From NCBI RefSeq assembly GCF_900111165.1, contig NZ_FOGH01000010.1, forward strand, positions 1-64,000: a stretch of 64,000 bases of DNA. The letters run 5' to 3'. A program made the translations under genes and the position numbers. The number at the start of each line of letters is the position of its first letter. Within the stretch, counting starts at the first letter, position 1. The stretch comes from Nitrosomonas sp. Nm51. GTDB lineage: Bacteria > Pseudomonadota > Gammaproteobacteria > Burkholderiales > Nitrosomonadaceae. Positions 1-64,000 of the stretch are shown one piece after another. The notes under the pieces are model-generated. The model was not told the origin of the DNA. It worked only from the letters and a program-made list of their open reading frames with translations, and searched no databases.

Positions 1-260
1 GATTTCCTGATCGTCTGATTCCGAACCTTACGTCTGGCTTCTGGCAAAACAATATGTCCACCTGCCTCAAGTTCACGTAAAGCTTTCGAGCATCCACTCA
101 GCTGCTCTTTGCCTTGAGGGTCATAAAAGTGATAATCATGACATACCCGACGGACAAATTCCTGTCTGTTGGAATAATTGTTGTTCCTGAGCAGGCCATT
201 AAGATGCGACAAGCTTGAGGCATCGGATAAAGTGCTTTTTATTAGGTTTTGTGTTTTCAT
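1..260 (-). CDS. N-terminal part of a transposase, cut by the window edge
   Basis: An open frame of 86 codons starts at the ATG at 258-260 and runs off the left edge. The predicted protein begins MKTQNLIKS and contains the pattern LSHLNGLL, then RRVCHDYHFYDPQGK, then LSGCSKALRELEAGG and LPEAR. This layout of a Leu-rich helix, a Cys, a 'GC.KALRELE.GGHIVLP' segment and a basic stretch is what I know from the N-terminal domain of some IS4-family transposases and of DUF4338/DruA-like proteins. The catalytic domain lies outside the window, so family and intactness cannot be judged. An AGGA stretch lies 7-10 bases upstream of the start, and an in-frame ATG at 267-269 is an alternative start. Confidence 0.5.
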   Translation of the reverse strand, partial: MKTQNLIKSTLSDASSLSHLNGLLRNNNYSNRQEFVRRVCHDYHFYDPQGKEQLSGCSKALRELEAGGHIVLPEARRKVRNQTIRK

Positions 261-323
261 GCTACTCATCCTGCATGAAAACAGATTAAATGTCCAGTCA
301 ATAATTACGGGTAATAGGCAGTT

Positions 324-791
324 CTAGAGGGCGTGCAATTTAGCAATAAAGTCGCTTGGTAGCTGATAAGCGCACGTCATTGAGGACAAAATTGCGATCC
401 ATGTAATGGTAATAAGCAAAGCAATGCCGGTTGAGAGAATCAGGATGGCTATGGCGGTCGTATTGCCTTTATCCATTGCGTCATCTGAGCCGTCAATCGT
501 AATATCTTTTTCCGTCCGGGCAGACACCCGGTAAATACCGGTGTAAGCGGCAAAATTGGCAATCAGTGTCGATGTGCCCACCATAATGCCTAATACTGGA
601 AAAACAAAGGCCAGCCCATGAATCATTCTCGTGTCAAACGTTAATTGCGCCCTAAAATGATCAACTTGAAAAAGTAAAAAAACAGCTAGAAATATTGATT
701 GCGATATAAGCAATATAATTAATCTTTGTTTGATCCGGATTGATTCGCGATCCAGTTTCAGTAGAACAAACTGTTGCCATACATCATTCAT
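324..791 (-). CDS. Small inner-membrane protein of unknown function
   Basis: The product has 155 residues. Three hydrophobic segments are visible at about residues 23-43, 60-85 and 113-137, the second and third separated by an acidic loop (KDITIDGSDDAMDKG). The N-terminus is soluble and moderately charged. I recognise no family and no catalytic motif. It is probably an integral inner-membrane protein with the loop between segments two and three exposed. It stands alone, with the next gene on the same strand about 190 bases upstream behind a terminator. The first Met is taken as start; no strong ribosome binding site is visible. Confidence 0.6.
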   Translation of the reverse strand: MNDVWQQFVLLKLDRESIRIKQRLIILLISQSIFLAVFLLFQVDHFRAQLTFDTRMIHGLAFVFPVLGIMVGTSTLIANFAAYTGIYRVSARTEKDITIDGSDDAMDKGNTTAIAILILSTGIALLITITWIAILSSMTCAYQLPSDFIAKLHAL

Positions 792-923
792 CTGAGTGCC
801 CCAACGTGGTTATATTTTACAAATCAAATTGCCGCGCCCATTTCGTTAAAGAACTGTCACTGATACTGCCGCATATTTCACACGACATATAGTTTAAATC
901 AATTCATTTGATTTGTTGACAAA

Positions 924-950
924 ATTAAAAAAACCCACCGAAGTGGGTTC
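924..950 (-). terminator. Rho-independent terminator of the 983-1438 gene
   Basis: Read on the minus strand, ACCCAC-TTCG-GTGGGT forms a six-base-pair stem closed by a stable UUCG tetraloop and is followed directly by a run of seven T. It lies about 33 bases beyond the stop codon at 983, as expected for an intrinsic terminator. Confidence 0.85.
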
Positions 951-982
951 TGGAGAGCTACGTGGTTAACTGGTTAATTGCT

Positions 983-1438
983 TTACAAGGCACCGGCTGT
1001 ATTGTCCAGCCTTTTGCCTGCCTTGTTGATTGATTGATCTTTGGCTTCTGCTGATTCAGCCGCCGCTCTGCGCGTGGATTGCTCCATTGCAATTTGCTTA
1101 TGGTATATGGCTTTCTGCATATTTTCACGAGCGGCTTTTTCATATTTGTTGATTTTATAGGTGATATGTTTTTTGATACGTTGCCCGTTTCTGCCGAAAA
1201 AGCTGGTGCGTGGTTTATTACTTAATGCTTCTAACTGCGCCTGTATTTTTTCCTGCATGGCAAGCGCCATGTTTTCATATCTGTGCGCCAAAGCATCGTG
1301 ATCGACACTGGCTGTATCGGCAATTGATAGATCGGATCTGTTGCTCGACACTGCGGCAAATGCACTCGTTGAAAGCACACTTAACACGGCGGCCATCATT
1401 ACCGCAATCCAAATATTTTTTACATTGTCTGATTTCAT
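983..1438 (-). CDS. Secreted helical protein of unknown function
   Basis: The product has 151 residues and a clear Sec signal peptide: basic N-terminus, hydrophobic core IAVMMAAVLSVLSTS, and a likely cut after SAFA near residue 28. The mature part is rich in Lys, Glu, Gln and Ala and looks almost wholly helical (YENMALAMQEKIQAQLEAL, KYEKAARENMQKAIYHKQ), with no Cys. I recognise no family. Short helical periplasmic proteins of this kind may bind cell wall or metals, but nothing here decides it. The gene is monocistronic, ending in the terminator at 924-950. Confidence 0.6.
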   Translation of the reverse strand: MKSDNVKNIWIAVMMAAVLSVLSTSAFAAVSSNRSDLSIADTASVDHDALAHRYENMALAMQEKIQAQLEALSNKPRTSFFGRNGQRIKKHITYKINKYEKAARENMQKAIYHKQIAMEQSTRRAAAESAEAKDQSINKAGKRLDNTAGAL

Positions 1439-1925
1439 AATCGTCTCTTCTCAAAACTTAACTTGAGTGTAAGTTTAAAGAAGTCAACAATCTTCGTATA
1501 TTGGGAAAATCATTATTCTGTTATAAGAGAAACCATTAACAACAATGCGTTATCAGGAATTTTGATCTGACAGGATTATCCGGAAAATAGTACAGCAAGC
1601 TGCTCAACGGCAATCCACGATATGAGCGTTCTTTGAGTGCAAACCATTTTAGGTATAAAAGCTGTAATCGCATTATGTGCAAAATAAGAGGTTTGCTGGT
1701 GGTTTTAACAAAACGATCTATTTCAGACAATACGCAAAATTCCCGGTGCCGGTCTCTATGACCGATTGAATACCGGCAAAGTCACGCGTGCACGATTATT
1801 ATGTGAGAATAACCACATGCATGACACACTTTTGCGCTTATAATTTCTACATATACTCACGGATGAGTAATAAATATCAGTTCAAATTTATCATGCAGCA
1901 AAAATGGCCGTTTTGTGCAAACTTA
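1439..1925. other. Intergenic stretch without a supported gene
   Basis: No reading frame here has a convincing start or recognisable product. The only structure seen is a weak hairpin, GCCGGT (1748-1753) pairing with ACCGGC (1772-1777). The stretch should hold the promoter of the minus-strand gene ending at 1438 and the promoter of the 1926-2608 unit. Confidence 0.5.
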
Positions 1926-2405
1926 ATGTACAAGAAAAAGAAAAGATTAATTTATTGTATTTGCTTTTTGATTACAGGAGCGGCAGTGGCATCTTTCAAT
2001 GCAGTGCGTGCAGACATGTTTTGTATAATTAAGGTGCAGCGCGCTGAATGCTCCCCGTTGCCTGTGATCACGCATGCAAAATTCAGCCTCACGGATTCTC
2101 ATTTCAGTCTGTCCGCTCAGTATGCATCCTGTTTCAGCGAAAGAACCTTAGAAATCCAGGGCCGCGTTTTGCGGACGGTGAATACCGGGAACGTACAAGA
2201 ATTTGAATTGCTGGGAGAGAGCTATGATCCCGTAACCGATTTTATTGCTTTTCCCAGAACCATCGCTTATCTGGTATTGGACAAATCCACGGAAAAAGGT
2301 ATGTTTACGGATGTCTGGTCTGCACAGCAGCTGATGCGTCACCCGGTATCTTCAGTATTAACTGTTCCGGTCAATTGCAAAAACAATCAAAGGAGGCAAC
2401 ATTAA
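1926..2405 (+). CDS. Secreted protein of unknown function upstream of the tyrosinase
   Basis: The frame is open from 1788, but the ATG at 1926 gives a sensible product of 159 residues: a basic start (MYKKKKRLIY), a hydrophobic stretch CICFLITGAAVASF and a likely signal cleavage after VRA. ATGs at 1863 and 1893 are possible alternatives; none has a good ribosome binding site. The mature protein has four Cys and beta-type sequence (FSLTDSHFSLSAQY, TLEIQGRVLR). No family is recognised. The stop codon shares one base with the next start (TAATG), indicating translational coupling with the 67-residue gene and probably one transcript with the tyrosinase. Confidence 0.5.
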   Translation: MYKKKKRLIYCICFLITGAAVASFNAVRADMFCIIKVQRAECSPLPVITHAKFSLTDSHFSLSAQYASCFSERTLEIQGRVLRTVNTGNVQEFELLGESYDPVTDFIAFPRTIAYLVLDKSTEKGMFTDVWSAQQLMRHPVSSVLTVPVNCKNNQRRQH

Positions 2406-2608
2406 TGTCAACCATCATGGAAACCTATCAGGACAAAACCATCGAAGTCCAGGATAACAAAAAACTGTTAATCGACAGCAAACCTATACAGGTCGTTTTT
2501 GACAACGATACAGGCAAGTGGTCGACACACTTGATACCCTACAAGGAGTTTGATGATCTGTTAGCGCTTGCCAAGCAAATTATCGCCGATTCCGAGGAAT
2601 TCAAATAA
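2405..2608 (+). CDS. 67-residue acidic protein coupled to the tyrosinase operon
   Basis: It starts at the ATG at 2405, chosen because a strong AAAGGAGG site lies 9 bases upstream. An earlier in-frame ATG at 2375 lies inside the upstream gene and has no such site. The product is small, acidic, without Cys and without signal peptide (MSTIMETYQDKTIEVQDNKK, later TGKWSTHLIPYKEFDDLLAL). It looks like a compact soluble beta/alpha protein. I do not recognise a family. It ends 86 bases before a tyrosinase. Small 'caddie' proteins that deliver copper are known for Streptomyces tyrosinases, but this one lacks the His, Cys and Met richness expected, so that role is only a guess. Confidence 0.65.
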   Translation: MSTIMETYQDKTIEVQDNKKLLIDSKPIQVVFDNDTGKWSTHLIPYKEFDDLLALAKQIIADSEEFK

Positions 2609-2694
2609 AGGCTCATTCCTTGACTCCATGGCAGCAAACGCATTCGTCAAAAATAAATGTAGATATAGACATTATTTAACAGGAGACTGCAATC

Positions 2695-4200
2695 ATGGCT
2701 ATTCGTAAAGATGCAAACACGCTCACGCCTGCGGAAAGGCAGGAATTTGTACAGGCAGTCCATACGCTAAAGCAAAGCGGACTTTATAATCAATTTGTAT
2801 TGCGACATGCCAATACGCCAATGGCTGCGATTCACCGCAGTCCTGCATTCCTGCCCTGGCATCGCCGCTTTATTCTTGATTTTGAACGCGAACTGCAAAG
2901 AGTTTCCGGCAATCCGAATCTAGGCCTTCCTTACTGGAACTGGCCAAGCGGCGGGCCAAACGCCTCGATGTGGAATGATGATCTGCTCGGCGGCGATGGC
3001 AATTCGATAACCGGCATTGTTGAAACCGGCCCTTTCCGTTCAGGCCAGTGGCTTGTGATCAACTCGGACGGTAATACCACAGGCCCGCTCAGACGGCAGT
3101 TCGGCCGCTCCGGTGCAAGCACGCTGCCTACGCAGTCTGAAATTTTACAGGTGCTTGGTATAACGCCATACGACAGTTTTCCGTGGAATATCGGCAGTTC
3201 ACCCAGTTTCCGTAATCAGCTGGAAGGCTGGGCAGGGCCTAATCTGCATAATCGCGGTCATGTATGGGTGGGCGGTTCCATGCTGCCGATGACTTCGCCC
3301 AATGATCCGGTTTTTTTCATGCATCACTGCATGGTGGACAAGCTGTGGCATGAATGGCAATTACGTTTTCCAAATCAAGGTTACCTGCCTGTTTCAGGCG
3401 GGCCGTTTGGCCAGAATCTCACGGATGTAATGGCCGGCACGCCCAACAGTCCGGTTGGTTCGAGACCCATTGATATGCTTGACAGCGCCGCTTTAGGTAT
3501 TGAATACGATCAATTGCTGCCCGGCACACCGCAACCGACGCCGCCCGCACAGAATATCACGCAACTGAATGCAAACACAGCACCGGTTCCTGGACAAATC
3601 TCGCAACCCGGAGAAATCGATCTGTTTGAATTTAATCTCGATCAGCGCCGCCATGCCACCCTGGAAACATCCGGAAATTCAGATACCGTATTGACATTGT
3701 TCGGGCCTGACGACTTTACCCGTGAAATCGCAATCAATGATGATGGCGGCAGCAATTTCAACAGCCGTATTTCAATGACGTTATCGGCTGGCACCTACCG
3801 CGCATCTATCCGGTTATTTAGTCCCGGAAGTACGGGCGATTACCAGATTCAGCTCAGCACTGAAACAGGGACGCCGGCGCCGTCCATTCCAGTATTAACC
3901 GTCGATAACCCGCCTTTTGCTGCCGCAATATCCACCGACCGTGAAAGTGATGTCTATCAAATAAATATCTCTACAGCCGGAAGATACCGGGTTGAAACCC
4001 AGGGCACTACTGACGTGTTCTTGTCCGTATACGGACCAAACAGCCAGAGTGCATTCGTCGCAGCCGATGACGATAGCGGCATTGGGTTAAACGCCAGGCT
4101 TATCCTTGAACTGAACCCGGGAAGCTATTTTGCAGCGGTACGGCATTTCTCAGCTTTGGGCAGAGGCGCGTATCAAATCCGTGTTGTTCGATTGACCTAG
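2695..4200 (+). CDS. Tyrosinase (type 3 copper) with two C-terminal PPC-like beta domains
   Basis: Tyrosinases oxidise phenols and diphenols to quinones with O2 at a two-copper site. The CuA region is seen at residues about 37-70: FVLRHAN, AAIHRSPAFLPWHRRFILDF, with the second and third His in the usual H-x8-H spacing. CuB is seen at about 180-222: NLHNRGHVWVGG and then NDPVFFMHHCMVDKLWHEWQ. After residue about 300 there are two similar domains of about 95 residues (PGEIDLFEFNL then DTVLTLFGPD, DDGGSNFNSRISMTLSAGTY; and DVYQINIS then DVFLSVYGPN, DDDSGIGLNARLILELNPGSY). These match the bacterial pre-peptidase C-terminal fold usually found on secreted enzymes. No Sec signal is visible, so export would need another route. 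AGGAGA precedes the ATG. Its TAG stop lies in the CTAG target of the adjacent MITE. Confidence 0.9.
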   Translation: MAIRKDANTLTPAERQEFVQAVHTLKQSGLYNQFVLRHANTPMAAIHRSPAFLPWHRRFILDFERELQRVSGNPNLGLPYWNWPSGGPNASMWNDDLLGGDGNSITGIVETGPFRSGQWLVINSDGNTTGPLRRQFGRSGASTLPTQSEILQVLGITPYDSFPWNIGSSPSFRNQLEGWAGPNLHNRGHVWVGGSMLPMTSPNDPVFFMHHCMVDKLWHEWQLRFPNQGYLPVSGGPFGQNLTDVMAGTPNSPVGSRPIDMLDSAALGIEYDQLLPGTPQPTPPAQNITQLNANTAPVPGQISQPGEIDLFEFNLDQRRHATLETSGNSDTVLTLFGPDDFTREIAINDDGGSNFNSRISMTLSAGTYRASIRLFSPGSTGDYQIQLSTETGTPAPSIPVLTVDNPPFAAAISTDRESDVYQINISTAGRYRVETQGTTDVFLSVYGPNSQSAFVAADDDSGIGLNARLILELNPGSYFAAVRHFSALGRGAYQIRVVRLT

Positions 4201-4468
4201 TACTCTACCAATATGATATTGCCGGGTACAGCGTTACCGTGGTGTTATGCAGTAAGGCACAGCACGCTGGAAAGGGTTGTTCCCTTTTCACAAGTACTGA
4301 ACGCAGTTGCCAGAGCACCACGGTAGCGCCCTGTCTGTGGATGAGCTTGTCAGCGTCCATGGTCTGCGTTGCGCCTTTTGATAATAGAACAGTTATTGCC
4401 TGCAGGGCACGTCTTGCCATGCACACTGACAAGCGCACTGAACCCGGCAATACCATATTGATAGAGTA
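4201..4468. repeat. MITE copy A (CTAG-targeting family), 268 bases
   Basis: Both ends carry near-identical 27-base inverted repeats: 4201-4227 (TACTCTACCAATATG...) and 4442-4468, which on the other strand reads TACTCTATCAATATG..., two mismatches in 27. The flanks are CTAG (4197-4200) and ATAG (4469-4472), a slightly decayed four-base target duplication. There is no transposase inside. Further copies are at 17226-17392, 27490-27564 and 30269-30294. The left CTAG supplies the tyrosinase stop codon. Confidence 0.85.
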
Positions 4469-4472
4469 ATAG

Positions 4473-5306
4473 GGGCGCCCCCTAACGCAAACTGCTGCAG
4501 CGGAGCGCAGTCAATAGCCGCGGTTCAGCGCAAGCACTGCAAACATGGAGACGGAGCATGCTGTAACCGCCTCGCGGTGAATTTTTCAATGCCTTCGGGC
4601 GTTTTTGGTTTTTCGGCAGGCGATAATCTGAGGCGGTAAAGCCTGCCATTCCAATAGTGCTGAAAAGCAAGCCGGAAGCACGTTGTCAAGTTGGCGGATA
4701 ACCAGACTTGGCAGCAGAAAAGCCTGTTGAGCTCAAAATCCGACGCCGGATATCATGCCCGCTGAGCATGCTCCAGTGTTTCATTTTCAGAAAAAATACA
4801 AACATCGGATCCTGTTTTTTGCGGTAGTTTCAGTATGAATACTTCCCGCTTCCGCCCGATGATCATTCTCCGGACAATACAACACCCGTTACAATCACAT
4901 TCCTGGGCAAAACGCCCGCAACCTTGTGGTAAATCTATCATATCTGACGCAGTCGCGTTTTCACAGCATTGGGTGATTTCTCAGTCTTTTTCGTAATTTC
5001 ACGTTGACTGAGCCGGCCGGAATTCGTTGCGCGCTTATTTCATCCAGCGATTTGTATTTCCTTTTTCTTTTTGCGTAACACAAAGGCGTTCGATCGAGCG
5101 GCTATTTGAAAAAAACAAAAAAATTTTGTGAAAAGCGATCCAGACAGCCTGCACGCTCGTATAGATATATGAACTGCATGTTTTACAGACAGTTAAATCT
5201 CAGAATGGAATGGAAATTCAACCGTTTGAATAAGTCAACTCTAACAACAGGTTGGGAAACAAAATTACAGTAGCCGGAAATTTTAATCGGACAAGGAGAT
5301 CATGTT
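4473..5306. other. Long intergenic stretch between the MITE and the DUF4331 gene
   Basis: About 830 bases with no supported gene. Visible items are a GGGGCGCCCC palindrome starting just after the MITE and a small hairpin ACCGC-CTC-GCGGT followed by AATTTTT near 4568-4587, possibly a weak terminator. An A/T-rich tract at about 5105-5135 lies before the DUF4331 gene. A short Cys-containing minus-strand frame at 4753-4941 has no ribosome binding site and is not called. Confidence 0.4.
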
Positions 5307-6824
5307 ATGAAAATTCGATTTTTACCGAAACTTTTGATGTTTGCATTGCTGATGGGTTTAACAATCATTGCTTTGGGAGCCAGCCACCGTGAAGCGCCGC
5401 TGATCGCACTGGATCCGGCTGCCGACAACACCGATGTGTATGCTTTTCGAAGCTGGGAAGATCCGGGAAAGGTCGTTTTTATTCTCAACACCATACCGGG
5501 ACAGGACCCGGCAGACGGACCGAATTATTTCGCTTTCGACGATGATGTTCTCTACGAAATCCATATTGACAACAATCAAAATGGCCGGGCCGGCGATATT
5601 GTTTATCAGATCAGGTTTGAGACCGAAACCCGGCCGGCGCTCGGTTCACTGAATTTTCCGTTGCCATTTGTAGGCAACCCGAATATTGCGGTCGCCGAAC
5701 TTCAGGGTATCACAGCTTTAGACGGCGCAGGATCAGAAGGATTGACGCGCCGTCAAACCTATACGGTGACCGAAATACGCGGCCACAAGCAGCAGAAACT
5801 TTTCGAGAACCAGATATTGATCGCGGTGCCGTCGAACGCGGGGCCCGCAACCATGCCGGATTACGAGGCTTTAGCGGCGCAAGGCATTTACCGCGACGGC
5901 AATACCGGCATTCGTATCTTCGCCGGTCAGCGGTACGAGACGTTTTATATTGATCTCGGCGCGGTTTTTGACACAGTCAATCTGCGCCGCCCGGTGCCGG
6001 CACTGACACCGGAAGAAGACGCTAACGATCATATTAATCCCTTCGGGATCAACCGCTTCAGCGGGTTTAATATCAACAGCATAGCCATTGAAATTCCGAT
6101 TGAGCGCATTACCCGGGATCAGCAGACGGCGGAAATGACGCAATCGCCGGTTATCGGCATGTATGCATCAACAAGCAGGCAGCAATTACAAGTCTTGCGA
6201 AAAAACGGAAAAAACATACAAGCCGGAAAATTTATCCAAGTCTCCCGGATGGCGAACCCGCTGGTGAATGAGTTGATCATCGATACTCCATTCAAGGACC
6301 GGTGGAATGCATCCGAGCCGGAAGATGAAATGCAATTTGAAGAATTTTATAAGGCACCTTCTCTTGCCACGGCGCTTAATTTGATTTTTGGATTGCCAGT
6401 TCCCGAAACACCGCGCACTGACTTGATGCAAATTTTTCTGAAATATCCAGGACAATCGGTGCACGGCGCTAGCTGCGGCTCGCCGTGTGCGGAACTGCTA
6501 AGACTGGATGTCAGCGTCCCGCCCACCGCGCCGCATGACCAGAAACGCCTGGGCGGGTTGGCGACGCCGCCGGATCCCGCCGGGTTCCCCAACGGCCGCC
6601 GTCCCAATGACGATGTGACGGATATTGCGGCGCGCGTCGTAGGCGGCCAGGCATTTGTGGAGGCTCGTGTCGGCGATGGCGTTAACTTTCTGGAGGATGC
6701 GCCGGGTTCCAATTTAACAACAAATGGCATTTACACGATTTTCCCATTTCTTCCGACACCGCAGGATGGCCGCAACCGCCGCCATATCGATTGCGATGAA
6801 ATGGACGCTAATTCATGCAATTAA
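5307..6824 (+). CDS. Exported DUF4331 family protein
   Basis: The product has 505 residues and a Sec signal peptide (KLLMFALLMGLTIIALG) with mature start near ASHREAP. The opening SHREAPLIALDPAADNTDVYAF and the following 'DDDVLYEIHIDNNQNGRAGD' calcium-loop-like stretch are hallmarks of DUF4331, a family whose function is unknown. The C-terminus has two Cys pairs (GASCGSPCAELL and HIDCDEMDANSCN) that may form disulfides outside the cytoplasm. A clear AAGGAG lies 11-16 bases before the ATG. It is followed at 97 bases by a TPR protein and a HupE/UreJ-type membrane protein. I know the DUF4331-TPR-HupE order as a recurring gene set in proteobacteria, which suggests a joint but undefined role. Confidence 0.85.
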   Translation: MKIRFLPKLLMFALLMGLTIIALGASHREAPLIALDPAADNTDVYAFRSWEDPGKVVFILNTIPGQDPADGPNYFAFDDDVLYEIHIDNNQNGRAGDIVYQIRFETETRPALGSLNFPLPFVGNPNIAVAELQGITALDGAGSEGLTRRQTYTVTEIRGHKQQKLFENQILIAVPSNAGPATMPDYEALAAQGIYRDGNTGIRIFAGQRYETFYIDLGAVFDTVNLRRPVPALTPEEDANDHINPFGINRFSGFNINSIAIEIPIERITRDQQTAEMTQSPVIGMYASTSRQQLQVLRKNGKNIQAGKFIQVSRMANPLVNELIIDTPFKDRWNASEPEDEMQFEEFYKAPSLATALNLIFGLPVPETPRTDLMQIFLKYPGQSVHGASCGSPCAELLRLDVSVPPTAPHDQKRLGGLATPPDPAGFPNGRRPNDDVTDIAARVVGGQAFVEARVGDGVNFLEDAPGSNLTTNGIYTIFPFLPTPQDGRNRRHIDCDEMDANSCN

Positions 6825-6920
6825 CAGTAGGCGGGTCAAGAGGCCGGGCAGGTGAAACACACGCACCTGTCCCGTCCGGATGCGTGAAGACACAACGATT
6901 AAATCAGTAAGGTGCCGATA

Positions 6921-8162
6921 ATGATTCAACATATTTCAATCAGCTACGTCACGGCAGCTTTCCCTACAGGATTCGGAACACCGGGTTATGTAGCGCATTT
7001 GTTTATTTTAAGCTTGATCGTTTCCGGTCAGATGCTTTTTACTGCAACGCCCTACGCGGCGCCGTATATTCCTGACAACGATGCCGTCGTACTGCAAAAA
7101 CTTCCGGCGTCTGGCAATGCCGGCATGCAAACGCTCGGCCGGTTGCGCAATGCATTGTCAAAATCACCCGCAGACCTGACACTCGCCACAGAATTTGCGC
7201 GCGGTTATCTGCAAATGGGGCGGATCATGGCCGATCCACGTTATGACGGATATGCGCAGGCTGCGCTCAAACCCTGGTGGGACATGCACCAGCCGCCACC
7301 GGAAGTGCTTGTGTTACGAGCGATTGTGCGGCAGCGCCAGCATGATTTTGTTCAAGCGCTCGATGACCTAAACCGGGCGCTGCAAATGCAGCCCGTCAAT
7401 GTTCAGGCCTGGCTGACGCAGGCCGCCATTCATCAGGTGCGCGGAGACTATCGGGCAGCTTATCGAAGCTGTATGCCGCTGTTGCGCTTGAGCAGCAACC
7501 TGCTGGCAACAGCATGTATCGCCAGTGTGTCAAGTTTGAACGGCCGTGCACATGAAAGCTATCGGATCTTACAAAAAGCAATTGAACAAGCGCCCGCTGC
7601 GGCGCCGCAGGAAAAACGGTGGGCACTGACAATTTTGGCGGAAACGGCCGCTCGTCTGGAAAAATACCATGAGGCGGAACGCTATTTCCGGGCGGCGCTT
7701 GCTGGCGAACGGCACGATCACTATCTATTGGGGGCATACAGCGACTTTCTGCTGGACCGGAACCGGCCGGAAGATGTACTTGATTTGCTCAAGAAAACCA
7801 CCCAATCCGACGGCTTACTGCTGCGTCTGGCGCTGGCGGCCCGGAAAGTGAATGCGCCGGAACTCGATATCTATATCGAAACGCTTAAAGCGCGCTTTGC
7901 CGCCACCCGGCTGCGCGATGAAACCAGGCATCTCCGGGAAGATGCGCGTTTTACGCTGAATCTTTTGCGCCGGCCCGAACGAGCACTCAAACTGGCGGTG
8001 GATAACTGGCGCACGCAGCGCGAACCCCGGGATGCGCGCATTCTGCTGGAAGCAGCCTTGCAGCATGGCGGCCGCGCGGCGGCGCAACCGGTGATCGACT
8101 GGATCAGATCGGTTAATCTGGAAGACAGTCAACTGAACAAACTCATGGAGCAATTGTCATGA
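6921..8162 (+). CDS. TPR-repeat protein of the DUF4331 cassette
   Basis: The frame opens with a GTG at 6912, but the ATG at 6921 is better placed behind TAAGGTG. About 413 residues: an N-terminal hydrophobic segment (HLFILSLIVSGQMLF) that is probably an uncleaved signal or anchor, then helical repeats. Clear TPR-type stretches are DFVQALDDLNRALQMQP, VNVQAWLTQAAIHQVRGDY and KYHEAERYFRAALAG. It is likely periplasmic or membrane-anchored, acting as a protein-protein adaptor. Its stop overlaps the start of the next gene by four bases (ATGA), so the two are translationally coupled. A hairpin (GGGCAGGTG with CACCTGTCCC, about 6853-6878) lies in the spacer upstream. Confidence 0.75.
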   Translation: MIQHISISYVTAAFPTGFGTPGYVAHLFILSLIVSGQMLFTATPYAAPYIPDNDAVVLQKLPASGNAGMQTLGRLRNALSKSPADLTLATEFARGYLQMGRIMADPRYDGYAQAALKPWWDMHQPPPEVLVLRAIVRQRQHDFVQALDDLNRALQMQPVNVQAWLTQAAIHQVRGDYRAAYRSCMPLLRLSSNLLATACIASVSSLNGRAHESYRILQKAIEQAPAAAPQEKRWALTILAETAARLEKYHEAERYFRAALAGERHDHYLLGAYSDFLLDRNRPEDVLDLLKKTTQSDGLLLRLALAARKVNAPELDIYIETLKARFAATRLRDETRHLREDARFTLNLLRRPERALKLAVDNWRTQREPRDARILLEAALQHGGRAAAQPVIDWIRSVNLEDSQLNKLMEQLS

Positions 8163-9304
8163 ACCGCCACTTCGGTTTTATTTCCATCGGCATCCTGCTT
8201 TTTCTGCTCAGCGGTCACACGTCCGCGCACAAAGCCAGCGACAGCTATCTGCGTTTCAAAATGGAGAACGGCGCGATTCAGGCGCAGTGGGACATTGCAT
8301 TGCGCGACCTGGATTACGCCATTGGGCTGGACAATAACGGCGATGGACGGATTACATGGGGCGAGTTGCGTGTCCGGCATCAGGCCGTTACCGAATATGC
8401 GCTCTCCCGCTTGCAAATACACGGCGATGGCTCCCGCTGCCAGCCTCAGATTCCCGGGCATCTGGTCGATCACCATACCGATGGAGCTTACGCCGTACTG
8501 CGCTTTGCAGTGATCTGCCCGACCGCCATTGACACCTTCGAAGTCGCGTACGGCTTGTTGTTCGATCTGGATTCGCTGCACCGCGGGCTGCTGCAGGTCG
8601 ATGTCAATGGCCGGGTGCAAACAGGCGTATTGAGTCCCGGGCAACGGAAAATCCGCCTGGATCTTGGCAATAGCGCACCCTGGCGCGAATTTTTGCAGTT
8701 CGGGCGGGAAGGTGTATGGCACATCTGGATTGGTTTCGATCATATTCTTTTTCTCGTCAGCCTGCTTTTACCCGCCGTTCTATGTTGGCAGGCCGGACGC
8801 TGGCTGCCCCGGTACTCTTTGCGCCTGGCCTTGTGGGAAGTATTTAAAATCGTAACCGCCTTCACTATCGCGCATTCCATCACGTTATGCCTTGCCGTAC
8901 TCGGTTTGGTGAGCCTGCCTTCGCGCTGGGTGGAATCGGTCATCGCCGCATCGGTGCTGCTGGCCGCACTGCATAATCTCTACCCGGTTATCCGCACACG
9001 CCTGTGGGTGATGACGTTTATTTTCGGGCTGATTCACGGCTTGGGCTTCGCATCGGTATTAATCGATCTGGGTTTGCCCGGACAATCGCTGGCGTTCGCG
9101 CTCGCCGGCTTTAATTTAGGTGTGGAGGCCGGACAAATCGTGATTGTCGGCTTGTTTGTTCCACTGGCATTCATGCTGCGCCACACCCGGTTTTACCAGC
9201 GATACGTACTGCGCTTCGGCTCGGTTTTAATCGCGTTAATTGCCGGTATCTGGCTGGTGGAAAGAAGCATGGAGCTGGATTTGGGGCTGCCGGGATTGAT
9301 ATGA
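8159..9304 (+). CDS. HupE/UreJ-family membrane protein
   Basis: The product has 381 residues. A signal peptide (FISIGILLFLLSGHTSAHK) is followed by an extracytoplasmic domain of about 170 residues with an EF-hand-like DNNGDGRITWGEL loop, probably a calcium site. The second half has six or seven membrane segments with the conserved HupE/UreJ_2 motifs: GFDHILFLVSLL, TAFTIAHSITL, FGLIHGLGFASVL and LAGFNLGVEAGQI. The His and Asp residues in these segments are those thought to handle metal (nickel/cobalt) in UreJ and HupE proteins. No urease or hydrogenase gene is nearby, so the metal role here is not shown. Coupled to the TPR gene by ATGA overlap. Confidence 0.85.
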   Translation: MNRHFGFISIGILLFLLSGHTSAHKASDSYLRFKMENGAIQAQWDIALRDLDYAIGLDNNGDGRITWGELRVRHQAVTEYALSRLQIHGDGSRCQPQIPGHLVDHHTDGAYAVLRFAVICPTAIDTFEVAYGLLFDLDSLHRGLLQVDVNGRVQTGVLSPGQRKIRLDLGNSAPWREFLQFGREGVWHIWIGFDHILFLVSLLLPAVLCWQAGRWLPRYSLRLALWEVFKIVTAFTIAHSITLCLAVLGLVSLPSRWVESVIAASVLLAALHNLYPVIRTRLWVMTFIFGLIHGLGFASVLIDLGLPGQSLAFALAGFNLGVEAGQIVIVGLFVPLAFMLRHTRFYQRYVLRFGSVLIALIAGIWLVERSMELDLGLPGLI

Positions 9305-9415
9305 ATGGCGGCGGAAAATTTGAACAGCAAATGGTATTGGCCGATAACTTATTGATCAAAACCGCATCCGGTACAGGCACATTAAGCGCTTCGTCTGATG
9401 CTGATGGGCGCCATA

Positions 9416-12238
9416 TTACCGCCTGGTTTTATCAAAAGCGAGATCCGGTTCGCCCACTTCTGCCAGCATGCGGCTGCGCGCGAAGTCGCGCAACGCCACG
9501 GCCGTGTCCCAGACATTCGTTTTCGCCAGCTGATTTGGATAGACGGCCTCGCCGATAGTAACCGAAATCGGGCTACGGTGCGGCAGCCAGGAGCCAAAAC
9601 GTAAAACGGAGCGGGTGCCGCGGATGATAACCGGCACCACTGGAATAGCGGCCTCTGCGGCTGCCACAAACGCACCCATGCGAAACGGCATCAGACCGGG
9701 AACCCGGCTAAAAGTGCCTTCAGGGAAAAACAAAATGGAACGTCCCTCAGCTGCCGCATACGCGATTTTTTTTGCATCCGCCGCACTTTTTTGCATGTCG
9801 AAACGTTCAACGAATTCACATCCGATGCGGCGCAGGAAATTTCCCGCGATAAACTGCCGGTCGAGTTCCTGCTTGACAATAAAACTGACCGGCTTCGGCA
9901 GTGCATGCACCATGATCAAACCATCCAGATAACTGGCGTGATTGCTCACCAGTACGCAGGATGTGTTGCGGTCATGCAGATGTTCCAGTCCTTTGATGCT
10001 AACCGGCGTAGCCGTGATGAAAGCAAGTGTTTGCGTGCTCAGGCGAATAAGTTTCCAACGCCATGACAGCCGCGGGATGCACAGCACCAATAGCCATGTC
10101 GGTACCGCCAGAAATAACAGCGCCAGCCAGGCATAAATTGCATAACTCAACGCTTCCAGAGACTGTTTCCAGCGGCGCAGTTGCGGCGCTAATGATACGC
10201 CAAGCAGGCGCAGAACTTGCAGCAAAGGCGTGCGCGGCGGCATGGTGACGGAACCCTGTTCATACATTTCCCGGCATGCAGCGCGCCTGATTTTGCCGCT
10301 CGAAGTTTTCAGAACACAGTGAGGCGGAGCCAGCACGATGTCATCGGGCGGGGCGCCGGTCAGCATGATGACGATGTTGTTGATTTCAGCGCGAACACGC
10401 TCCAAGCTATCTGAAGCAGTTTCACGGGTTTCGGCGAGCACAATGAGGCGTTCGGTCCCAATTTCACGGCTGGTGCTGCCGAACACAGCGATGCAGCCTC
10501 TGCGAACGCCGTCGACTTCGTTAATGGCGTCCTCGATTTCATGCGGATAAATATTCCGCCCCGCGTGAACAATAATGTCTTTTTGCCGCCCGGTAATATA
10601 CACCTCTCCATCAGCGATATAAGCAAAATCACCTGAATTCACCCAGCCATTATCGAAAAGCGCCTTGTTTTTTTCAGGATTACGATAATAACCGCTGGTT
10701 ACGGAAGGTCCCCTGAACTGCAGTAGGCCTTGCCGCCTTTCCGGCAGTTCATGTCCGGCTGCGTCGATGATGCGAATTTCATGATCGCTCAGCGGCTCAC
10801 CGCAGGACACAAAGTACAATGCATTTTCATCTTTTTCTGATGGAATTGCGCGGGCGGTCTTCATGAAATATTCCCGGTCAATTTTATCCACGCGCGGCCC
10901 CCGGCCGACCGGTGGAAAGGAGAGTCCCACGGAACATTCGGCCAGACCGTAAACCGGCATTAACGCCTCTCTTTGAAGACCATAAGACCCAAAACGCGCA
11001 TAAAAACGTTCAAGCGTGCTTGGCATCACCGCTTCGGCGCCGTTGAAAACCGCTCTGAGGGAATCCAACCGCAACCCTTCAAGATCCTCGTCCCGTATCC
11101 TTTTAAGACAAAGCTCGTAGGCAAAATTGGGGGCTGCCGTCAATGTCGCCCGGTTGCGGTGCAAGGCCCGCAACCAACGTTCTGGCTTGGCCAGAAAAGT
11201 CAGCGGTGACATGACTATCAGCAGTGCCGAGAAATAGAGGCTTCCCAGCCAAGCACCGATAAGTCCCATGTCATGATAAAGCGGCAACCAGCTGACAAAA
11301 ACATCACTGGCATCCACTTCGACATGTTCTCCCATGGCGCGGATATTGGCAAGAAGGTTTGCATGAGTCAAGGTGACGCCTTTGGGTTTACCGGTACTGC
11401 CCGAGGTATACTGGAGTAGCGCAATGTTTTCAGGCACGAGTAACGGAAATAAAACGCGCCCTTGCGTCACCTGTAATTCGGCCGGCGTGATCACTGTTTG
11501 CAAGGTTTCAATCTGCAGCTTCAGCAAGCGTGCCACCGCTTTTGCCTCCGGCACGGTAATTAGCGCCACGGCACGGCAGTTCTGCAGAATGCTGCGATGG
11601 CGCAGCAGGTGATCCTCCAGCTGGTTCAAACGCAACGGCGGGTAAATGGGAACCGGGATGGCGCCGGCGATAAGAATGCCGAAAAAGCTCAAAAAATAAT
11701 CACGTCCGGTCGGCAGCATCAGGGAAACGGTATCTCCTGTTGTTACTCCAAGCTTTTGCAATCCCGATGCGATGCGCTCCGCTTCTGCTTTCAGATCTCC
11801 GTAGGTAATGATTGTTTCTTGTTCGTCATCACCATAGAGCCTGATATGAGGACGGTTAGCATGCATTTGTACATGCCAGTCAAGCATATCAACCAATGTA
11901 CCAGCTGAGTGGGGCGCCGTTACCGTTGGTTCAAGTGATAATACTTCCAGCGTATGATCAGTCTGGGTCTGTTGTACTGTGCCGGCATTCAGAATCGCGC
12001 GCAGCAATTCACGCGGGGTGTCAACGGCAGCGAAAACGCGATCAGATAACTTGACACCGAAATGCCGCTCTATGCGGTTTATAAATTCAACGCGGGCCAA
12101 GCTGTCGAGGCCAAGATCCTTATCGAAGCAACTATCCAGGCTTAGTGCATCCATACTTCTGGGGCGAAGTTTTAACTCCTTTCCCAAGCCGCGAATAATT
12201 TCGATCAATTCAATAGCTTTCCGTTCTTCTGCCGACAT
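9416..12238 (-). CDS. Acyl carrier - fatty acyl-AMP ligase - acyltransferase fusion
   Basis: Three enzymes in one chain. Residues 1-90 are an acyl carrier domain with the phosphopantetheine Ser in DLGLDSLARVEF (Ser46). Residues about 125-650 are an adenylating ligase: the P-loop is LQYTSGSTGKPKGVTLTH and the LPLYHDMGLIG motif is typical of fatty acyl-AMP ligases rather than acyl-CoA ligases. After a hydrophobic stretch near 720-770 comes a PlsC domain with NHASYLD and FPEGTFSR catalytic and binding motifs. The likely chemistry is to activate a fatty acid as acyl-AMP, load it on the fused carrier, and transfer it to a lysophospholipid or other acceptor at the membrane. The frame is open to 12334; the ATG at 12238 (MSAEERKAIE) is preferred because the carrier domain begins there. 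Confidence 0.85.
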   Translation of the reverse strand: MSAEERKAIELIEIIRGLGKELKLRPRSMDALSLDSCFDKDLGLDSLARVEFINRIERHFGVKLSDRVFAAVDTPRELLRAILNAGTVQQTQTDHTLEVLSLEPTVTAPHSAGTLVDMLDWHVQMHANRPHIRLYGDDEQETIITYGDLKAEAERIASGLQKLGVTTGDTVSLMLPTGRDYFLSFFGILIAGAIPVPIYPPLRLNQLEDHLLRHRSILQNCRAVALITVPEAKAVARLLKLQIETLQTVITPAELQVTQGRVLFPLLVPENIALLQYTSGSTGKPKGVTLTHANLLANIRAMGEHVEVDASDVFVSWLPLYHDMGLIGAWLGSLYFSALLIVMSPLTFLAKPERWLRALHRNRATLTAAPNFAYELCLKRIRDEDLEGLRLDSLRAVFNGAEAVMPSTLERFYARFGSYGLQREALMPVYGLAECSVGLSFPPVGRGPRVDKIDREYFMKTARAIPSEKDENALYFVSCGEPLSDHEIRIIDAAGHELPERRQGLLQFRGPSVTSGYYRNPEKNKALFDNGWVNSGDFAYIADGEVYITGRQKDIIVHAGRNIYPHEIEDAINEVDGVRRGCIAVFGSTSREIGTERLIVLAETRETASDSLERVRAEINNIVIMLTGAPPDDIVLAPPHCVLKTSSGKIRRAACREMYEQGSVTMPPRTPLLQVLRLLGVSLAPQLRRWKQSLEALSYAIYAWLALLFLAVPTWLLVLCIPRLSWRWKLIRLSTQTLAFITATPVSIKGLEHLHDRNTSCVLVSNHASYLDGLIMVHALPKPVSFIVKQELDRQFIAGNFLRRIGCEFVERFDMQKSAADAKKIAYAAAEGRSILFFPEGTFSRVPGLMPFRMGAFVAAAEAAIPVVPVIIRGTRSVLRFGSWLPHRSPISVTIGEAVYPNQLAKTNVWDTAVALRDFARSRMLAEVGEPDLAFDKTRR

Positions 12239-12539
12239 GGTCCTATAGCCCGCACCGTGCGGTGAGTTTAACTGTCTGATAATATTTCGATATGAAAATT
12301 TAGTGAAAGTTCTGCGAGAGAAATGGCGAATCACGCAGGCCGGCCGGTCCGTTTTTTTGAGTGACAGTTCTGATTTTGTGTTGTTGCGGGGTTATATCAT
12401 CATTTATTCCAAAATCCGGGCATACCTATTCCATCAATCGTTAGGACTGAAGACTAAAAATGGACCAAAGGGCTTTCACATGACGGCACTCCTAGCTGAT
12501 TCGCTGTCAGAACAGGAATGCCAAACATCAAATGGCACA

Positions 12540-12900
12540 TGACCCTGGATGGCCACGCACCATGCGACCGTCAGATTCGCCTTTCAAGCGTGCGTTGGCG
12601 CGTTCAACCGTACTGCGTTCGTGATAACGGGCAGCTTCAGCCTGGGTTTGTGGCCAACTAACCGGCGACGATTGTTTTCAGCCGCAATTTCCGCTTTCAG
12701 CACCGGATTCCGGCGCGGATTCACATCAATCAGTGGCACATCATAGGCAGAGTCCATCAGGTCATACAGATTAACGGCCCGTTCAGCGGTCATGTACGTC
12801 AAAGAAGGGATCGCTGTCCGACTGTCGTGTGTCGATGCCGGTGTTAATAACCCGCTCACCGGTATACTACCGTCCGCTACATCACGATTGAACCTGGAAT
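12540..12900 (-). pseudogene. Decayed DDE transposase fragment
   Basis: Read on the minus strand, one frame gives VSGLLTPASTHDSRTAIP, then MTAERAVNLYDLMDSAYD and PLIDVNPRR, a recognisable piece of a DDE transposase of the IS4/IS5 superfamily. A second frame continues with RYHERSTVERANARLK, the usual downstream motif, so at least one frameshift separates them. The N-terminus and the expected sequence between the motifs are missing. No inverted repeats were found. It lies between the convergent acyl-ligase gene and the multicopper oxidase, marking an old insertion at the border of the oxidase cluster. Confidence 0.75.
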
Positions 12901-13147
12901 CCTCTATAAGGGCTTCCCGATATTTGCAAGAGGCTCATGATACTGACTTTCCAGGCTTCGTCACACTTAAAAACCTGGATATGAATTGACCTGTCATTCT
13001 TTGGGGGCTATTCTTCGGTTGCAGTTACCAAATAAGTAGGGCGGTTGGAATTATTCTGCTGAGCAGGTAGATACAATAAATAAATACCAACAATGGATTG
13101 CGACACCGTTAAAGTTATTTCTTGCCTGGTTTTAGAGGAGGAGCGCC

Positions 13148-14836
13148 ATGCAGAGCCTGCATTTAAAAATTACTTATCAATTGATTGTTGCGATAGCATG
13201 CGTTCTCGGCAGCGTAATCGCAAAGGCCGGCGATATTCAGCCGCATTGCGCGTATTTGCCGGTCGATATCGGCAAATACGGCAAGCAGCCGTTTCGGAAT
13301 CCGCCGGAAATCCGTGCGAAGAACGGCAAACTGGACGCCACGCTTACCGTTCAGTATACCGATGCCGGTACCGCCACATTGGGTGGTTGTCCGCTGAAAC
13401 TGCGCACCTATAACGGCGAGCTAACGGGGCCGACGTTACGGGTCAGTCAGGGCGATACGATCAACCTGATGCTGAAAAACAGACTGCCGGTGGAAACGCC
13501 CGACCAAATCCAGGCACAGTTCGAACAGGAAAACCGGAACGCCTATCTCGACACCACGCCGGCTTCGTACAATACCACCAATGTGCATTATCACGGCATG
13601 CATGTCTCGCCTGTCGGCAACAGCGACAATGTGCTGCTGGCGATCCCGCCGCAAAGCGAGTTCGGTTATGAAGTGAAAGTGCCGGCCGACCACCCGATCG
13701 GCTCGTATTGGTACCATGCGCATGCACACGGTTCGACCGCGATTCAGGTCGGCAGCGGCATGGCGGGCGCGTTGATCGTCGAGGACGATCCAAAGGCGAT
13801 ACCCGCGGCGCTGAAAGCGGCCAACGCCAACGAGAAAATCTTTGTGCTGCAGACGATTCTGTACGACCAGCAGGGCGAACTCAACAACATCACCAGCCTG
13901 TTCCCCGGTCCGTCGAACCCGACACCCCAAAACTGCAACGATCAGGGCGCGATGGATACCTGGCATTGTTCGCGCCGTCATATCACCATCAACGGGCAGA
14001 TCGTTCCGATCATCACCATGAAACGCGGTGAAGTGCAGCGCTGGCGGCTGATCGACACCGCGTTCCGCGAATCGATTTTCTTTGCTGTCGAAGGCCATGA
14101 TTTGCATGAGATCGCGCTGGACGGCAATTATCTCGGGCGTGTCGACACCTGGAAAGCCGGCACGCCGATCGAACTGCAATCGGGTTACCGCAGCGATGTG
14201 CTGATCAAGGCCGGTAACAAGCCTGGAGACTACCGCATTCTCGATCAGGCTGCTTCCAGCAAGAAATCGCTGCGTCAGATCAACGAACCGGAAAATCTGC
14301 TGGCCATTCTGAGAATTACCGAAGAAACGAATGACATGGTGCTGCCGACCAGCAGGGAGATGGCGCCGCTCGCGCCATTTGGCGATACCGACTTGCGCAA
14401 GGAGGCCTTGGGCGTGCAGGAAGTCGTATTCAAGCTTGGTCAGGACGCAAAAGAGAAGAAAAACTACTTTCAGGTCAATTACCGCGCGTTCAATCCGAAT
14501 CATGTGCGCCAGCTTGAACTCGGCGCGGTCGATATGTGGTCGTTGACGACTGCCGGCGACCCGGCAGCCATTCCCAATCCCATCCCGCCGACACCGCATG
14601 TATTTCACATCCATGTTAATCCGTTCCAGTGGGAACGGCACGGTCCCGATGGAAAGCCGCAGCTGGTCTGGAAAGATACGCTGCTGGTACAGGGGCCTGC
14701 GGTGACCAACATCTACACAAAATACCGCGATTACATCGGGAAATTTGTCATACACTGCCATATCCTCGATCACGAAGACCTGGGTATGATGGAAGTGCAG
14801 GAAGTCGTCAATACGCCGGTTGCACAGACGCATTGA
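13148..14836 (+). CDS. Multicopper oxidase (laccase-like), exported
   Basis: The product has 562 residues with a signal peptide (YQLIVAIACVLGSVIAKAG). All four copper-binding motifs are present: NVHYHGMHVSP, YWYHAHAHG, HVFHIHVNPFQ and IHCHILDHEDLGMM. The last contains the type 1 Cys, the flanking His and a Met axial ligand. It should therefore be an active three-domain laccase-type enzyme in the periplasm, oxidising phenols, aromatic amines or metal ions with reduction of O2 to water. A strong GAGGAGG lies 9 bases before the ATG. It is followed at 193 bases by a tyrosinase and then lodA/lodB-type genes, so it probably belongs to a cluster of copper and quinone oxidases. A metal-detoxifying role (CueO/CopA-like) is an alternative, but no Met-rich segment is seen. 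Confidence 0.92.
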   Translation: MQSLHLKITYQLIVAIACVLGSVIAKAGDIQPHCAYLPVDIGKYGKQPFRNPPEIRAKNGKLDATLTVQYTDAGTATLGGCPLKLRTYNGELTGPTLRVSQGDTINLMLKNRLPVETPDQIQAQFEQENRNAYLDTTPASYNTTNVHYHGMHVSPVGNSDNVLLAIPPQSEFGYEVKVPADHPIGSYWYHAHAHGSTAIQVGSGMAGALIVEDDPKAIPAALKAANANEKIFVLQTILYDQQGELNNITSLFPGPSNPTPQNCNDQGAMDTWHCSRRHITINGQIVPIITMKRGEVQRWRLIDTAFRESIFFAVEGHDLHEIALDGNYLGRVDTWKAGTPIELQSGYRSDVLIKAGNKPGDYRILDQAASSKKSLRQINEPENLLAILRITEETNDMVLPTSREMAPLAPFGDTDLRKEALGVQEVVFKLGQDAKEKKNYFQVNYRAFNPNHVRQLELGAVDMWSLTTAGDPAAIPNPIPPTPHVFHIHVNPFQWERHGPDGKPQLVWKDTLLVQGPAVTNIYTKYRDYIGKFVIHCHILDHEDLGMMEVQEVVNTPVAQTH

Positions 14837-15029
14837 CATATACCTGTTCAAGATCTCGCTGAATAGTGCATCACTGCGCTAAAATCGAACTTAAGATGCG
14901 TGCGCACTTTGTGTATGCTCCGCTTTTTCGCCAGGTTTTGCCTGGCACTGCTCTTTTGATCGAGACTAGGTCCAGCCCGCAATCAACCAACCGTGGCTGG
15001 CGGCCGGTCATGTACATTCGAGGTGAATT

Positions 15030-17225
15030 ATGAATGACAGAAAAAAACTGTCGCGTTATCAGCGCGTGCAGCAGATACTGGATCAATCGCAGGGACCGTG
15101 CATTCCCGATTATCAGGGGCTCGGCGCTTTCTGGCGGGATTTAAATACGTTCAAAACAGCCGAGCTGTACGGGCAGCGCCTGATCGCACCTGAGTCTGAT
15201 GAATCCGGTCATCAGCCGGTCAACGCCGGCGATAAAAGCTGTTGCGGTGACGGCGGCGGTGTGGTCGATTCACTTGCCGCCAGCGAGTCGGCATTGAATC
15301 AGGCGCTGATTCCCGGCGGCAGCGCTGCAACTGTGGGTGAGTGCTGGCCGACCGGCGGCAAGAATCCGGCCAAACAGACAGCAAGCAGCCCCGCAGGCAG
15401 TAGCGACCAAACCGCAGGCCAATCACAGCAGACACGCAGCGACCGATCCGCCCTGATCAAAGGCCTGCGCAAACAGTTTCCTTTCGACGGCAGCCAGTTT
15501 CCGCCGTTATTATGGCAGACGGAAAATGCGGTCAGTCCTTCGGATATCGACTTTATCGCAGCATGGATCGATGACGGCTGTCCCGAAACAGACGGCCCTC
15601 AAGACAGTGCAAAGATAAGCACCGGCGCGTCAATACTGGCCCTGGCCAGAGGCGATGCGTTGCATACGGTCTCCGCCAAGCATTGCAATGCTATCAGCGA
15701 TGATGTACAGGGCTTGAAGGTCAGAAAAGAGGTGAGCACGCTGTCTGCAAATGAACTTTCGCTGCTGCGCGAGGCGCTGGCCTGCATGTACACCTACGAT
15801 CCGCATATCTTCGATGAGCGCAGTTTTAACTACTGGGCGCGCATCCATACCGATTCGTGTCAGCATGGCTGGGAACAGTTTCTGCCGTGGCATCGGCTTT
15901 ATCTGTATTTCTTCGAACAAACGCTGCAGGATTACGATGCATGTATCACGTTGCCCTACTGGTCGTGGAACGATTACGCCGACGTTAATCGCGCGACGTT
16001 TAATACGGAGCAGCTGGATATTGGTGTACTGCCAGGAGCGTACGGTTGCTTTCTCGATGCTGCCGGCCTTGCGGCGCTGAAGGACAGCAAGCTGTTCAGC
16101 GACAGCGAACTGGCCAATCTCGCCAGGCTGCAGAAAAAAGGAACAGTCTATAACTCCGGCCTGCGTTTTCTCAAAGCGGCCAAAGTTGATTTCACTTTGA
16201 AGCTCAGCGCCGGCAAGGTGATGTGGTCGGATCAAGTCGACGCGATTTATGCCGAGCTGCGCCGCGCCAATCCGCTGTGGTTTCCGAACCGCTGGCCGGG
16301 GTCGCTGGGCATTGCAACGCATTATCCCACTGCCGCGGATGTGCAGGGCATTCTGTCTTCGAACAACTGGAATCAGTTCGGCGGCGGTCCCGTATACGAT
16401 CATCATTTTGGCTGGCTGGAAGAAATGCATAACGGCATGCATAACTTCTCAGGCGGACAGAACCCCCTGTTTTTATCGGCTGCCAAAGCCATTGGCGTGG
16501 ATAATCCCGACCCGCAAAACAGTTTCAATCCGAACTACGGCTACATGACGGATAACCGCGTCACCGCTTTCGATCCCATTTTCTGGGCGCATCATTCGAA
16601 TGTTGACCGGCTGTGGGCTGTCTGGCAGGAGATGCGTCCCGGCCTTAACCCGGAAGGCCTGGACGGCATCTTGCCGCCCTGGTCGATGAATGTCGGCGAT
16701 ACGCTCAGCACGCGCAAACTGGGTTATGAATATATGCGCGACACTTATCATTATCCCGTAAACGGCCAACAGGGATTGTTGCGGTTCAACGCTGAAAAAG
16801 CCGGTGTTAAGCCGCAGGTGCTGGATACCTTCCGTAAAGCAGAGATACGTCTGCACCGCATGCATGTCGCCAATCTGTTCAACGCCGTCATTCGCGTATT
16901 CCTCAACGCGCCGGACGCCACGGTCGCGACGCCGGTAGACAATAATCGGCATTACGTCGGTCAGGTGACCACGTTTCACGGTTCGTGTTATGGCGGCCCC
17001 GGGCATTGCGATAAACCGCTACCCAGGACGCGCAGATTTGACCAGCGGCCTTTGCAGCATCATGCGCCGCGCAACTTCCGTATCGATGCAACCGAGGCGG
17101 TGCAGCGCATGCTGGCCAACGGCGAGACCGATATCAGCGTGCATCTGGTTGTCATGGGTCTCGATGGCAAACCAATCGACGACGCGGTGTTTATCGACGG
17201 CGTTTCTCTTGATTTCATGGACTAG
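15030..17225 (+). CDS. Large tyrosinase with an extra N-terminal domain
   Basis: The product has 731 residues. Residues 1-190 are unlike the other tyrosinase here: a helical start (RYQRVQQILDQ), a Cys pair (KSCCGDGGG), a low-complexity Thr/Ser/Gln linker, and a segment FPFDGSQFPPLLW...FIAAWIDDGCP. The type 3 copper core follows. CuA is IHTDSCQHGWEQFLPWHRLY, where a Cys two residues before a His matches the Cys-His thioether arrangement of fungal tyrosinases. CuB is HNGMHN and then FDPIFWAHHSNVDRLWAVWQ. A C-terminal beta domain follows (residues about 610-731). No signal peptide is visible. CGAGGTG precedes the ATG. Product quinones may feed pigment formation or cross-linking. The TAG stop is inside the CTAG target of MITE copy B, which separates it from lodA. 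Confidence 0.9.
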   Translation: MNDRKKLSRYQRVQQILDQSQGPCIPDYQGLGAFWRDLNTFKTAELYGQRLIAPESDESGHQPVNAGDKSCCGDGGGVVDSLAASESALNQALIPGGSAATVGECWPTGGKNPAKQTASSPAGSSDQTAGQSQQTRSDRSALIKGLRKQFPFDGSQFPPLLWQTENAVSPSDIDFIAAWIDDGCPETDGPQDSAKISTGASILALARGDALHTVSAKHCNAISDDVQGLKVRKEVSTLSANELSLLREALACMYTYDPHIFDERSFNYWARIHTDSCQHGWEQFLPWHRLYLYFFEQTLQDYDACITLPYWSWNDYADVNRATFNTEQLDIGVLPGAYGCFLDAAGLAALKDSKLFSDSELANLARLQKKGTVYNSGLRFLKAAKVDFTLKLSAGKVMWSDQVDAIYAELRRANPLWFPNRWPGSLGIATHYPTAADVQGILSSNNWNQFGGGPVYDHHFGWLEEMHNGMHNFSGGQNPLFLSAAKAIGVDNPDPQNSFNPNYGYMTDNRVTAFDPIFWAHHSNVDRLWAVWQEMRPGLNPEGLDGILPPWSMNVGDTLSTRKLGYEYMRDTYHYPVNGQQGLLRFNAEKAGVKPQVLDTFRKAEIRLHRMHVANLFNAVIRVFLNAPDATVATPVDNNRHYVGQVTTFHGSCYGGPGHCDKPLPRTRRFDQRPLQHHAPRNFRIDATEAVQRMLANGETDISVHLVVMGLDGKPIDDAVFIDGVSLDFMD

Positions 17226-17392
17226 TGCTCTACCAATATGATATTGCCGGGTTCAGTGCGCTTGTCAGTGACCATGGTGTCCTGCGACTGCGTTACAGTA
17301 CTTGAAAAGAGAACAACCCTTTCCTGCTGTACTGTGCCTTGTTGCATAACACCATGGTAACGCTGTACACGACAATATCATATTGATGAGTA
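17226..17392. repeat. MITE copy B (CTAG-targeting family), 167 bases
   Basis: Left end TGCTCTACCAATATGATATT and right end, read on the other strand, TACTCATCAATATGATATTG form inverted repeats. The element is flanked by perfect CTAG duplications at 17222-17225 and 17393-17396. It is an internally shorter relative of copy A. It sits exactly between the tyrosinase stop codon and the ribosome binding site of lodA, and may affect their co-transcription. Confidence 0.88.
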
Positions 17393-17413
17393 CTAGACTT
17401 GGAGAAAATAAAC

Positions 17414-19609
17414 ATGCAAACGTTTAAAATTCACCCGGCCATCGGCTGCGCGCGCATTGGCAACAGCGACGAATTTTACCTCGCGCCCGAACAGACCGGC
17501 GCACTGCCGATCGAATGCGATGACCGGGGACGGGAAGTCGTCGACGAGAAAGGGCTGCCTGTTCGCGTGAGCCAGTTTAAGGAGGCGGGTAACTTTGGCT
17601 GTATCAAGCGCCAGGCGGCGCGTTTTCGCATTTTTGTATATGGCGGAAACCAGCTCGACAGCGACCGGGAATTGAAGATCGGCGATAAATTCCAGTTTCC
17701 ATTGAATACCTCAACAACCGGACCGCAAATGGTGGAAGGCACCGTTGTCGATATCGAATGGACCGTGCATCTGGCCAACAAAAAGGCATCATGGTATGCA
17801 TTCAGCGAAAATGACGGCATGCACGGCTACGGCCCCGATCATCCGCTGCGTAATCCGCAGGTGACGCAACCCGACCGGCGGCGCCAGTTGATTATCGATC
17901 CGGGGCCGCGCACGGTTTCCGGCAATGATGGCCAGGCGTCGTTTGCACAAAATAACGGCAACGCCTACCCGCAGCGTTTTCCGCCACCGGATATCCAGCC
18001 ATACAACATCACCACGCTTGGCGAAATGATGGTCAATGAAGACAACGATAATCACCGGCGCCTGATTGTGCTGGGCGGCTACGGCCGCTCCGGTTACAAG
18101 GATGCCGACGGCAATACGATACCGGTTATCAGCAATTACGCCAATAATGACGGCTGGTATGACGATGTTTCCGACGGGCCGGTGCGCGCGAAAATCAGGT
18201 ACAGCTATATCCACCGTTATACCGACGCACAGGGCAAACCGGTCAGAAAGAAAAAATTTTCGTTTTATGAAGTGGACGCGCCCGCCTGGCTGCTGGTTGG
18301 CTATCCATCGTATGCGCCGGAAATCGAAGACATGATTACCATGGATGAAGCGATTTACGACTTATCGGTGCGTCATTTTGCTTATGATCCGGCGGTTTAC
18401 GGCGTCGTCCCCTTCGACCGGCAGAGCAACCAGCCGCAGACAGCGGAACAATGGGCTGTATGGCGCAGCGATGCCTCCTATAACCCGGATTACTATCCCC
18501 GTTTTTTCAGGGACATCTGGCCTATGTTCAACCGGCCGGAGAATTACAGTTTTACCTACGATTTCGACCCGTTCGGCGGCGGCATGCCGCATAACCGCGG
18601 TACCGGTGGCAACCTCGACAAAACGGCGCTGTCGCAGCCGCCAAAAAACGGCCATGATCCCAGCCGCCAGCATCGCGCATTTATCTATGCGGTCATGCGT
18701 AAACAGGGACAGGAGAATCTGTATACCGTTCCTGACGACTTAAGCGCGCAATATGTATCCTCATTTCATAACTCAGCCTCAAAACCGCGCCTGATGCCGA
18801 TGCTGAACGGCAACAATCCCATCAGTAACACAGTGACGGATAAGTTTCTGCGCATGACCGATACCCAGCTGTTTTTCTTGAAACAGTGGAAGGACGGCAA
18901 ATTCATCAACGAATGCGACGAATGGGGTGAAGGCAATACGGCCTGCGACAACCCCTGGACCGCCCCACCGAAGACCGGCAGCGCGATCGACCGCGGTGTA
19001 CTGGGCAATGTGCTTGGCGGCGCTTTCTGCCCCGGCGCTGAAGTCGGATGGATCATGCTGAATCCGGCCATTTACAGCAGTGCATACCGTATCCATCAGG
19101 CTGCATATATCGCTGGCGGCCTCAGTATTCCCGCGCCGGTAGCAATTAAGGACGGCAGCCAGGCCGACGATATTGCCAGAGGCATGGAACCAGGCGATCT
19201 GACCAAATACATGGGGCTACCGTGGCAGGCGGATTTTCATGAATGTACCGATCAGAACATCAATGTCACCTACGAAATGTGGAACGACATATATCCCGGC
19301 AGCACCGGCGATCCGGCCAAACAGAATACTGCCTACAACATTCCCTGGTGGCCCGGTCACCGGCCAATGGTGATCCAGAAGGCAAGCGGCGGACAGTATT
19401 ACTGGGCATCGGGCATTCCCGATAATTACGCTGGCGGCGTGCAGATGGTGCGTGACTGGGCCAATCTTGGGTTTATCAAATTTGAACCGAACGACGGCAA
19501 CCCGGGCTACTATCAGATAGAACGCAACGATCAGGCGCTCGGACCGCAGCTTCAGCCTGGACAGCGAACACTGGGTGGTGAAATAAAAGAGGAATCAAAC
19601 AATGAGTGA
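17414..19609 (+). CDS. lodA: LodA/GoxA-type quinoprotein amino acid oxidase
   Basis: LodA-family enzymes oxidise amino acids (lysine epsilon-amine, or glycine in GoxA) to aldehyde, ammonia and H2O2 using a cysteine tryptophylquinone made from their own residues. The start FKIHPAIGCARIGNSDEFYL is the family signature. The cofactor pair is visible: Cys539 in GGAFCPGAEVGW and Trp604 in GLPWQADFHEC, 65 residues apart, the same separation as Cys516 and Trp581 of Marinomonas LodA as I recall it. The ATG at 17414 is used because GGAG lies just upstream; a TTG at 17399 is in the MITE flank. No signal peptide. The substrate cannot be read from sequence. The partner lodB-type gene follows after a small ORF. 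Confidence 0.9.
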   Translation: MQTFKIHPAIGCARIGNSDEFYLAPEQTGALPIECDDRGREVVDEKGLPVRVSQFKEAGNFGCIKRQAARFRIFVYGGNQLDSDRELKIGDKFQFPLNTSTTGPQMVEGTVVDIEWTVHLANKKASWYAFSENDGMHGYGPDHPLRNPQVTQPDRRRQLIIDPGPRTVSGNDGQASFAQNNGNAYPQRFPPPDIQPYNITTLGEMMVNEDNDNHRRLIVLGGYGRSGYKDADGNTIPVISNYANNDGWYDDVSDGPVRAKIRYSYIHRYTDAQGKPVRKKKFSFYEVDAPAWLLVGYPSYAPEIEDMITMDEAIYDLSVRHFAYDPAVYGVVPFDRQSNQPQTAEQWAVWRSDASYNPDYYPRFFRDIWPMFNRPENYSFTYDFDPFGGGMPHNRGTGGNLDKTALSQPPKNGHDPSRQHRAFIYAVMRKQGQENLYTVPDDLSAQYVSSFHNSASKPRLMPMLNGNNPISNTVTDKFLRMTDTQLFFLKQWKDGKFINECDEWGEGNTACDNPWTAPPKTGSAIDRGVLGNVLGGAFCPGAEVGWIMLNPAIYSSAYRIHQAAYIAGGLSIPAPVAIKDGSQADDIARGMEPGDLTKYMGLPWQADFHECTDQNINVTYEMWNDIYPGSTGDPAKQNTAYNIPWWPGHRPMVIQKASGGQYYWASGIPDNYAGGVQMVRDWANLGFIKFEPNDGNPGYYQIERNDQALGPQLQPGQRTLGGEIKEESNNE

Positions 19610-19781
19610 TGTGGTGGACGGTATACCACCCATTCTGGTGGGAATCTGGACTTACCGGAGTTTTCTGGGCAACCCCGATGTCGACGCCGATTTCGATTCG
19701 CTGGAATTCGGGCGCGGCAATATCCGTATCGATCCGGGTCCGATGCAAATTTTTTCGGGCCTGATTTATGGCCTCGGCTGA
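19602..19781 (+). CDS. 59-residue ORF between lodA and lodB
   Basis: The ATG at 19602 overlaps the last eight bases of lodA and is preceded by AAAGAGGA in the lodA 3' end, a good ribosome binding site. The product contains VGIWTYRSFLGNPDVDADFD, then LEFGRGNIRIDPG and IFSGLIYGLG. The WTYRSFLGNPD pattern resembles the start of small beta-rich proteins I associate with amino acid oxidase and tyrosinase gene clusters, usually longer than this one, so it may be a shortened version. A frame shift near 19768 would add another 20 codons. It could be a helper in cofactor maturation, but this is a guess from position only. Confidence 0.55.
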   Translation: MSDVVDGIPPILVGIWTYRSFLGNPDVDADFDSLEFGRGNIRIDPGPMQIFSGLIYGLG

Positions 19782-19813
19782 GGAGATGGCGCAATGGCTC
19801 GCTGTTAAACAGG

Positions 19814-20965
19814 ATGGCAACGGTTAATCGATTGCGCCGGCGTTACGATGTCATCATTGTTGGCGCCGGCATCGCAGGCTGTGCTACTGCTATCGCGTTG
19901 TTACAACAAATACCCAATCTGTCCGTGTTATTGCTGGAGCGCAGCAGCAGCGTATCGCGACCCTTTCGCATCGGTGAAACATTGCCGCCGCAGACGATGC
20001 TGCTATTGCAGCAATTGGGATTATCGGAAAGTTTTCTTGCGCGTGGCGATATGGCCGCAATGGGAACCCGTTCCATCTGGGGCAGCGTGCAAGTCCATGA
20101 ATACCCGTTCTGGTTTTCCTGTTACGGTCATGGCTGGCATATTGACCGGACATCATTTGACAGCTGGATGGTCCGGCATGCCGAACGCGCAGGCGCAACG
20201 GTTATTTTCGGGTCAACGCTGACGGGGACTCAAAACTATCGTCACGGCTGGCGCGTGACGGTTCACCGTTCAGCCGCTTCAACTGTAACCTTTGAGACAG
20301 CGCTGGTAGTCGATGCAAGCGGGCGCGGCAGCGCATTCTGCCGTAAGCTGGGCTTGCGGGCGAACAAACTCGATAGGCTGACGGGGATCTTCCGTTTTTT
20401 TCAGGATGAAGAAAATGATACGGCATGCGGCGATGCCAGTTTCACACTGATCGAAAGCGATGTGGCCGGCTGGTGGTATTCCGCGCGCTTGCCGCAGGGG
20501 CAATGGATCGCGGCACTGATGACCGACAGCGATCTAGCCCGGGATATGGATGTGCTTGGTGAAACAGGATGGTTCAAGGCTCTGGTAAACACCAGTTTTA
20601 CGCGAACCCGGTTTGAGAAAAAAACACCGCTTTCGCCATTGCAGGTTAAACCGGCGCGCAGCCAGTGCCTGCAGCAATTCTGCGGGCCTGGGTGGTATGC
20701 CGCAGGCGATGCGGCTTGCGTCTTCGATCCACTTTCGTCGCTGGGCATATTCAAAGCCCTGCGTCATGGCCTGCTGGCCTCCTATGCGATCAGGGATGAA
20801 TTACAGGGCAAGCCGGACGCAATATCGAAATACCAGCATCTGCTCGAATCGGAATTTAAGCAGTATCAGCACACACGCCGTCAGTATTATCAGCTTGAAA
20901 AACGTTTTGTGCAGGCGCCGTTCTGGCAAAGACGGCAGCAACAGAAGCATCCAGGGGGTGCATAA
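19814..20965 (+). CDS. lodB: LodB-type FAD-dependent maturation protein (halogenase-like fold)
   Basis: The product has 383 residues. The FAD-binding Rossmann motif is at residues 11-22 (VIIVGAGIAGCA), followed by LLLERSSS at the end of the second strand. Further along are VVDASGRGSAFCRKLG and WYAAGDAACVFDPLSSLGI, the GD/FDP flavin motif of the tryptophan-halogenase/geranylgeranyl-reductase group. In Marinomonas, LodB is needed to form the tryptophylquinone of LodA, probably by hydroxylating the Trp; the location here right after a lodA homologue supports the same role. The halogenase-specific WxWxIP pattern is not seen. AACAGG lies just before the ATG. No signal peptide, consistent with cytoplasmic action. 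Confidence 0.85.
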   Translation: MATVNRLRRRYDVIIVGAGIAGCATAIALLQQIPNLSVLLLERSSSVSRPFRIGETLPPQTMLLLQQLGLSESFLARGDMAAMGTRSIWGSVQVHEYPFWFSCYGHGWHIDRTSFDSWMVRHAERAGATVIFGSTLTGTQNYRHGWRVTVHRSAASTVTFETALVVDASGRGSAFCRKLGLRANKLDRLTGIFRFFQDEENDTACGDASFTLIESDVAGWWYSARLPQGQWIAALMTDSDLARDMDVLGETGWFKALVNTSFTRTRFEKKTPLSPLQVKPARSQCLQQFCGPGWYAAGDAACVFDPLSSLGIFKALRHGLLASYAIRDELQGKPDAISKYQHLLESEFKQYQHTRRQYYQLEKRFVQAPFWQRRQQQKHPGGA

Positions 20966-21019
20966 TATCGACAGAATCCGGTGTGTCAATCAGGTGCTAA
21001 TGGTGTGTAGTCAATCCGT

Positions 21020-21577
21020 TTACGGCACGATCTGCTGCGAATCCCAGGGCGCGACCTCGTTTGCGCTGATCATTCTGTGTTTGCTGATCTTGAAATTATT
21101 GAAATTCGCTTGCTCAAGCGCGCTGATCAGATATTCGCCGTCAGCGACATGTACTTTGATTTGTCCCTGCCCAACCGAAACAATATGATTGCCGTCCTTT
21201 CGCATACGTACGCTAAAGCGCGTGCCAAGATCTTCAATGAATGCTTCGCCAACTTTTACGCGAAAATCATCCGCCTGCTTTTTCTTGATATTAAAATAAG
21301 CATTTCCGCGGAACAGTTCGATACGCAATGGCTCGTAATCGGTGACAGCGCACGAGCTGCCGTGATCCAGCGACACTTCTATTTCCGGTGTTAGCGACAC
21401 TGTGAGGTATTCGTGCATTCCGGTTTCATGCAGACGGATACTTTGCGGCCTTGACAGATACCAGGAAAACACACCAAGCAGCACACACAGACAAAGCAGT
21501 ACAAAATGAAACAATAACTGCCGCCACGTAAGTTTAATATCCTTTGAATTGGAATCCGAATCTTTTTTTTGAGGCAT
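21020..21577 (-). CDS. FecR-domain membrane protein without anti-sigma domain
   Basis: Start taken at the ATG at 21577 (MPQKKDSDS); an upstream TTG-type extension to 21634 is less likely. About 185 residues: a 20-residue cytoplasmic stub, one membrane segment (LLFHFVLLCLCVLLGVFSWYL), then a periplasmic FecR domain (EVSLDHGSSCAVTDYEPLRI, ELFRGNAYFNIKK, DLGTRFSVRM, VSVGQGQIKVHV). FecR proteins relay signals from TonB-dependent receptors to ECF sigma factors, but the normal cytoplasmic anti-sigma domain is absent and neither a sigma factor nor a receptor gene is adjacent. It may be a free-standing FecR-fold envelope protein. Confidence 0.7.
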   Translation of the reverse strand: MPQKKDSDSNSKDIKLTWRQLLFHFVLLCLCVLLGVFSWYLSRPQSIRLHETGMHEYLTVSLTPEIEVSLDHGSSCAVTDYEPLRIELFRGNAYFNIKKKQADDFRVKVGEAFIEDLGTRFSVRMRKDGNHIVSVGQGQIKVHVADGEYLISALEQANFNNFKISKHRMISANEVAPWDSQQIVP

Positions 21578-21688
21578 GCTTAATAAATACGCAATAAAAA
21601 CCAAATGCTCATTATAATGACCGTATACCGGCAATTCCAGTCATTCTGCCTGAGCATGCGCATAAACCTTAGTTGCCCGGCCGGTTTG

Positions 21689-22147
21689 TTACAGATCGGT
21701 TTTCTGGTCACGTTTGCCAGATGACTGTGTTGTCTGGATCTGATAAGTTGCATGACATGCCACACACTTGTTCATAGACTCACTCAATTGCCGCAGAGTA
21801 TGTTTGACATCCTGTAATAATTCAGCGTCCTTCGCGATTTGATCAAAATCACGATGAACAGACATACCCAGTTGCATAAATTCCTTGGGCAATACCTCGC
21901 TGAGGTGGCCTTCGGCTTTGTGAGCCATGTCCGTTCCAAGCAACCGGGCATGTTGAGCGACAGCTGCCATATTCTCTTCAGAAAGTGAGAACAGAATCTT
22001 TTGTGTTCCCATCAGCAGCGTGCGCATTTCTTCAAGAATATGCGCACGCTGCAATTCGTTGACCGCAAGTATCTGGCGTTTATCCGGATCATTTGCCTGA
22101 ACGGCAAAGGCTGCCAAACCAAGCATAATCACAAGCACTTTTTTCAT
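21689..22147 (-). CDS. Periplasmic c-type cytochrome, cytochrome c'-like
   Basis: The product has 152 residues with a cleavable signal peptide (KKVLVIMLGLAAFAVQA). A single heme-binding CVACH lies near the C-terminus, preceded by long helices (HILEEMRTLLMGTQKILF, ENMAAVAQHARLLGTDMAHK). A four-helix bundle with the heme on the last helix is the layout of cytochrome c' and related small cytochromes, which in ammonia oxidisers are linked to NO binding or electron transfer. The C-terminal tail after the heme is polar and probably disordered. GAGGAAAA is correctly spaced before the ATG. It is monocistronic or followed loosely by the FecR-like gene 55 bases away. Confidence 0.8.
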   Translation of the reverse strand: MKKVLVIMLGLAAFAVQANDPDKRQILAVNELQRAHILEEMRTLLMGTQKILFSLSEENMAAVAQHARLLGTDMAHKAEGHLSEVLPKEFMQLGMSVHRDFDQIAKDAELLQDVKHTLRQLSESMNKCVACHATYQIQTTQSSGKRDQKTDL

Positions 22148-22449
22148 TTTATTTTCCTCATGAAACGCGATGACTAATCGTTGTATTTGCGATTAGCTCA
22201 AAACAGACTTCTACTGACGCTTTTTGAAATGTGTAGCGGTCCCACGATCAAGATACCGGCAAGAACATTTGTTATCAGCGTATAAACGCGGCTTTATTGC
22301 GCCATCAACCTCAAATTCATAAGATTTCTGCAAATTCGACAATGAATAGATCAAGACTGTGGTCTTCTCAAACAGAAACGGTCAGAACGTTGCAGGTCAC
22401 GGCATTGTAATTACGCAGTTTTATACTGATTCATGCATCGCCAATAGTC
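22148..22449. other. Intergenic stretch with a small hairpin
   Basis: No gene supported. CTAATCG (22176-22182) pairs with CGATTAG (22192-22198) just upstream of the cytochrome gene, in its presumed 5' leader or promoter. No consensus promoter stands out. Confidence 0.4.
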
Positions 22450-22659
22450 TCATAACCGCTGTTCTGCTTCTGCAGCCAGCCAGTCTGCCAGTTCATGTCC
22501 CGGTTCAAAACCGCGTGCCTGCGCCTTGTAGTAAGCAGAAACCGCAATATGCGCATACCGGTCTGTATCGGCTAACCCGGATTGGGGCTTGCTATTCGTG
22601 GCAGATGATTTTTTCTTTGTTCTTTTGGCAACTTTGAGTGGTTTTTTGACTGATTCCAT
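22450..22659 (-). CDS. DUF2934 family small protein
   Basis: The product has 69 residues: a Lys-rich N-terminal third (KKPLKVAKRTKKKSS) and a conserved C-terminal part IAVSAYYKAQARGFEPGHELADWLAAEAE. The 'A..AYY.AQARGFEPG.ELDDWL.AE' pattern defines DUF2934, short proteins of unknown function common in proteobacteria. The basic N-terminus could bind nucleic acid or membranes. GAGGAATTGAA is placed well before the ATG. Confidence 0.85.
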   Translation of the reverse strand: MESVKKPLKVAKRTKKKSSATNSKPQSGLADTDRYAHIAVSAYYKAQARGFEPGHELADWLAAEAEQRL

Positions 22660-22922
22660 TTCAATTCCTCGTTTAAAAAGCCTCAGGCAATTCAGTTTTT
22701 ACAAAAATCTCGACCGGCTCACTTGCTTTGCAAGTCCGGACTAAAAGAAGCACAAGCTTTATTCACGAACAGATGCTAAAAAGTAAAAACTGGCAAAACA
22801 GTTACGCAGCTTTGGCTTTTTGACGGCTGCGCCGAATGAATCAGCTCGTGAGTACTCTAGGCCAGCGAATGAAAAAAATATATTAGGGAAACCATTATTT
22901 TTTAATGAGCGAAACCACTAGC

Positions 22923-22952
22923 AAGTATTACAGTTATTTATGAACGACTCCT
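22923..22952. repeat. Half copy of the 58803-58849 hairpin repeat
   Basis: AGTATTACAGTTATTTAT followed by three differing bases and CGACTCCTA matches the loop and right arm of the perfect hairpin at 58803-58849 with few mismatches. The left arm is missing here. It lies in the 370-base gap downstream of mnmE, which otherwise shows nothing I can name. Confidence 0.6.
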
Positions 22953-23035
22953 AACGATAAGCCGGGTTTCAGCGGCCTGTTAAACTTCTATTCATGAATG
23001 CAACGTCTATGACCGAATAGCTTTCCGGCACAGTA

Positions 23036-24394
23036 TCATTTTCCAATACAAAACCGCGAAAATATTTCTCCGAGCAGATCGTCTGCTGTGAAACGCCCGG
23101 TGATTGAGGATAGAGCATCCTGAGCGAGTCTGAGTTCTTCAGCGAGCAATACCCATTCGGCTTCATTTTCGCTGTGTACGCATGCTCTGTTCAAATGCTT
23201 TTGAGTATGTTCGAGCGCTTCGAGGTGGCGCTGTCTGGCCATAAACAATCCTTCTCCGGCTTGCTCTGTTTGCCAGCCGGCCGCGTGAAGAATCAGTTCG
23301 CGCAACAGTTCAACGCCTGCGCCGGTCTTCGCGGAGAGATACACATTGACAGTATTTTCGTGCGTTTCGGCTTTAGGCACCTGATCAATCAGATCAATTT
23401 TGTTGAACACGTTGATATGGGGTTTGTTAATGAAAAATGCCCGCAGTGCCTCGTCTTCTTTTTCGGATGTATCGCGGCTGAGGTCGGTGAGGCGGATGAG
23501 GATATCGGCATCTTTGATGGCGGACTGCGTGCGTTCAATACCCTTGCGTTCGACAATATCCGAAGTTTCTCTTAAACCGGCGGTATCGATGATATGCACC
23601 GGTACGCCCGCGAGTGTAATGGTTTTCTGTATGCTGTCGCGTGTTGTGCCGGGAATTTCGGTGACAATGGCAACATCATCTTCGGCAAGCTGGTTGAGCA
23701 GGCTGGATTTGCCGACATTGGGTTCGCCAACCAGCACAGCTCTGATGCCCTCTTGCAACAGATAACCCTGGTGCGCGGACGATAAAACGCCATTTAATTG
23801 CGTTTTGATTGTGTTGAGCTGGTTGTTAACTGCTTCATTGTGCAGACCTTCAATTTCTTCTTCAGGAAAATCAAGCGTGGCTTCGACCAACATGCGCAGC
23901 GATATCAATGATTGAACCAGTCTATCGATCGTTTTCGAAAATCGGCCTTGCAACGAGCGAACGGCACAACGTGCCGCCTGACTGGTGCTGGCTTCAATAA
24001 TATCGGCAACACTTTCGGCCTGAACCAGGTCCAGTTTCTGGTTTAAAAAAGCGCGTAGCGTGAATTCGCCTGGTTGCGCCGTCCGTGCGCCGCAGTCCAG
24101 GCAGGCGCCGAGCAATAAATTCATGATGGCCGGCCCGCCGTGGCCTTGCAGTTCAAGGACATCCTCGCCGGTATAGGAATGCGGCGCGGGAAAATACAGG
24201 GCGATGCCCTCATCGATGACTTCTCCCCGTGTGTCGCAAAACCGGGTTAATTGTGCATAACGCGGCATTGGCAATTCACCCAGTAAGGTTTTTGCAATGG
24301 GCGCCAGGTTTTTTCCTGAGATACGTACGATACCAACGCCACCCTTGCCTGGCGGCGTTGCAATGGCAGCAATAATATCGGGTCGCTCAAGCAT
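23036..24394 (-). CDS. mnmE: tRNA uridine-5-carboxymethylaminomethyl GTPase MnmE
   Basis: MnmE with MnmG modifies the wobble uridine of several tRNAs, using methylene-tetrahydrofolate and GTP. The product has 452 residues, normal for the family. The N-terminal folate-binding domain begins IAAIATPPGKGGVGIVRISG. The embedded G domain has GEPNVGKSSLLNQL, TTRD, DTAG and NKID. The chain ends FCIGK, the conserved C-terminal motif whose Cys is essential. It is followed upstream on the same strand by yidC, the usual order. A GC-rich inverted repeat lies in the 74-base gap between the two genes. Confidence 0.97.
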   Translation of the reverse strand: MLERPDIIAAIATPPGKGGVGIVRISGKNLAPIAKTLLGELPMPRYAQLTRFCDTRGEVIDEGIALYFPAPHSYTGEDVLELQGHGGPAIMNLLLGACLDCGARTAQPGEFTLRAFLNQKLDLVQAESVADIIEASTSQAARCAVRSLQGRFSKTIDRLVQSLISLRMLVEATLDFPEEEIEGLHNEAVNNQLNTIKTQLNGVLSSAHQGYLLQEGIRAVLVGEPNVGKSSLLNQLAEDDVAIVTEIPGTTRDSIQKTITLAGVPVHIIDTAGLRETSDIVERKGIERTQSAIKDADILIRLTDLSRDTSEKEDEALRAFFINKPHINVFNKIDLIDQVPKAETHENTVNVYLSAKTGAGVELLRELILHAAGWQTEQAGEGLFMARQRHLEALEHTQKHLNRACVHSENEAEWVLLAEELRLAQDALSSITGRFTADDLLGEIFSRFCIGK

Positions 24395-24468
24395 GCCTTG
24401 TGATTAAGGCCGTGCAAATAAAACCGGCCAGCAGCCGACACGGTCGCGCCGGCTGCAAACTGTAATTG

Positions 24469-26418
24469 CTATCTTCGCCTGCCTTTTCGCCCTTTACCGC
24501 GCCGCGCGCCGGTTGCAGGTTTGAGTTTTGGCCTGGGTTTTGCAGGTTCCGGCGGCGCTTTTTCCGGTTTTGTATCTTTGTCTTCAACGACTTCGGCGTC
24601 TTCAATATTGCTATCTTCTTTTGCCTCGGTATTCTCAGTGTGCGTCAGCTGCCGGGGTTCCGCGGAAATCTCGCTTTCCTCTTCGTCTGCGGCGCTGTTG
24701 TCTTTCAGCTTGCCTTTGCCTTTACTTTTTTTCTCTTCCTCTGCTTCGGCTTTTTTCTCGAGCATCCGCGTTATCTGCCATTGTTGCAATATGGACAGTA
24801 TGTTGTTGCACAGCGAGTACAATACCAGCCCGGCAGGGAAGAAAAAGAAAAATATGCTGAAAGCGATCGGCATGATCTGCATAACCTTCGCCTGAATCGG
24901 GTCGGTTGGTTTAGGGCTCAGCTTGGATTGAATGTACATGGATACGCCCATCAGCAATGGAAGGACATAGTATGGATCCGGTACGGACATGTCGGTAATC
25001 CACAATGCCAGTGGCGCATACCGTAACTCGACAGCGGCCAACAGTGTCCAGAACAAGGCGATAAATACCGGAATCTGCACCAGAATCGGCAGGCACCCGC
25101 CTAATGGGTTGATTTTTTCCTGTTTGTAAAATTCCATCATCGCCTGATGCATGCGCTGGCGGTCGCTGGCGTACTGCTCACGGATGCGTTGCAGTTTTGG
25201 TGTAACCACGCGCAATTTCGCCATCGAGCGGTAACCGGCTGCCGACAACGGGAAGAATATTAACTTGACCGTCAATGTCAGCAGTATGATAGCGATGCCC
25301 CAGTTGCCGACATATGAGTGATAGAAGGAAAGCAGCCAGAATAACGGCTTCGCCAGAACGGTCAGCCACCCGTAGTCAACGGTCAGGTCCAGACCCGGTG
25401 AAAGTTCGGCAAGTTTGTCCTGTTCCTGCGGACCGGCATAAAACGGCATGGCTATGGTTTGTGTCTGCCCCGGCCCGATCGCTCCGACAGGCGCAATCAC
25501 GCCGGCGGTATACTGGTTATAGGCTAATCGTTTGATATAGTATTCACGGGGTTCACCCTGCTCCGGCAGCCATGCAGTCAGAAAATAATGCTCAAGCATG
25601 GCGATCCAGCCGTCATCGGCGTTGGCTGGATACTCGGCCTTGTTTTTATCCAGATCGGAGAACTTGACCTTGAGAAACTTCTCTTCTTCCGTATAAAGTG
25701 CCGGACCGGTGTGGGAATGTACCAGGAAACCCTGTCCGACCGGATCTTTTCCGTCCCGCAGCAATTGGAAATAAGAGAACGGCAGGATTGTGGCGTCGCT
25801 GTGATTGACAATTTCAAACTTGACGTCTATGACATACGAGCCGCGATGGAAGGTGTATATCTTGTCCACCTGGATGCCATCGACTTCAGGTGCCAAAAGG
25901 CGGATGCTCACGCTGTCTTCGCCGGGACTCAATTCATAATTGTATTGATTCGAGTCAACGGTATATTTTGTTTTGTGGGTCGGCAGGCCATCGCCAATTA
26001 ATCCCGATTGCGATACTTGAAAACGGGCGGCATGATCCAGCAGCAATTGGTAGGGTTGCGTTTCATCTTCTCTGGCAGGGTGTTTCAACAACCCGAGTTT
26101 GCGGATATCACCGCCGGCCGTATCGATTTCGGCGACCACCATATCAGTTGTGACGTGAATTTTTTCGCCGGTTTCAAACAGGTTGGGTGTAATTGACGGT
26201 GAAATGCCTTCTATACCTGCCGCAGCTTCTGAGCTGCTCGAAGTGGCAAGTTCATCGCCGGGTACTGGCAGGGGATCATGACGCTGATTGCTGCCATCTG
26301 CTGCGGGTGCAGGTGTTACCTGAGTGGCCGGTGGCTGATTTTCTTTTTGCCATGACTCCCATAATAGCAACAGGGAAGTCGACAAAATGATGATGAGTAT
26401 AAGTTTTCTTGTTTCCAT
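24469..26418 (-). CDS. yidC: Membrane protein insertase YidC with long charged tail
   Basis: YidC inserts and folds inner-membrane proteins, alone or with SecYEG. The product has 649 residues against about 550 in most betaproteobacteria. Present are the N-terminal anchor (LILIIILSTSLLLLW), a large periplasmic domain (residues about 60-360), and the conserved core from about 365 (GNWGIAIILLTLTVKLIFFP with the essential membrane Arg region following, then GGCLPILVQIPVFIALFWTL). After residue about 555 there is a tail of some 95 residues, first mixed, then acidic (EEESEISAEP, EAKEDSNIEDAEVVEDKD), ending in Pro/Lys/Arg (RRGKGRKGRRR). Basic tails bind ribosomes in some YidC proteins. It is downstream of yidD/rnpA/rpmH. 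Confidence 0.96.
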   Translation of the reverse strand: METRKLILIIILSTSLLLLWESWQKENQPPATQVTPAPAADGSNQRHDPLPVPGDELATSSSSEAAAGIEGISPSITPNLFETGEKIHVTTDMVVAEIDTAGGDIRKLGLLKHPAREDETQPYQLLLDHAARFQVSQSGLIGDGLPTHKTKYTVDSNQYNYELSPGEDSVSIRLLAPEVDGIQVDKIYTFHRGSYVIDVKFEIVNHSDATILPFSYFQLLRDGKDPVGQGFLVHSHTGPALYTEEEKFLKVKFSDLDKNKAEYPANADDGWIAMLEHYFLTAWLPEQGEPREYYIKRLAYNQYTAGVIAPVGAIGPGQTQTIAMPFYAGPQEQDKLAELSPGLDLTVDYGWLTVLAKPLFWLLSFYHSYVGNWGIAIILLTLTVKLIFFPLSAAGYRSMAKLRVVTPKLQRIREQYASDRQRMHQAMMEFYKQEKINPLGGCLPILVQIPVFIALFWTLLAAVELRYAPLALWITDMSVPDPYYVLPLLMGVSMYIQSKLSPKPTDPIQAKVMQIMPIAFSIFFFFFPAGLVLYSLCNNILSILQQWQITRMLEKKAEAEEEKKSKGKGKLKDNSAADEEESEISAEPRQLTHTENTEAKEDSNIEDAEVVEDKDTKPEKAPPEPAKPRPKLKPATGARRGKGRKGRRR

Positions 26419-26531
26419 TGTTATCTGATCAGATTAATTGTATGACGACATTGGGTTGTGCATTGTAAATAAAGCACGGTGTCGCTGTTTTGCCCAATAC
26501 GCGCAGCAGCCCACATACACTGAAAATTTTG

Positions 26532-26741
26532 TTAAGGCACGGGTTCATATCCGCCTTTACACCAGGGATTGCAGCGCAAAATACGCCAGATGCTTAACCG
26601 CATGCCGCGCAGGAAGCCATATTTTGCAAAGGCTTCGCATGCATACTCGGAGCAGGTTGGCGTAAAGCGGCATGCGGGCGCCATTAAAGGGCTAATGCAG
26701 TATTGATAAAATCTTATAATAACGATCATGAATCGTGACAT
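26532..26741 (-). CDS. yidD: Membrane protein insertion efficiency factor YidD
   Basis: The product has 69 residues: an amphipathic N-terminus (MIVIIRFYQYCISPL), then the family motif CRFTPTCSEYACEAF, GFLRGMRLSIWRILRCNPW and CKGGYEPVP. All conserved Cys are present. YidD lies at the membrane face and helps YidC-dependent insertion. Its start overlaps the rnpA end by 16 bases. The Met at residue 5 is an alternative start. Confidence 0.93.
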   Translation of the reverse strand: MSRFMIVIIRFYQYCISPLMAPACRFTPTCSEYACEAFAKYGFLRGMRLSIWRILRCNPWCKGGYEPVP

Positions 26742-27115
26742 TTTTGTAATTGATGCATCAACAACCTGATTTCGGCGGTGAGCCGCTTTGAGACTTCTGC
26801 GGTTATCGGGAGCTGCAAGCGCATAACCCAGTCCATCTGGGCTGCATTACCATATTGAAACGTTCGAAACGTTTCCCGCAGCAGCCGTTTGATCCGGTTG
26901 CGTTTAACTGCGCTACGTTCCACCTTTTTGGGAACAATCAATCCCAGACGTGAAAAAGACAGCCCGTTGGGTTTGGCATAAACCTGGATATAAATTCCCC
27001 GGCTCTGATGCTTGTAGCGAAAAACAGCTGCAAACGCATTGGCATGGCGTAACCGGCGGTTTCTCGGCAGAGAATAATTTTTTAAACTAACGGTTTGATT
27101 TTTCGATGTTATCAG
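26726..27115 (-). CDS. rnpA: Ribonuclease P protein component, non-canonical start
   Basis: RnpA binds the RNase P RNA and helps 5' maturation of tRNAs. Motifs seen: SLPRNRRLRHANAFAAVF at the start, GLIVPKKVERSAVKRNRIKR and LLRETFR, the basic RNR signature. The frame has no ATG, GTG or TTG between rpmH and the conserved region. I place the start at the CTG at 27113-27115, two bases after the rpmH stop, giving 129 residues, a normal size. The alternative is a TTG at 27283 upstream of rpmH, which would nest the whole of rpmH inside rnpA, as reported for Thermus. The downstream overlap with yidD and upstream rpmH confirm identity. Confidence 0.9.
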   Translation of the reverse strand: MITSKNQTVSLKNYSLPRNRRLRHANAFAAVFRYKHQSRGIYIQVYAKPNGLSFSRLGLIVPKKVERSAVKRNRIKRLLRETFRTFQYGNAAQMDWVMRLQLPITAEVSKRLTAEIRLLMHQLQKCHDS

Positions 27116-27117
27116 AC

Positions 27118-27252
27118 CTATACGCCCAATCTCGCACGTCCTTTGGCGCGGCGCGCTCTGATAATGGCGGCACCACTGCGCGTTTTCATACGTACTAGAA
27201 ATCCGTGCGTGCGTTTTCTCTTGGTTACAGATGGCTGAAAAGTGCGTTTCAT
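27118..27252 (-). CDS. rpmH: 50S ribosomal protein L34
   Basis: The 44-residue product begins [20 protein letters not shown], contains [19 protein letters not shown], and ends RARLGV. This is a full match to the L34 pattern, with typical length and basic composition. It is the first gene of the rpmH-rnpA-yidD-yidC-mnmE block. AGAGAGAA precedes the ATG. In many bacteria dnaA and oriC lie upstream; here the upstream neighbour is a MITE remnant and a transglutaminase-like gene, and no DnaA box cluster is visible. Confidence 0.97.
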
Positions 27253-27489
27253 TTTTAATTCTCTCTTGTCTGGTTTTAATCAATAAAACCGTGTATTACA
27301 ACCCGTTATGTGACCTGATGTCAACTCTTTTTGCAGATGTGCCGCAGATGTGTTTAAACAGGCTGCCGAAATGTAATTGTTTCCGTAATTGTGGCGTTGT
27401 CAACCGGTTTGAGACATGCATTACGTTTTTTTGTACGGACATTTGTTCATTCCTCAAGGATCGTTCAATTGCAGTCAGAATGATTCGGC

Positions 27490-27564
27490 TAAAGCTTATC
27501 CGGTATTTGATTTGTCGGGTTCAGTGAGCTTGTCAGTGTACATGGCAATATCATATTGATAGTA
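27490..27564. repeat. MITE copy C (CTAG-targeting family), shortened
   Basis: The right end, CAATATCATATTGATAGTA followed by CTAG (27565-27568), matches the right end of copy B. The inner part GGGTTCAGTGAGCTTGTCAG matches the left sub-terminal part of copy B. The left terminal repeat is recognisable but degraded. The terminal CTAG gives the TAG stop codon of the transglutaminase-like gene on the minus strand. Confidence 0.75.
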
Positions 27565-28671
27565 CTAGAATGAAGCGCCCGTTCCAATCAGTTCAGCTGA
27601 AGCTATCCGGTAGCTGAATTTTTCAGGGCTTAGACTATCCAGCGCTTGATTGTCGATCTCAGCGTGTGGAAATAAAAAGAAAGGCAATTTTCCGGATTTG
27701 CTATTTGTCAGCTCGATATCCTGTCCATGATTAAATGTGATCCAATTCATTTCCCAGGACCCAAAAAAATTTTCCCGCAGATGCTCGGTTTCTGATGCAT
27801 CAGGTTCTAGATTGTCGAGTTTTGCGACTTTACAGACATCTGCCGGATTGACAGGCACCCAACCCAGATTATTCAAATAAAATTCCGCGCGGCTGTGCTG
27901 AGCGCGGCTGATATCGGTTTGCCGGCCAAGCCCCTCATGTACTTCGGACTCCATCATACGGATGCCGTACTGAATACGTGCAGGTATGCCTGCCGCACGG
28001 GCTAACCCTACAAACAGCGAATGTACGTCGATACACTTGCCGCTAAGCCGGCTGTTTTCCAGCATGAACTTGATATCACCTGTACCGCTGCCGGGCGCCG
28101 TTTCATCATGCTGAAAATGATCAATTAACCAGTCATAAATCGAGCGCGCCTTATCCAGTGCGGTATTGTCTTCGTCGTAAATGATGGAGTAGGCTACATC
28201 TCTGACGATTCCGTCGACAGGGATCAGCCGTGTCGGCAGAAGATAAGGGCGAATGGCGCCGGGTACGGCGGCATTGTCTGAAGCCTGGTAACGCTCAAGA
28301 TCGACTGCGTGATGAGATGTTTTGATAATACACTGGACAGAGGCTCTGCGCTCGCTCTCGCTTTCACCGCGCCATTGCGCCATGAAGACTGGAAAGTTTT
28401 CTTTGCCAAAGGTCGAAAACTGAGCCTGAGTAGCGTTGCCGGACCAGTTGCTTCCCTGGGTGTATTGATAACCGGGTTCAAGAGAGTTAGGCAGCGGCAG
28501 CCATAAACGCGCATTTTTCCCGCCTGCGGGCAAATTGATTTCATAGGTCAACCGGAAACTATTCCATTTTTCATAATCCAGCATCCGTTTGCCGGCAGAT
28601 AATGGAAATGCCGTCATGGGCATAAAAAGTCCGCTCGCCCCCACAATTTTGATAAAATCCCTACGTTTCAT
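27565..28671 (-). CDS. Tat-exported transglutaminase-like protein
   Basis: The product has 368 residues. It begins MKRRDFIKIVGASGLFM, a twin-arginine signal (RRDFIK) followed by a weakly hydrophobic region. Residues about 30-140 are a beta-rich domain; residues about 160-300 are a transglutaminase/peptidase core with the Cys in SGKCIDVHSLFVGLARAAGI, the His in SRAQHSRAEFYL and the Asp in WVPVNPADV. This catalytic triad suggests a papain-like fold acting in the periplasm, as a protease, amidase or cross-linker. It stands alone, divergent from the esterase gene. Its TAG stop is formed by the CTAG bordering MITE copy C, so the original end may have been changed. Confidence 0.82.
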   Translation of the reverse strand: MKRRDFIKIVGASGLFMPMTAFPLSAGKRMLDYEKWNSFRLTYEINLPAGGKNARLWLPLPNSLEPGYQYTQGSNWSGNATQAQFSTFGKENFPVFMAQWRGESESERRASVQCIIKTSHHAVDLERYQASDNAAVPGAIRPYLLPTRLIPVDGIVRDVAYSIIYDEDNTALDKARSIYDWLIDHFQHDETAPGSGTGDIKFMLENSRLSGKCIDVHSLFVGLARAAGIPARIQYGIRMMESEVHEGLGRQTDISRAQHSRAEFYLNNLGWVPVNPADVCKVAKLDNLEPDASETEHLRENFFGSWEMNWITFNHGQDIELTNSKSGKLPFFLFPHAEIDNQALDSLSPEKFSYRIASAELIGTGASF

Positions 28672-28766
28672 AGCTGTTCCCTATAAAAATTTGAATAATT
28701 ACCTGCTGACGAATTTTATCTTATCGTTTACTTTAGTCAATGCGGTACATTGATTGATTACCCTGC

Positions 28767-29441
28767 ATGCCAATGACAGATTTGCTGTCCACCGTTGAAA
28801 TTGAAACAACACCCAACCCTGCTTATGTGGTTATCTGGCTGCATGGCTTGGGGGCGGACGGTAATGATTTTGTTCCGATCATTGATGAATTGAAATTATC
28901 ATCACAAAAAGGCATCCGGTTTTTGTTTCCGCATGCGCCGATGCGTCCGGTTACCATTAATAATGGTTATGTCATGCGCGCGTGGTACGATATCTACGGT
29001 GCCAGAATTGATTCCGAGGAAGATGAAGCAGGTATCAGAGACGCCCAGAAAGCCATTGATGCATTGATTGACCATGAAATACAACGCGGTATTGCCGCGC
29101 GCAACATTGTTCTGGCGGGTTTTTCGCAGGGTGGAGCCATTGCGCTGCAAGCCGGTCTGCGCCAGAAAAATCAACTGGCGGGTATTATGGCATTGTCCAG
29201 TTATCTGCCACTGGCCTGTTATCTGGCCGACGAAGCGCACTCTGCCAATGCGGCGATTCCCATCCTGATGGCGCATGGCACATTTGACCCAATTGTGCCG
29301 ATATCGCTGGCTGTTGTTTCAAGAGACGGTTTGCGTAATGCCGATTATGCGCTTGAATGGCATGAATACCCAATGGAGCACACAGTGTGCATGCAGGAAA
29401 TCAACGACATAGATTGCTGGCTGCAGCGGATTTTATTGTAG
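28767..29441 (+). CDS. Carboxylesterase/phospholipase family alpha/beta hydrolase
   Basis: The product has 224 residues. The oxyanion motif is VVIWLHGLGADGNDF, the nucleophile elbow is GFSQGGAIAL, the acid is in MAHGTFDPIVP and the catalytic His in YPMEHTVCM. This is the pattern of the EstB/acyl-protein thioesterase group (small cytosolic esterases). No signal peptide. The substrate is likely a short-chain ester or thioester; nothing nearby narrows this. An alternative start is the second Met, at 28773. A perfect 11-base-pair hairpin follows the stop. Confidence 0.85.
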   Translation: MPMTDLLSTVEIETTPNPAYVVIWLHGLGADGNDFVPIIDELKLSSQKGIRFLFPHAPMRPVTINNGYVMRAWYDIYGARIDSEEDEAGIRDAQKAIDALIDHEIQRGIAARNIVLAGFSQGGAIALQAGLRQKNQLAGIMALSSYLPLACYLADEAHSANAAIPILMAHGTFDPIVPISLAVVSRDGLRNADYALEWHEYPMEHTVCMQEINDIDCWLQRILL

Positions 29442-29446
29442 CCCTG

Positions 29447-29478
29447 GTACGCTATCCCTATCGATATGGATAGCGTAC
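29447..29478. repeat. Perfect 11-base-pair hairpin between esterase and xthA
   Basis: GTACGCTATCC (29447-29457) pairs perfectly with GGATAGCGTAC (29468-29478) around a ten-base loop. There is no T run, so it is not a classic terminator. It may stabilise the 3' end of the esterase transcript or be a small extragenic repeat. Confidence 0.6.
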
Positions 29479-29500
29479 TAATAGACTGGATAATGAAAAC

Positions 29501-30268
29501 ATGAAACTGGCGACATGGAATGTCAATTCACTGAAAGTCCGGCTTGGCCAGGTACAGGATTGGCTGGAACAGCACCAGCCGGATGTGCTATGCCTGCAGG
29601 AAACCAAGCTGACCGATGAAAATTTCCCACAGGACGAGATAGCGGATGCGGGTTACCGAGCCGTCTATACCGGACAAAAAACCTTTAACGGTGTCGCCAT
29701 TCTGAGCAGGCGGCAAGGCGATGCTGTGTTGACAGCAATTCCCGGCTTTGAAGACGAGCAGAAGCGGTTTGTTGCCGTTACGGTTAACGGGATGCGCGTA
29801 ATATGTGTGTACGTACCTAATGGCGAAGCTGTGGGGTCAAAAAAATATGATTATAAGCTCAGATGGCTGCCGGCACTGGCAAAATGGTTACGCGATGAGC
29901 TCAATACATATCCTCAACTGGCTGTGCTGGGCGATTATAATATTGCGCCGGATGACCGTGACGTTCACGATCCGCAGGCCTGGGCGGGAAAGGTATTGTG
30001 CAGTCAGCAGGAGCGTGATGCATTTGATCAATTGCTGAATCTTGGGCTCGTAGATAGCTTTCGATTGTTTGATCAGCCTGAAAAAACCTATAGCTGGTGG
30101 GATTACCGTATGATGGCATTTCGCCGCAACAGAGGATTGCGCATCGATCATATTTTATTGAGCCGGCCGCTGGCGCAAAATTGCACCGCATGCTGGATCG
30201 ATAAAGCCACCCGGAAACTGGAACGTCCTTCTGATCATGCGCCAGTGGTCGTTGAGCTGTCGGCCTAG
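29501..30268 (+). CDS. xthA: Exodeoxyribonuclease III
   Basis: An AP endonuclease and 3'-5' exonuclease of base excision repair. The product has 255 residues, normal length. It begins MKLATWNVNSLKVRLGQVQD, followed by the metal-binding Glu in DVLCLQETKL. GDYNIAPDDRDVHDP and the C-terminal DHAPVVVEL give the other active-site residues. W-WDYR (YSWWDYRMMAF) is the DNA-stacking loop. The TAG stop lies within the CTAG left target of MITE copy D. Confidence 0.95.
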   Translation: MKLATWNVNSLKVRLGQVQDWLEQHQPDVLCLQETKLTDENFPQDEIADAGYRAVYTGQKTFNGVAILSRRQGDAVLTAIPGFEDEQKRFVAVTVNGMRVICVYVPNGEAVGSKKYDYKLRWLPALAKWLRDELNTYPQLAVLGDYNIAPDDRDVHDPQAWAGKVLCSQQERDAFDQLLNLGLVDSFRLFDQPEKTYSWWDYRMMAFRRNRGLRIDHILLSRPLAQNCTACWIDKATRKLERPSDHAPVVVELSA

Positions 30269-30294
30269 TACTTACATCAATATTAAATAGAGTA
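30269..30294. repeat. MITE copy D (CTAG-targeting family), minimal 26-base form
   Basis: Following CTAG at 30265-30268 comes TACTT, ATCAATAT, then ATAGAGTA and CTGG. It holds only the two outer tips of the element seen in copies A and B, fused by an internal deletion. The flanking CTAG/CTGG is a decayed target duplication. The first CTAG holds the xthA stop codon. Confidence 0.6.
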
Positions 30295-30350
30295 CTGGCG
30301 TTTATTTGGACTTATGGTCTTGGCGCATTAACTGGCGAAAAAGGTGTTCT

Positions 30351-31631
30351 TTGGAAAATATACCGCTTTATATCTTACTGATCATACTGTTTCTGCTACT
30401 GATTCTGTCAGGTTTTTTCTCGCTGTCAGAAACCAGCATGATGGCGATCAATCGGTATCGGCTGAAGCATCTGGCAAAGCAGGGGCATCGAGGAGCGCGT
30501 TTAACCAGCCGGTTGCTGGACAAGACAGACCGCTTGCTCGGCGTGATTTTACTTGGTAATAACTTGCTCAATACGGCCTCGGCCACACTGGTTGCCGTTA
30601 TTATTGCAATGCTTTTTGGACAGAGTGAGCTGGCGTTGCTGATGGGTACCATATGCGTCACATTCGCCATCCTGATTTTCAGCGAGATCACGCCTAAAGT
30701 CATTGCTGCTGCTTACCCTGAACGCATTGCGCTGTTTGCGAGCTATATTCTGACGCCACTGTTGAAGATTTTTTATCCGGTAGTCTGGTTTATTAATCTG
30801 TTCGTCAGCGGTTTGTTAATGCTGCTGCGCCTGAAGCCGAAACAGTCGGCGGCGACCCAGACGGTCAGCACAGAAGAACTGAAAACGCTGGTACTGGAAG
30901 GCGGTCATTTTATCCAGAAGAAGCATCAGAGCATGTTGCTGAATCTGTTTGATCTTGAAACAGTTACCGTAGACGATGTGATCGTGCCGCGCAGCCTGGT
31001 CGAGGCGATTGATCTGACAGCAGACGATGAAACCATTCAGGCGCAGCTGCTGACTTGTCACCACACCCGTTTGCCGGTCTACCGGGAGCGCGTGGATAAT
31101 ATCGTGGGTATCATACATATGCGCAAGGTCCTGAACCTGATGAAAGGCGGCCCTGTCACGGCTGCATCGCTGGAACAGGCCATGCAGAAACCATATTTCA
31201 TTCCGTCCGGGACGCCTTTGTTTTCCCAGTTGCAGCTTTTTCAGGAAAACCGAAAGCGAATCGGGCTGATTGTCGACGAGTATGGGGAATGGCTGGGTCT
31301 GGTAACGATCGAAGATATTCTCGAGGAGATCATTGGCGAATTTACAACACATGCACCGACCCTCGCTAATACGTATCATAAGCAAGAAGACGGAAGCATC
31401 CTCGTTGAAGGCAGTACTTTGCTGCGGGATTTGAATCGCAAACTGGATATGCAGTTGCCGCTAAACGGTCCCAAGACACTGAATGGCCTGATACTGGAAT
31501 ATCTGCAGGATATTCCGGAAAGTGGAACAGGGTTGAATATTGCCGATTATCCCATGGAGATTATTCAGGTCAAAAATCAGGCTGTAAAAACAGTAAGAAT
31601 TCATCCGGTTTCTGTTAAAGCCGCGCAATAA
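30351..31631 (+). CDS. CNNM/CorC-type transporter (DUF21, CBS pair, CorC_HlyC)
   Basis: The start is placed at the TTG at 30351, eight bases after AAAGG; a TTG at 30306 is open but lacks a site. About 426 residues. Three or four membrane segments form the DUF21 domain (PLYILLIILFLLLILSGFFS, then SETSMMAINRYRLKHLA, a family motif). A CBS pair spans about residues 190-320 (LPVYRERVDNIVGIIHMRKV, GLIVDEYGEWLGLVTIEDIL) and a CorC_HlyC domain closes the chain. This is the YfjD/CorB group, thought to export or sense magnesium or cobalt. Confidence 0.9.
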   Translation: MENIPLYILLIILFLLLILSGFFSLSETSMMAINRYRLKHLAKQGHRGARLTSRLLDKTDRLLGVILLGNNLLNTASATLVAVIIAMLFGQSELALLMGTICVTFAILIFSEITPKVIAAAYPERIALFASYILTPLLKIFYPVVWFINLFVSGLLMLLRLKPKQSAATQTVSTEELKTLVLEGGHFIQKKHQSMLLNLFDLETVTVDDVIVPRSLVEAIDLTADDETIQAQLLTCHHTRLPVYRERVDNIVGIIHMRKVLNLMKGGPVTAASLEQAMQKPYFIPSGTPLFSQLQLFQENRKRIGLIVDEYGEWLGLVTIEDILEEIIGEFTTHAPTLANTYHKQEDGSILVEGSTLLRDLNRKLDMQLPLNGPKTLNGLILEYLQDIPESGTGLNIADYPMEIIQVKNQAVKTVRIHPVSVKAAQ

Positions 31632-31777
31632 AACATACCCGCAGATATTTTCTCAATTACGTTGATAAGAAATAAATTTTAATTTTAACTTCAATTAATT
31701 TTTGTCATATTCTCAAGTTATTTACAGTATAAAATTGTCGGACTTTTTTGGATTCAAATAAGGTTTTTTTATACATA

Positions 31778-32188
31778 ATGCACGATCAAAAATTTTCCTT
31801 GCCCATTCGGGTGTATTACCAGGATACCGATGCCGGCGGTGTCGTTTATCATGCAACACACCTTCATTTTCTGGAACGCGCGCGTTACGAATGGTTGCGG
31901 CTATTAGGCTATGGTGTGCATGAGCTGCTCGATGCGCATCAGCTGCAATTCATGATACGTTCACTTGAGATCGAATATTTCAAACCCGCGATACTGGACG
32001 ATTTGTTGCATATCACCGTCGATGCTGTCGATTTGGGCCGAAGCCGTATTACGCTGGCGCAGGAAGTTTTATGCAACCAGAGCCGGTTAGTGAACGCGAC
32101 GGTTCATGCTGTATGCGTAAGTACAGAAAGCCTTAAACCCGTTAGTATCCCCGTTCCTCTAAGAAAAAAGATCGAGACTACAAAATGA
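31778..32188 (+). CDS. ybgC: Tol-Pal-associated acyl-CoA thioesterase YbgC
   Basis: Hot-dog fold thioesterase. The motif YYQDTDAGGVVYHATHLHFLERARYEW holds the active-site Asp and is diagnostic for YbgC. The start at 31778 (MHDQKF) fits the family length of about 136 residues; the upstream TTG at 31748 is less likely. Its stop overlaps the tolQ start by four bases (ATGA). YbgC hydrolyses short or long acyl-CoA and is thought to link phospholipid metabolism with envelope division. First gene of a complete tol-pal operon. Confidence 0.93.
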   Translation: MHDQKFSLPIRVYYQDTDAGGVVYHATHLHFLERARYEWLRLLGYGVHELLDAHQLQFMIRSLEIEYFKPAILDDLLHITVDAVDLGRSRITLAQEVLCNQSRLVNATVHAVCVSTESLKPVSIPVPLRKKIETTK

Positions 32189-32874
32189 ACGCTGCAGTTA
32201 CTCAGGATTTATCGCTTTTTCATTTGATCAGCAGTGCCAGTGTCTTTGTGCAGCTGGTTATGCTGGTGCTGTTACTGGCGTCGCTTGTGTCGTGGTGGTA
32301 CATTTTCCGGAAATGGTTTTTGCTGCGTGAGGCTGTCAAGCAAAGCGATGAGTTTGAGGATAACTTCTGGCGTGGCGCGGATTTGAATGTGTTATATCAG
32401 CGTGCTATCAGTTCGCGTTATACCTCGAGCAGTATGGAGCGTATTTTCGTTGCAGGTTTCGGTGAATTCAGTAAACACAAACCCGGCGCGAATATCGATA
32501 TGATGATGGACAGCATACGGCGCGCTATGCAGGCAACGTATCAGCGTGAAATGGACAGACTCGAATCTCACTTGCCTTTCCTGGCTACGGTAGGCTCGGT
32601 CAGTCCTTATATCGGATTGCTGGGCACGGTCTGGGGCATTATGAATTCGTTTCGCAGTTTGTCCAATATTTCCCAGGCAACTATTGCGCACGTTGCCCCC
32701 GGGATTGCGGAAGCTCTGATTGCAACGGCAATGGGCCTTTTTGCAGCCATACCTGCCGTGATCGCGTATAACCGCTATGTCAGCGATACCGAAAAACTGG
32801 CAACGCGGTTTGAAAGTTTCATGGAAGAATTATCCAACGTTCTGCAACGCAGAGCGCCGACCAGCCAGGAGTGA
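32185..32874 (+). CDS. tolQ: Tol-Pal system proton channel subunit TolQ
   Basis: The product has 229 residues and three membrane segments: near residues 18-38 (LVMLVLLLASLVSWWYIF), 135-160 (LPFLATVGSVSPYIGLLGTV) and 168-195 (IAEALIATAMGLFAAIPAVIAYN). The GLLGTVWGIM and ALIATAMGL motifs are conserved across TolQ, ExbB and MotA. Gene position between ybgC and tolR identifies it as TolQ rather than ExbB. Forms the inner-membrane motor with TolR and TolA. Confidence 0.96.
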   Translation: MNAAVTQDLSLFHLISSASVFVQLVMLVLLLASLVSWWYIFRKWFLLREAVKQSDEFEDNFWRGADLNVLYQRAISSRYTSSSMERIFVAGFGEFSKHKPGANIDMMMDSIRRAMQATYQREMDRLESHLPFLATVGSVSPYIGLLGTVWGIMNSFRSLSNISQATIAHVAPGIAEALIATAMGLFAAIPAVIAYNRYVSDTEKLATRFESFMEELSNVLQRRAPTSQE

Positions 32875-32882
32875 CAGACATC

Positions 32883-33296
32883 ATGGCTCGTCGCGCTAAG
32901 CGCCCACTAAAAAACGAAATCAACGTTGTGCCGTATATCGATGTGATGCTGGTGCTGCTGATTATTTTTATGATTACTGCGCCGATGATCAATCCCGGGC
33001 AGATCGAATTGCCTGAGATCGGAAAGTCATCCGCGGCACCGTCCGCGCCGCTGGAAGTCATCATCAAGGCGGACAACAGCCTTGCATTGCGAGATCGCGC
33101 GCAAACCGATCTTGAAAAGTTTGTAACGCATCAGCAATTGATTGATGCAATCAAACACAAGCAGAAGCAAAATGCGAAACAGCCTGTTGTGATTGCGGCC
33201 GACAAAAATGTGCGTTATGAAGAAGTCATAAACGTCATGGATATCCTGCAGCGGCATCAGGTTCAAAGAGTGGGCCTGCTGGCGCAACCCAGATAA
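32883..33296 (+). CDS. tolR: Tol-Pal system motor protein TolR
   Basis: The start is the ATG at 32883, with GGAG upstream; a GTG at 32871 overlapping tolQ is possible. About 137 residues. One membrane helix with the essential Asp: INVVPYIDVMLVLLIIFMIT. The periplasmic part (IKADNSLALRDRAQTD) matches TolR. It couples proton flow through TolQ to TolA. Confidence 0.95.
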   Translation: MARRAKRPLKNEINVVPYIDVMLVLLIIFMITAPMINPGQIELPEIGKSSAAPSAPLEVIIKADNSLALRDRAQTDLEKFVTHQQLIDAIKHKQKQNAKQPVVIAADKNVRYEEVINVMDILQRHQVQRVGLLAQPR

Positions 33297-33341
33297 CCGG
33301 ATTTCAATTAACCTAACGCTGTGGCATTGATTGAGTCAAAC

Positions 33342-34259
33342 ATGGTAGCTGCAGACAGAAGATACAATGCCCCTGCAAAAGAGCCGCGTTCGTTGCTGGC
33401 CGGTGTCTTGGCGTTGCTGGTGCATATCGTATTTATTGCGGTGCTGATTTCCGGTTTTAACTGGAAGGATGAGCACCCCGAAAGTATGATTGTTGATATT
33501 TGGCAGGATTTGCCCCAGCCTGTACCACAGTCGGCGATTAAAAAAACAGCTTCGTCCGCGCAGCCTGAGCGGCAAACCAAACCTGCCCCGGAAACAAAAC
33601 CTGATTCGAAGCCAATAGCTGAAACCAAACCGCATTCATTGAAGCCCGTGCCTGCTCAGGCTTCACCGTCACCACCTAAAAAACCTGAAATCGAAATCAA
33701 GGAAAAAGCTGAAAAACCGAAACCGGCTCAGAAAGACCCGCAACCGGATTTGGAAGTGCAAAAGAAAAAAGCACAGGAACAGGAAACCAGAAAAAAAGCG
33801 GAAGCAGAACGGTTGCTGCGCGAACGAGAAGAACAAAAAAAACGGGAACTGGACGCGCAGAACAAACGCGCGCAAGAAGATCAACAGAAGCGCGAAACGG
33901 CGGCACAGCAAAAGCACGAGCAGGAAGAGAAGGCCAGGCTCGAAGCGCGGCAGGCGGCAGCGCGTGCGCAAGTGGCCGGCGAAATCAGCAAGTACCAAGC
34001 GATGATTCTGGCTAAAATCAAAAGCAGAATTGTCATGCCGCCAAATCTGCCTGGTAATCCGGCGACCGAATTCGATGTGACGTTACTGCCCGGGGGCGAT
34101 ATTCTCGATGTCCGGCTGCGCAAAAGCAGCGGTTATCCAGCTTTCGACAGCGCCGTGGAGCGCGCCATACTGTTATCCAAACCGCTGCCGCTGCCGCCCG
34201 ATCCGGCATTGTTTAATGAATTTCGCAACTTGCATGTGACCGTGCATTATTTGGAATGA
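33342..34259 (+). CDS. tolA: Cell envelope integrity protein TolA
   Basis: About 305 residues. One N-terminal membrane anchor (LLAGVLALLVHIVFIAVLISG), a Pro/Lys linker (residues about 60-130), a long helical domain rich in Lys, Glu, Gln and Arg (QEQETRKKAEAERLLREREE and similar, about 135-220), then a globular domain: IKSRIVMPPNLPGNPATEFD, FDSAVERAIL, FRNLHVTVHYLE. The ATG at 33342 is chosen over a GTG at 33321; neither has a strong site. TolA spans the periplasm to contact TolB and Pal during outer-membrane constriction. Confidence 0.93.
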   Translation: MVAADRRYNAPAKEPRSLLAGVLALLVHIVFIAVLISGFNWKDEHPESMIVDIWQDLPQPVPQSAIKKTASSAQPERQTKPAPETKPDSKPIAETKPHSLKPVPAQASPSPPKKPEIEIKEKAEKPKPAQKDPQPDLEVQKKKAQEQETRKKAEAERLLREREEQKKRELDAQNKRAQEDQQKRETAAQQKHEQEEKARLEARQAAARAQVAGEISKYQAMILAKIKSRIVMPPNLPGNPATEFDVTLLPGGDILDVRLRKSSGYPAFDSAVERAILLSKPLPLPPDPALFNEFRNLHVTVHYLE

Positions 34260-34305
34260 TTGTTATAATCCATGTTCCTTTTTGAACAATTGGCGCTTTA
34301 TATTT

Positions 34306-35604
34306 ATGTCAACGCATACTCGCATTGTATTTTACGGCTTCTGGCTTTTCTTATGGCTGCTGTTCTGCGCACCGCTTCAGGCCAGACTGAATATTGAGAT
34401 TTTTGGCGGCGGAACGGAGCGCATTCCGATTGCGATCGTTCCTTTCGCTGATGAAGGCGGACTGCCGCAACGCGTGACTGATGTCATGTCCGCCGATCTT
34501 CAACGCAGTGGCCTGTTCCGGTTGATTGATCCGGCCGGTCAAACGCCTTACGCGCCGGCAGAAGTCGTCTACGGCGACTGGGCGGATCGGGGCGCCAGTG
34601 CGCTGGTGATCGGACGTACGATTCTCATGCCCGGCGGCCAGGTGGAACTGCAGTTCCGTTTGCTGGATGTTGCACGGCAGGCGCAGCTGACGGGCTTTGC
34701 AACCATCGTGCCTGTCGCGCAGCTGCGCGCAGCCGCGCACCGTATCGCCGATATAATCTATGAAGCGCTGACGGGTGAAGTCGGCGTATTCAGTACCCGT
34801 ATCGCTTATGTTTTGAAGCAGGGAAATAAGTATGCGCTGCAGGTTGCCGATTCGGACGGTTACAATGCGCATTCGATCATCGAATATAACGAGCCGATCA
34901 TTTCACCGGCCTGGTCGCCCGACGGCAGCAAGATTGCTTATGTGTCGTTCGAAAATAAAAAACCGGTGGTTTATGTGCAAACACTGGCAACACGGGAGCG
35001 CAAGGCAATCGCCAATTTTGCCGGCAGCAACAGTGCGCCGGCCTGGTCGCCCGATGGTAAAAAACTCGCGGTGGTACTGTCACTGCATGGCGGTTCGCAA
35101 CTGTATCTGATCAATGCGGATGGCAGCGGATTACAGCGGCTGACCCGTAGTTCGGGTATTGACACTGAGCCTAGTTTTTCGCCAGATGGGCGCCATATCA
35201 TTTTTACATCCGATCGCGGCGGCAGTCCGCAGATTTACCGGATACCTGCCGGTGCAACCGAATTGACATCGGCGGAACGGCTGACATTCGAAGGCGGCTA
35301 TAACGTCAGTCCGGCTTTCAGTCACGACGGAAAAGGTTTTGCATTTATCCACCGGCATAATGGCCGGTTTAATGTTGCGGTACAGGATCTTGCAACACGT
35401 CAGGTGCAGATTCTGACCAATTCCCAGTTTGACGAATCTCCCAGTTTTGCGCCGAATGACAGGATGATTTTGTACGCCACAGAAACTGGGGGGCATGGTA
35501 TATTATCCGCCATCTCTAGAGATGGTCAGACGAGGCAGCATTTGTCAGTACAGACGGGCGATATTCGTGAACCGGCATGGGGGCCGTTGCTAAAGCAAAA
35601 ATGA
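34306..35604 (+). CDS. tolB: Tol-Pal system beta-propeller protein TolB
   Basis: About 432 residues from the ATG at 34306. Signal peptide (FYGFWLFLWLLFCAPLQA), an N-terminal alpha/beta domain (IPIAIVPFADE, LQRSGLFRLID), then a six-bladed propeller with repeats of the type AWSPDGSKIAYVS, AWSPDGKKLAVVL, SFSPDGRHIIFTS. Periplasmic partner of Pal and TolA. Length is normal for the family. Confidence 0.95.
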   Translation: MSTHTRIVFYGFWLFLWLLFCAPLQARLNIEIFGGGTERIPIAIVPFADEGGLPQRVTDVMSADLQRSGLFRLIDPAGQTPYAPAEVVYGDWADRGASALVIGRTILMPGGQVELQFRLLDVARQAQLTGFATIVPVAQLRAAAHRIADIIYEALTGEVGVFSTRIAYVLKQGNKYALQVADSDGYNAHSIIEYNEPIISPAWSPDGSKIAYVSFENKKPVVYVQTLATRERKAIANFAGSNSAPAWSPDGKKLAVVLSLHGGSQLYLINADGSGLQRLTRSSGIDTEPSFSPDGRHIIFTSDRGGSPQIYRIPAGATELTSAERLTFEGGYNVSPAFSHDGKGFAFIHRHNGRFNVAVQDLATRQVQILTNSQFDESPSFAPNDRMILYATETGGHGILSAISRDGQTRQHLSVQTGDIREPAWGPLLKQK

Positions 35605-35641
35605 TTAAGTACGATTTTGTTTGTTATTAAAGGAGCGGTAA

Positions 35642-36160
35642 ATGAAGAAAACAGCAGGTGTTTTGATCATAAGCTTATTGTCAGCATGTGCCAGCCAGAC
35701 GACGCAGCCAACTGATGTAGAAGACCGGTCAATGGGTGCAGATAGCAGCAGTTACGGTGCAGATGGCAATGCGCTGGGTTCGGATAGATCGGGGTTTCAT
35801 CCACTCAACGATCCGAACAGTATTTTGTCGCAGCGTAGCGTGTACTATGATTTTGACAGCTATACTGTCAAAAATGAATACCGGCCGCTGGTCATTGCAC
35901 ATGCCCAGTATCTTCGTGACAACCCTAACGCCCAGGTGATTCTGCAAGGTAATACGGATGATCGCGGCAGCCGGGAATACAATCTCGCACTGGGACAGCG
36001 TCGCGCGGATGGGGTCAAAAACATCATGACCTTGTCGGGAGCACGGACTTCGCAAATTGAATCTGTCAGTTTAGGTGAAGAAAAGCCCCGCGCTGATGGC
36101 AGTGATGAGTCGGCATGGAGTGAAAACCGCCGAACGGACATTCTTTATCGAGGTGAATAA
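35642..36160 (+). CDS. pal: Peptidoglycan-associated lipoprotein Pal
   Basis: The product has 172 residues. Lipoprotein signal with lipobox LLSAC (lipidation at Cys16), a flexible Ser/Asp-rich linker, then an OmpA-like peptidoglycan-binding domain from about residue 60: SVYYDFDSYTVK, NTDDRGSREYNLALGQRRAD and WSENRRTDILY, including the Asp and Arg that hold diaminopimelate. AAAGGAG precedes the ATG. Tethers the outer membrane to the wall and to the Tol motor. Confidence 0.96.
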   Translation: MKKTAGVLIISLLSACASQTTQPTDVEDRSMGADSSSYGADGNALGSDRSGFHPLNDPNSILSQRSVYYDFDSYTVKNEYRPLVIAHAQYLRDNPNAQVILQGNTDDRGSREYNLALGQRRADGVKNIMTLSGARTSQIESVSLGEEKPRADGSDESAWSENRRTDILYRGE

Positions 36161-36163
36161 ACA

Positions 36164-37099
36164 ATGCGAATGCGCGTTTTCTGTTTTTTATTGCTGACGT
36201 TCAGCAATGCGAGTTACGCTGGATTGTTCGGTGATGACAAGGCGCGGGAAGAAATCGGCGTTTTGCGTCAACAAGTGGAGAAAATGGAGGCGCGCATTAC
36301 CGAGATGGAGACGGTGCTGGAGAGCCAGGCGCTGCTGGAGCTTTACACCCAGGTTGAAACGCTTGAAATGGAGCTTGGACGGCTGCGCGGTCAGATTGAA
36401 GTACTGAATCATGACAACGCGTCTTTGCAAAAACGGCAAAAGGATTTTTACATTGATCTGGACAGCCGTTTACGGCAGATCGAAGACCCCGACGCGCCAC
36501 TGCCGACTTATCATAAACCTGATGATGATCAATCGTCAGCTGCCGCATCCGAACAGTCTTTGAGCATGGTGCCGGAATCCGAAGCATACGATTTGATTCC
36601 TGAAACCGGTATCGCTGATGCGGAAAAACCCGCGTTTCAAGCTGAAGGAACGGAGTCCACGATTTCAGATGAAGACGGACAAGCATGGATGGGCGCGATA
36701 CCGGGTCAGGATTTGCAGCCTGCCGGAGCGGTAGAGAAACAATCCTATGAAGCAGCATCCCGGTCGTTTAGCAAGGGTGATTACCGTGGCGCCAAATCAC
36801 AGTTTGAAGCGTTCCTGGATCAATATCCGAACTCCAGCCTTGCGCCGAGTGCGGCCTACTGGGTTGGCAATGCGCATTATGCTCTGCGTGATTTTCAGGA
36901 TGCCATTAAAGCCCAGCAGAATCTGATCGAGCGTTATCCCGACAGCCCGAAAGTGCCGGATGCGCTGCTTAATATTGCCAGCAGCCAGAATGAACTGGCC
37001 GAGGGAAAAGCAGCCAGAAAAACGCTTGAAGAATTGATCGCCCAATATCCGTTCAGTAATGCCGCTGAAAAAGCCAAGCAAAGGCTGAACCGGCTCTAA
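36164..37099 (+). CDS. cpoB: Cell division coordinator CpoB (YbgF)
   Basis: The product has 311 residues. Signal peptide (FCFLLLTFSNASYA), N-terminal trimerising coiled coil (REEIGVLRQQVEKMEARITE and on to about residue 100), a disordered acidic linker (about 110-185) and a C-terminal TPR domain beginning SYEAASRSFSKGDYRGAKSQF. Follows pal by three bases, the usual last gene of the operon. CpoB links Tol function to peptidoglycan synthesis at the septum. Confidence 0.93.
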   Translation: MRMRVFCFLLLTFSNASYAGLFGDDKAREEIGVLRQQVEKMEARITEMETVLESQALLELYTQVETLEMELGRLRGQIEVLNHDNASLQKRQKDFYIDLDSRLRQIEDPDAPLPTYHKPDDDQSSAAASEQSLSMVPESEAYDLIPETGIADAEKPAFQAEGTESTISDEDGQAWMGAIPGQDLQPAGAVEKQSYEAASRSFSKGDYRGAKSQFEAFLDQYPNSSLAPSAAYWVGNAHYALRDFQDAIKAQQNLIERYPDSPKVPDALLNIASSQNELAEGKAARKTLEELIAQYPFSNAAEKAKQRLNRL

Positions 37100-37112
37100 T
37101 AGTCAGTTAAAT

Positions 37113-37808
37113 TTGAGTTTCACCGGCAGTATTTCAGCAAACCCAAAAGAAGCAGGAAGCGATACAGCGATATCCTTGCGTATCAGTGAAATTTTCTTTT
37201 CATTGCAGGGAGAAACGAGCCGCAGCGGACTGCCGACTGTTTTCGTTCGTCTGACAGGCTGCCCGTTGCGCTGCGGTTATTGCGACACCGCCTATGCGTT
37301 CACGGGTGGTGAAAGTATGACGATTGCCGCCGTCTTGCAGCGGGTCGCCGCTTATGAAACGCAGTATGTAACCGTCACCGGCGGCGAACCGCTGGCGCAA
37401 AAGGCCTGTCTGGTGTTGTTAAATACGTTGTGCGATGCGGGCTATTCGGTTTCACTTGAAACCAGTGGCGCCATCGATTTATCCGGTGTCGATATACGGG
37501 TCAGTAAAGTGATGGACATTAAAACCCCCGGGTCGGGCGAAATGGACAAAAACCGCTGGAGCAATCTCAATTATTTAACGCCGCACGATGAAATCAAATT
37601 TGTATTATGTGACGAGAAAGACTATCAGTGGGCGTGCCAAATGATCAAGGCGCACCATCTGGACAGGCGTTGCCCGCTATTGCTTTCACCCGTACACAGC
37701 CAACTTGATGCGTCTGCTTTGGCTAACTGGATTCTGCGCGACCGGCTGCCTGTGCGCATGCAGATCCAGCTGCATAAACTGCTTTGGGAAGACGGTCCGG
37801 GGCGTTGA
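37113..37808 (+). CDS. queE: 7-carboxy-7-deazaguanine synthase
   Basis: A radical SAM enzyme in the queuosine/7-deazaguanine pathway that contracts carboxy-tetrahydropterin to CDG. The iron-sulfur motif is CPLRCGYCDTAY (Cx3Cx2C) and the SAM-binding GGEP is in YVTVTGGEPLAQ. The start ISEIFFSLQGETSRSG is typical. The frame begins with a TTG at 37113; a second TTG near 37176 would give a shorter, family-typical N-terminus, so the first 20 residues are uncertain. The gene is followed six bases later by queC. Confidence 0.95.
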   Translation: MSFTGSISANPKEAGSDTAISLRISEIFFSLQGETSRSGLPTVFVRLTGCPLRCGYCDTAYAFTGGESMTIAAVLQRVAAYETQYVTVTGGEPLAQKACLVLLNTLCDAGYSVSLETSGAIDLSGVDIRVSKVMDIKTPGSGEMDKNRWSNLNYLTPHDEIKFVLCDEKDYQWACQMIKAHHLDRRCPLLLSPVHSQLDASALANWILRDRLPVRMQIQLHKLLWEDGPGR

Positions 37809-37814
37809 CAGCGC

Positions 37815-38510
37815 ATGAACGACTCAACGAAAAACAAAGCAAAAGCCGTGGTATTGCTGTCCGGCGGTCTCGATTCCGCTACCACACTCGCGATCGCCAA
37901 AGACCGGCAGTTTGATTGCTATGCGCTCAGCGTCGACTACGGCCAGCGGCATGAATCCGAACTCAATGCAGCCAGGAATGTTGCCAGTGCGATAGGCGTT
38001 GCCAACCACAAAATTATTACCGTCGATTTGTCTGCATTCGGCGGTTCGGCGCTGACCGATTCGTCCGTCGCCGTACCAGCTGCGGGTGAAACAACCGGTA
38101 TTCCGGCCACCTACGTTCCCGCGCGCAACACCATCATACTGTCGCTCGCGCTGGCATGGGCGGAAACTTTGAATTGCCGCGATATTTTCACCGGCGTCAA
38201 TGCCGTTGACTATTCCGGCTATCCCGATTGCCGTCCAGAATATATCCAGGCGTTTGAAACCATGGCCAATCTGGCAACCAAATCCGCTATCGAAGGCAAC
38301 AAACTGACCATCCATGCGCCACTCATTGATCTGCCGAAAAAAGATATCATCCTCACCGGCATGGCGTTCGGCGTCGATTACAGTCTGACGGTCTCGTGCT
38401 ATCAGGCAGATGAAGCGGGGCGGGCCTGCGGGCTTTGTGATTCATGCAAGATCAGGCGGACAGGGTTTAAAGCGGCAGGCGTTTTGGATACAACGCAGTA
38501 TGTGATTTAG
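37815..38510 (+). CDS. queC: 7-cyano-7-deazaguanine synthase
   Basis: Converts CDG to preQ0 with ATP and ammonia. The PP-loop is [18 protein letters not shown]. The zinc-binding Cys cluster is at the C-terminus: [22 protein letters not shown]. The product has 231 residues, normal length. In an operon with queE. A hairpin that can serve as terminator lies just after the stop. Confidence 0.96.
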
Positions 38511-38519
38511 CCCGTCAGC

Positions 38520-38561
38520 GACTGGAAACGCAAAAAAATAATTCCTGGTGCGTTTCCAGTC
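38520..38561. terminator. Inverted repeat between convergent queC and lipoprotein gene
   Basis: GACTGGAAACGC (38520-38531) pairs perfectly over 12 bases with GCGTTTCCAGTC (38550-38561), loop 18 bases with an A run. Located between two genes that end facing each other, so it probably ends transcripts from both sides, although no long T run follows the plus-strand stem. Confidence 0.6.
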
Positions 38562-38577
38562 TATTCAAAATTTATGG

Positions 38578-39423
38578 TTAGTTTACTTGAAGGGCGCCGC
38601 CGGTACCCAGGCCACCCTCAACATCCTGCGCTTCATAGTGCTTTAATGCCCGTACCATGCCATTGTAAGCGTCGATAAAAGCGGCAACTGTTGCCTTGCC
38701 GGATGGTGTTCTGGAAAAACCGCTTAGAGCTGCTCCGCCTCTGCTACCGAATGCACCAAGCGCAGCGCTGAAATTATTTGCTGTTGCACTGCCTTCTGAA
38801 GCAGAAATCTGAATCGCTGAACGAATATCGAACAATGTTAATGTGACCACGGAAGCTCTTGATTCCATAGCGCCAGCAAGATGCCCAATCGACGGGTGTA
38901 CAAAAGAACCTAATACTCCGGCCATGGCGCCGCCGACCTGGCCGGTCGCGGCATTGTCAATAATAATGCTGGGCTCCATATAATAGTCGGCTGCCACGCG
39001 CTGTCCTGCCTGTTGATTTGATCCTGCGCGATATTCACCTGAACTGCGCTGGATATCAGTGATGCGGGAAAGGCGGCCGTCTGTTCTTAGGTTGCCGATA
39101 GAGGTGATAACGAAACAATTGGACTGCTGCACGGCCAGACGAATAAGCGGTTCGATAGTTGTAATATTGGTGGCGCTGCCAAATTGGCCATACCAGTCAG
39201 CCGCGCGCCCATCGTCTACGGCAAGTGTGCCGAGCGTTTTATCGCAGCGCTCCAATGTCGGATTGGCGCCAACGCTGGCACCGCCGGCAGCAGCTCCCGT
39301 GCCTGCAGTCTGGTAAGTTCCAGGTGCGACGTTTGCGCAACCAGCAAGTGCTAGAATGCATATTGAAGGTACCAGGCCTCTGCTTGACATAATGCTGGCT
39401 CTGATCTTACCCGTCATTGACAT
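38578..39423 (-). CDS. CsgG/HfaB-like outer-membrane lipoprotein
   Basis: The product has 281 residues. Lipoprotein signal with lipobox LALAGC and the ATG behind AAGGGGGA. The mature protein has a Gly/Ala-rich start, then LERCDKTLGTLAVDDG, IRLAVQQSNCFVITSIG, and YMEPSIIIDNAATGQ, followed by a glycine-rich section. The arrangement of a 'fixed-name' Cys, a nucleotide-like beta-alpha fold and a hydrophobic Gly-rich segment is reminiscent of the CsgG/HfaB curli/holdfast secretion lipoproteins. No other curli or holdfast genes are present, so secretion function is not shown. Divergent from a Sel1-repeat lipoprotein, with a shared 130-base intergenic region. Confidence 0.6.
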   Translation of the reverse strand: MSMTGKIRASIMSSRGLVPSICILALAGCANVAPGTYQTAGTGAAAGGASVGANPTLERCDKTLGTLAVDDGRAADWYGQFGSATNITTIEPLIRLAVQQSNCFVITSIGNLRTDGRLSRITDIQRSSGEYRAGSNQQAGQRVAADYYMEPSIIIDNAATGQVGGAMAGVLGSFVHPSIGHLAGAMESRASVVTLTLFDIRSAIQISASEGSATANNFSAALGAFGSRGGAALSGFSRTPSGKATVAAFIDAYNGMVRALKHYEAQDVEGGLGTGGALQVN

Positions 39424-39553
39424 ATATCCCCCTTAGTACTGAATATTTTTTTCATTTATTATTAATAAAACTGTATATTTTTATTCTTGTGCCTTGATTA
39501 TAGTATGATAATTGTTACTAGGTTAAGTAAAATACTGAAAAATATTTCGACAA

Positions 39554-40159
39554 ATGGAATTTAAAAATCTTATTGCACTGATTGTTCCTGCAGCAATTAC
39601 GGGTTTATTGACAGCATGTGCTATTCCGCAACCGCATACGGGCTATGATCGGGTATGTGATTCATCAGGTTGTTATGATCGACCGGTACAAGCGGTCCAG
39701 TATCAAAGCATATCTGACCCTGAAATGACGCCCGAGCAACACCGGGCGGCGGCTTTGATTGCGATGGCGGAGGAAGATCCGGTAGCGGCCTACGATCTCG
39801 CATTGCGGTATTTTCGAGGTGATGGCATCAAGCGTAACAGTTATCAGGCGATACGTTGGATGCGCAGCGCTGCTGACCGCGGTAATCTAGATGCGCAAAA
39901 AGCGCTTGGACGGTTATATTTGACAGGTCTCGAAGAAATGGGGCCTGATTTCCGTGAAGCGGAAAAATGGTTGTCGTTGGCGGCCGCTGCGGGTGATAAG
40001 GAGTCGGAAGAACTGCTGGCAGAGGCATCGCATCTTAAACACACCGAAAGACAGTATTATCTGTGGAGCAATCGTTGGCGTCCGATTTTTCAGCGATCTT
40101 GGTATTCCAACTATCCCTATCATTATCAATGGCGCAATAATGGTTGGCGCTATTATTGA
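39554..40159 (+). CDS. Sel1-repeat lipoprotein
   Basis: The product has 201 residues with lipobox LLTAC (Cys22). Residues about 60-155 carry two or three Sel1-like repeats: AAYDLALRYFRGDGIKRNSY, IRWMRSAADRGNLDAQKALG, EKWLSLAAAAGDKESEELL. The C-terminus is rich in Tyr, Trp, Arg and Asn (YYLWSNRWRP, WRNNGWRYY), unusual and perhaps wall- or sugar-binding. Sel1 proteins act as scaffolds. No strong ribosome binding site. dsbB follows 12 bases on and may be co-transcribed. Confidence 0.72.
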   Translation: MEFKNLIALIVPAAITGLLTACAIPQPHTGYDRVCDSSGCYDRPVQAVQYQSISDPEMTPEQHRAAALIAMAEEDPVAAYDLALRYFRGDGIKRNSYQAIRWMRSAADRGNLDAQKALGRLYLTGLEEMGPDFREAEKWLSLAAAAGDKESEELLAEASHLKHTERQYYLWSNRWRPIFQRSWYSNYPYHYQWRNNGWRYY

Positions 40160-40171
40160 TATTTATATCTG

Positions 40172-40654
40172 ATGAGAGTGCTCTTTTTATTCATTTTCTT
40201 AGCCAGTACAGCATTGCTCAGCTACGCTCAGTACCTGCAACATGTCGAGAATCTGCTGCCCTGTCCGCTTTGCGTGGCGCAGCGACTGGCGTACTGGATG
40301 CTTGGGTTAACGGCGTTACTGGCATTTCTGGGTAATCCGCGGTCAATCGGGCGTAGGATTTGCGGTTTTTTTATGGTGGTTTTTGCAATTGCCGGAGCGG
40401 TAATCGCTTTCCGGCAGTCCTGGCTGATTCGTTATCCCGAATCGTTTGAATGCGGTATCAGTCCGGAAGAGGCTTTTCTCAATGCATTGCCGTTTGCGCA
40501 ATGGTGGCCGGGCATGTTTGAAGCCAATGGCGATTGTGCCGATGTTGACTGGGAATTTCTGTCGTTGACGATTCCAGACTGGTCGTTTGTCGCTTTTGCA
40601 GGGATGGGGTTGCTGGCTTGTTATGTCCTGTTTGCCGGGCAGAACAAGCGCTAG
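40172..40654 (+). CDS. dsbB: Disulfide bond formation protein DsbB
   Basis: The product has 160 residues and four membrane helices. The first Cys pair is in NLLPCPLCVAQR; the second pair is spread in the periplasmic loop (FECGISPEEAF and NGDCADVDWEF). DsbB reoxidises DsbA and passes electrons to quinone. All four catalytic Cys are present. Length slightly under the Escherichia coli protein. Confidence 0.93.
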   Translation: MRVLFLFIFLASTALLSYAQYLQHVENLLPCPLCVAQRLAYWMLGLTALLAFLGNPRSIGRRICGFFMVVFAIAGAVIAFRQSWLIRYPESFECGISPEEAFLNALPFAQWWPGMFEANGDCADVDWEFLSLTIPDWSFVAFAGMGLLACYVLFAGQNKR

Positions 40655-40664
40655 CATCGAATTC

Positions 40665-41024
40665 TTATTCAACGGATATGTGGAGTGTAAATGGTTGATC
40701 TGTAACTGATCTCATCAGTTGACTGATATGAATTGAATAGGTTTTCTTTTCGGTGGTAAATCGATATTTACCTTGCGCATCAGCTACGCCGCCAACTGAA
40801 AATATAACATTTTCTCCTATTATCTCAATACAGGCTGTTTGTCCCGCTGCGGTTGTAATTGCATAGCAAATCATACCGTTCGGTGAGACAACGGATTTAA
40901 CCGTTGCGCTGTTGTGCCCTCGTTGAAATTGGATGGTATCGCAGCTATCAGCCTGTGCTGCAGTCACTGTAAACATCGCAAGGGCAAACGCAGAGATAAA
41001 GATGGTGATTCGGTGGATTGTCAT
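40665..41024 (-). CDS. Small secreted protein of unknown function
   Basis: The product has 119 residues and a Sec signal (ITIFISAFALAMFTVTAAQA, cut near residue 25). The mature part is beta-rich with three Cys (DSCDTIQFQRG, MICYAITTAAGQTACIEII). It looks like a compact beta-sandwich, possibly an inhibitor- or chaperone-like protein; no family is recognised. It is convergent with dsbB. Confidence 0.6.
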   Translation of the reverse strand: MTIHRITIFISAFALAMFTVTAAQADSCDTIQFQRGHNSATVKSVVSPNGMICYAITTAAGQTACIEIIGENVIFSVGGVADAQGKYRFTTEKKTYSIHISQLMRSVTDQPFTLHISVE

Positions 41025-41268
41025 GGCTGGGAATCCCTTTTCGTCAGCTTGGCTAATATGGAAATCGCAAAATTATAGCTACCTCAGGGATTATGTGCTG
41101 CGCGCGCTTGGCGCGCAATCCCTGTAAACGAGGAAGGGCTACTCAACAATCTTGGTCTGAACAGATTGCGCGTCTCTTTGCTCATTGTGCGCTAAAAATA
41201 GTTGAATGCGTATTTGATGCCTGGATTCAGTTTTACTTCGAGTTTGCATTTTATTTAATAATGTATAT

Positions 41269-41287
41269 AATAAGAATCATTCTCATT
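41269..41287. promoter_or_regulatory. Fur box upstream of hemP
   Basis: AATAAGAATCATTCTCATT is a 19-base near-palindrome that closely follows the classic Fur operator (AATGAGAATGATTCTTATT on the other strand). It lies 18 bases before the hemP start, where Fur would block transcription when iron is sufficient. Confidence 0.85.
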
Positions 41288-41305
41288 TCTATTTGTGATC
41301 GTGTT

Positions 41306-41503
41306 ATGCCTGATTCAGTTAAAATACAGACACATGCAATGCAGTGCGGAAATGCGCGGGTATCTACAGTAATGCCCGCGCAAAATCTGGCGATTGATAG
41401 TAATTCATTATTTGCACACAATAATGTTGTGTATATCCAGCATCACGGCGAATGCTATTTGCTGCGGCAAACGCGGAGCGGCAAATTGATTTTGACCAAA
41501 TAA
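41306..41503 (+). CDS. hemP: Hemin uptake protein HemP
   Basis: The ATG at 41306 gives 65 residues; the open frame extends further upstream but would run across the Fur box. The C-terminal part YIQHHGECYLLRQTRSGKLI, ending LTK, fits HemP, whose signature is a beta hairpin ending R.T..GKLILTK. HemP is a small cytosolic protein needed for haem use; in Burkholderia it activates the haem receptor gene. No receptor gene is adjacent. The Fur box indicates iron-controlled expression. Confidence 0.85.
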   Translation: MPDSVKIQTHAMQCGNARVSTVMPAQNLAIDSNSLFAHNNVVYIQHHGECYLLRQTRSGKLILTK

Positions 41504-41584
41504 TCAATTATTCATTGAATTGCCGTTGGGGTCTACCTTTCTCCTTTGACCGCGGCATTTTGGCAAGCCAGCCTGATCCTCCCC

Positions 41585-41604
41585 AGGCAAGCCAGCCTTT
41601 TTTT
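41585..41604 (+). terminator. Possible weak terminator after hemP
   Basis: AGGC-AAGCCA-GCCT followed by seven T. The stem is only four base pairs. The 13-base unit GGCAAGCCAGCCT occurs twice, at 41562-41574 and 41586-41598. Could attenuate read-through from hemP into the DUF2325 gene. Confidence 0.35.
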
Positions 41605-41618
41605 GGATGGTTTTAATT

Positions 41619-42188
41619 ATGAAGCGGATAAAAAAAATGGTTTTCGATTTGGTGTTACCGTTTCCGGTCAACGCAGGCACGCCAACATTCATCACGCCAA
41701 TCCGTGTTGCGCCTTTAGACGCGGTTTTTCGTTTTGTCCGGGCTCTTATCGGTCATTCTGACACAGTTCTTCCGCCATCAACGATTCAGTCAGAAACAGC
41801 TGATCGTTCTGGAATCAGGCAATTTCATGTGCCGCTTATTAAAGCATCTACGCTCATTACGGAGTTGCATAATGCCAGTTTTTCCGGGCGTTCTGTGTTG
41901 TGTGTAGGCGGGCGAATGCATTTGTATCCTGCATACCGTCAAATTATTGAGGATGCAGGCGGAAGTTTTTTGTATTTTCACGGTGGGAACGATGTTCCAT
42001 TAGCCAGCTTAAACAGACTGCTGGTGCTGACCGATCTTGTGATTTGTCCGATAGACTGTATCAGGCATGAGGCTTTCTGGGTAACGAAACATTATTGCGA
42101 ACGTTTTCGCAAGCCCTGCGTCATGCTGGATAAATCCAGAGTGACAACATTCTACAATGGCGTTCGGATGCTAAAAAAATTACAGTGA
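41619..42188 (+). CDS. DUF2325 domain protein next to hemP
   Basis: About 189 residues from the ATG at 41619. The second half is a DUF2325 domain: SVLCVGGRMHLYPAYRQIIE, FLYFHGGNDVP, LTDLVICPIDCIRHEAFW, CERFRKPCVMLDKS. DUF2325 is a Rossmann-like fold of unknown function; I have seen it near hemP-type iron genes in betaproteobacteria. The first 75 residues are not conserved in my memory. Two Cys and several His could bind metal. Possibly Fur-controlled through the hemP promoter. Confidence 0.8.
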   Translation: MKRIKKMVFDLVLPFPVNAGTPTFITPIRVAPLDAVFRFVRALIGHSDTVLPPSTIQSETADRSGIRQFHVPLIKASTLITELHNASFSGRSVLCVGGRMHLYPAYRQIIEDAGGSFLYFHGGNDVPLASLNRLLVLTDLVICPIDCIRHEAFWVTKHYCERFRKPCVMLDKSRVTTFYNGVRMLKKLQ

Positions 42189-42477
42189 CATGAATCCCTC
42201 AAGACAGTTTTTTATATTTTATTGAAATATAGCAATTCAAAATTTAACTCGGTATCAGCAATTCGTCGAAATCATTAAGCTAGCAACGGGTGTGCGTTTA
42301 TGCCTGATATATATGACCGGTTCGAGTCTTTTCAGTGTAACTACAGAACAATTCAGATAGTTTTAACAGCCTGTTGAAACACCGTGCCCAAAGTAACTGA
42401 GTGTGCGCAACTATGCTTGATAAGTCTAAAAAGCATGCGCTCATGTCTCGAATCAGTTGAAATCGGCAGCTGAAATT

Positions 42478-42720
42478 TCAGGGTGAAGTTTTGACGTTAG
42501 CATTGCTGCGTTTTGGGATTTGTGTGCCGTACTTCTGGCGGAATTTCTCCACGCGGCCGGCCGTATCGACAATTTTCTGCTTGCCGGTATAAAAAGGATG
42601 GCAGACCGAACACACCTCAATGTTTAAAGACTTGCCCAATGTTGAGCGCGTTTTAAATTCGTTGCCACAACTGCATGTGACGGTTATTTCCTGGTAGTCG
42701 GGATGTATTCCTGCTTTCAT
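42478..42720 (-). CDS. rpmE: 50S ribosomal protein L31
   Basis: The product has 80 residues: [20 protein letters not shown], then [15 protein letters not shown] and FRQKYG. The Cys pairs (CSC and CSVC) indicate the zinc-binding L31 form rather than the Cys-free paralogue used under zinc shortage. The C-terminal tail is a little longer than usual. Divergent from dksA with a 409-base spacer. Confidence 0.95.
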
Positions 42721-43129
42721 TGTTTTTGCACCCTTGCGCTATAAATAAGCCAATAAAGATTGAAAAAATTTAGTCCGGTTGCTTAATTTTTAAGCCGTAT
42801 ATTATCCTTTAATATTCATGCGAGTGCAACTTTTGCGTGGCATTTCGTCTGATGGTTATTGCAACTAATGGCTGCTATCTATACACATTGTATTTATTGG
42901 ATGCAGTAGCGTATTAGCTGGTTTCAGGTTGTTTCGCGGTTGTTTGGCGTTGAATCAATGCGCTTTAATATGCCCTGGGCATATATAATTAAGTCGCTGA
43001 ACGTAGCGGCTATTTCAAAATTGCAAATGCGCGAGAAAAAATAAATTGTTGTATAATGTTTTGTTAAATTTAAAGTCTGTATTTCAATTTTTACCCACTA
43101 AAAATTAGGAAAATTAGGAGCACTTTAAG
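42721..43129. other. Divergent promoter region of rpmE and dksA
   Basis: A 409-base A/T-rich gap. A good -10 candidate TATAAT is at 43052-43057, without a matching -35 at the standard distance. GTCGCT and AGCGGC around 42993-43010 could pair weakly. No gene is seen. Confidence 0.4.
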
Positions 43130-43555
43130 ATGCCGCAAGAGCTACAGAGCAAAAATGTAACGCCTTACGAACCAAAAGAAGGCGAAGATTATATGAGCCC
43201 CGAACAGCTTGATCATTTTCGTAAGATACTGGAGGGTATGAAAGTTGAATTGAGCAAGGATATCGACAGGGCTGTGCATACAATGCAAGATGAAGCAACA
43301 GTTTTCGCGGATCCCAATGACCGTGCAAGCCAGGAATCCGATATGACGCTTGAATTGCGCAATCGCGATCGTGAACGCAAGCTTATTAAAAAAATAGACG
43401 AAATCATTGCCAAGATCGACACCAAAGATTACGGTTACTGTGAAGGTTGCGGCGTTGAGATTGGATTAAAACGTCTCGAAGCCCGCCCTACGGCTACGCT
43501 ATGCATTGATTGCAAAACTCTGGATGAAATACGGGAAAGACAAATAGCAAAGTAA
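43130..43555 (+). CDS. dksA: RNA polymerase-binding transcription factor DksA
   Basis: The product has 141 residues. The coiled coil tip holds the DPNDRASQESD motif with the two Asp needed for function, and the zinc finger is GYCEGCGVEIG plus LCIDCKTLDE (four Cys). DksA works with ppGpp to tune rRNA and biosynthetic promoters. The ATG follows TTAGGAGCAC, a strong ribosome binding site. Confidence 0.97.
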   Translation: MPQELQSKNVTPYEPKEGEDYMSPEQLDHFRKILEGMKVELSKDIDRAVHTMQDEATVFADPNDRASQESDMTLELRNRDRERKLIKKIDEIIAKIDTKDYGYCEGCGVEIGLKRLEARPTATLCIDCKTLDEIRERQIAK

Positions 43556-43599
43556 TGATTCATTCGAGTATCAGGCAAAACTATCATACAGCCACGGCG

Positions 43600-44385
43600 T
43601 CATTTTCCGATCAACTGCTGTAAAGTTTCGGTGTCGATCCAATGTTTATCAGCAAAAATCGGATTGTCTGAGACTTGTGTGAAATTTTGTTCCGGCTCAC
43701 CCAGGTCTGACAGTACGGCCAAGGCGCCATCAAAGTTCTGTTGACGGGTATAGTTATTGACAGTGATTAATGTTGGCAAGTCAGCCGCCAATGCCGCCAG
43801 TAGTCCATTTTCAGAATCTTCGATTGCAATGCACTGAGACGGCGCCAGTTTTAATTTTTCCAAAACCCAGTAATAAATATCGGGCGCCGGCTTTTTCTTC
43901 GGCACTATATCGCCGGCACCAATTACATCAAATAAACCCATAGAGTCCTTTCCCAACGTCGATTGCAGCAGATAAGTGACATTCTCGGGCGTGGTCGTGG
44001 TTGCGATAGCAATTTTGATGTTTTTACTGCGAAGTTCATGAATCAGACGCTTGACACCTGGACGCAAGGGAATGTCCCCCTGTTCCATGAGTTTCTTAAA
44101 ATGGCGGGTTTTGGCTTTATGCAGACTGGCTATCCATTCATCCAGACCGGCCTTGTTCAATGCTTCTGTAGCATATTGTTCTATATAAAACCGGATTCTT
44201 TCTTTCCCGCCGGTTATTTGTAACAATTTTCCGTATAGAGGAATATCCCATTGCCAGGAAAGTCCAAATTCCTGGAATGCGGCATTGAATGCAGGACGGT
44301 GGCCATCTTGTTCGGTATCGGCCAGCGTACCGTCAACATCAAATAGAACAGCTTTGAGAGAGGTGTGGTTATTGGTTGTATCCAT
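43600..44385 (-). CDS. HAD-family phosphatase, CbbY type
   Basis: The product has 261 residues. Motif I is AVLFDVDGTLADTEQDGHR with the nucleophile and acid Asp; then TITVNN, KKKPAPDIYYW and IAIEDSENGLLAA cover motifs III and IV. The DTE.DGHR.AFN and YGKLLQITGGKERI segments are characteristic of CbbY, which removes the RuBisCO inhibitor xylulose 1,5-bisphosphate. This supports a carbon-fixing host. RuBisCO genes are not in the window. It lies six bases from a Sua5-type gene on the same strand and may share its transcript. Confidence 0.85.
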   Translation of the reverse strand: MDTTNNHTSLKAVLFDVDGTLADTEQDGHRPAFNAAFQEFGLSWQWDIPLYGKLLQITGGKERIRFYIEQYATEALNKAGLDEWIASLHKAKTRHFKKLMEQGDIPLRPGVKRLIHELRSKNIKIAIATTTTPENVTYLLQSTLGKDSMGLFDVIGAGDIVPKKKPAPDIYYWVLEKLKLAPSQCIAIEDSENGLLAALAADLPTLITVNNYTRQQNFDGALAVLSDLGEPEQNFTQVSDNPIFADKHWIDTETLQQLIGK

Positions 44386-44390
44386 AAAAA

Positions 44391-45410
44391 TTATAAATGA
44401 GTGTGGCTTGCGCGTTGCAAGCGGTCAGTTATAGCAAGCCATGCGGGCAGCGCCGATGGCGTCTCCATTAAAATATAGTCGTATCCTGCTTGGTCATATT
44501 GATGAAGCACAGCATAAAGATGCTGGCCGTAGAGGACAGGATCTTGAGACATGCAGATATGCTGAATATGTGGTGTATTGAATTGCGGCGGTTCGATCCC
44601 GGACCATGTTATCACCGCCAGGTGCAAATTCTGTGCTGCGAGTTTTTTCGCTGTTTGAACGAGTTCCGATAAATGAAAAAGCTGCAGCGGTGTTGTAGGT
44701 GCGTAATGTGAAGGTAATGCGCCGGGAACCGGTATTGCGGGTATTTTGTTTTTGTGCGAAATGACCGGCATGTTTAAGACTGATTCAATGGCCGAAACAG
44801 GAACCCCGCCAGGCCTCAGCAGAAAAACCGCATCATCATCAAAGCCGATAATCGTGCTTTCAAGCCCGACGCTGCAAGCACCCCCATCCAGTATCAGATC
44901 AATTTTGTTACCTAGCGTTGTACGTACATGCGCCGCAGTAGTCGGACTGAGCTTGCCATATAAATTTGCGGACGGTGCTGCAATTGCCTTGTCCGGTCCG
45001 ATTATGTCAAGCAGCTTCAAAGCGACAGGATGCGCGGGCAACCGTATACCGACAGTATCTCGACCACCGGTGACGCAGTCTGGAATATGCGGGCTGCGTT
45101 TCAAAATTAGTGTTAATGGTCCGGGCCAGAAATGCCTGGCCAGCAACCGCGCAGACCCGGGTATTTCCCGTGCCCAGTAATTCAATTGCGCAATATGGCC
45201 GATATGCACAATTAAGGGATGGTCTGTGGGGCGTTGTTTGATGTCATACACTTTTTGGACGGCGGCTGTATTGGTTGCATCTGCACCTAGTCCATAGACT
45301 GTTTCGGTCGGGAATGCAATGATACCGCCCTGGCGTATTAACCGGGCTGCAGCAGATATTTGCACAAGCTGTTTCTGGTTCAGTTTTTCATTGCCTGGCG
45401 CCATATCCAA
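44391..45410 (-). CDS. Threonylcarbamoyl-AMP synthase (Sua5 type)
   Basis: Makes threonylcarbamoyl-AMP for the t6A tRNA modification. The product has 339 residues. N-terminal YrdC domain: GGIIAFPTETVYGLGADATN, HIAQLNYWAREIPG, FWPGPLTLILKR, IRLPAHPVALKLLD and the Ser/Asn pocket IAAPSANLYGKLSPT. A C-terminal Sua5 domain begins at about residue 240, after the linker GALPSHYAPTTPLQLF. The presence of that domain makes it Sua5 rather than the short TsaC. The stop codon of clsB and the start here are adjacent (45410/45411). Confidence 0.93.
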   Translation of the reverse strand: MDMAPGNEKLNQKQLVQISAAARLIRQGGIIAFPTETVYGLGADATNTAAVQKVYDIKQRPTDHPLIVHIGHIAQLNYWAREIPGSARLLARHFWPGPLTLILKRSPHIPDCVTGGRDTVGIRLPAHPVALKLLDIIGPDKAIAAPSANLYGKLSPTTAAHVRTTLGNKIDLILDGGACSVGLESTIIGFDDDAVFLLRPGGVPVSAIESVLNMPVISHKNKIPAIPVPGALPSHYAPTTPLQLFHLSELVQTAKKLAAQNLHLAVITWSGIEPPQFNTPHIQHICMSQDPVLYGQHLYAVLHQYDQAGYDYILMETPSALPAWLAITDRLQRASHTHL

Positions 45411-46595
45411 TTATGCAGTAAGGTGATGTTCAATAGGCTTCTGGCCGTAACCCAGAATGCTCTGTGCGTAGTAAATAGCATAATAGCTGAGCCAGTTGAC
45501 CGCATGGTATAACCAGGATTTTGATCGCCACGCTGTACGTGCAACTAACAGGGAATGTTCCGAAACAGCAAGCATCAAGCTCGATCTGAGCTGATTGGCA
45601 AAATCGGGATCCCGTACTACTGCGTTGGCTTCGCGCGCGAGCATCAAGCTAAACGGATCAATATTTGAAGAGCCGATCGTTGTCCAGTATTGATCGATGA
45701 CAGCAACCTTGGCATGCAGATATCCTTGCGTATACTCATAAATTTTAATACCCGCATCAAGCAGGTTGCCATACAATGCATGTGTTGCATAGTGCTGCAA
45801 CCGGTATTCGACCTTTCCCTGTAAAAGAAGTATGACATTGACGCCGCGGCGTGCAGCATTATTCAATGCATCGCAGAAGTGTCGACCAGGGAGAAAATAT
45901 GCGTTGGCAATAATGATTTCATTTTGTGCAGCGCCAATAGCGCTTAAATATTCTCGCTCAATATCGTGACGATGGCGAAGATTGTCACGTATCAGAAAAC
46001 CGGCGAGCTGATTACCCTTGTGTTTATCAGCAGGTGAAAGTTTTACTGTGCCGACCCAGCGTTTCTTGAAATGCGCCCAGGCGACAGTGCGCCATAAGCG
46101 CTGTACCGCTGCATAGATTTCTTTTAGGAGGGGGCCTTCAATTGAAACAGCATAATCAAAACGCGGCGCGTGTTCGAATGGTTGCGTATAATCATCGATA
46201 ATATTGATGCCGCCCGTGAAAGCTATGCGGGCATCTATCACTGCGAGCTTCCGGTGCATGCGCCGCAACCGGTAACGGCGCAACTTGAAAAAAAACACTT
46301 CACGCCGGTAAATCAGCACTTTTACATTGGCATCCAGCATATTTTGAATAAAACTGTCCGGCAGTTTATATGAACCAAATCCGTCGATCAGTAAATGAAC
46401 TGATACACCTCGTTGAGCAGCGCGTATCAGTGCAGATGATATTTTGCGCCCTGTGAAATCATCTGCAAAAATATAAGTTTCAAGATAGATCTCATACTGC
46501 GCGGAGTCGATCGCCTGTTCCAGGGCCGGAAAAAAATCAGTGCCATTGCGAAGCAGCTTGACAGCGTTGCCACTTACATTCGTTGCGCTGCTCAT
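45411..46595 (-). CDS. clsB: Cardiolipin synthase B (phospholipase D family)
   Basis: The product has 394 residues. Two HKD motifs: MHRKLAVIDARIAFTGG and LHAKVAVIDQYWTTIGSSN. The start RNGTDFFPALEQAIDSAQYE and the absence of membrane helices fit the ClsB class, which condenses phosphatidylglycerol (and other lipids) to cardiolipin at the inner membrane. It overlaps by four bases with the preceding nuclease-family gene, the ybhP-clsB order known from enterobacteria. Confidence 0.9.
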   Translation of the reverse strand: MSSATNVSGNAVKLLRNGTDFFPALEQAIDSAQYEIYLETYIFADDFTGRKISSALIRAAQRGVSVHLLIDGFGSYKLPDSFIQNMLDANVKVLIYRREVFFFKLRRYRLRRMHRKLAVIDARIAFTGGINIIDDYTQPFEHAPRFDYAVSIEGPLLKEIYAAVQRLWRTVAWAHFKKRWVGTVKLSPADKHKGNQLAGFLIRDNLRHRHDIEREYLSAIGAAQNEIIIANAYFLPGRHFCDALNNAARRGVNVILLLQGKVEYRLQHYATHALYGNLLDAGIKIYEYTQGYLHAKVAVIDQYWTTIGSSNIDPFSLMLAREANAVVRDPDFANQLRSSLMLAVSEHSLLVARTAWRSKSWLYHAVNWLSYYAIYYAQSILGYGQKPIEHHLTA

Positions 46596-47344
46596 CTACG
46601 AATGACGCTGGTAGATAATGCGGCATGGTCAGATGTTTTTGACCAGGGGCGGCCATGATGCACGGATGCATTTTCTATATGAAAGCCGCGGACATAAATG
46701 CGGTCCAGACGCAATATCGGCAATGCAGATGGAAAACTGCGCGCTACCCTGCCATCAGTGAATTCGAAAACTTCAGTGAGATCGAGTGCGTGCGCTACTG
46801 CTGGACCAGTCATTTCTCGCCAGTCGTTAAAGTCCCCGGCTATAACCAATGGCGCATATGCAGGAACGAGTTTTTTAATGCGTTTTTTTAAAGCTTTTAA
46901 TTGTGTGTGTCTGCCTTTTTTAAACAATCCCAGATGCACACAGATGCAATGCAGATTTTCCGCCCATCGGGGTATGCTGATTTCGCAGTGTAACAGACCC
47001 CTGCTTTCAAAACGATGGGCTGAAATATCTTCGTTTTCCCAGGAAACAATCGGATAACGGCTCAAAATGGCGTTTCCGTGGTGTCCTGATTCGTAAACAG
47101 CATTTTTTCCGTATATCGACTCCGGCCATACCGAATCGGCAAAAAATTCATGTTGACTGCCGCCGGGCCAGTTTGTAAAACGCGCCGCATGTTTGGCGTG
47201 ATGCCCCACGACTTCCTGAAGGAAAACAATATCTGCATTAAGATCGCGCAAACAGTCTCGCTGTTTATGCACAATCAGGCGTTGATTAAAACTGGAGAAC
47301 CCTTTGTGAATGTTGTAAGTGGCAATATGTAATCTGTTAAGCAC
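46592..47344 (-). CDS. Endonuclease/exonuclease/phosphatase family protein (YbhP-like)
   Basis: The product has 250 residues. Motifs of the DNase I-like fold: IATYNIHKGFSSFNQRLI, DIVFLQEVVGHH, CIHLGLF-type (CVHLGLFKKGRH), VIAGDFNDWRE, and SDHAALS at the C-terminus. Catalytic Asn, Glu, Asp and His are present. Coupled to clsB by a four-base overlap, so a role in lipid or phosphoester metabolism is as likely as nuclease action. Confidence 0.85.
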   Translation of the reverse strand: MLNRLHIATYNIHKGFSSFNQRLIVHKQRDCLRDLNADIVFLQEVVGHHAKHAARFTNWPGGSQHEFFADSVWPESIYGKNAVYESGHHGNAILSRYPIVSWENEDISAHRFESRGLLHCEISIPRWAENLHCICVHLGLFKKGRHTQLKALKKRIKKLVPAYAPLVIAGDFNDWREMTGPAVAHALDLTEVFEFTDGRVARSFPSALPILRLDRIYVRGFHIENASVHHGRPWSKTSDHAALSTSVIRR

Positions 47345-47376
47345 GGTTGATCGTAAAGAAATAAATTATTTGTCTA

Positions 47377-47613
47377 GGGGCGCAGTCATGTGTTATGCGT
47401 AATTATGCGCGGCAGATTTTTGATGAATGTTTGTTCAAAGTGCTTGAACAAACATTCATCAAAAATCTGCCGCGCCCTTCGGGTTTGTTTTTCGGACAAA
47501 ATTATTGTCGTTTTCGCGCCTTGAATATGCTCCGGCATGTCCTGCGGCACAAAAACCTGATCCTTTTGTCCGAAAAACAAACAGAATTGCACATAACACA
47601 TGACGGCACCCTC
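47377..47613. repeat. Hairpin-rich MITE, 237 bases, TA target
   Basis: Outer inverted repeats: 47377-47404 (GGGGCGCAGTCATGTGTTAT...) and 47585-47613, flanked by TA on both sides, as for IS630-type insertions. Inside lie two strong hairpins. The first is a perfect 32-base stem, 47407-47438 with 47444-47475, loop AGTGC. The second has 19-base arms, 47483-47501 with 47564-47582. No transposase. A lone outer end occurs at 61201-61230. Confidence 0.82.
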
Positions 47614-47955
47614 TAATCTATACCGACAGCTTTTTGCGTAAAATATTTGCCAGTAATGCACATAGTATGCTAATTAGCTTGAATATGAAATTTTACCGGT
47701 GATTGTCATACTATAGAAATCGAATTTTTCGCATGAAAAAAATTAATACGGAAAAACGCAACTATTTTTTGATCATCCTCAACATCCAATATTGGCGTAA
47801 ATCAGATATTTTCAAGCCTTTTGGTCTGTGAAGCGTTTTCTTAACTGTATGCAGTATTGCAGTATTGCTGGCTAAGCCCAATTGGAAACAACAGAGAAAT
47901 ACGCATGATAAAAACCGGTTTATCCATTACGATATAAACTTTGGAAGAGAAAAAA

Positions 47956-48198
47956 ATGATTACAGCAGAAAATATTAAAAATCATATTGAAGCCTCGCTG
48001 CCTTGCGAATTAGTGCGCGTTGAGGGTGACGATGGTCATCATTTTCAGGCGGTCGTTGTCAGTTCGGAATTCAAGGGAAAGCGAACGATTCAGCAGCACC
48101 AGCTTGTTTATCAAGCACTTGGCGATAAAATGAAACAGGAAATTCATGCATTGTCAATGAAAACATTTACGCCGGAGCAATGGGCCGAGAATACCTGA
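47956..48198 (+). CDS. BolA family protein (IbaG/YrbA type)
   Basis: About 80 residues from the ATG at 47956, preceded by GGAAGAG. The fold motif is VEGDDGHHFQAVVVSSEFKG and then QQHQLVYQALGDKM, with the conserved His used in glutaredoxin/iron-sulfur binding. The short size and MITAENIKNHIEASLPC start point to the IbaG/YrbA subgroup rather than BolA itself. It stands alone here, with no neighbouring mla, murA or glutaredoxin genes. Confidence 0.88.
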   Translation: MITAENIKNHIEASLPCELVRVEGDDGHHFQAVVVSSEFKGKRTIQQHQLVYQALGDKMKQEIHALSMKTFTPEQWAENT

Positions 48199-48320
48199 GA
48201 GTTGGTAAAGCCGCATGACGCACCCCCTGATAAAGCAGAATCAGGCAATCCGGCTCTGAGCAGAAGCGAGGGTGCGTATTCATTTGCATCGGTTCTCGAT
48301 ATGCTTTTTTATACAGGAAC

Positions 48321-51119
48321 TTATTTGATCTGTTCCAGCAATTCTCTGGCTTCGCTGATTTCAGGAAACGCGGCATCTGATGACGTTATTTCATTCAGAA
48401 TTTGTCGTGCCTCGTTTTGATTGCCTGCCTTTACCAGTGTATGCGCATAGTGATATTGAATCGTCGCATTGTCGGGTTGCTTGGATGCGGCGTTTTCCAG
48501 CAGTTCAAGTGCGCGTTCCAGTTCTCCTTTTTGCGCGAGAATCCAACCAAATGTGTCGGCTATAGCCGGTGATTCTGGCGCCATTTCATATGCTTTTTGT
48601 GCAATGTCCAGAGCCCGCGGATCGTTGCTCTGATGATATAACCATGCCAGATTATTTAGCGATGTAATCTGTCTCGGGTTGTTTTTCAGGATGGCCTCAT
48701 ACTCTTTCGTCGCCTCATTGTATTGCTTTTTGTTTAAATACACATTGGCAAGGTATAAGCGTGCCGCATTGTCATCCGGGTTATCAGATACCCATTGTGA
48801 TATATGCGCATGTGCTTTTTTCTCATTACCGGCGTGGTTGAGGGCGGTATGAATTTTAATGGCCAACAGACTTGTCTGTTTGGCGGCAAAGGCTTTTTCA
48901 TAAGCTGCTAATGCCAATTCAGGTTTTTTTTGTTGCAGCAACAAATCGCCTTCGATTTCATAACCGACTGGGATATCGGCGTGTTCCTTTTGAATTTTTC
49001 GGGCGATCGATATAGCCTTGTTATCATTGTCTTCAAGCATGGCCAATTTGGCTTGCGCAACTTTTGCCTGGATATAGTCGGGGTTGATAAATAATGCTTT
49101 TTTCAATGCCGACTCTGCTGCAGCGTAATCTTTCCTGGCTGCATTGATTTCGGCAATCTTAAACTGAGCGGCAGCGGAATCCGGTAATTGTGCGGCCAGT
49201 TTTTCATAGCTATCAAGGGCGGCGGTATAGTTCTTTTGTGCAAGCTGCACCTGGCCTAATAATTCGAGTACGCGCGGTTCGTTGGGACGCGAGCCATACA
49301 GTTTGCGGGAAAGCAGCAGGGCTTTTTCCTGTTCATCCTGGTTTAAATAATGTGCAGCCAGACGCAACGCAGGCTCAAGAGCGTCCGGATTTTTATTGCT
49401 GGACAATTCCAGCCAGTGTGTCGCTTCCTTTACATCGCCTCGCGATAACGCTAAAGCCGCCAATGCATTCATGGCTTGAATATTGTTATCATCTTTTTTA
49501 AGTATGGCTTTAAATCTATTTTGAGCTGCTTCCGGTTTTTGATCGCGCATATCGAGCCTGGCAAGATTGGAAATTGCCGGGAAAAAATCGGGTTGAATCG
49601 CGAGTGCTTTGTTAAAATTCTCGCTGGCCTTGACAAAATCCTCCTTGCCCATGTATGCAACACCTTTTAAATTATGATAAAGCGGATTTTGTGGATCTGA
49701 CTGCACCAGTTCATCTATTTCCGCTAAAGCCTTGTCAAATTCGTTGGCACGAAAATGCATCAAAATCAATAAAATACCGGCTCTCGGAGAACCTTTATCC
49801 AAATCGGTGGCCAGTTCAAGTTCGGCTATGCCTTGTTCCCGGTCTCCCATCGCCAGCCGGGTCATGCCCAGTGCGGTATGCAGCATTGCGTTATCCGGTA
49901 CGAGCGCATTGGCTTTTTCATAAAATTCCGTAGCTTTAGTAAAATTTCCTGCACGCATGTAAGTTTCACCTGCTAGCGCAAGCAATTGCGGATCCTCTTG
50001 CGCAACAGGTAATGCAGGTTCCAGATACTCGATAGCCTGTTGGGTTTTATTGTTTTTGAGTAGTGCGTCGATCATGAGTTTGCGCGCATAAAGATTTCCG
50101 GGAATATTTTTTAAATACTGCTCAAGGTATTGTTCCGCCTGTATAAATGAGCCCAGCGAAAGCTGAATTGCTCCGGCCAGCAATACACTTGGGAGATGCT
50201 CGGGCGCGGCGCTGAGTACAGTTTGAATGGAATTCAAGGCTTTCGCATACTCTCTCTGATTAAAATCCAGAAATGCCTGTGTTTGATGTAATAAGATACT
50301 GTCAGGTGCTATTTCGCGCGCAAGCGCTATGCTGTTTTCGGCATCGTCGAATCGGCCAAGACCGATTTCAATGGAGGCTTTGTCGTAATACGCCGTTGCA
50401 TTGTCAGGAGATAATTGAATGACCTGGTCGAAGGCTTTCAGGGCTTCGTCAAATTTGTTTTGTGCGCGCAGCAGGTTTGCCTTAAATCTCCAGGCGGTTA
50501 AACTTTCCGGGTTTTTTTCGACTGCCTGATCGGCGTATTGGCTGGCAAGTGCGAGATCTTTCTCGCTGAGCGCGTATTGCGCCAATCCGATCAAGGCATC
50601 TGGAGAATCTGGATTTTCAGCAAGCAGCCGGTCAAAAATGATTTTGGCCTCCTGATTTCGCATTAATGCCAGCAAAGTATTCCCGTGCAGGATTTGTATT
50701 TCATGCGAACTGACTTGAGGATTTTGTTCAATCGTGTCCAGTAACTGCTGAAATTTTCCCAAATCGAATAATACTTGGTATAAGACGGGAAGCACGCGTT
50801 GCGCATCCATTCCAAGTTCGAGTGCGCGGCTCAGTTCTTTCTCCGCAGATAGCGGATCATTGCGCTGCTGATAGATGGCGCCGAGTAAGAAACGTGCTTT
50901 TGCGTTATTAGGTTCCTGCCGTATGGCATTCTTGAATTGTATGATGGCTGCATTGACATCACCTTTTTTCTGGTATTCAGTAGCTTCAGCAATTAAAGTT
51001 TCAGCATCCTTGGTTTCGCCGCATGCTGTCAATCCGAGTATAATCAGTGCGCAAACCAGGGCGGATTTAATATTGTTGAGCCAGTGTTTTTTTTGAATAC
51101 AAAAAAAGAAATCATGCAT
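48321..51119 (-). CDS. prsT: PEP-CTERM system TPR lipoprotein PrsT
   Basis: About 932 residues from the ATG at 51119, behind GGAGAA; an upstream ATG-type start at 51167 is less likely. The lipobox is LGLTAC. The rest is about twenty TPR units, starting ATEYQKKGDVNAAIIQFKNA and ending NQNEARQILNEITSSDAA. The LIAEATEYQKKGDVNAAIIQ start and overall size are typical of PrsT, found with exosortase/PEP-CTERM exopolysaccharide loci. It is likely an outer-membrane lipoprotein scaffold. No exosortase gene lies in the window. Divergent from nucleotide-sugar genes. Confidence 0.9.
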   Translation of the reverse strand: MHDFFFCIQKKHWLNNIKSALVCALIILGLTACGETKDAETLIAEATEYQKKGDVNAAIIQFKNAIRQEPNNAKARFLLGAIYQQRNDPLSAEKELSRALELGMDAQRVLPVLYQVLFDLGKFQQLLDTIEQNPQVSSHEIQILHGNTLLALMRNQEAKIIFDRLLAENPDSPDALIGLAQYALSEKDLALASQYADQAVEKNPESLTAWRFKANLLRAQNKFDEALKAFDQVIQLSPDNATAYYDKASIEIGLGRFDDAENSIALAREIAPDSILLHQTQAFLDFNQREYAKALNSIQTVLSAAPEHLPSVLLAGAIQLSLGSFIQAEQYLEQYLKNIPGNLYARKLMIDALLKNNKTQQAIEYLEPALPVAQEDPQLLALAGETYMRAGNFTKATEFYEKANALVPDNAMLHTALGMTRLAMGDREQGIAELELATDLDKGSPRAGILLILMHFRANEFDKALAEIDELVQSDPQNPLYHNLKGVAYMGKEDFVKASENFNKALAIQPDFFPAISNLARLDMRDQKPEAAQNRFKAILKKDDNNIQAMNALAALALSRGDVKEATHWLELSSNKNPDALEPALRLAAHYLNQDEQEKALLLSRKLYGSRPNEPRVLELLGQVQLAQKNYTAALDSYEKLAAQLPDSAAAQFKIAEINAARKDYAAAESALKKALFINPDYIQAKVAQAKLAMLEDNDNKAISIARKIQKEHADIPVGYEIEGDLLLQQKKPELALAAYEKAFAAKQTSLLAIKIHTALNHAGNEKKAHAHISQWVSDNPDDNAARLYLANVYLNKKQYNEATKEYEAILKNNPRQITSLNNLAWLYHQSNDPRALDIAQKAYEMAPESPAIADTFGWILAQKGELERALELLENAASKQPDNATIQYHYAHTLVKAGNQNEARQILNEITSSDAAFPEISEARELLEQIK

Positions 51120-51601
51120 GATTATTCTCCAATTTGAAATTATTGCCAAAGACGACCAATCGTTCAAAGCCTGTTAATATTGACGTTTGTGTTTAGTCGG
51201 TATCGGCTTGCGTAAATTGCGTATTTAACCATGATACCTGGAATGATAAGCATAACGTCAATGTTGACAACGTGTTTACGGTTTTAAATCACCGGATGTG
51301 CTGAAATTTGATTGGGTACGTGCTTACACTCTGTTTTATCAATATGTTTTAGCAGGCTAGGAACGTAATTGGCATTTTTATCTGGTTAACTTTTATAGTT
51401 ATACCATACCCAGGCCCGGGTTTTTATACGTATAAAAGCAGCAAATACAGCTTAGTTTGAGCTAATGCACGCTGATCATCGATGCATGTTCAAAAAATGA
51501 ATAATCTGACGCTATAGTACAGTATTTATCAATCATTAAACCATTTATAGTGCATAAATTGTTTTTTGGCATTGCAGACATGTTGAACTGGAGAAAAATT
51601 T
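51120..51601. promoter_or_regulatory. Divergent control region of prsT and tviB with a 16-base palindrome
   Basis: A gap of about 480 bases. TTTTATACGTATAAAA at 51422-51437 is a perfect palindrome and the best operator candidate. GTCAATGTTGAC near 51258-51269 is a second, near-palindromic site. No sigma-54 type -24/-12 promoter with correct spacing was found by eye. Confidence 0.45.
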
Positions 51602-52882
51602 ATGGGTATCGTTGCAGTAGTTGGATTAGGTTATGTGGGTTTACCGCTGGCTGTTGAATTCGGCAAAAAACGTCAGACAATTGGTTTTGATCTTGCCGGC
51701 GAGAAAATTCAGAATTATCGGCAACATATTGATCCCACGGGAGAAGTCTCAACTAAAGAGCTGCAGTCGGCTGGACAGCTTGTTTTTACGACGGATGCAG
51801 CGGATTTGGCGCAGGCGGATTTTATCGTCGTAGCAGTACCGACGCCCGTTGATCAGGCGCATCAACCGGATTTCAGACCGTTGACCGGCGCAAGCGAGAC
51901 GGTTGGTAAAAACATGAAGGCAGGCGCTATTATCGTTTATGAATCAACGGTCTATCCTGGGGCGACAGAGGAGGTATGTATTCCTGTACTGGAAAAGTTC
52001 TCCGGGCTAAAGTGGAAACAGGATTTTCATGTCGGCTATTCTCCGGAACGTATCAATCCAGGTGATAAAGAACACACGCTGACTACGATTGTCAAAGTCG
52101 TGTCAGGCGACGATGAAGATTCACTGGAAAAAATCGCGCAATTATATGAAAGCGTTATTACCGCCGGTGTATACCGCGCGGCGAGTATCAAAGTTGCAGA
52201 AGCGGCCAAAGTGATTGAAAATACGCAGCGTGACTTGAATATCGCGCTGATGAACGAGCTGGCAATGATTTTTGACAAGCTGGATATCGACACATCGGAT
52301 ATCCTGGAGGCGGCGGGAACAAAATGGAATTTTCTTCCGTTCCGCCCCGGCCTGGTTGGCGGCCATTGTATTGGTGTTGATCCATACTATTTAACACACA
52401 AAGCCGAGATGATCGGATATATGCCCCAGGTGATTCTTGCGGGCCGCCGCATAAATGACAATATGGCGAAATATGTTGCGGAGCAGACCATTAAACAGAT
52501 TATTAAAGCCGGTTTTAATGTGCGCGGAGCCAAAGTCAATGTACTTGGCCTGACGTTTAAGGAGAATTGTCCCGATCTGAGAAATTCCAAAGTAATCGAT
52601 ATTGTTCGTGAACTACAGGATTATGGTGTAGAGATTCATGTGTGCGATCCGGTAACCGATTCGGCAGAGGCGCTGGATGAATATGGCGTCACACTTGAAA
52701 CATGGGAGGATCTGCCGCGTGCCGAGGCCATGATTGTTGCCGTTTCCCATGTCGAATTTTTAACGAAAACGATTCCTGATATACAGGCTAAAATCTCAGA
52801 GAACGGCTGTTTTATCGATGTGAAATCAAAATTCAGCCAGTCTGCGCTGCAGGCTGCTGGATTTCACGTCTGGCGGCTTTAA
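51602..52882 (+). CDS. tviB: UDP-N-acetylhexosamine 6-dehydrogenase (TviB/WbpA type)
   Basis: Oxidises UDP-GlcNAc or UDP-GalNAc to the uronic acid with NAD. The product has 426 residues. NAD motif: [18 protein letters not shown]. Catalytic Cys: [14 protein letters not shown], with the Lys in [21 protein letters not shown]-terminal domain: [19 protein letters not shown]. Subgroup assignment rests on resemblance to VipA/TviB and on the partner epimerase eight bases plus a leader downstream. Likely feeds surface polysaccharide made by the PEP-CTERM/EPS system. Confidence 0.92.
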
Positions 52883-52907
52883 TCCGGTTTTGCGAGGAAC
52901 CACTGAA

Positions 52908-53975
52908 ATGACGCGTTATCAGGATATACAACGGCATTTGTCCGAAAACCGGTATTGCTGGCTGATTACAGGTGTCGCCGGTTTTATTGGCTCCAATTTG
53001 CTGGAGGCTTTGTTAAAATTGAATCAGCATGTAATCGGACTGGATAATTTTTCAACCGGTTACCAGCATAATCTTGATCAGGTCAAGGATATTGTAGGAA
53101 ACGATACCTGGGGTCATTTCAGATTTATCCAGGGCGATATCCGTAATCTCGAGACATGCAATGCCGCTTGTGAAAATGTGGATTTCGTATTGCATCAGGC
53201 GGCTTTGGGTTCGGTGCCGCGCTCTATTAATGACCCGATTCTCACCAATGAAAACAACGTGTCCGGCTTTCTGAACATGCTGGTTGCCGCACGTGATGCC
53301 CGTGTCAAGCGTTTTGTTTACGCGGCATCGAGCTCAACTTACGGCGATCATCCCGGCTTGCCCAAAGTGGAGTCCGTTATCGGCCAGCCGCTTTCACCTT
53401 ATGCGGTAACCAAGTACGTCAACGAACTATACGCTGATGTTTTTGCGCGCTGCTACGGCGCTGCATCCATCGGGCTGCGCTATTTTAATGTGTTCGGGCC
53501 CCGGCAGGATCCCAACGGCGCCTATGCCGCCGTCATACCGTTATGGGTGTCGGCATTAATCAGGAACAAGCCGCTCTACATCAATGGTGATGGCGAGACC
53601 AGCAGAGATTTTTGTTACATCGACAATGTGGTACAGGCCAATGTGCTGTCCGCGCTTACCTCAAATGAGGACGCCATCAATCAGGTGTATAATGTTGCCG
53701 TCAATGAACGGACGAGCCTGAATCAGCTTTTTGCCATGATGCATGCTTTGCTCGTGGATAAATTCCCGCATTTAAAAACGTTTAAGCCTGAATATGCCGA
53801 TTTTCGTGCCGGTGATGTGCGCCATTCACAGGCGGATATTACCAAAGCAAGAAATTTACTGGGTTTTAAGCCAACACACGTAATTCAGGAAGGGCTGCAA
53901 TCGGCAATGGACTGGTATGTGACTGACCTTTCAAAAAGATCGGGTAACGGACCACGCAATCACCAGGCAGTATAA
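52908..53975 (+). CDS. tviC: UDP-N-acetylglucosamine 4-epimerase (TviC/WbpP type)
   Basis: Extended SDR enzyme. From the ATG at 52908 behind GAGGAA, about 355 residues. NAD motif: [17 protein letters not shown]; Ser/Tyr/Lys triad: [15 protein letters not shown] and [35 protein letters not shown] is the usual substrate-binding region. With the dehydrogenase it would make UDP-GalNAcA, a precursor for Vi-like or O-type polysaccharides. Confidence 0.92.
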
Positions 53976-53998
53976 TAATACAAAGATGAAGAACCGTT

Positions 53999-54790
53999 TT
54001 GTTTAAGATTCTGGGGGTTGTAGCGGGGTTCCTGGTCCTGGGTTTTCTGGGCAGTATTCTCGGTTTTATAGTAGGCAGCATTATCGACCGGTTCAAATCG
54101 ACTGGGACGGGCGGTATGAATATCTTTACGGCTGCCCGGCGTCAGTCTGTGTTTCTGGAAACCGTATTTATTTTGATGGGGAAACTGGCCAAGGTCGATG
54201 GCCGTATTTCCGAAAATGAGGTCGCGCACGTCGAGCAGTTCATGCGGCAACTGGGTATGACGTCTGAACACCGGATCAGGGCGATTGAATTGTTTAAACG
54301 CGGCGCCCTGCCGATGTTTGATATCAAACCCAAACTGGCCGAGTTCATGGCGGTGTGTGGCAGCTCAAGAAATCTTCGGCAAATGCTGTTGGTGTATTTG
54401 ATCAGTGTGGGGCTTTCGGACGGTCAGCTGAATGCGGCGGAATCGCGTTTCCTAAAAGATATAGCCGGCCGTTTGGGTTACAGCAAAGCGGCGTTTGACC
54501 GCCTTCTGGACATGGTGATTAACCAGATGCGCTTTGCCGGCGGGCAGGCGGCATCTTCTGCCGGTGCACTGGAGGATGCGTATAAAGCGCTGGGCGTGAA
54601 CCGGCACAGTTCGGACCAGGAAATCAAGCGCGCCTACCGCAAGCTGATGAGCCAGTATCATCCGGATAAATTGACGGGGCAGGGGTTGCCCGAAGAAATG
54701 ATTTCGGTCGCTACCGAGCAGGCCAAGGAAATTCAGACAGCGTATGATCTGATCAAAAAACACCGAACGCAAAACCGCACTACAGCTTAA
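53999..54790 (+). CDS. djlA: DjlA-type membrane-anchored J-domain protein
   Basis: The product has 263 residues. N-terminal membrane segment (ILGVVAGFLVLGFLGSILGFIV), a TerB-like helical middle domain (LAKVDGRISENEVAHVEQFM; MLLVYLISVGLSDGQLNAAE) and a C-terminal J domain with the HPD motif (YRKLMSQYHPDKLTGQ). It recruits DnaK at the membrane. The start codon is a TTG at 53999. A nested ATG at 53986 in another frame is spurious. Confidence 0.92.
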   Translation: MFKILGVVAGFLVLGFLGSILGFIVGSIIDRFKSTGTGGMNIFTAARRQSVFLETVFILMGKLAKVDGRISENEVAHVEQFMRQLGMTSEHRIRAIELFKRGALPMFDIKPKLAEFMAVCGSSRNLRQMLLVYLISVGLSDGQLNAAESRFLKDIAGRLGYSKAAFDRLLDMVINQMRFAGGQAASSAGALEDAYKALGVNRHSSDQEIKRAYRKLMSQYHPDKLTGQGLPEEMISVATEQAKEIQTAYDLIKKHRTQNRTTA

Positions 54791-55025
54791 CTGGCAAGTT
54801 GACACAATGAAACCATTGCCTTTTACTTTTCGCCGCTATTCGACGGGTGAGCGGCTAACTGTGACGGATATGGCTACTTTTCCGTTTGTCCGGCAGTGTG
54901 TGTCGATAAAGACGGGTTTTATGCATTACAGTCTACAGTATACGCGTCTGATTCGATGGTTCGATACACGGTTATCATCGGATATTTTTCAGGTGTGGAT
55001 GAACGCGTAGGGCGCCGGTCGGTTT

Positions 55026-58000
55026 ATGGAGCATGATTTGCCGGATCAATTAGCAAACCGCCTCGCACGGTTGCCTCAGCCCATCTATCCGGAGAATCTT
55101 CCCGTTGTTGCCAAGCGCGAAGCCATCAAACAGGCGATTGCTGAAAATCAGGTTGTCATTGTCTGCGGCGAAACAGGATCGGGTAAAACCACGCAGTTGC
55201 CCAAAATCTGTCTGGAGCTTGAACGTGGTGTCGGAGGTATAATCGGCCACACGCAACCGCGGCGCATTGCGGCACGGTCTGTGGCCGCGCGTATTGCCAC
55301 AGAACTGGATTCACCGCTGGGAAAGGCTGTCGGCTATAAAGTCCGGTTCTCGGACAAGATCGGCGCTGACAGTTATATCAAACTCATGACTGACGGTATT
55401 CTGCTTGCGGAAACGCAAAGCGATCCGAAGCTGCTGGCATACGATACCCTCATCATCGATGAAGCGCATGAACGCAGTCTGAATATCGATTTTCTGCTGG
55501 GTTATATCACGCGTTTATTGCCTTCACGGTCTGATCTCAAACTGATTGTGACATCCGCCACCATCGATGCTGAACGGTTTTCCAGGCACTTTGACCATGC
55601 GCCGGTGATTGAAGTATCCGGGCGCGCCTATCCGGTTGACATCCGCTATCGGCCGATCATGCCTGATGATGAAGATATCGATATGCAGCAAAAGATACTC
55701 AGCGCTGTCGATGAAATCATGCAATCAAGCTCATCGGGCGACATTCTGGTTTTTTTGCCGGGCGAACGCGAAATCCGTGAAACAGCCGAATTGCTGCGCA
55801 AACATCATTTCGACCGCAAGCCGTCCGGCGTTCCTAACGTGGAAATTTTGCCGTTGTTTGCGCGTCTGTCATACAGCGAACAGGAGCGCGTATTCAGGCT
55901 CGGCCAGGTGCGGCGCATTGTTCTGGCAACCAATGTGGCCGAGACATCGTTGACCGTGCCCGGCATCCGTTATGTAGTCGACACCGGCTGGGCGCGCATT
56001 AACCGCTACAGTTACCGTAACAAAGTTGAGCAGTTACAGACGGAAAAGATTTCACGCGCTTCAGCCGATCAGCGCGCGGGGCGTTGCGGACGTATAGCAA
56101 GCGGTATCTGTTACCGGCTGTATTCGGAAGATGACTATCAGGCCAGGCCGGAATTCACCGAGCCGGAAATCCTGCGCTCGTCACTGGCGTCGGTAATTTT
56201 ACGCATGAAGTCGCTCAAGATCGGTGACGTGGAGAATTTTCCATTTCTGGAAGCGCCGTCTGCGCGCATGATAGCGGATGGTTATCAGTTACTGGCAGAA
56301 GTCGGTGGCGTTGACGAAAACAAACGTTTGACCCGGCTGGGCTGGCAACTCGCAAAATTCCCGATCGATCCCCGCATCGCACGCATGGTACTTGCGGCCA
56401 AACACGAAAACTGTCTGCATGAAGTGCTTATCATCGCATCAGCGCTCAGTCTGCAGGACCCGCGCGATCGTCCGTTCGAACACCAGGACGCAGCCGATCA
56501 GGCGCACCGCCGGTTTCTTGACGAGCGCTCCGATTTTATGAGTTATCTGAAGCTGTGGGAATTTTTCGACAAGCTGCTCAAACACAAGAAATCCAACCGC
56601 AAACTTGTTGCGCAGTGCCAGGCCCATTTTCTGTCCTGCCGCCGTCTGCGCGAATGGCGGGAAATCCATAACCAGCTTAACGTTCTGGTGAAAGAATTCG
56701 GTTTCAGGCCGAACGAAATACCGGCGACTTACGATGAAATACACCGCGCCCTGCTCGCGGGATTGCTTGGCAATATCGGTTTCAAAACTGAAAAGGAAGG
56801 TGAATATCTTGGTGCGCGCGGCATCAGGTTTTCAATCTTTCCCGGTTCCGCGCTGAAAAAAGGCAAGGCCAAGGCAAAATGGGTGGTTTGCGCCGAACTG
56901 GTTGAAACCAGCAGACTGTACGGACGTTGCGCTGCGCGCATCGATCCGGGATGGATCGAAAAAATAGCAGGCAATCTCTGCAGGCACGATTATTTCGACC
57001 CGCACTGGCAAAAAAAACGTGCCGAAGTGATCGCCTATGAACGCGTTACCCTGTACGGGCTTCCAGTCGTAACCAAAAGGCCGGTGCATTATGGCCGGAT
57101 CAATCCTGAGGAATCACGCGGGCTGTTTATTCGCGGCGCGCTGATTGCCGGCGAATATCACACCAGGGCGCCGTTTTTTGCGCATAACCGGCGGCTTGTC
57201 AAAGAGATTGAGGAGCTGGAACATAAAACGCGCCGGCAGGATGTGCTGGTGGACGATGAAACAATTTTTGCGTTTTACGATACACGCATACCGCAGCGCA
57301 TTTATAACGGCGCCGGTTTTGAGCACTGGCGCAAGCAGGCCGAGCGGGAAAATTCTACACTGCTGTATCTGGACCGCGAGCTGCTGACCCGTCATTCGGG
57401 TGATGCGGTCGAAGTGCAATTCCCGGAACGGCTTGCATTATCCGGCGGCATCGGCCTTGCGCTCAGCTACCGCTTTGACCCGGGACACGTGCTCGACGGC
57501 GTCACCGCCCCCATTCCTCTGCCGGTGCTCAACCGGCTCGATGCCGAGCAATTTGATTATCTGGTGCCCGGACTGATCCGCGAAAAAGTTACCTGGTACC
57601 TGAAAGCGCTGCCCAAGCAGATACGCCGCCTGCTGGTGCCGATCCCCGAATCAGTAACGGAATTTCTGCAATGGCAGTCTGTATCCGCGCAGGGTGCGTC
57701 GCTCCGCGACGCGCTGACAAAGTTTATCCTGCGTAAAACGACACTGACCATTCCCGTCGATACCTGGGAAGATAAAGCCATGCCATCGCACTTGCTGATG
57801 AATTTCAAAATCATCGATGAAGCCGGAGAAGAACTTGCCATGGGTCGTGACCTGGAAGCATTACAGGAACAATTCAGCGGCGCTGCGCAATCCACGTTTC
57901 GCCAGTTGAGTCTTGATGATGAAAAAACCGATATCGAGCGTGACGATATCAAATGCTGGGATTTCGATGGCCTGCCCGAGGAAATCACATTCACACGTAA

Positions 58001-58799
58001 CGGGCGCAAACTGACTGGTTATCCGGCGCTGGTCGACGAAAAGGACCATGCGGCGATCCGCCTGTTCGACACCCGCGCTGCAGCCGATCAGGCCATGCGC
58101 AAAGGCATCTGCTGCCTGATGCGGCTGGCATTCCGGGAACGCATGAAACAGCTCGACAAAAGCATGCCCGGCTTTCGCCAGGCCGCGCTGCAATTGACTA
58201 CCTGCATCAATCCGGGCGAATTGAAACAGGATCTGCTCGACACAATTACCGACCGGGCTTTTGCCGGTGAGGAACCGCTGCCTAGAACGCAGCAGGCGTT
58301 TAATGAGCAAATCCCCATAGCTAAAAAGCGCTTGCCGCGGGTCATCGAAAATTATACCCGGGTGTTAAGTGAGATCGCCGAAGCCTATCATGCGTTGATG
58401 CAATGCCGGTCATCGATAAAACGGATCAGCCCCCGAATCAAAACCGAGCTCGACGAACAGCTCAACCACCTGATGTATCCTGGATTTATCGGCGGAACGC
58501 CATGGGAACGGCTGAAACATTTTCCGCGCTATCTTAAAGCCATGTGCGTACGCCTGGAAAAATCGTCCGGCAACCTGCCGCGCGACGAACAGCATGCGGC
58601 GGAAATCAAGGCGCTCTGGTCGCGTTATGAACAGTACCGTGAAAAACACCAGCGATTAAATATCGACGATCCGAACCTGACCGAATTCCGCTGGCAACTT
58701 GAGGAACTGCGCGTGTCGCTGTTCGCGCAGGAACTGAAAACGCCGAAGCCGGTCTCGGTGAAACGGCTGGAGAGGTTGTGGGAGAAAGTCAGAAAATAG
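55026..58799 (+). CDS. hrpA: ATP-dependent RNA helicase HrpA
   Basis: DEAH-box helicase that rescues stalled and collided ribosomes. The product has 1257 residues, close to the E. coli 1300. Walker A: VIVCGETGSGKTTQLPK; DEAH: LIIDEAHERSLNIDF; SAT in VTSATIDAERF; motif V/VI: ATNVAETSLTVPGIRYVVD and ADQRAGRCGRIASG. A helicase-associated domain and the long HrpA-specific C-terminal part (from about 600) follow. It is preceded by a 235-base gap with no convincing gene. A 19-base-pair hairpin lies three bases after the stop. Confidence 0.96.
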   Translation: MEHDLPDQLANRLARLPQPIYPENLPVVAKREAIKQAIAENQVVIVCGETGSGKTTQLPKICLELERGVGGIIGHTQPRRIAARSVAARIATELDSPLGKAVGYKVRFSDKIGADSYIKLMTDGILLAETQSDPKLLAYDTLIIDEAHERSLNIDFLLGYITRLLPSRSDLKLIVTSATIDAERFSRHFDHAPVIEVSGRAYPVDIRYRPIMPDDEDIDMQQKILSAVDEIMQSSSSGDILVFLPGEREIRETAELLRKHHFDRKPSGVPNVEILPLFARLSYSEQERVFRLGQVRRIVLATNVAETSLTVPGIRYVVDTGWARINRYSYRNKVEQLQTEKISRASADQRAGRCGRIASGICYRLYSEDDYQARPEFTEPEILRSSLASVILRMKSLKIGDVENFPFLEAPSARMIADGYQLLAEVGGVDENKRLTRLGWQLAKFPIDPRIARMVLAAKHENCLHEVLIIASALSLQDPRDRPFEHQDAADQAHRRFLDERSDFMSYLKLWEFFDKLLKHKKSNRKLVAQCQAHFLSCRRLREWREIHNQLNVLVKEFGFRPNEIPATYDEIHRALLAGLLGNIGFKTEKEGEYLGARGIRFSIFPGSALKKGKAKAKWVVCAELVETSRLYGRCAARIDPGWIEKIAGNLCRHDYFDPHWQKKRAEVIAYERVTLYGLPVVTKRPVHYGRINPEESRGLFIRGALIAGEYHTRAPFFAHNRRLVKEIEELEHKTRRQDVLVDDETIFAFYDTRIPQRIYNGAGFEHWRKQAERENSTLLYLDRELLTRHSGDAVEVQFPERLALSGGIGLALSYRFDPGHVLDGVTAPIPLPVLNRLDAEQFDYLVPGLIREKVTWYLKALPKQIRRLLVPIPESVTEFLQWQSVSAQGASLRDALTKFILRKTTLTIPVDTWEDKAMPSHLLMNFKIIDEAGEELAMGRDLEALQEQFSGAAQSTFRQLSLDDEKTDIERDDIKCWDFDGLPEEITFTRNGRKLTGYPALVDEKDHAAIRLFDTRAAADQAMRKGICCLMRLAFRERMKQLDKSMPGFRQAALQLTTCINPGELKQDLLDTITDRAFAGEEPLPRTQQAFNEQIPIAKKRLPRVIENYTRVLSEIAEAYHALMQCRSSIKRISPRIKTELDEQLNHLMYPGFIGGTPWERLKHFPRYLKAMCVRLEKSSGNLPRDEQHAAEIKALWSRYEQYREKHQRLNIDDPNLTEFRWQLEELRVSLFAQELKTPKPVSVKRLERLWEKVRK

Positions 58800-58802
58800 C
58801 TA

Positions 58803-58849
58803 AGGAGCCGCGAATAAATAAGTGTTACAGTTATTTATTCGCGGCTCCT
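58803..58849. repeat. Perfect 19-base-pair hairpin repeat after hrpA
   Basis: AGGAGCCGCGAATAAATAA (58803-58821) pairs perfectly with 58831-58849 around the nine-base loop GTGTTACAG. It can act as a transcription stop for hrpA and the opposing hepT relic. Its loop and right arm recur, with changes, at 22923-22952, so it belongs to a repeat family. Confidence 0.7.
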
Positions 58850-58884
58850 AGATATCGGTTTAATTCCGCTTGTAACAACGCATC

Positions 58885-59039
58885 TCACAAATCCGCATAC
58901 CGGCTGATTTCCTGTGCAAACTGCCGGAAATCATGAACAGATTGTCCGCAAACCGCATAAACAATCTCCCAGTTGATCGCCGTATATTGATGCATCGCCG
59001 CAGGGACTCCAGTTTTTCGATGATTACGGTTTTATCCAT
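58885..59039 (-). pseudogene. HepT (HEPN, DUF86) toxin with internal deletion
   Basis: The ATG at 59039 begins MDKTVIIEKLESLRRCI, the expected HepT N-terminus. The sequence then jumps, in a different frame, to HQYTAINWEIVYAV and VHDFRQFAQEI, the expected C-terminus with the family HxYxxINW-type segment, ending at the TGA at 58885. About 70 to 80 middle residues, including the toxic RNase motif region, are missing. It overlaps the 3' end of the MntA-type gene by 16 bases, the normal arrangement of this toxin-antitoxin pair. Confidence 0.75.
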
Positions 59040-59443
59040 CGCCCGCGCCGTTCCTTGAGTATTCTTTGCTGCAGCGGGACGAAATCGGCAACATTCAACA
59101 AATGACGGGTTAATAGCTGCGCATAAGTCGCATCGTCACCGATGAGCCGCTGTCCTTTAAAAACCTCGCCCAGTATCGGCTCGGGTGCTTCATAAACGTC
59201 AACAATATCCACGGGATAACCCAATCGAGTACTGATTGTTTCAACCAATTGCATTTTAAAATCGCTGTTTAGTGGCGCGCCGGCCAGTATTGCCAGATCG
59301 ATATCGCTTGCGAAGTGCGTTTGCCGTTTTAAATCCGCCTGGGAACCGAACAATATCGCCAGCCTGATATCGGGGTACTGCGACAGCAGTTCAATCAACT
59401 GCGCCGCCGGTTGCGATGTTGACTGGACTGATGATTTGCTCAT
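59024..59443 (-). CDS. MntA-type nucleotidyltransferase antitoxin
   Basis: About 139 residues from the ATG at 59443. The nucleotidyltransferase motif LAILFGSQADLKRQTHFASD then IDLAIL holds the GS and DxD residues, with 12 residues between GS and DxD instead of the usual 10. MntA proteins AMPylate the HepT toxin to silence it. A second possible start, ATG at 59482 in another frame (MSDKLPSAIETL), looks protein-like, so a frameshift near the N-terminus cannot be excluded. The toxin partner is deleted, making this an orphan. Confidence 0.75.
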   Translation of the reverse strand: MSKSSVQSTSQPAAQLIELLSQYPDIRLAILFGSQADLKRQTHFASDIDLAILAGAPLNSDFKMQLVETISTRLGYPVDIVDVYEAPEPILGEVFKGQRLIGDDATYAQLLTRHLLNVADFVPLQQRILKERRGRWIKP

Positions 59444-59566
59444 GCAGCGTTTCAATGGCCGATGGTAATTTGTCTGACATGATAGCATTGATCGGCTGCA
59501 TGTTGGCCCTGCGCATCAGTGATTTCCACTCGAACTTTAACCAGAAAGCGACCGCATCAATTTGAA

Positions 59567-60477
59567 CTATCCTGTTGCCGGGTTAATAAAAGGATTGGCT
59601 CTTAACCGCTCGACGGACAGGTCAATGAAGGAGCGAATTTTTGCGGTGGTGCGGCGGCCTTCGAGGTGAACAATATGAATCGGGAGCGGGTCTGTTTCGT
59701 ACGCGTCGAGGACTTTCTGCAGCCGCCCTTCCTGGATATCCTCCCCAACCTGATAGGACATCAGGCGCGTGACGCCGCATCCCAGGATAGCGGCATTCAG
59801 CGCGGCGTCGTTATGGTTGCAGTCAAGGTGCGGCGCGACCCTGACGGTTTCTTTTGTGCCGGAAGCCACGAACCTCCACGACGTAGACGGCTCAACTGTG
59901 GAGGCCATAATGATTTTGTGGCGGGTTAAATCGGCGGGATGCTTCGGTATGCCGTATTTTGCAAAATAGCCGGGAGACCCGCAGACGACACGGCTGACAT
60001 CCCCTACATGCGTCGCGTAGAGGCTGGAGTCTTGCAGATGGCCAATACGGATCGCGATCTCCAGACCTTCTTCCAGCAAATTGCAGATGCGGTCGTAAAA
60101 TACGGTTTTCACCGAAACATCCGGGTACAGTTCCAGATACTCGGCGACAATGGGAATGATATATTTCTGACCGAACAATACCGGCGCGGTAATGGATAAG
60201 GTTCCCTTGGGGTTTAGATAACTCCCGGACGCCGCCGCTTGCGCAAGTTCGAGATCTTCGAGGAGTTGCTTCATATCGGTTAAAAACCGTTCGCCGGAAT
60301 CGGTCAGGCGTACATGCCGCGTTGATCTGTTGAACAGTTTTACGCCCAGGGATGCTTCCACCGGGCAATGGCGCGTGTCACCGCAGGCGCTGACATATCG
60401 AGATTCCGACTTGCCGCCACGAAACTCCGGTTGACCGCCGCCTCGACAAACACACGTATTGTTTCCAGCTTATCCAT
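59567..60477 (-). pseudogene. LysR-family regulator with a one-base frameshift
   Basis: The helix-turn-helix region starts at the ATG at 60477: MDKLETIRVFVEAAVNRSFV, AASRNLDMSAPAVTRAIAR. At about 60360 the frame breaks: the expected RLEASLG is only reached in the next frame, where MEASLGVKLFNRSTRHVRLT continues through a full substrate-binding domain to 59567. Adding one base restores the gene. It is either a real loss or a sequencing error. Divergent from the AhpD-like gene at 60610, which it would normally control. Confidence 0.8.
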
Positions 60478-60517
60478 TGAATGCTCGCCCTTATTATGAG
60501 ACCATTATTGCGTATCT

Positions 60518-60553
60518 TGAAATAGTTAATTGTTATTTTAACTAATTATTTCA
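60518..60553. promoter_or_regulatory. Likely LysR operator between lysR and ahpD-like gene
   Basis: TGAAATA (60518-60524) and TATTTCA (60547-60553) form the ends of an A/T-rich palindrome in the divergent intergenic region. Size and place suit a LysR-type binding site that would also overlap the promoters of both genes. Confidence 0.5.
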
Positions 60554-60609
60554 GTATTGAATAACTGTATAGTCATTACTCCATTCACTCATTGACAAGG
60601 AGAACAGTT

Positions 60610-61158
60610 ATGTCACGCATACATACACCCGCATCGATCAACGACGCGCCGCAAGCATCCAAAGACGCACTTGAGGCAGTGAACAAGCAGCTGGGAAGTG
60701 TTCCCAATCTGTTCCGTATCGTTGCCAACAGTCCCCAGACCCTTGAAGGCTATCTTGGCCTGAATGGCGCGCTTGGAAAAGGCGCGCTTTCTGCGCAAAC
60801 TCGCGAGCGCATTGCGCTTGCTGTTGCCCAGATCAATGGTTGTAATTATTGTTTAGCCGCCCACAGTTACCTTGGCGCCAATCTCGCCAGACTGAACAGG
60901 GCAGAGATCGAGGCAGCCCGCCGGGGCACGTCCAGCAATGCAAAAGCTGCCGCCGCGGTAGAATTCGCCGTCAAGATCGCCGGAAACCGCGGCGCTGTTT
61001 CTGACGGCGACTTGCAGGCAGTCCGTGATGCAGGCTACAGCGATGCTGAAATCGTCGAAATCATCGGTAATGTCGCACTCAATACCCTGACCAACTATAT
61101 CAACGAAGTTCTGGGTACTGAAATCGATTTTCCAGTCGTTGAAACACGCGCGGCCTAA
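60610..61158 (+). CDS. AhpD-like carboxymuconolactone decarboxylase family protein
   Basis: About 182 residues from the ATG at 60610 behind AAGGAG. The active-site motif is INGCNYCLAAHSYLGANLAR, where CxxC and the nearby His form the alkylhydroperoxidase relay. Flanking helices (LSAQTRERIALAVAQ; AAAAVEFAVKIAGNRG) match the family. It probably reduces organic peroxides or reactive aldehydes. Divergent from the frameshifted LysR gene. Confidence 0.85.
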   Translation: MSRIHTPASINDAPQASKDALEAVNKQLGSVPNLFRIVANSPQTLEGYLGLNGALGKGALSAQTRERIALAVAQINGCNYCLAAHSYLGANLARLNRAEIEAARRGTSSNAKAAAAVEFAVKIAGNRGAVSDGDLQAVRDAGYSDAEIVEIIGNVALNTLTNYINEVLGTEIDFPVVETRAA

Positions 61159-61166
61159 ACCAATGC

Positions 61167-61191
61167 ATGGGTGGCGATGATCGTCACCCAT
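61167..61191 (+). terminator. Hairpin after the AhpD-like gene
   Basis: ATGGGTGGCGA pairs with TCGTCACCCAT (one G-T pair) around a TGA loop. Strong stem eight bases after the stop; no T run follows. Probable transcript end or stabiliser. Confidence 0.5.
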
Positions 61192-61200
61192 AACGCTTAA

Positions 61201-61230
61201 GTGCACATAACACATAACGACACTCCCTTG
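61201..61230. repeat. Solo end of the 47377-47613 MITE family
   Basis: GTGCACATAACACATAACGA and the following CACTCCCTTG closely match the right outer end of the hairpin-rich MITE. The other end and the internal hairpins are absent here. It lies in the 3' flank of the AhpD-like gene. Confidence 0.6.
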
Positions 61231-61367
61231 ATTTTGGCCTGTCATTATCATGCCTGTTGGTTTTTATGGATTCTAACGAAAGTACAGTTTGTACCCACGG
61301 ATCCACTTGCCGGTTTTTAACTTGCCCTATCTTGCATTGATCGTGATCGTACAATATTCAGGCTGGC

Positions 61368-61742
61368 TCAATAAGGGCAATGTACATTTTCAATCATGGG
61401 GAAATGTTTTACATTGCAAGTGGCGAGAATAAGATTTTTTTGTTCTGCGGTTGCAGCGAGCAAAGTATCGACAATGCCAACGCCGTGGCTTTTGCCATAT
61501 TGGCGTCTGTACAGGCCGCCTTTGACAGCCATCTCGTCATTCAGAGGAATAACAGGGAAGAGCCGCACCAGATTGTCTAAAAGTGTACGCTCTTTGCCAT
61601 TCCGAACACCTGCATAAAGTTCGGCAACGGTCAGCGCGGAAAGAAAAGGTGGTTCCTCCAGGTTTTCAAGAAACTGTGCTGCTTGTTTATTGCCGCGGAA
61701 ATAATCAATCAGAATACAGGTATCCAGAAGATATTGCGTCAT
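61368..61742 (-). CDS. PIN-domain toxin, VapC-like
   Basis: The product has 124 residues. The PIN acidic residues are in YLLDTCILIDYFRG, SALTVAELYAGVR and VGIVDTLLAATA, with the final LATCNVKHFPMI. VapC toxins cut initiator tRNA or other RNA. It is preceded two bases earlier by an antitoxin gene on the same strand, the usual order. Catalytic residues look intact, so it is likely functional. Confidence 0.88.
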   Translation of the reverse strand: MTQYLLDTCILIDYFRGNKQAAQFLENLEEPPFLSALTVAELYAGVRNGKERTLLDNLVRLFPVIPLNDEMAVKGGLYRRQYGKSHGVGIVDTLLAATAEQKNLILATCNVKHFPMIENVHCPY

Positions 61743-61744
61743 TT

Positions 61745-61984
61745 TCAGCGATCAAATTCTTCCCGCAGGGTTTGCATGTGCTGCATTGCGTTTTTGTCAT
61801 TCGCCCAGATGCCTTTTATATCACGCAGCGCATGTTTCCACTGTCCGTGTAAAACATTTTTTTCCGACAGCAACAAATCAACCGCCATGCGGATCAATTC
61901 ACTCTGGCGCGTACCGGATACCAGAGCCATGGACTTGAGCGCCTGCTCCTGCTCCCTGGAAAGATAAACCTGGGTTCGAATCAT
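61745..61984 (-). CDS. Ribbon-helix-helix antitoxin of the VapC pair
   Basis: The start is placed at the ATG at 61984 (MIRTQVYLSREQEQALK); ATGs at 61999 and further upstream are possible, but 61999 lies inside the operator palindrome. The N-terminal RTQVYLSREQEQALKSMA and SGTRQSELIRMAVD are a ribbon-helix-helix DNA-binding fold. The C-terminal part (WKHALRDIKGIW) should bind and block the toxin. About 79 residues, typical size. Confidence 0.82.
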   Translation of the reverse strand: MIRTQVYLSREQEQALKSMALVSGTRQSELIRMAVDLLLSEKNVLHGQWKHALRDIKGIWANDKNAMQHMQTLREEFDR

Positions 61985-61996
61985 CGACGTGTGTTT

Positions 61997-62016
61997 CATA
62001 TACATCACTGTATATG
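61997..62016. promoter_or_regulatory. Palindromic operator of the toxin-antitoxin pair
   Basis: CATATACA and TGTATATG are perfect inverted repeats separated by TCAC. A further TATATA-type half site follows at about 62021-62027. Placed just before the antitoxin start, as expected for self-repression by a ribbon-helix-helix protein. Confidence 0.7.
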
Positions 62017-62342
62017 TCAGGTATATAAAAATCAAGTTCTTTTAATCAAACAGCCATTAAACGGTTGGCCGTTGCCGTGCTGACGAACAAACGCCGCGCC
62101 GTCCGCCGTATCCAGGTCCAGGAAGAAGAATGCGCAGTGTGTTATCTTCATGAAACACGTATATTGGTTGCGCCAATTCGATCGCAGCCGGCAGATGGCG
62201 TTGCATTGCATTGTTTTGAAAAAATGGGTCTACATTTGCCCAGTTTCCCGACTTAAGAGTCCGGGTTTCGCCGGTTGCGGGCCATGTGCCGTGTTAACAT
62301 AACGCATAAAATCAATACAAACGCTCACAAGGACTTGCTGGC
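62017..62342. other. Intergenic stretch, no gene supported
   Basis: Holds the presumed toxin-antitoxin promoter at its left end and the promoter of the 62343 gene at its right end. A 63-codon plus-strand frame at 62065-62256 has no ribosome binding site or recognisable sequence. Confidence 0.4.
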
Positions 62343-63974
62343 ATGGCAGAGGATATTCCGATCATTACCGGAGACCCGCTTGGAAAGGAAGGCGGTGCGT
62401 CGTTTACCTGTTTTGTGTTGCCGTTTCGATACCAGCCGACGTTAAAGTTTTCAGGCCCGGCTGCGGAGATACTGGGTAAAAACAGAGCATGCTTCAAAGA
62501 GGTCGACAAACGCACGCCGAAATGGGTCAACCGGATGCGTTATTTTACCGGCGAGACGGCGCGGGTGTTGTACGACCATGCGAGGTGGTTCGAACTGCCC
62601 GACTGTGACTGGCGTACCTTCAATTGGGGTTCGGCAGCAAATGCCGAAAAGGTTTTTCGGTTTTACTGCGCGCAATCGTCGCGTATTGCCATCAAGTTCC
62701 ATCCGCCACGCTTGATCCTGTTCGAGTGGAATGACGTCAAAAAAGCAGAACCGAAAAACACTGCTCAGGATAAACAACGAGATCAGGATTTGTTCGATAT
62801 CGGTTTTTTGATTATCAAAGTCAGTTTTGAGACAAATGACAATCAACCGAATTACCGTGATGTATTGTTTTTAAACGAGCTGTTCCGTTACTGGCGGATG
62901 CCGTTCGACAAACATGACGGGAAAATGAGACTCATGTTTGAAAACAGTTTTGGCTGGCGGTCTGAGGATTTATATCTACGGCGCTGGTCCGATTTGCTGC
63001 GCATTCCGTTTCAGATTTGCGGAGACCGGCAAATGTATTCATTGTTTCCGGATAACTGGAATGCGGGCGCCGAAGCCTGGTGGCAAAGTGAAATAGCCAC
63101 ACAGAACCGGGCCGCTACAAAACATCGCAACGCATCGATGGATAACGCGGGCTGGATTTGCTACGCCGATAACCGCGCGTTTGTCTGGAGTTGCGCGGTC
63201 GTTGAAAACGGCGCGAATGCGCTGAAAAAAATGGGGCATGCCGGAAATGGAACGCCCGGGCAGCTCGGTGGGTGGATCAAGTTCCTCAATGTCGACGAGC
63301 CCCGCGAACTTGACGCGATCAATAGCGCAACACCGTTTGAAAAGAAATGGGTAAAAAAACGGTATTACGACCGCTGGGCGCACTTCGGTACGTTATACGG
63401 ATTCAATTATCATGCCGGGGTAATGTTGACCGGGCCATGCGGGGAACCGCCCATTGTGCATCATTTTCATAATCAATACCTGGATATGACATTATTGCTG
63501 CTCTATCTGCGCATTACACTGTTCCGCTTCAGCCGGGAATTGACGCGCCTGTCGGCGGATATGCGTGATACAACGGACTATAAGAAAGCGCATAGGGCGG
63601 AATTCAAGAGCTTACGCCGGGAATTCGCCATCTTTACCAATCTGTATCAATTCCCGTTGATTTCGAATCAGCAGCAGGCGATTGAAATGTATGCGCTGAT
63701 ACGCCAGCGCATGGACGTGCAGGAACTGTTCAGGGAAGTCGAGGAAGAAATCAAAAGCTCGCATGAATATTTTCAGTTTGAAGAAGAGTCGAAACTCAAT
63801 AATAGTGTTCATTTTCTGACGATAATTGGAGCGATTCTTGCTTTTATAGGCGTTATAGCAACATTTGCAAGTATTCCTCCGGATGCCTTTGAATATTTTA
63901 GAGAATACTTTGCAGAAAAAAAACAAGTGACTTGGCCGGCAATTCCTCATACGTCATCCCCCAAAAACCCTTAA
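62343..63974 (+). CDS. Large protein with C-terminal membrane segment, CorA-like architecture
   Basis: The product has 543 residues. A soluble N-terminal part of about 390 residues is rich in Trp, Phe and Arg (RYFTGETARVLYDHARWFEL, DLYLRRWSDLLRIPFQICGD) with no recognised motif. From about 390 to 490 it is helical (LLYLRITLFRFSRELTRLSA, FAIFTNLYQFPLISN). One strong membrane segment (VHFLTIIGAILAFIGVIATFA) follows a long amphipathic helix (DVQELFREVEEEIKSSHEYF). The long helix plus membrane tail resembles CorA-type channels, but the GMN signature is missing. I do not know its function; a membrane-acting effector or channel is possible. CACAAGGACTTGCTGGC precedes the ATG. Confidence 0.6.
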   Translation: MAEDIPIITGDPLGKEGGASFTCFVLPFRYQPTLKFSGPAAEILGKNRACFKEVDKRTPKWVNRMRYFTGETARVLYDHARWFELPDCDWRTFNWGSAANAEKVFRFYCAQSSRIAIKFHPPRLILFEWNDVKKAEPKNTAQDKQRDQDLFDIGFLIIKVSFETNDNQPNYRDVLFLNELFRYWRMPFDKHDGKMRLMFENSFGWRSEDLYLRRWSDLLRIPFQICGDRQMYSLFPDNWNAGAEAWWQSEIATQNRAATKHRNASMDNAGWICYADNRAFVWSCAVVENGANALKKMGHAGNGTPGQLGGWIKFLNVDEPRELDAINSATPFEKKWVKKRYYDRWAHFGTLYGFNYHAGVMLTGPCGEPPIVHHFHNQYLDMTLLLLYLRITLFRFSRELTRLSADMRDTTDYKKAHRAEFKSLRREFAIFTNLYQFPLISNQQQAIEMYALIRQRMDVQELFREVEEEIKSSHEYFQFEEESKLNNSVHFLTIIGAILAFIGVIATFASIPPDAFEYFREYFAEKKQVTWPAIPHTSSPKNP

Positions 63975-64000
63975 CCGGTAAATCGCCGCCATACCAGCCT

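Follow-up and report, generated by a model that had tools for sequence, protein, structure and literature searches.

The window, that is the whole stretch of 64,000 nucleotides of Nitrosomonas sp. Nm51 DNA analyzed here, harbors a cassette that is the Nitrosomonas member of an already described operon type. This type was named group ID and comprises genes for a multicopper oxidase (MCO) and a tyrosinase, lodA, a small gene and lodB (Campillo-Brocal, 2015; PMC4417212). It had 11 members, including those of Bradyrhizobium japonicum USDA6 and Nitrobacter hamburgensis X14; all but one presented the small gene before lodB, and a functional link was suggested (PMC4417212). A preliminary description of the same DNA had considered the combination undescribed, a claim that has to be withdrawn, even if the main text of that article contains no word beginning with Nitroso-, and hence no Nitrosomonas. 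Similarly, searches with partial literature coverage, on Nitrosomonas with LodA or CTQ and on tyrosinase or melanin in ammonia oxidizers, yielded no title on the cassette in Nitrosomonas among the matches listed. One tyrosinase, mTyr-CNK, comes from the archaeon Nitrosopumilus. With this enzyme, the subject of an earlier article (PMC5722948), tyrosinases in ammonia oxidizers were already on record.

Gene content of the cassette

The host is an AmoA-bearing Nitrosomonas relative, and the genes for the MCO, the tyrosinase (TyrB), the LodA-like and the LodB-like proteins all lie in the same direction, as initially reported. The window shares with group ID the five genes, including tyrosinase and MCO genes within the operon, but differs in the small gene, intact and encoding 138–142 amino acids in group ID and truncated here, and in a repeat element located between tyrB and lodA (PMC4417212). 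Both the small gene and the repeat had been overlooked in the preliminary description. Twelve of the 14 relatives keep this order, so that its absence from every related genome, named beforehand as evidence against the preliminary description, does not apply. Neither Rfam nor tRNA scans gave a match in the window.

The first gene (13148–14836, + strand) encodes a laccase-like MCO, an accessory partner of the cassette, with the Pfam domains Cu-oxidase_3, Cu-oxidase and Cu-oxidase_2, three cupredoxin domains, all four copper motifs and, at its N-terminus, a hydrophobic stretch interpreted as a signal of Sec type. Its best NCBIfam model is CueO (102 bits, cut-off 525); laccase gives 50 bits (cut-off 559), neither cut-off being reached. 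TyrB (15030–17225, + strand; 731 amino acids) is a type-3 copper tyrosinase according to its fold and to the six intact histidine ligands of CuA and CuB, which agrees with what had been noted before. Its tyrosinase core (residues ~228–570) stands between an N-terminal part, disordered in places and bearing a CC motif, whose 223 amino acids matched nothing in Pfam or NCBIfam, and a beta-rich C-terminal part with a CxGGPGHC motif. Next comes a MITE-like repeat element with inverted ends (17222–17399, limits approximate), for which the genome contains 105 matching pieces, many being halves of a single copy; one lies at 4197–4472 of the window.

The LodA-like protein (17414–19609, + strand; alternative TTG start at 17399) belongs to the LodA/GoxA family of CTQ oxidases (PF17990, PF18417), with 178.7 bits for LodA_N (cut-off 26.3) and 141.2 bits for LodA_C (cut-off 25). 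Its predicted CTQ residues, C539 and W604, present the spacing of LodA, as had been claimed, and are invariant in the seven aligned LodA sequences. It matches L-lysine 6-oxidase structures (2ymw, 3weu), the Marinomonas-type enzyme being the best PDB match, but reaches only 338 bits with the NCBIfam equivalog of LodA lysine 6-oxidase (cut-off 600). The LodB-like flavoprotein (19814–20965, + strand), a predicted tryptophan hydroxylase and maturase of LodA, scores best with the LodB model (267 bits, cut-off 400), ahead of GoxB (215) and QhpG (172), all below cut-off, and its PDB matches include the peptidyl tryptophan dihydroxylase 7ctq.

Between lodA and lodB, the small gene (19602–19781, + strand) is reduced to a start of 59 codons and a stop, followed by a remnant of its tail, about 0.22 kb of the middle being lost. 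Compared to N. marina Nm71, dN/dS is 0.098 for the MCO, 0.087 for TyrB, 0.079 for LodA and 0.190 for LodB; these ratios indicate that the four genes are under purifying selection despite the broken small gene and the inserted repeat.

Some neighboring genes are reported here as separate observations. A second tyrosinase (2695–4200, + strand) has a MelC2-like core (275 bits, cut-off 450) and a PPC domain, and is directly followed by the repeat copy mentioned above. Its presence upstream was correctly noticed at first, but only short cross-matches to TyrB occur in the stretches of relatives, so that its membership in the set is unsupported. A third tyrosinase match of the genome (G000) lies on contig C106 (3235–3705; loci L050 and L051) within an open frame of 867 amino acids. 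Divergent from the MCO, a 972-amino-acid fatty acyl-AMP ligase-like protein with carrier-protein and acyltransferase domains (9416–12334, − strand) is encoded; in the relatives fetched, its gene was not found adjoining the cassette. Genes for a DUF4331 protein, a TPR protein and a HupE/UreJ-like membrane protein stand in a row (5307–9304, + strand) and possibly form a separate operon.

Distribution and constant core

Among the 125 family genomes, 15 encode a LodA of the kind of the window, leaving aside the distant LodA-like loci of G093 and G113 (about 30% identical, with neither TyrB nor MCO in the stretch). Nine belong to the lineage of the window and six to a second lineage, whose LodA is 39–49% identical to the former depending on the alignment. 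We placed these proteins in a tree of 82 rows built with a quick method, with SH-aLRT as sole support and several long branches flagged. In this tree the lineage of the window joins Bacteroidota (mainly Flavobacteriaceae) and a single gammaproteobacterium with a support of 100, and the second lineage joins Methylobacter tundripaludum, also with a support of 100, within a group of methanotrophs. On the contrary, the MCOs are closely related: they are 72–79% identical between the two lineages and about 73% with M. tundripaludum, that of the window being 72–90% identical to those of both lineages and 73% to that of M. tundripaludum. Since the LodA lineages differ in their affinities and the MCOs do not, either the cassette entered the genus two or more times or it was swapped next to a single MCO, as these comparisons would indicate.

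The tyrosinase-linked LodAs form one clade in the same quick tree of 82 rows with its flagged long branches (SH-aLRT 94). One scan of named genomes gave 221 loci with LodA relatives, the best 80 of which were used, 65 inside this clade and 15 outside; loci cut by a contig end were left out of the counts feature by feature, as was the second, distant LodA of L068, alignment A4 was made without L091 because of masked residues, and that of TyrB without 18 of the 58 TyrB rows. Among these best 80 of 221 loci, a tyrosinase lies directly upstream of LodA in 57/57 testable clade loci (55 by script, and L097 and L114 from coordinates, the stop-to-stop LodA frame overlapping TyrB there) and in 0/14 outside; the small gene adjoins LodA in 55/64 and 0/14, LodB is downstream of LodA in 54/59 and 12/13, and an MCO is found at most 3.6 kb upstream of LodA in 22/51 and 0/12, respectively. 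The pair of TyrB directly before LodA extends over Pseudomonadota, Bacteroidota, Acidobacteriota and a planctomycete, and the aligned ends of both genes are only 3–21 bases apart in the 13 relatives having both. The nine loci without a small gene next to LodA are L074, L078, L080, L081, L082, L093, L100, L117 and L127; in L081 and L127 it occupies another position of the cluster.

An MCO close upstream is thus absent from over half of the clade loci that could be tested, which differs from group ID as published (PMC4417212), and the MCO was rejected as a core member. The cooperative oxidative system in a chemolithotroph that had been proposed at the outset keeps its basis as a set of genes inherited together under purifying selection in an ammonia oxidizer, but not with the MCO as a constant part. 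In 23 clade loci without an MCO, a mostly exported protein family with a CxxCH haem motif is found instead; it matched nothing in Pfam or NCBIfam at cut-off in the members tried (three for Pfam). The family occurs near lod genes at L061 (13798–15432) and 24 further loci, one of them beside a LodA outside the clade (L124). Of the clade loci whose sequence extends over more than 7.5 kb ahead of LodA and more than 5 kb behind it (35 loci), 12 carry only an MCO, 20 only the cytochrome, none both and three neither; for all 65 the figures are 24, 23, one (L075) and 17. The tree nevertheless offers only four independent pairs (sign test, median p 0.25), so that a strict mutual exclusion of MCO and exported cytochrome c was not upheld and their alternation is a suggestion only.

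On plasmids p4 of Rhizobium ruizarguesonis and p_3 of Mesorhizobium huakuii, operons share with the window the order MCO, tyrosinase, LodA/GoxA-family oxidase, hypothetical protein and FAD oxidoreductase. They differ by their location on plasmids and by a LodA only 40% identical, the Mesorhizobium oxidase being moreover annotated as two CDS. A radical SAM gene lies downstream of the Mesorhizobium cassette (L133, 13034–14416). Related ORFs of the DJ-1/PfpI type, one of which was tested, occur at nine loci, and such a gene is also present in the Rhizobium operon; these genes would suit a system that has to cope with reactive carbonyls.

The small protein and its candidate partner

A homologue of the small gene, of about 138–148 amino acids, stands between lodA and lodB in all 14 relatives fetched, although damaged in two of them by an internal stop (G011) or the loss of the first 15 positions (G019). 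In fold comparisons of a structural model the protein is avidin-like, and we predict a streptavidin-like barrel. The barrel (model m9eff99b75e0b) matches residues 176–283 of 1jmx_A no less well than it matches avidin; this segment is a barrel domain of a further CTQ enzyme, quinohemoprotein amine dehydrogenase. The two members tried had no Pfam or NCBIfam match, and a profile of the family found none among PDB sequences. Among 369 genomes drawn from the class, only two encode the family, both of the genus of the window.

Away from LodA, the small protein was found fused to a PvdP-like tyrosinase (one case), near PvdP-like genes (three), or adjoining a tyrosinase (two) or an MCO (two), matches in G759 and G099 being left out as too weak or partial. 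Because of this company of tyrosinases, PvdP-like genes and MCOs, its partner is probably a copper enzyme. In the fused relative, the alignment to PvdP covers the tyrosinase domain and starts about 30 residues before the end of the barrel. PvdP, a tyrosinase of pyoverdine maturation (PDB 6eys), has itself the barrel and tyrosinase architecture that we propose for the small protein with TyrB, but TyrB is only a distant tyrosinase and PvdP acts in the periplasm (PMC9569983; PMC6206403). Direct hhalign comparison of the small family with the N-terminal PvdP alignment was negative (0.9%), leaving a direct homology of the two barrels unsupported; PvdP is also not among the matches listed (50 fold rows) for the small protein, an absence that proves nothing. 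In the genome that bears the fusion (L151, 7719–9817), which belongs to the genus of the window, the fused gene directly follows an intradiol-dioxygenase-like gene. Three genomes of a sister genus (L148, L149, L150) present the barrel gene near paired PvdP-like ORFs and a trypsin-like ORF, as well as an ORF with numerous short repeats, for example RGYPGYTSLEA or RGYGGYPSLEA.

Proposed role and competing explanations

We propose that the Nitrosomonas copy of the group ID operon consists of a core of TyrB, LodA, small barrel and LodB, often with an exported redox protein, here the MCO, working in one pathway, a reading to which we give an even chance. By comparison with LodB and QhpG, the flavin monooxygenase LodB would hydroxylate Trp604 of LodA, which would then close with Cys539 to form CTQ. 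Judging from its family, LodA would oxidatively deaminate an amine, probably not free lysine, to an aldehyde or keto product, ammonia and H2O2. The active-site residues of TyrB point to the oxidation of a phenol to an o-quinone on its dicopper site. The small barrel could be the partner subunit of TyrB, a counterpart of the barrel domain at the N-terminus of PvdP, as one fusion and the neighborhoods suggest. H2O2 turns met- into oxy-tyrosinase, and that released by LodA could do so here. Quinone and amine or aldehyde might then couple, speculatively in the cytoplasm because the four core proteins carry no recognized export signal; further oxidation of the product might then take place outside, by the exported MCO here or by a cytochrome c at other loci. 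With its broken barrel gene, the present genome may either operate the pathway in the absence of the barrel or be losing the pathway.

No export signal was recognized in TyrB or LodA of the window. On a simple hydrophobicity scale, a signal-like N-terminal stretch is seen in 0/58 TyrB, 0/54 small proteins and 0/64 LodA, compared to 18/26 MCOs and 23/25 cytochromes. This pattern suggests chemistry in the cytoplasm and then a step outside, although the LodA of Marinomonas is secreted (PMC2855505).

Marinomonas mediterranea had been presented as bearing the same set, and an antibacterial and melanin-forming system of its type, with LodA as secreted H2O2-making lysine oxidase, TyrB producing melanin and the MCO as polyphenol oxidase, would explain the coexistence of three enzyme classes that are co-regulated there (PMC4417212). 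The LodA/LodB, PpoB1 tyrosinase and PpoA laccase of this species match the window in class and CTQ spacing (PMC2855505), and the best PDB match of LodA is of Marinomonas type. However, its genes do not form one operon (PMC4417212), its tyrosinase partner is PpoB2, a putative transmembrane copper-transfer protein (PMC2855505), and its LodA is a proven lysine oxidase, unlike that of the window, which falls short of the equivalog cut-off. Cultures of Saccharophagus, a bearer of group ID, had no lysine oxidase activity according to an unpublished observation of the authors (PMC4417212), and TyrB and LodA lack recognized export signals. We therefore reject the equivalence and regard such a system as very improbable; lysine oxidation, melanin and antibacterial action are unsupported. 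Others might see the copper oxidases as a loose stress or detoxification cluster that, independently of LodA, clears phenols, Cu(I) or further compounds inhibiting ammonia oxidation, in line with CueO as best, if distant, model of the MCO, with the patchy occurrence of LodA and with the inconstancy of the MCO; the conserved position of TyrB directly before LodA over four phyla makes this unlikely.

It is similarly doubtful that TyrB, with or without the small barrel, acts as a second maturation enzyme oxidizing a tyrosine or tryptophan of LodA, so that the operon would make one enzyme rather than a pathway. TyrB goes with the LodA clade of the window but with none of the 14 testable LodAs outside it (among the best 80 of 221 loci), both genes nearly touch in 13 relatives, and a similar barrel fold exists in quinohemoprotein amine dehydrogenase. 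Against it, LodB alone reportedly suffices for the LodA of Marinomonas on co-expression. The small protein is also found with copper proteins where no LodA is near, and the lod operon of Marinomonas consists of lodA and lodB only (PMC4417212). A bolder version of the proposed pathway, in which TyrB and the streptavidin-like barrel form a two-subunit PvdP-like tyrosinase that, with its dedicated CTQ oxidase, couples an o-quinone to an oxidized amine on one peptide or protein, yielding a quinone-derived chromophore, cofactor or metal chelator, is a long shot in our opinion.

Group ID has been on record since 2015 with a small gene without an assigned function and, at that date, no reported oxidase activity (PMC4417212). 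The present comparison separates its constant from its variable parts, predicts how the small protein folds, points to copper enzymes as its likely kind of partner, and reveals natural copies with a broken small gene. Judged by these searches, the additions to this record concern the small protein (its predicted fold and likely partner), the 57/57 rule and the alternative exported partner. The cassette is now placed in Nitrosomonas and in methane oxidizers, whose main enzymes need copper; as these ammonia and methane oxidizers depend on copper monooxygenases, a copper-handling product would be possible under the bolder version given above.
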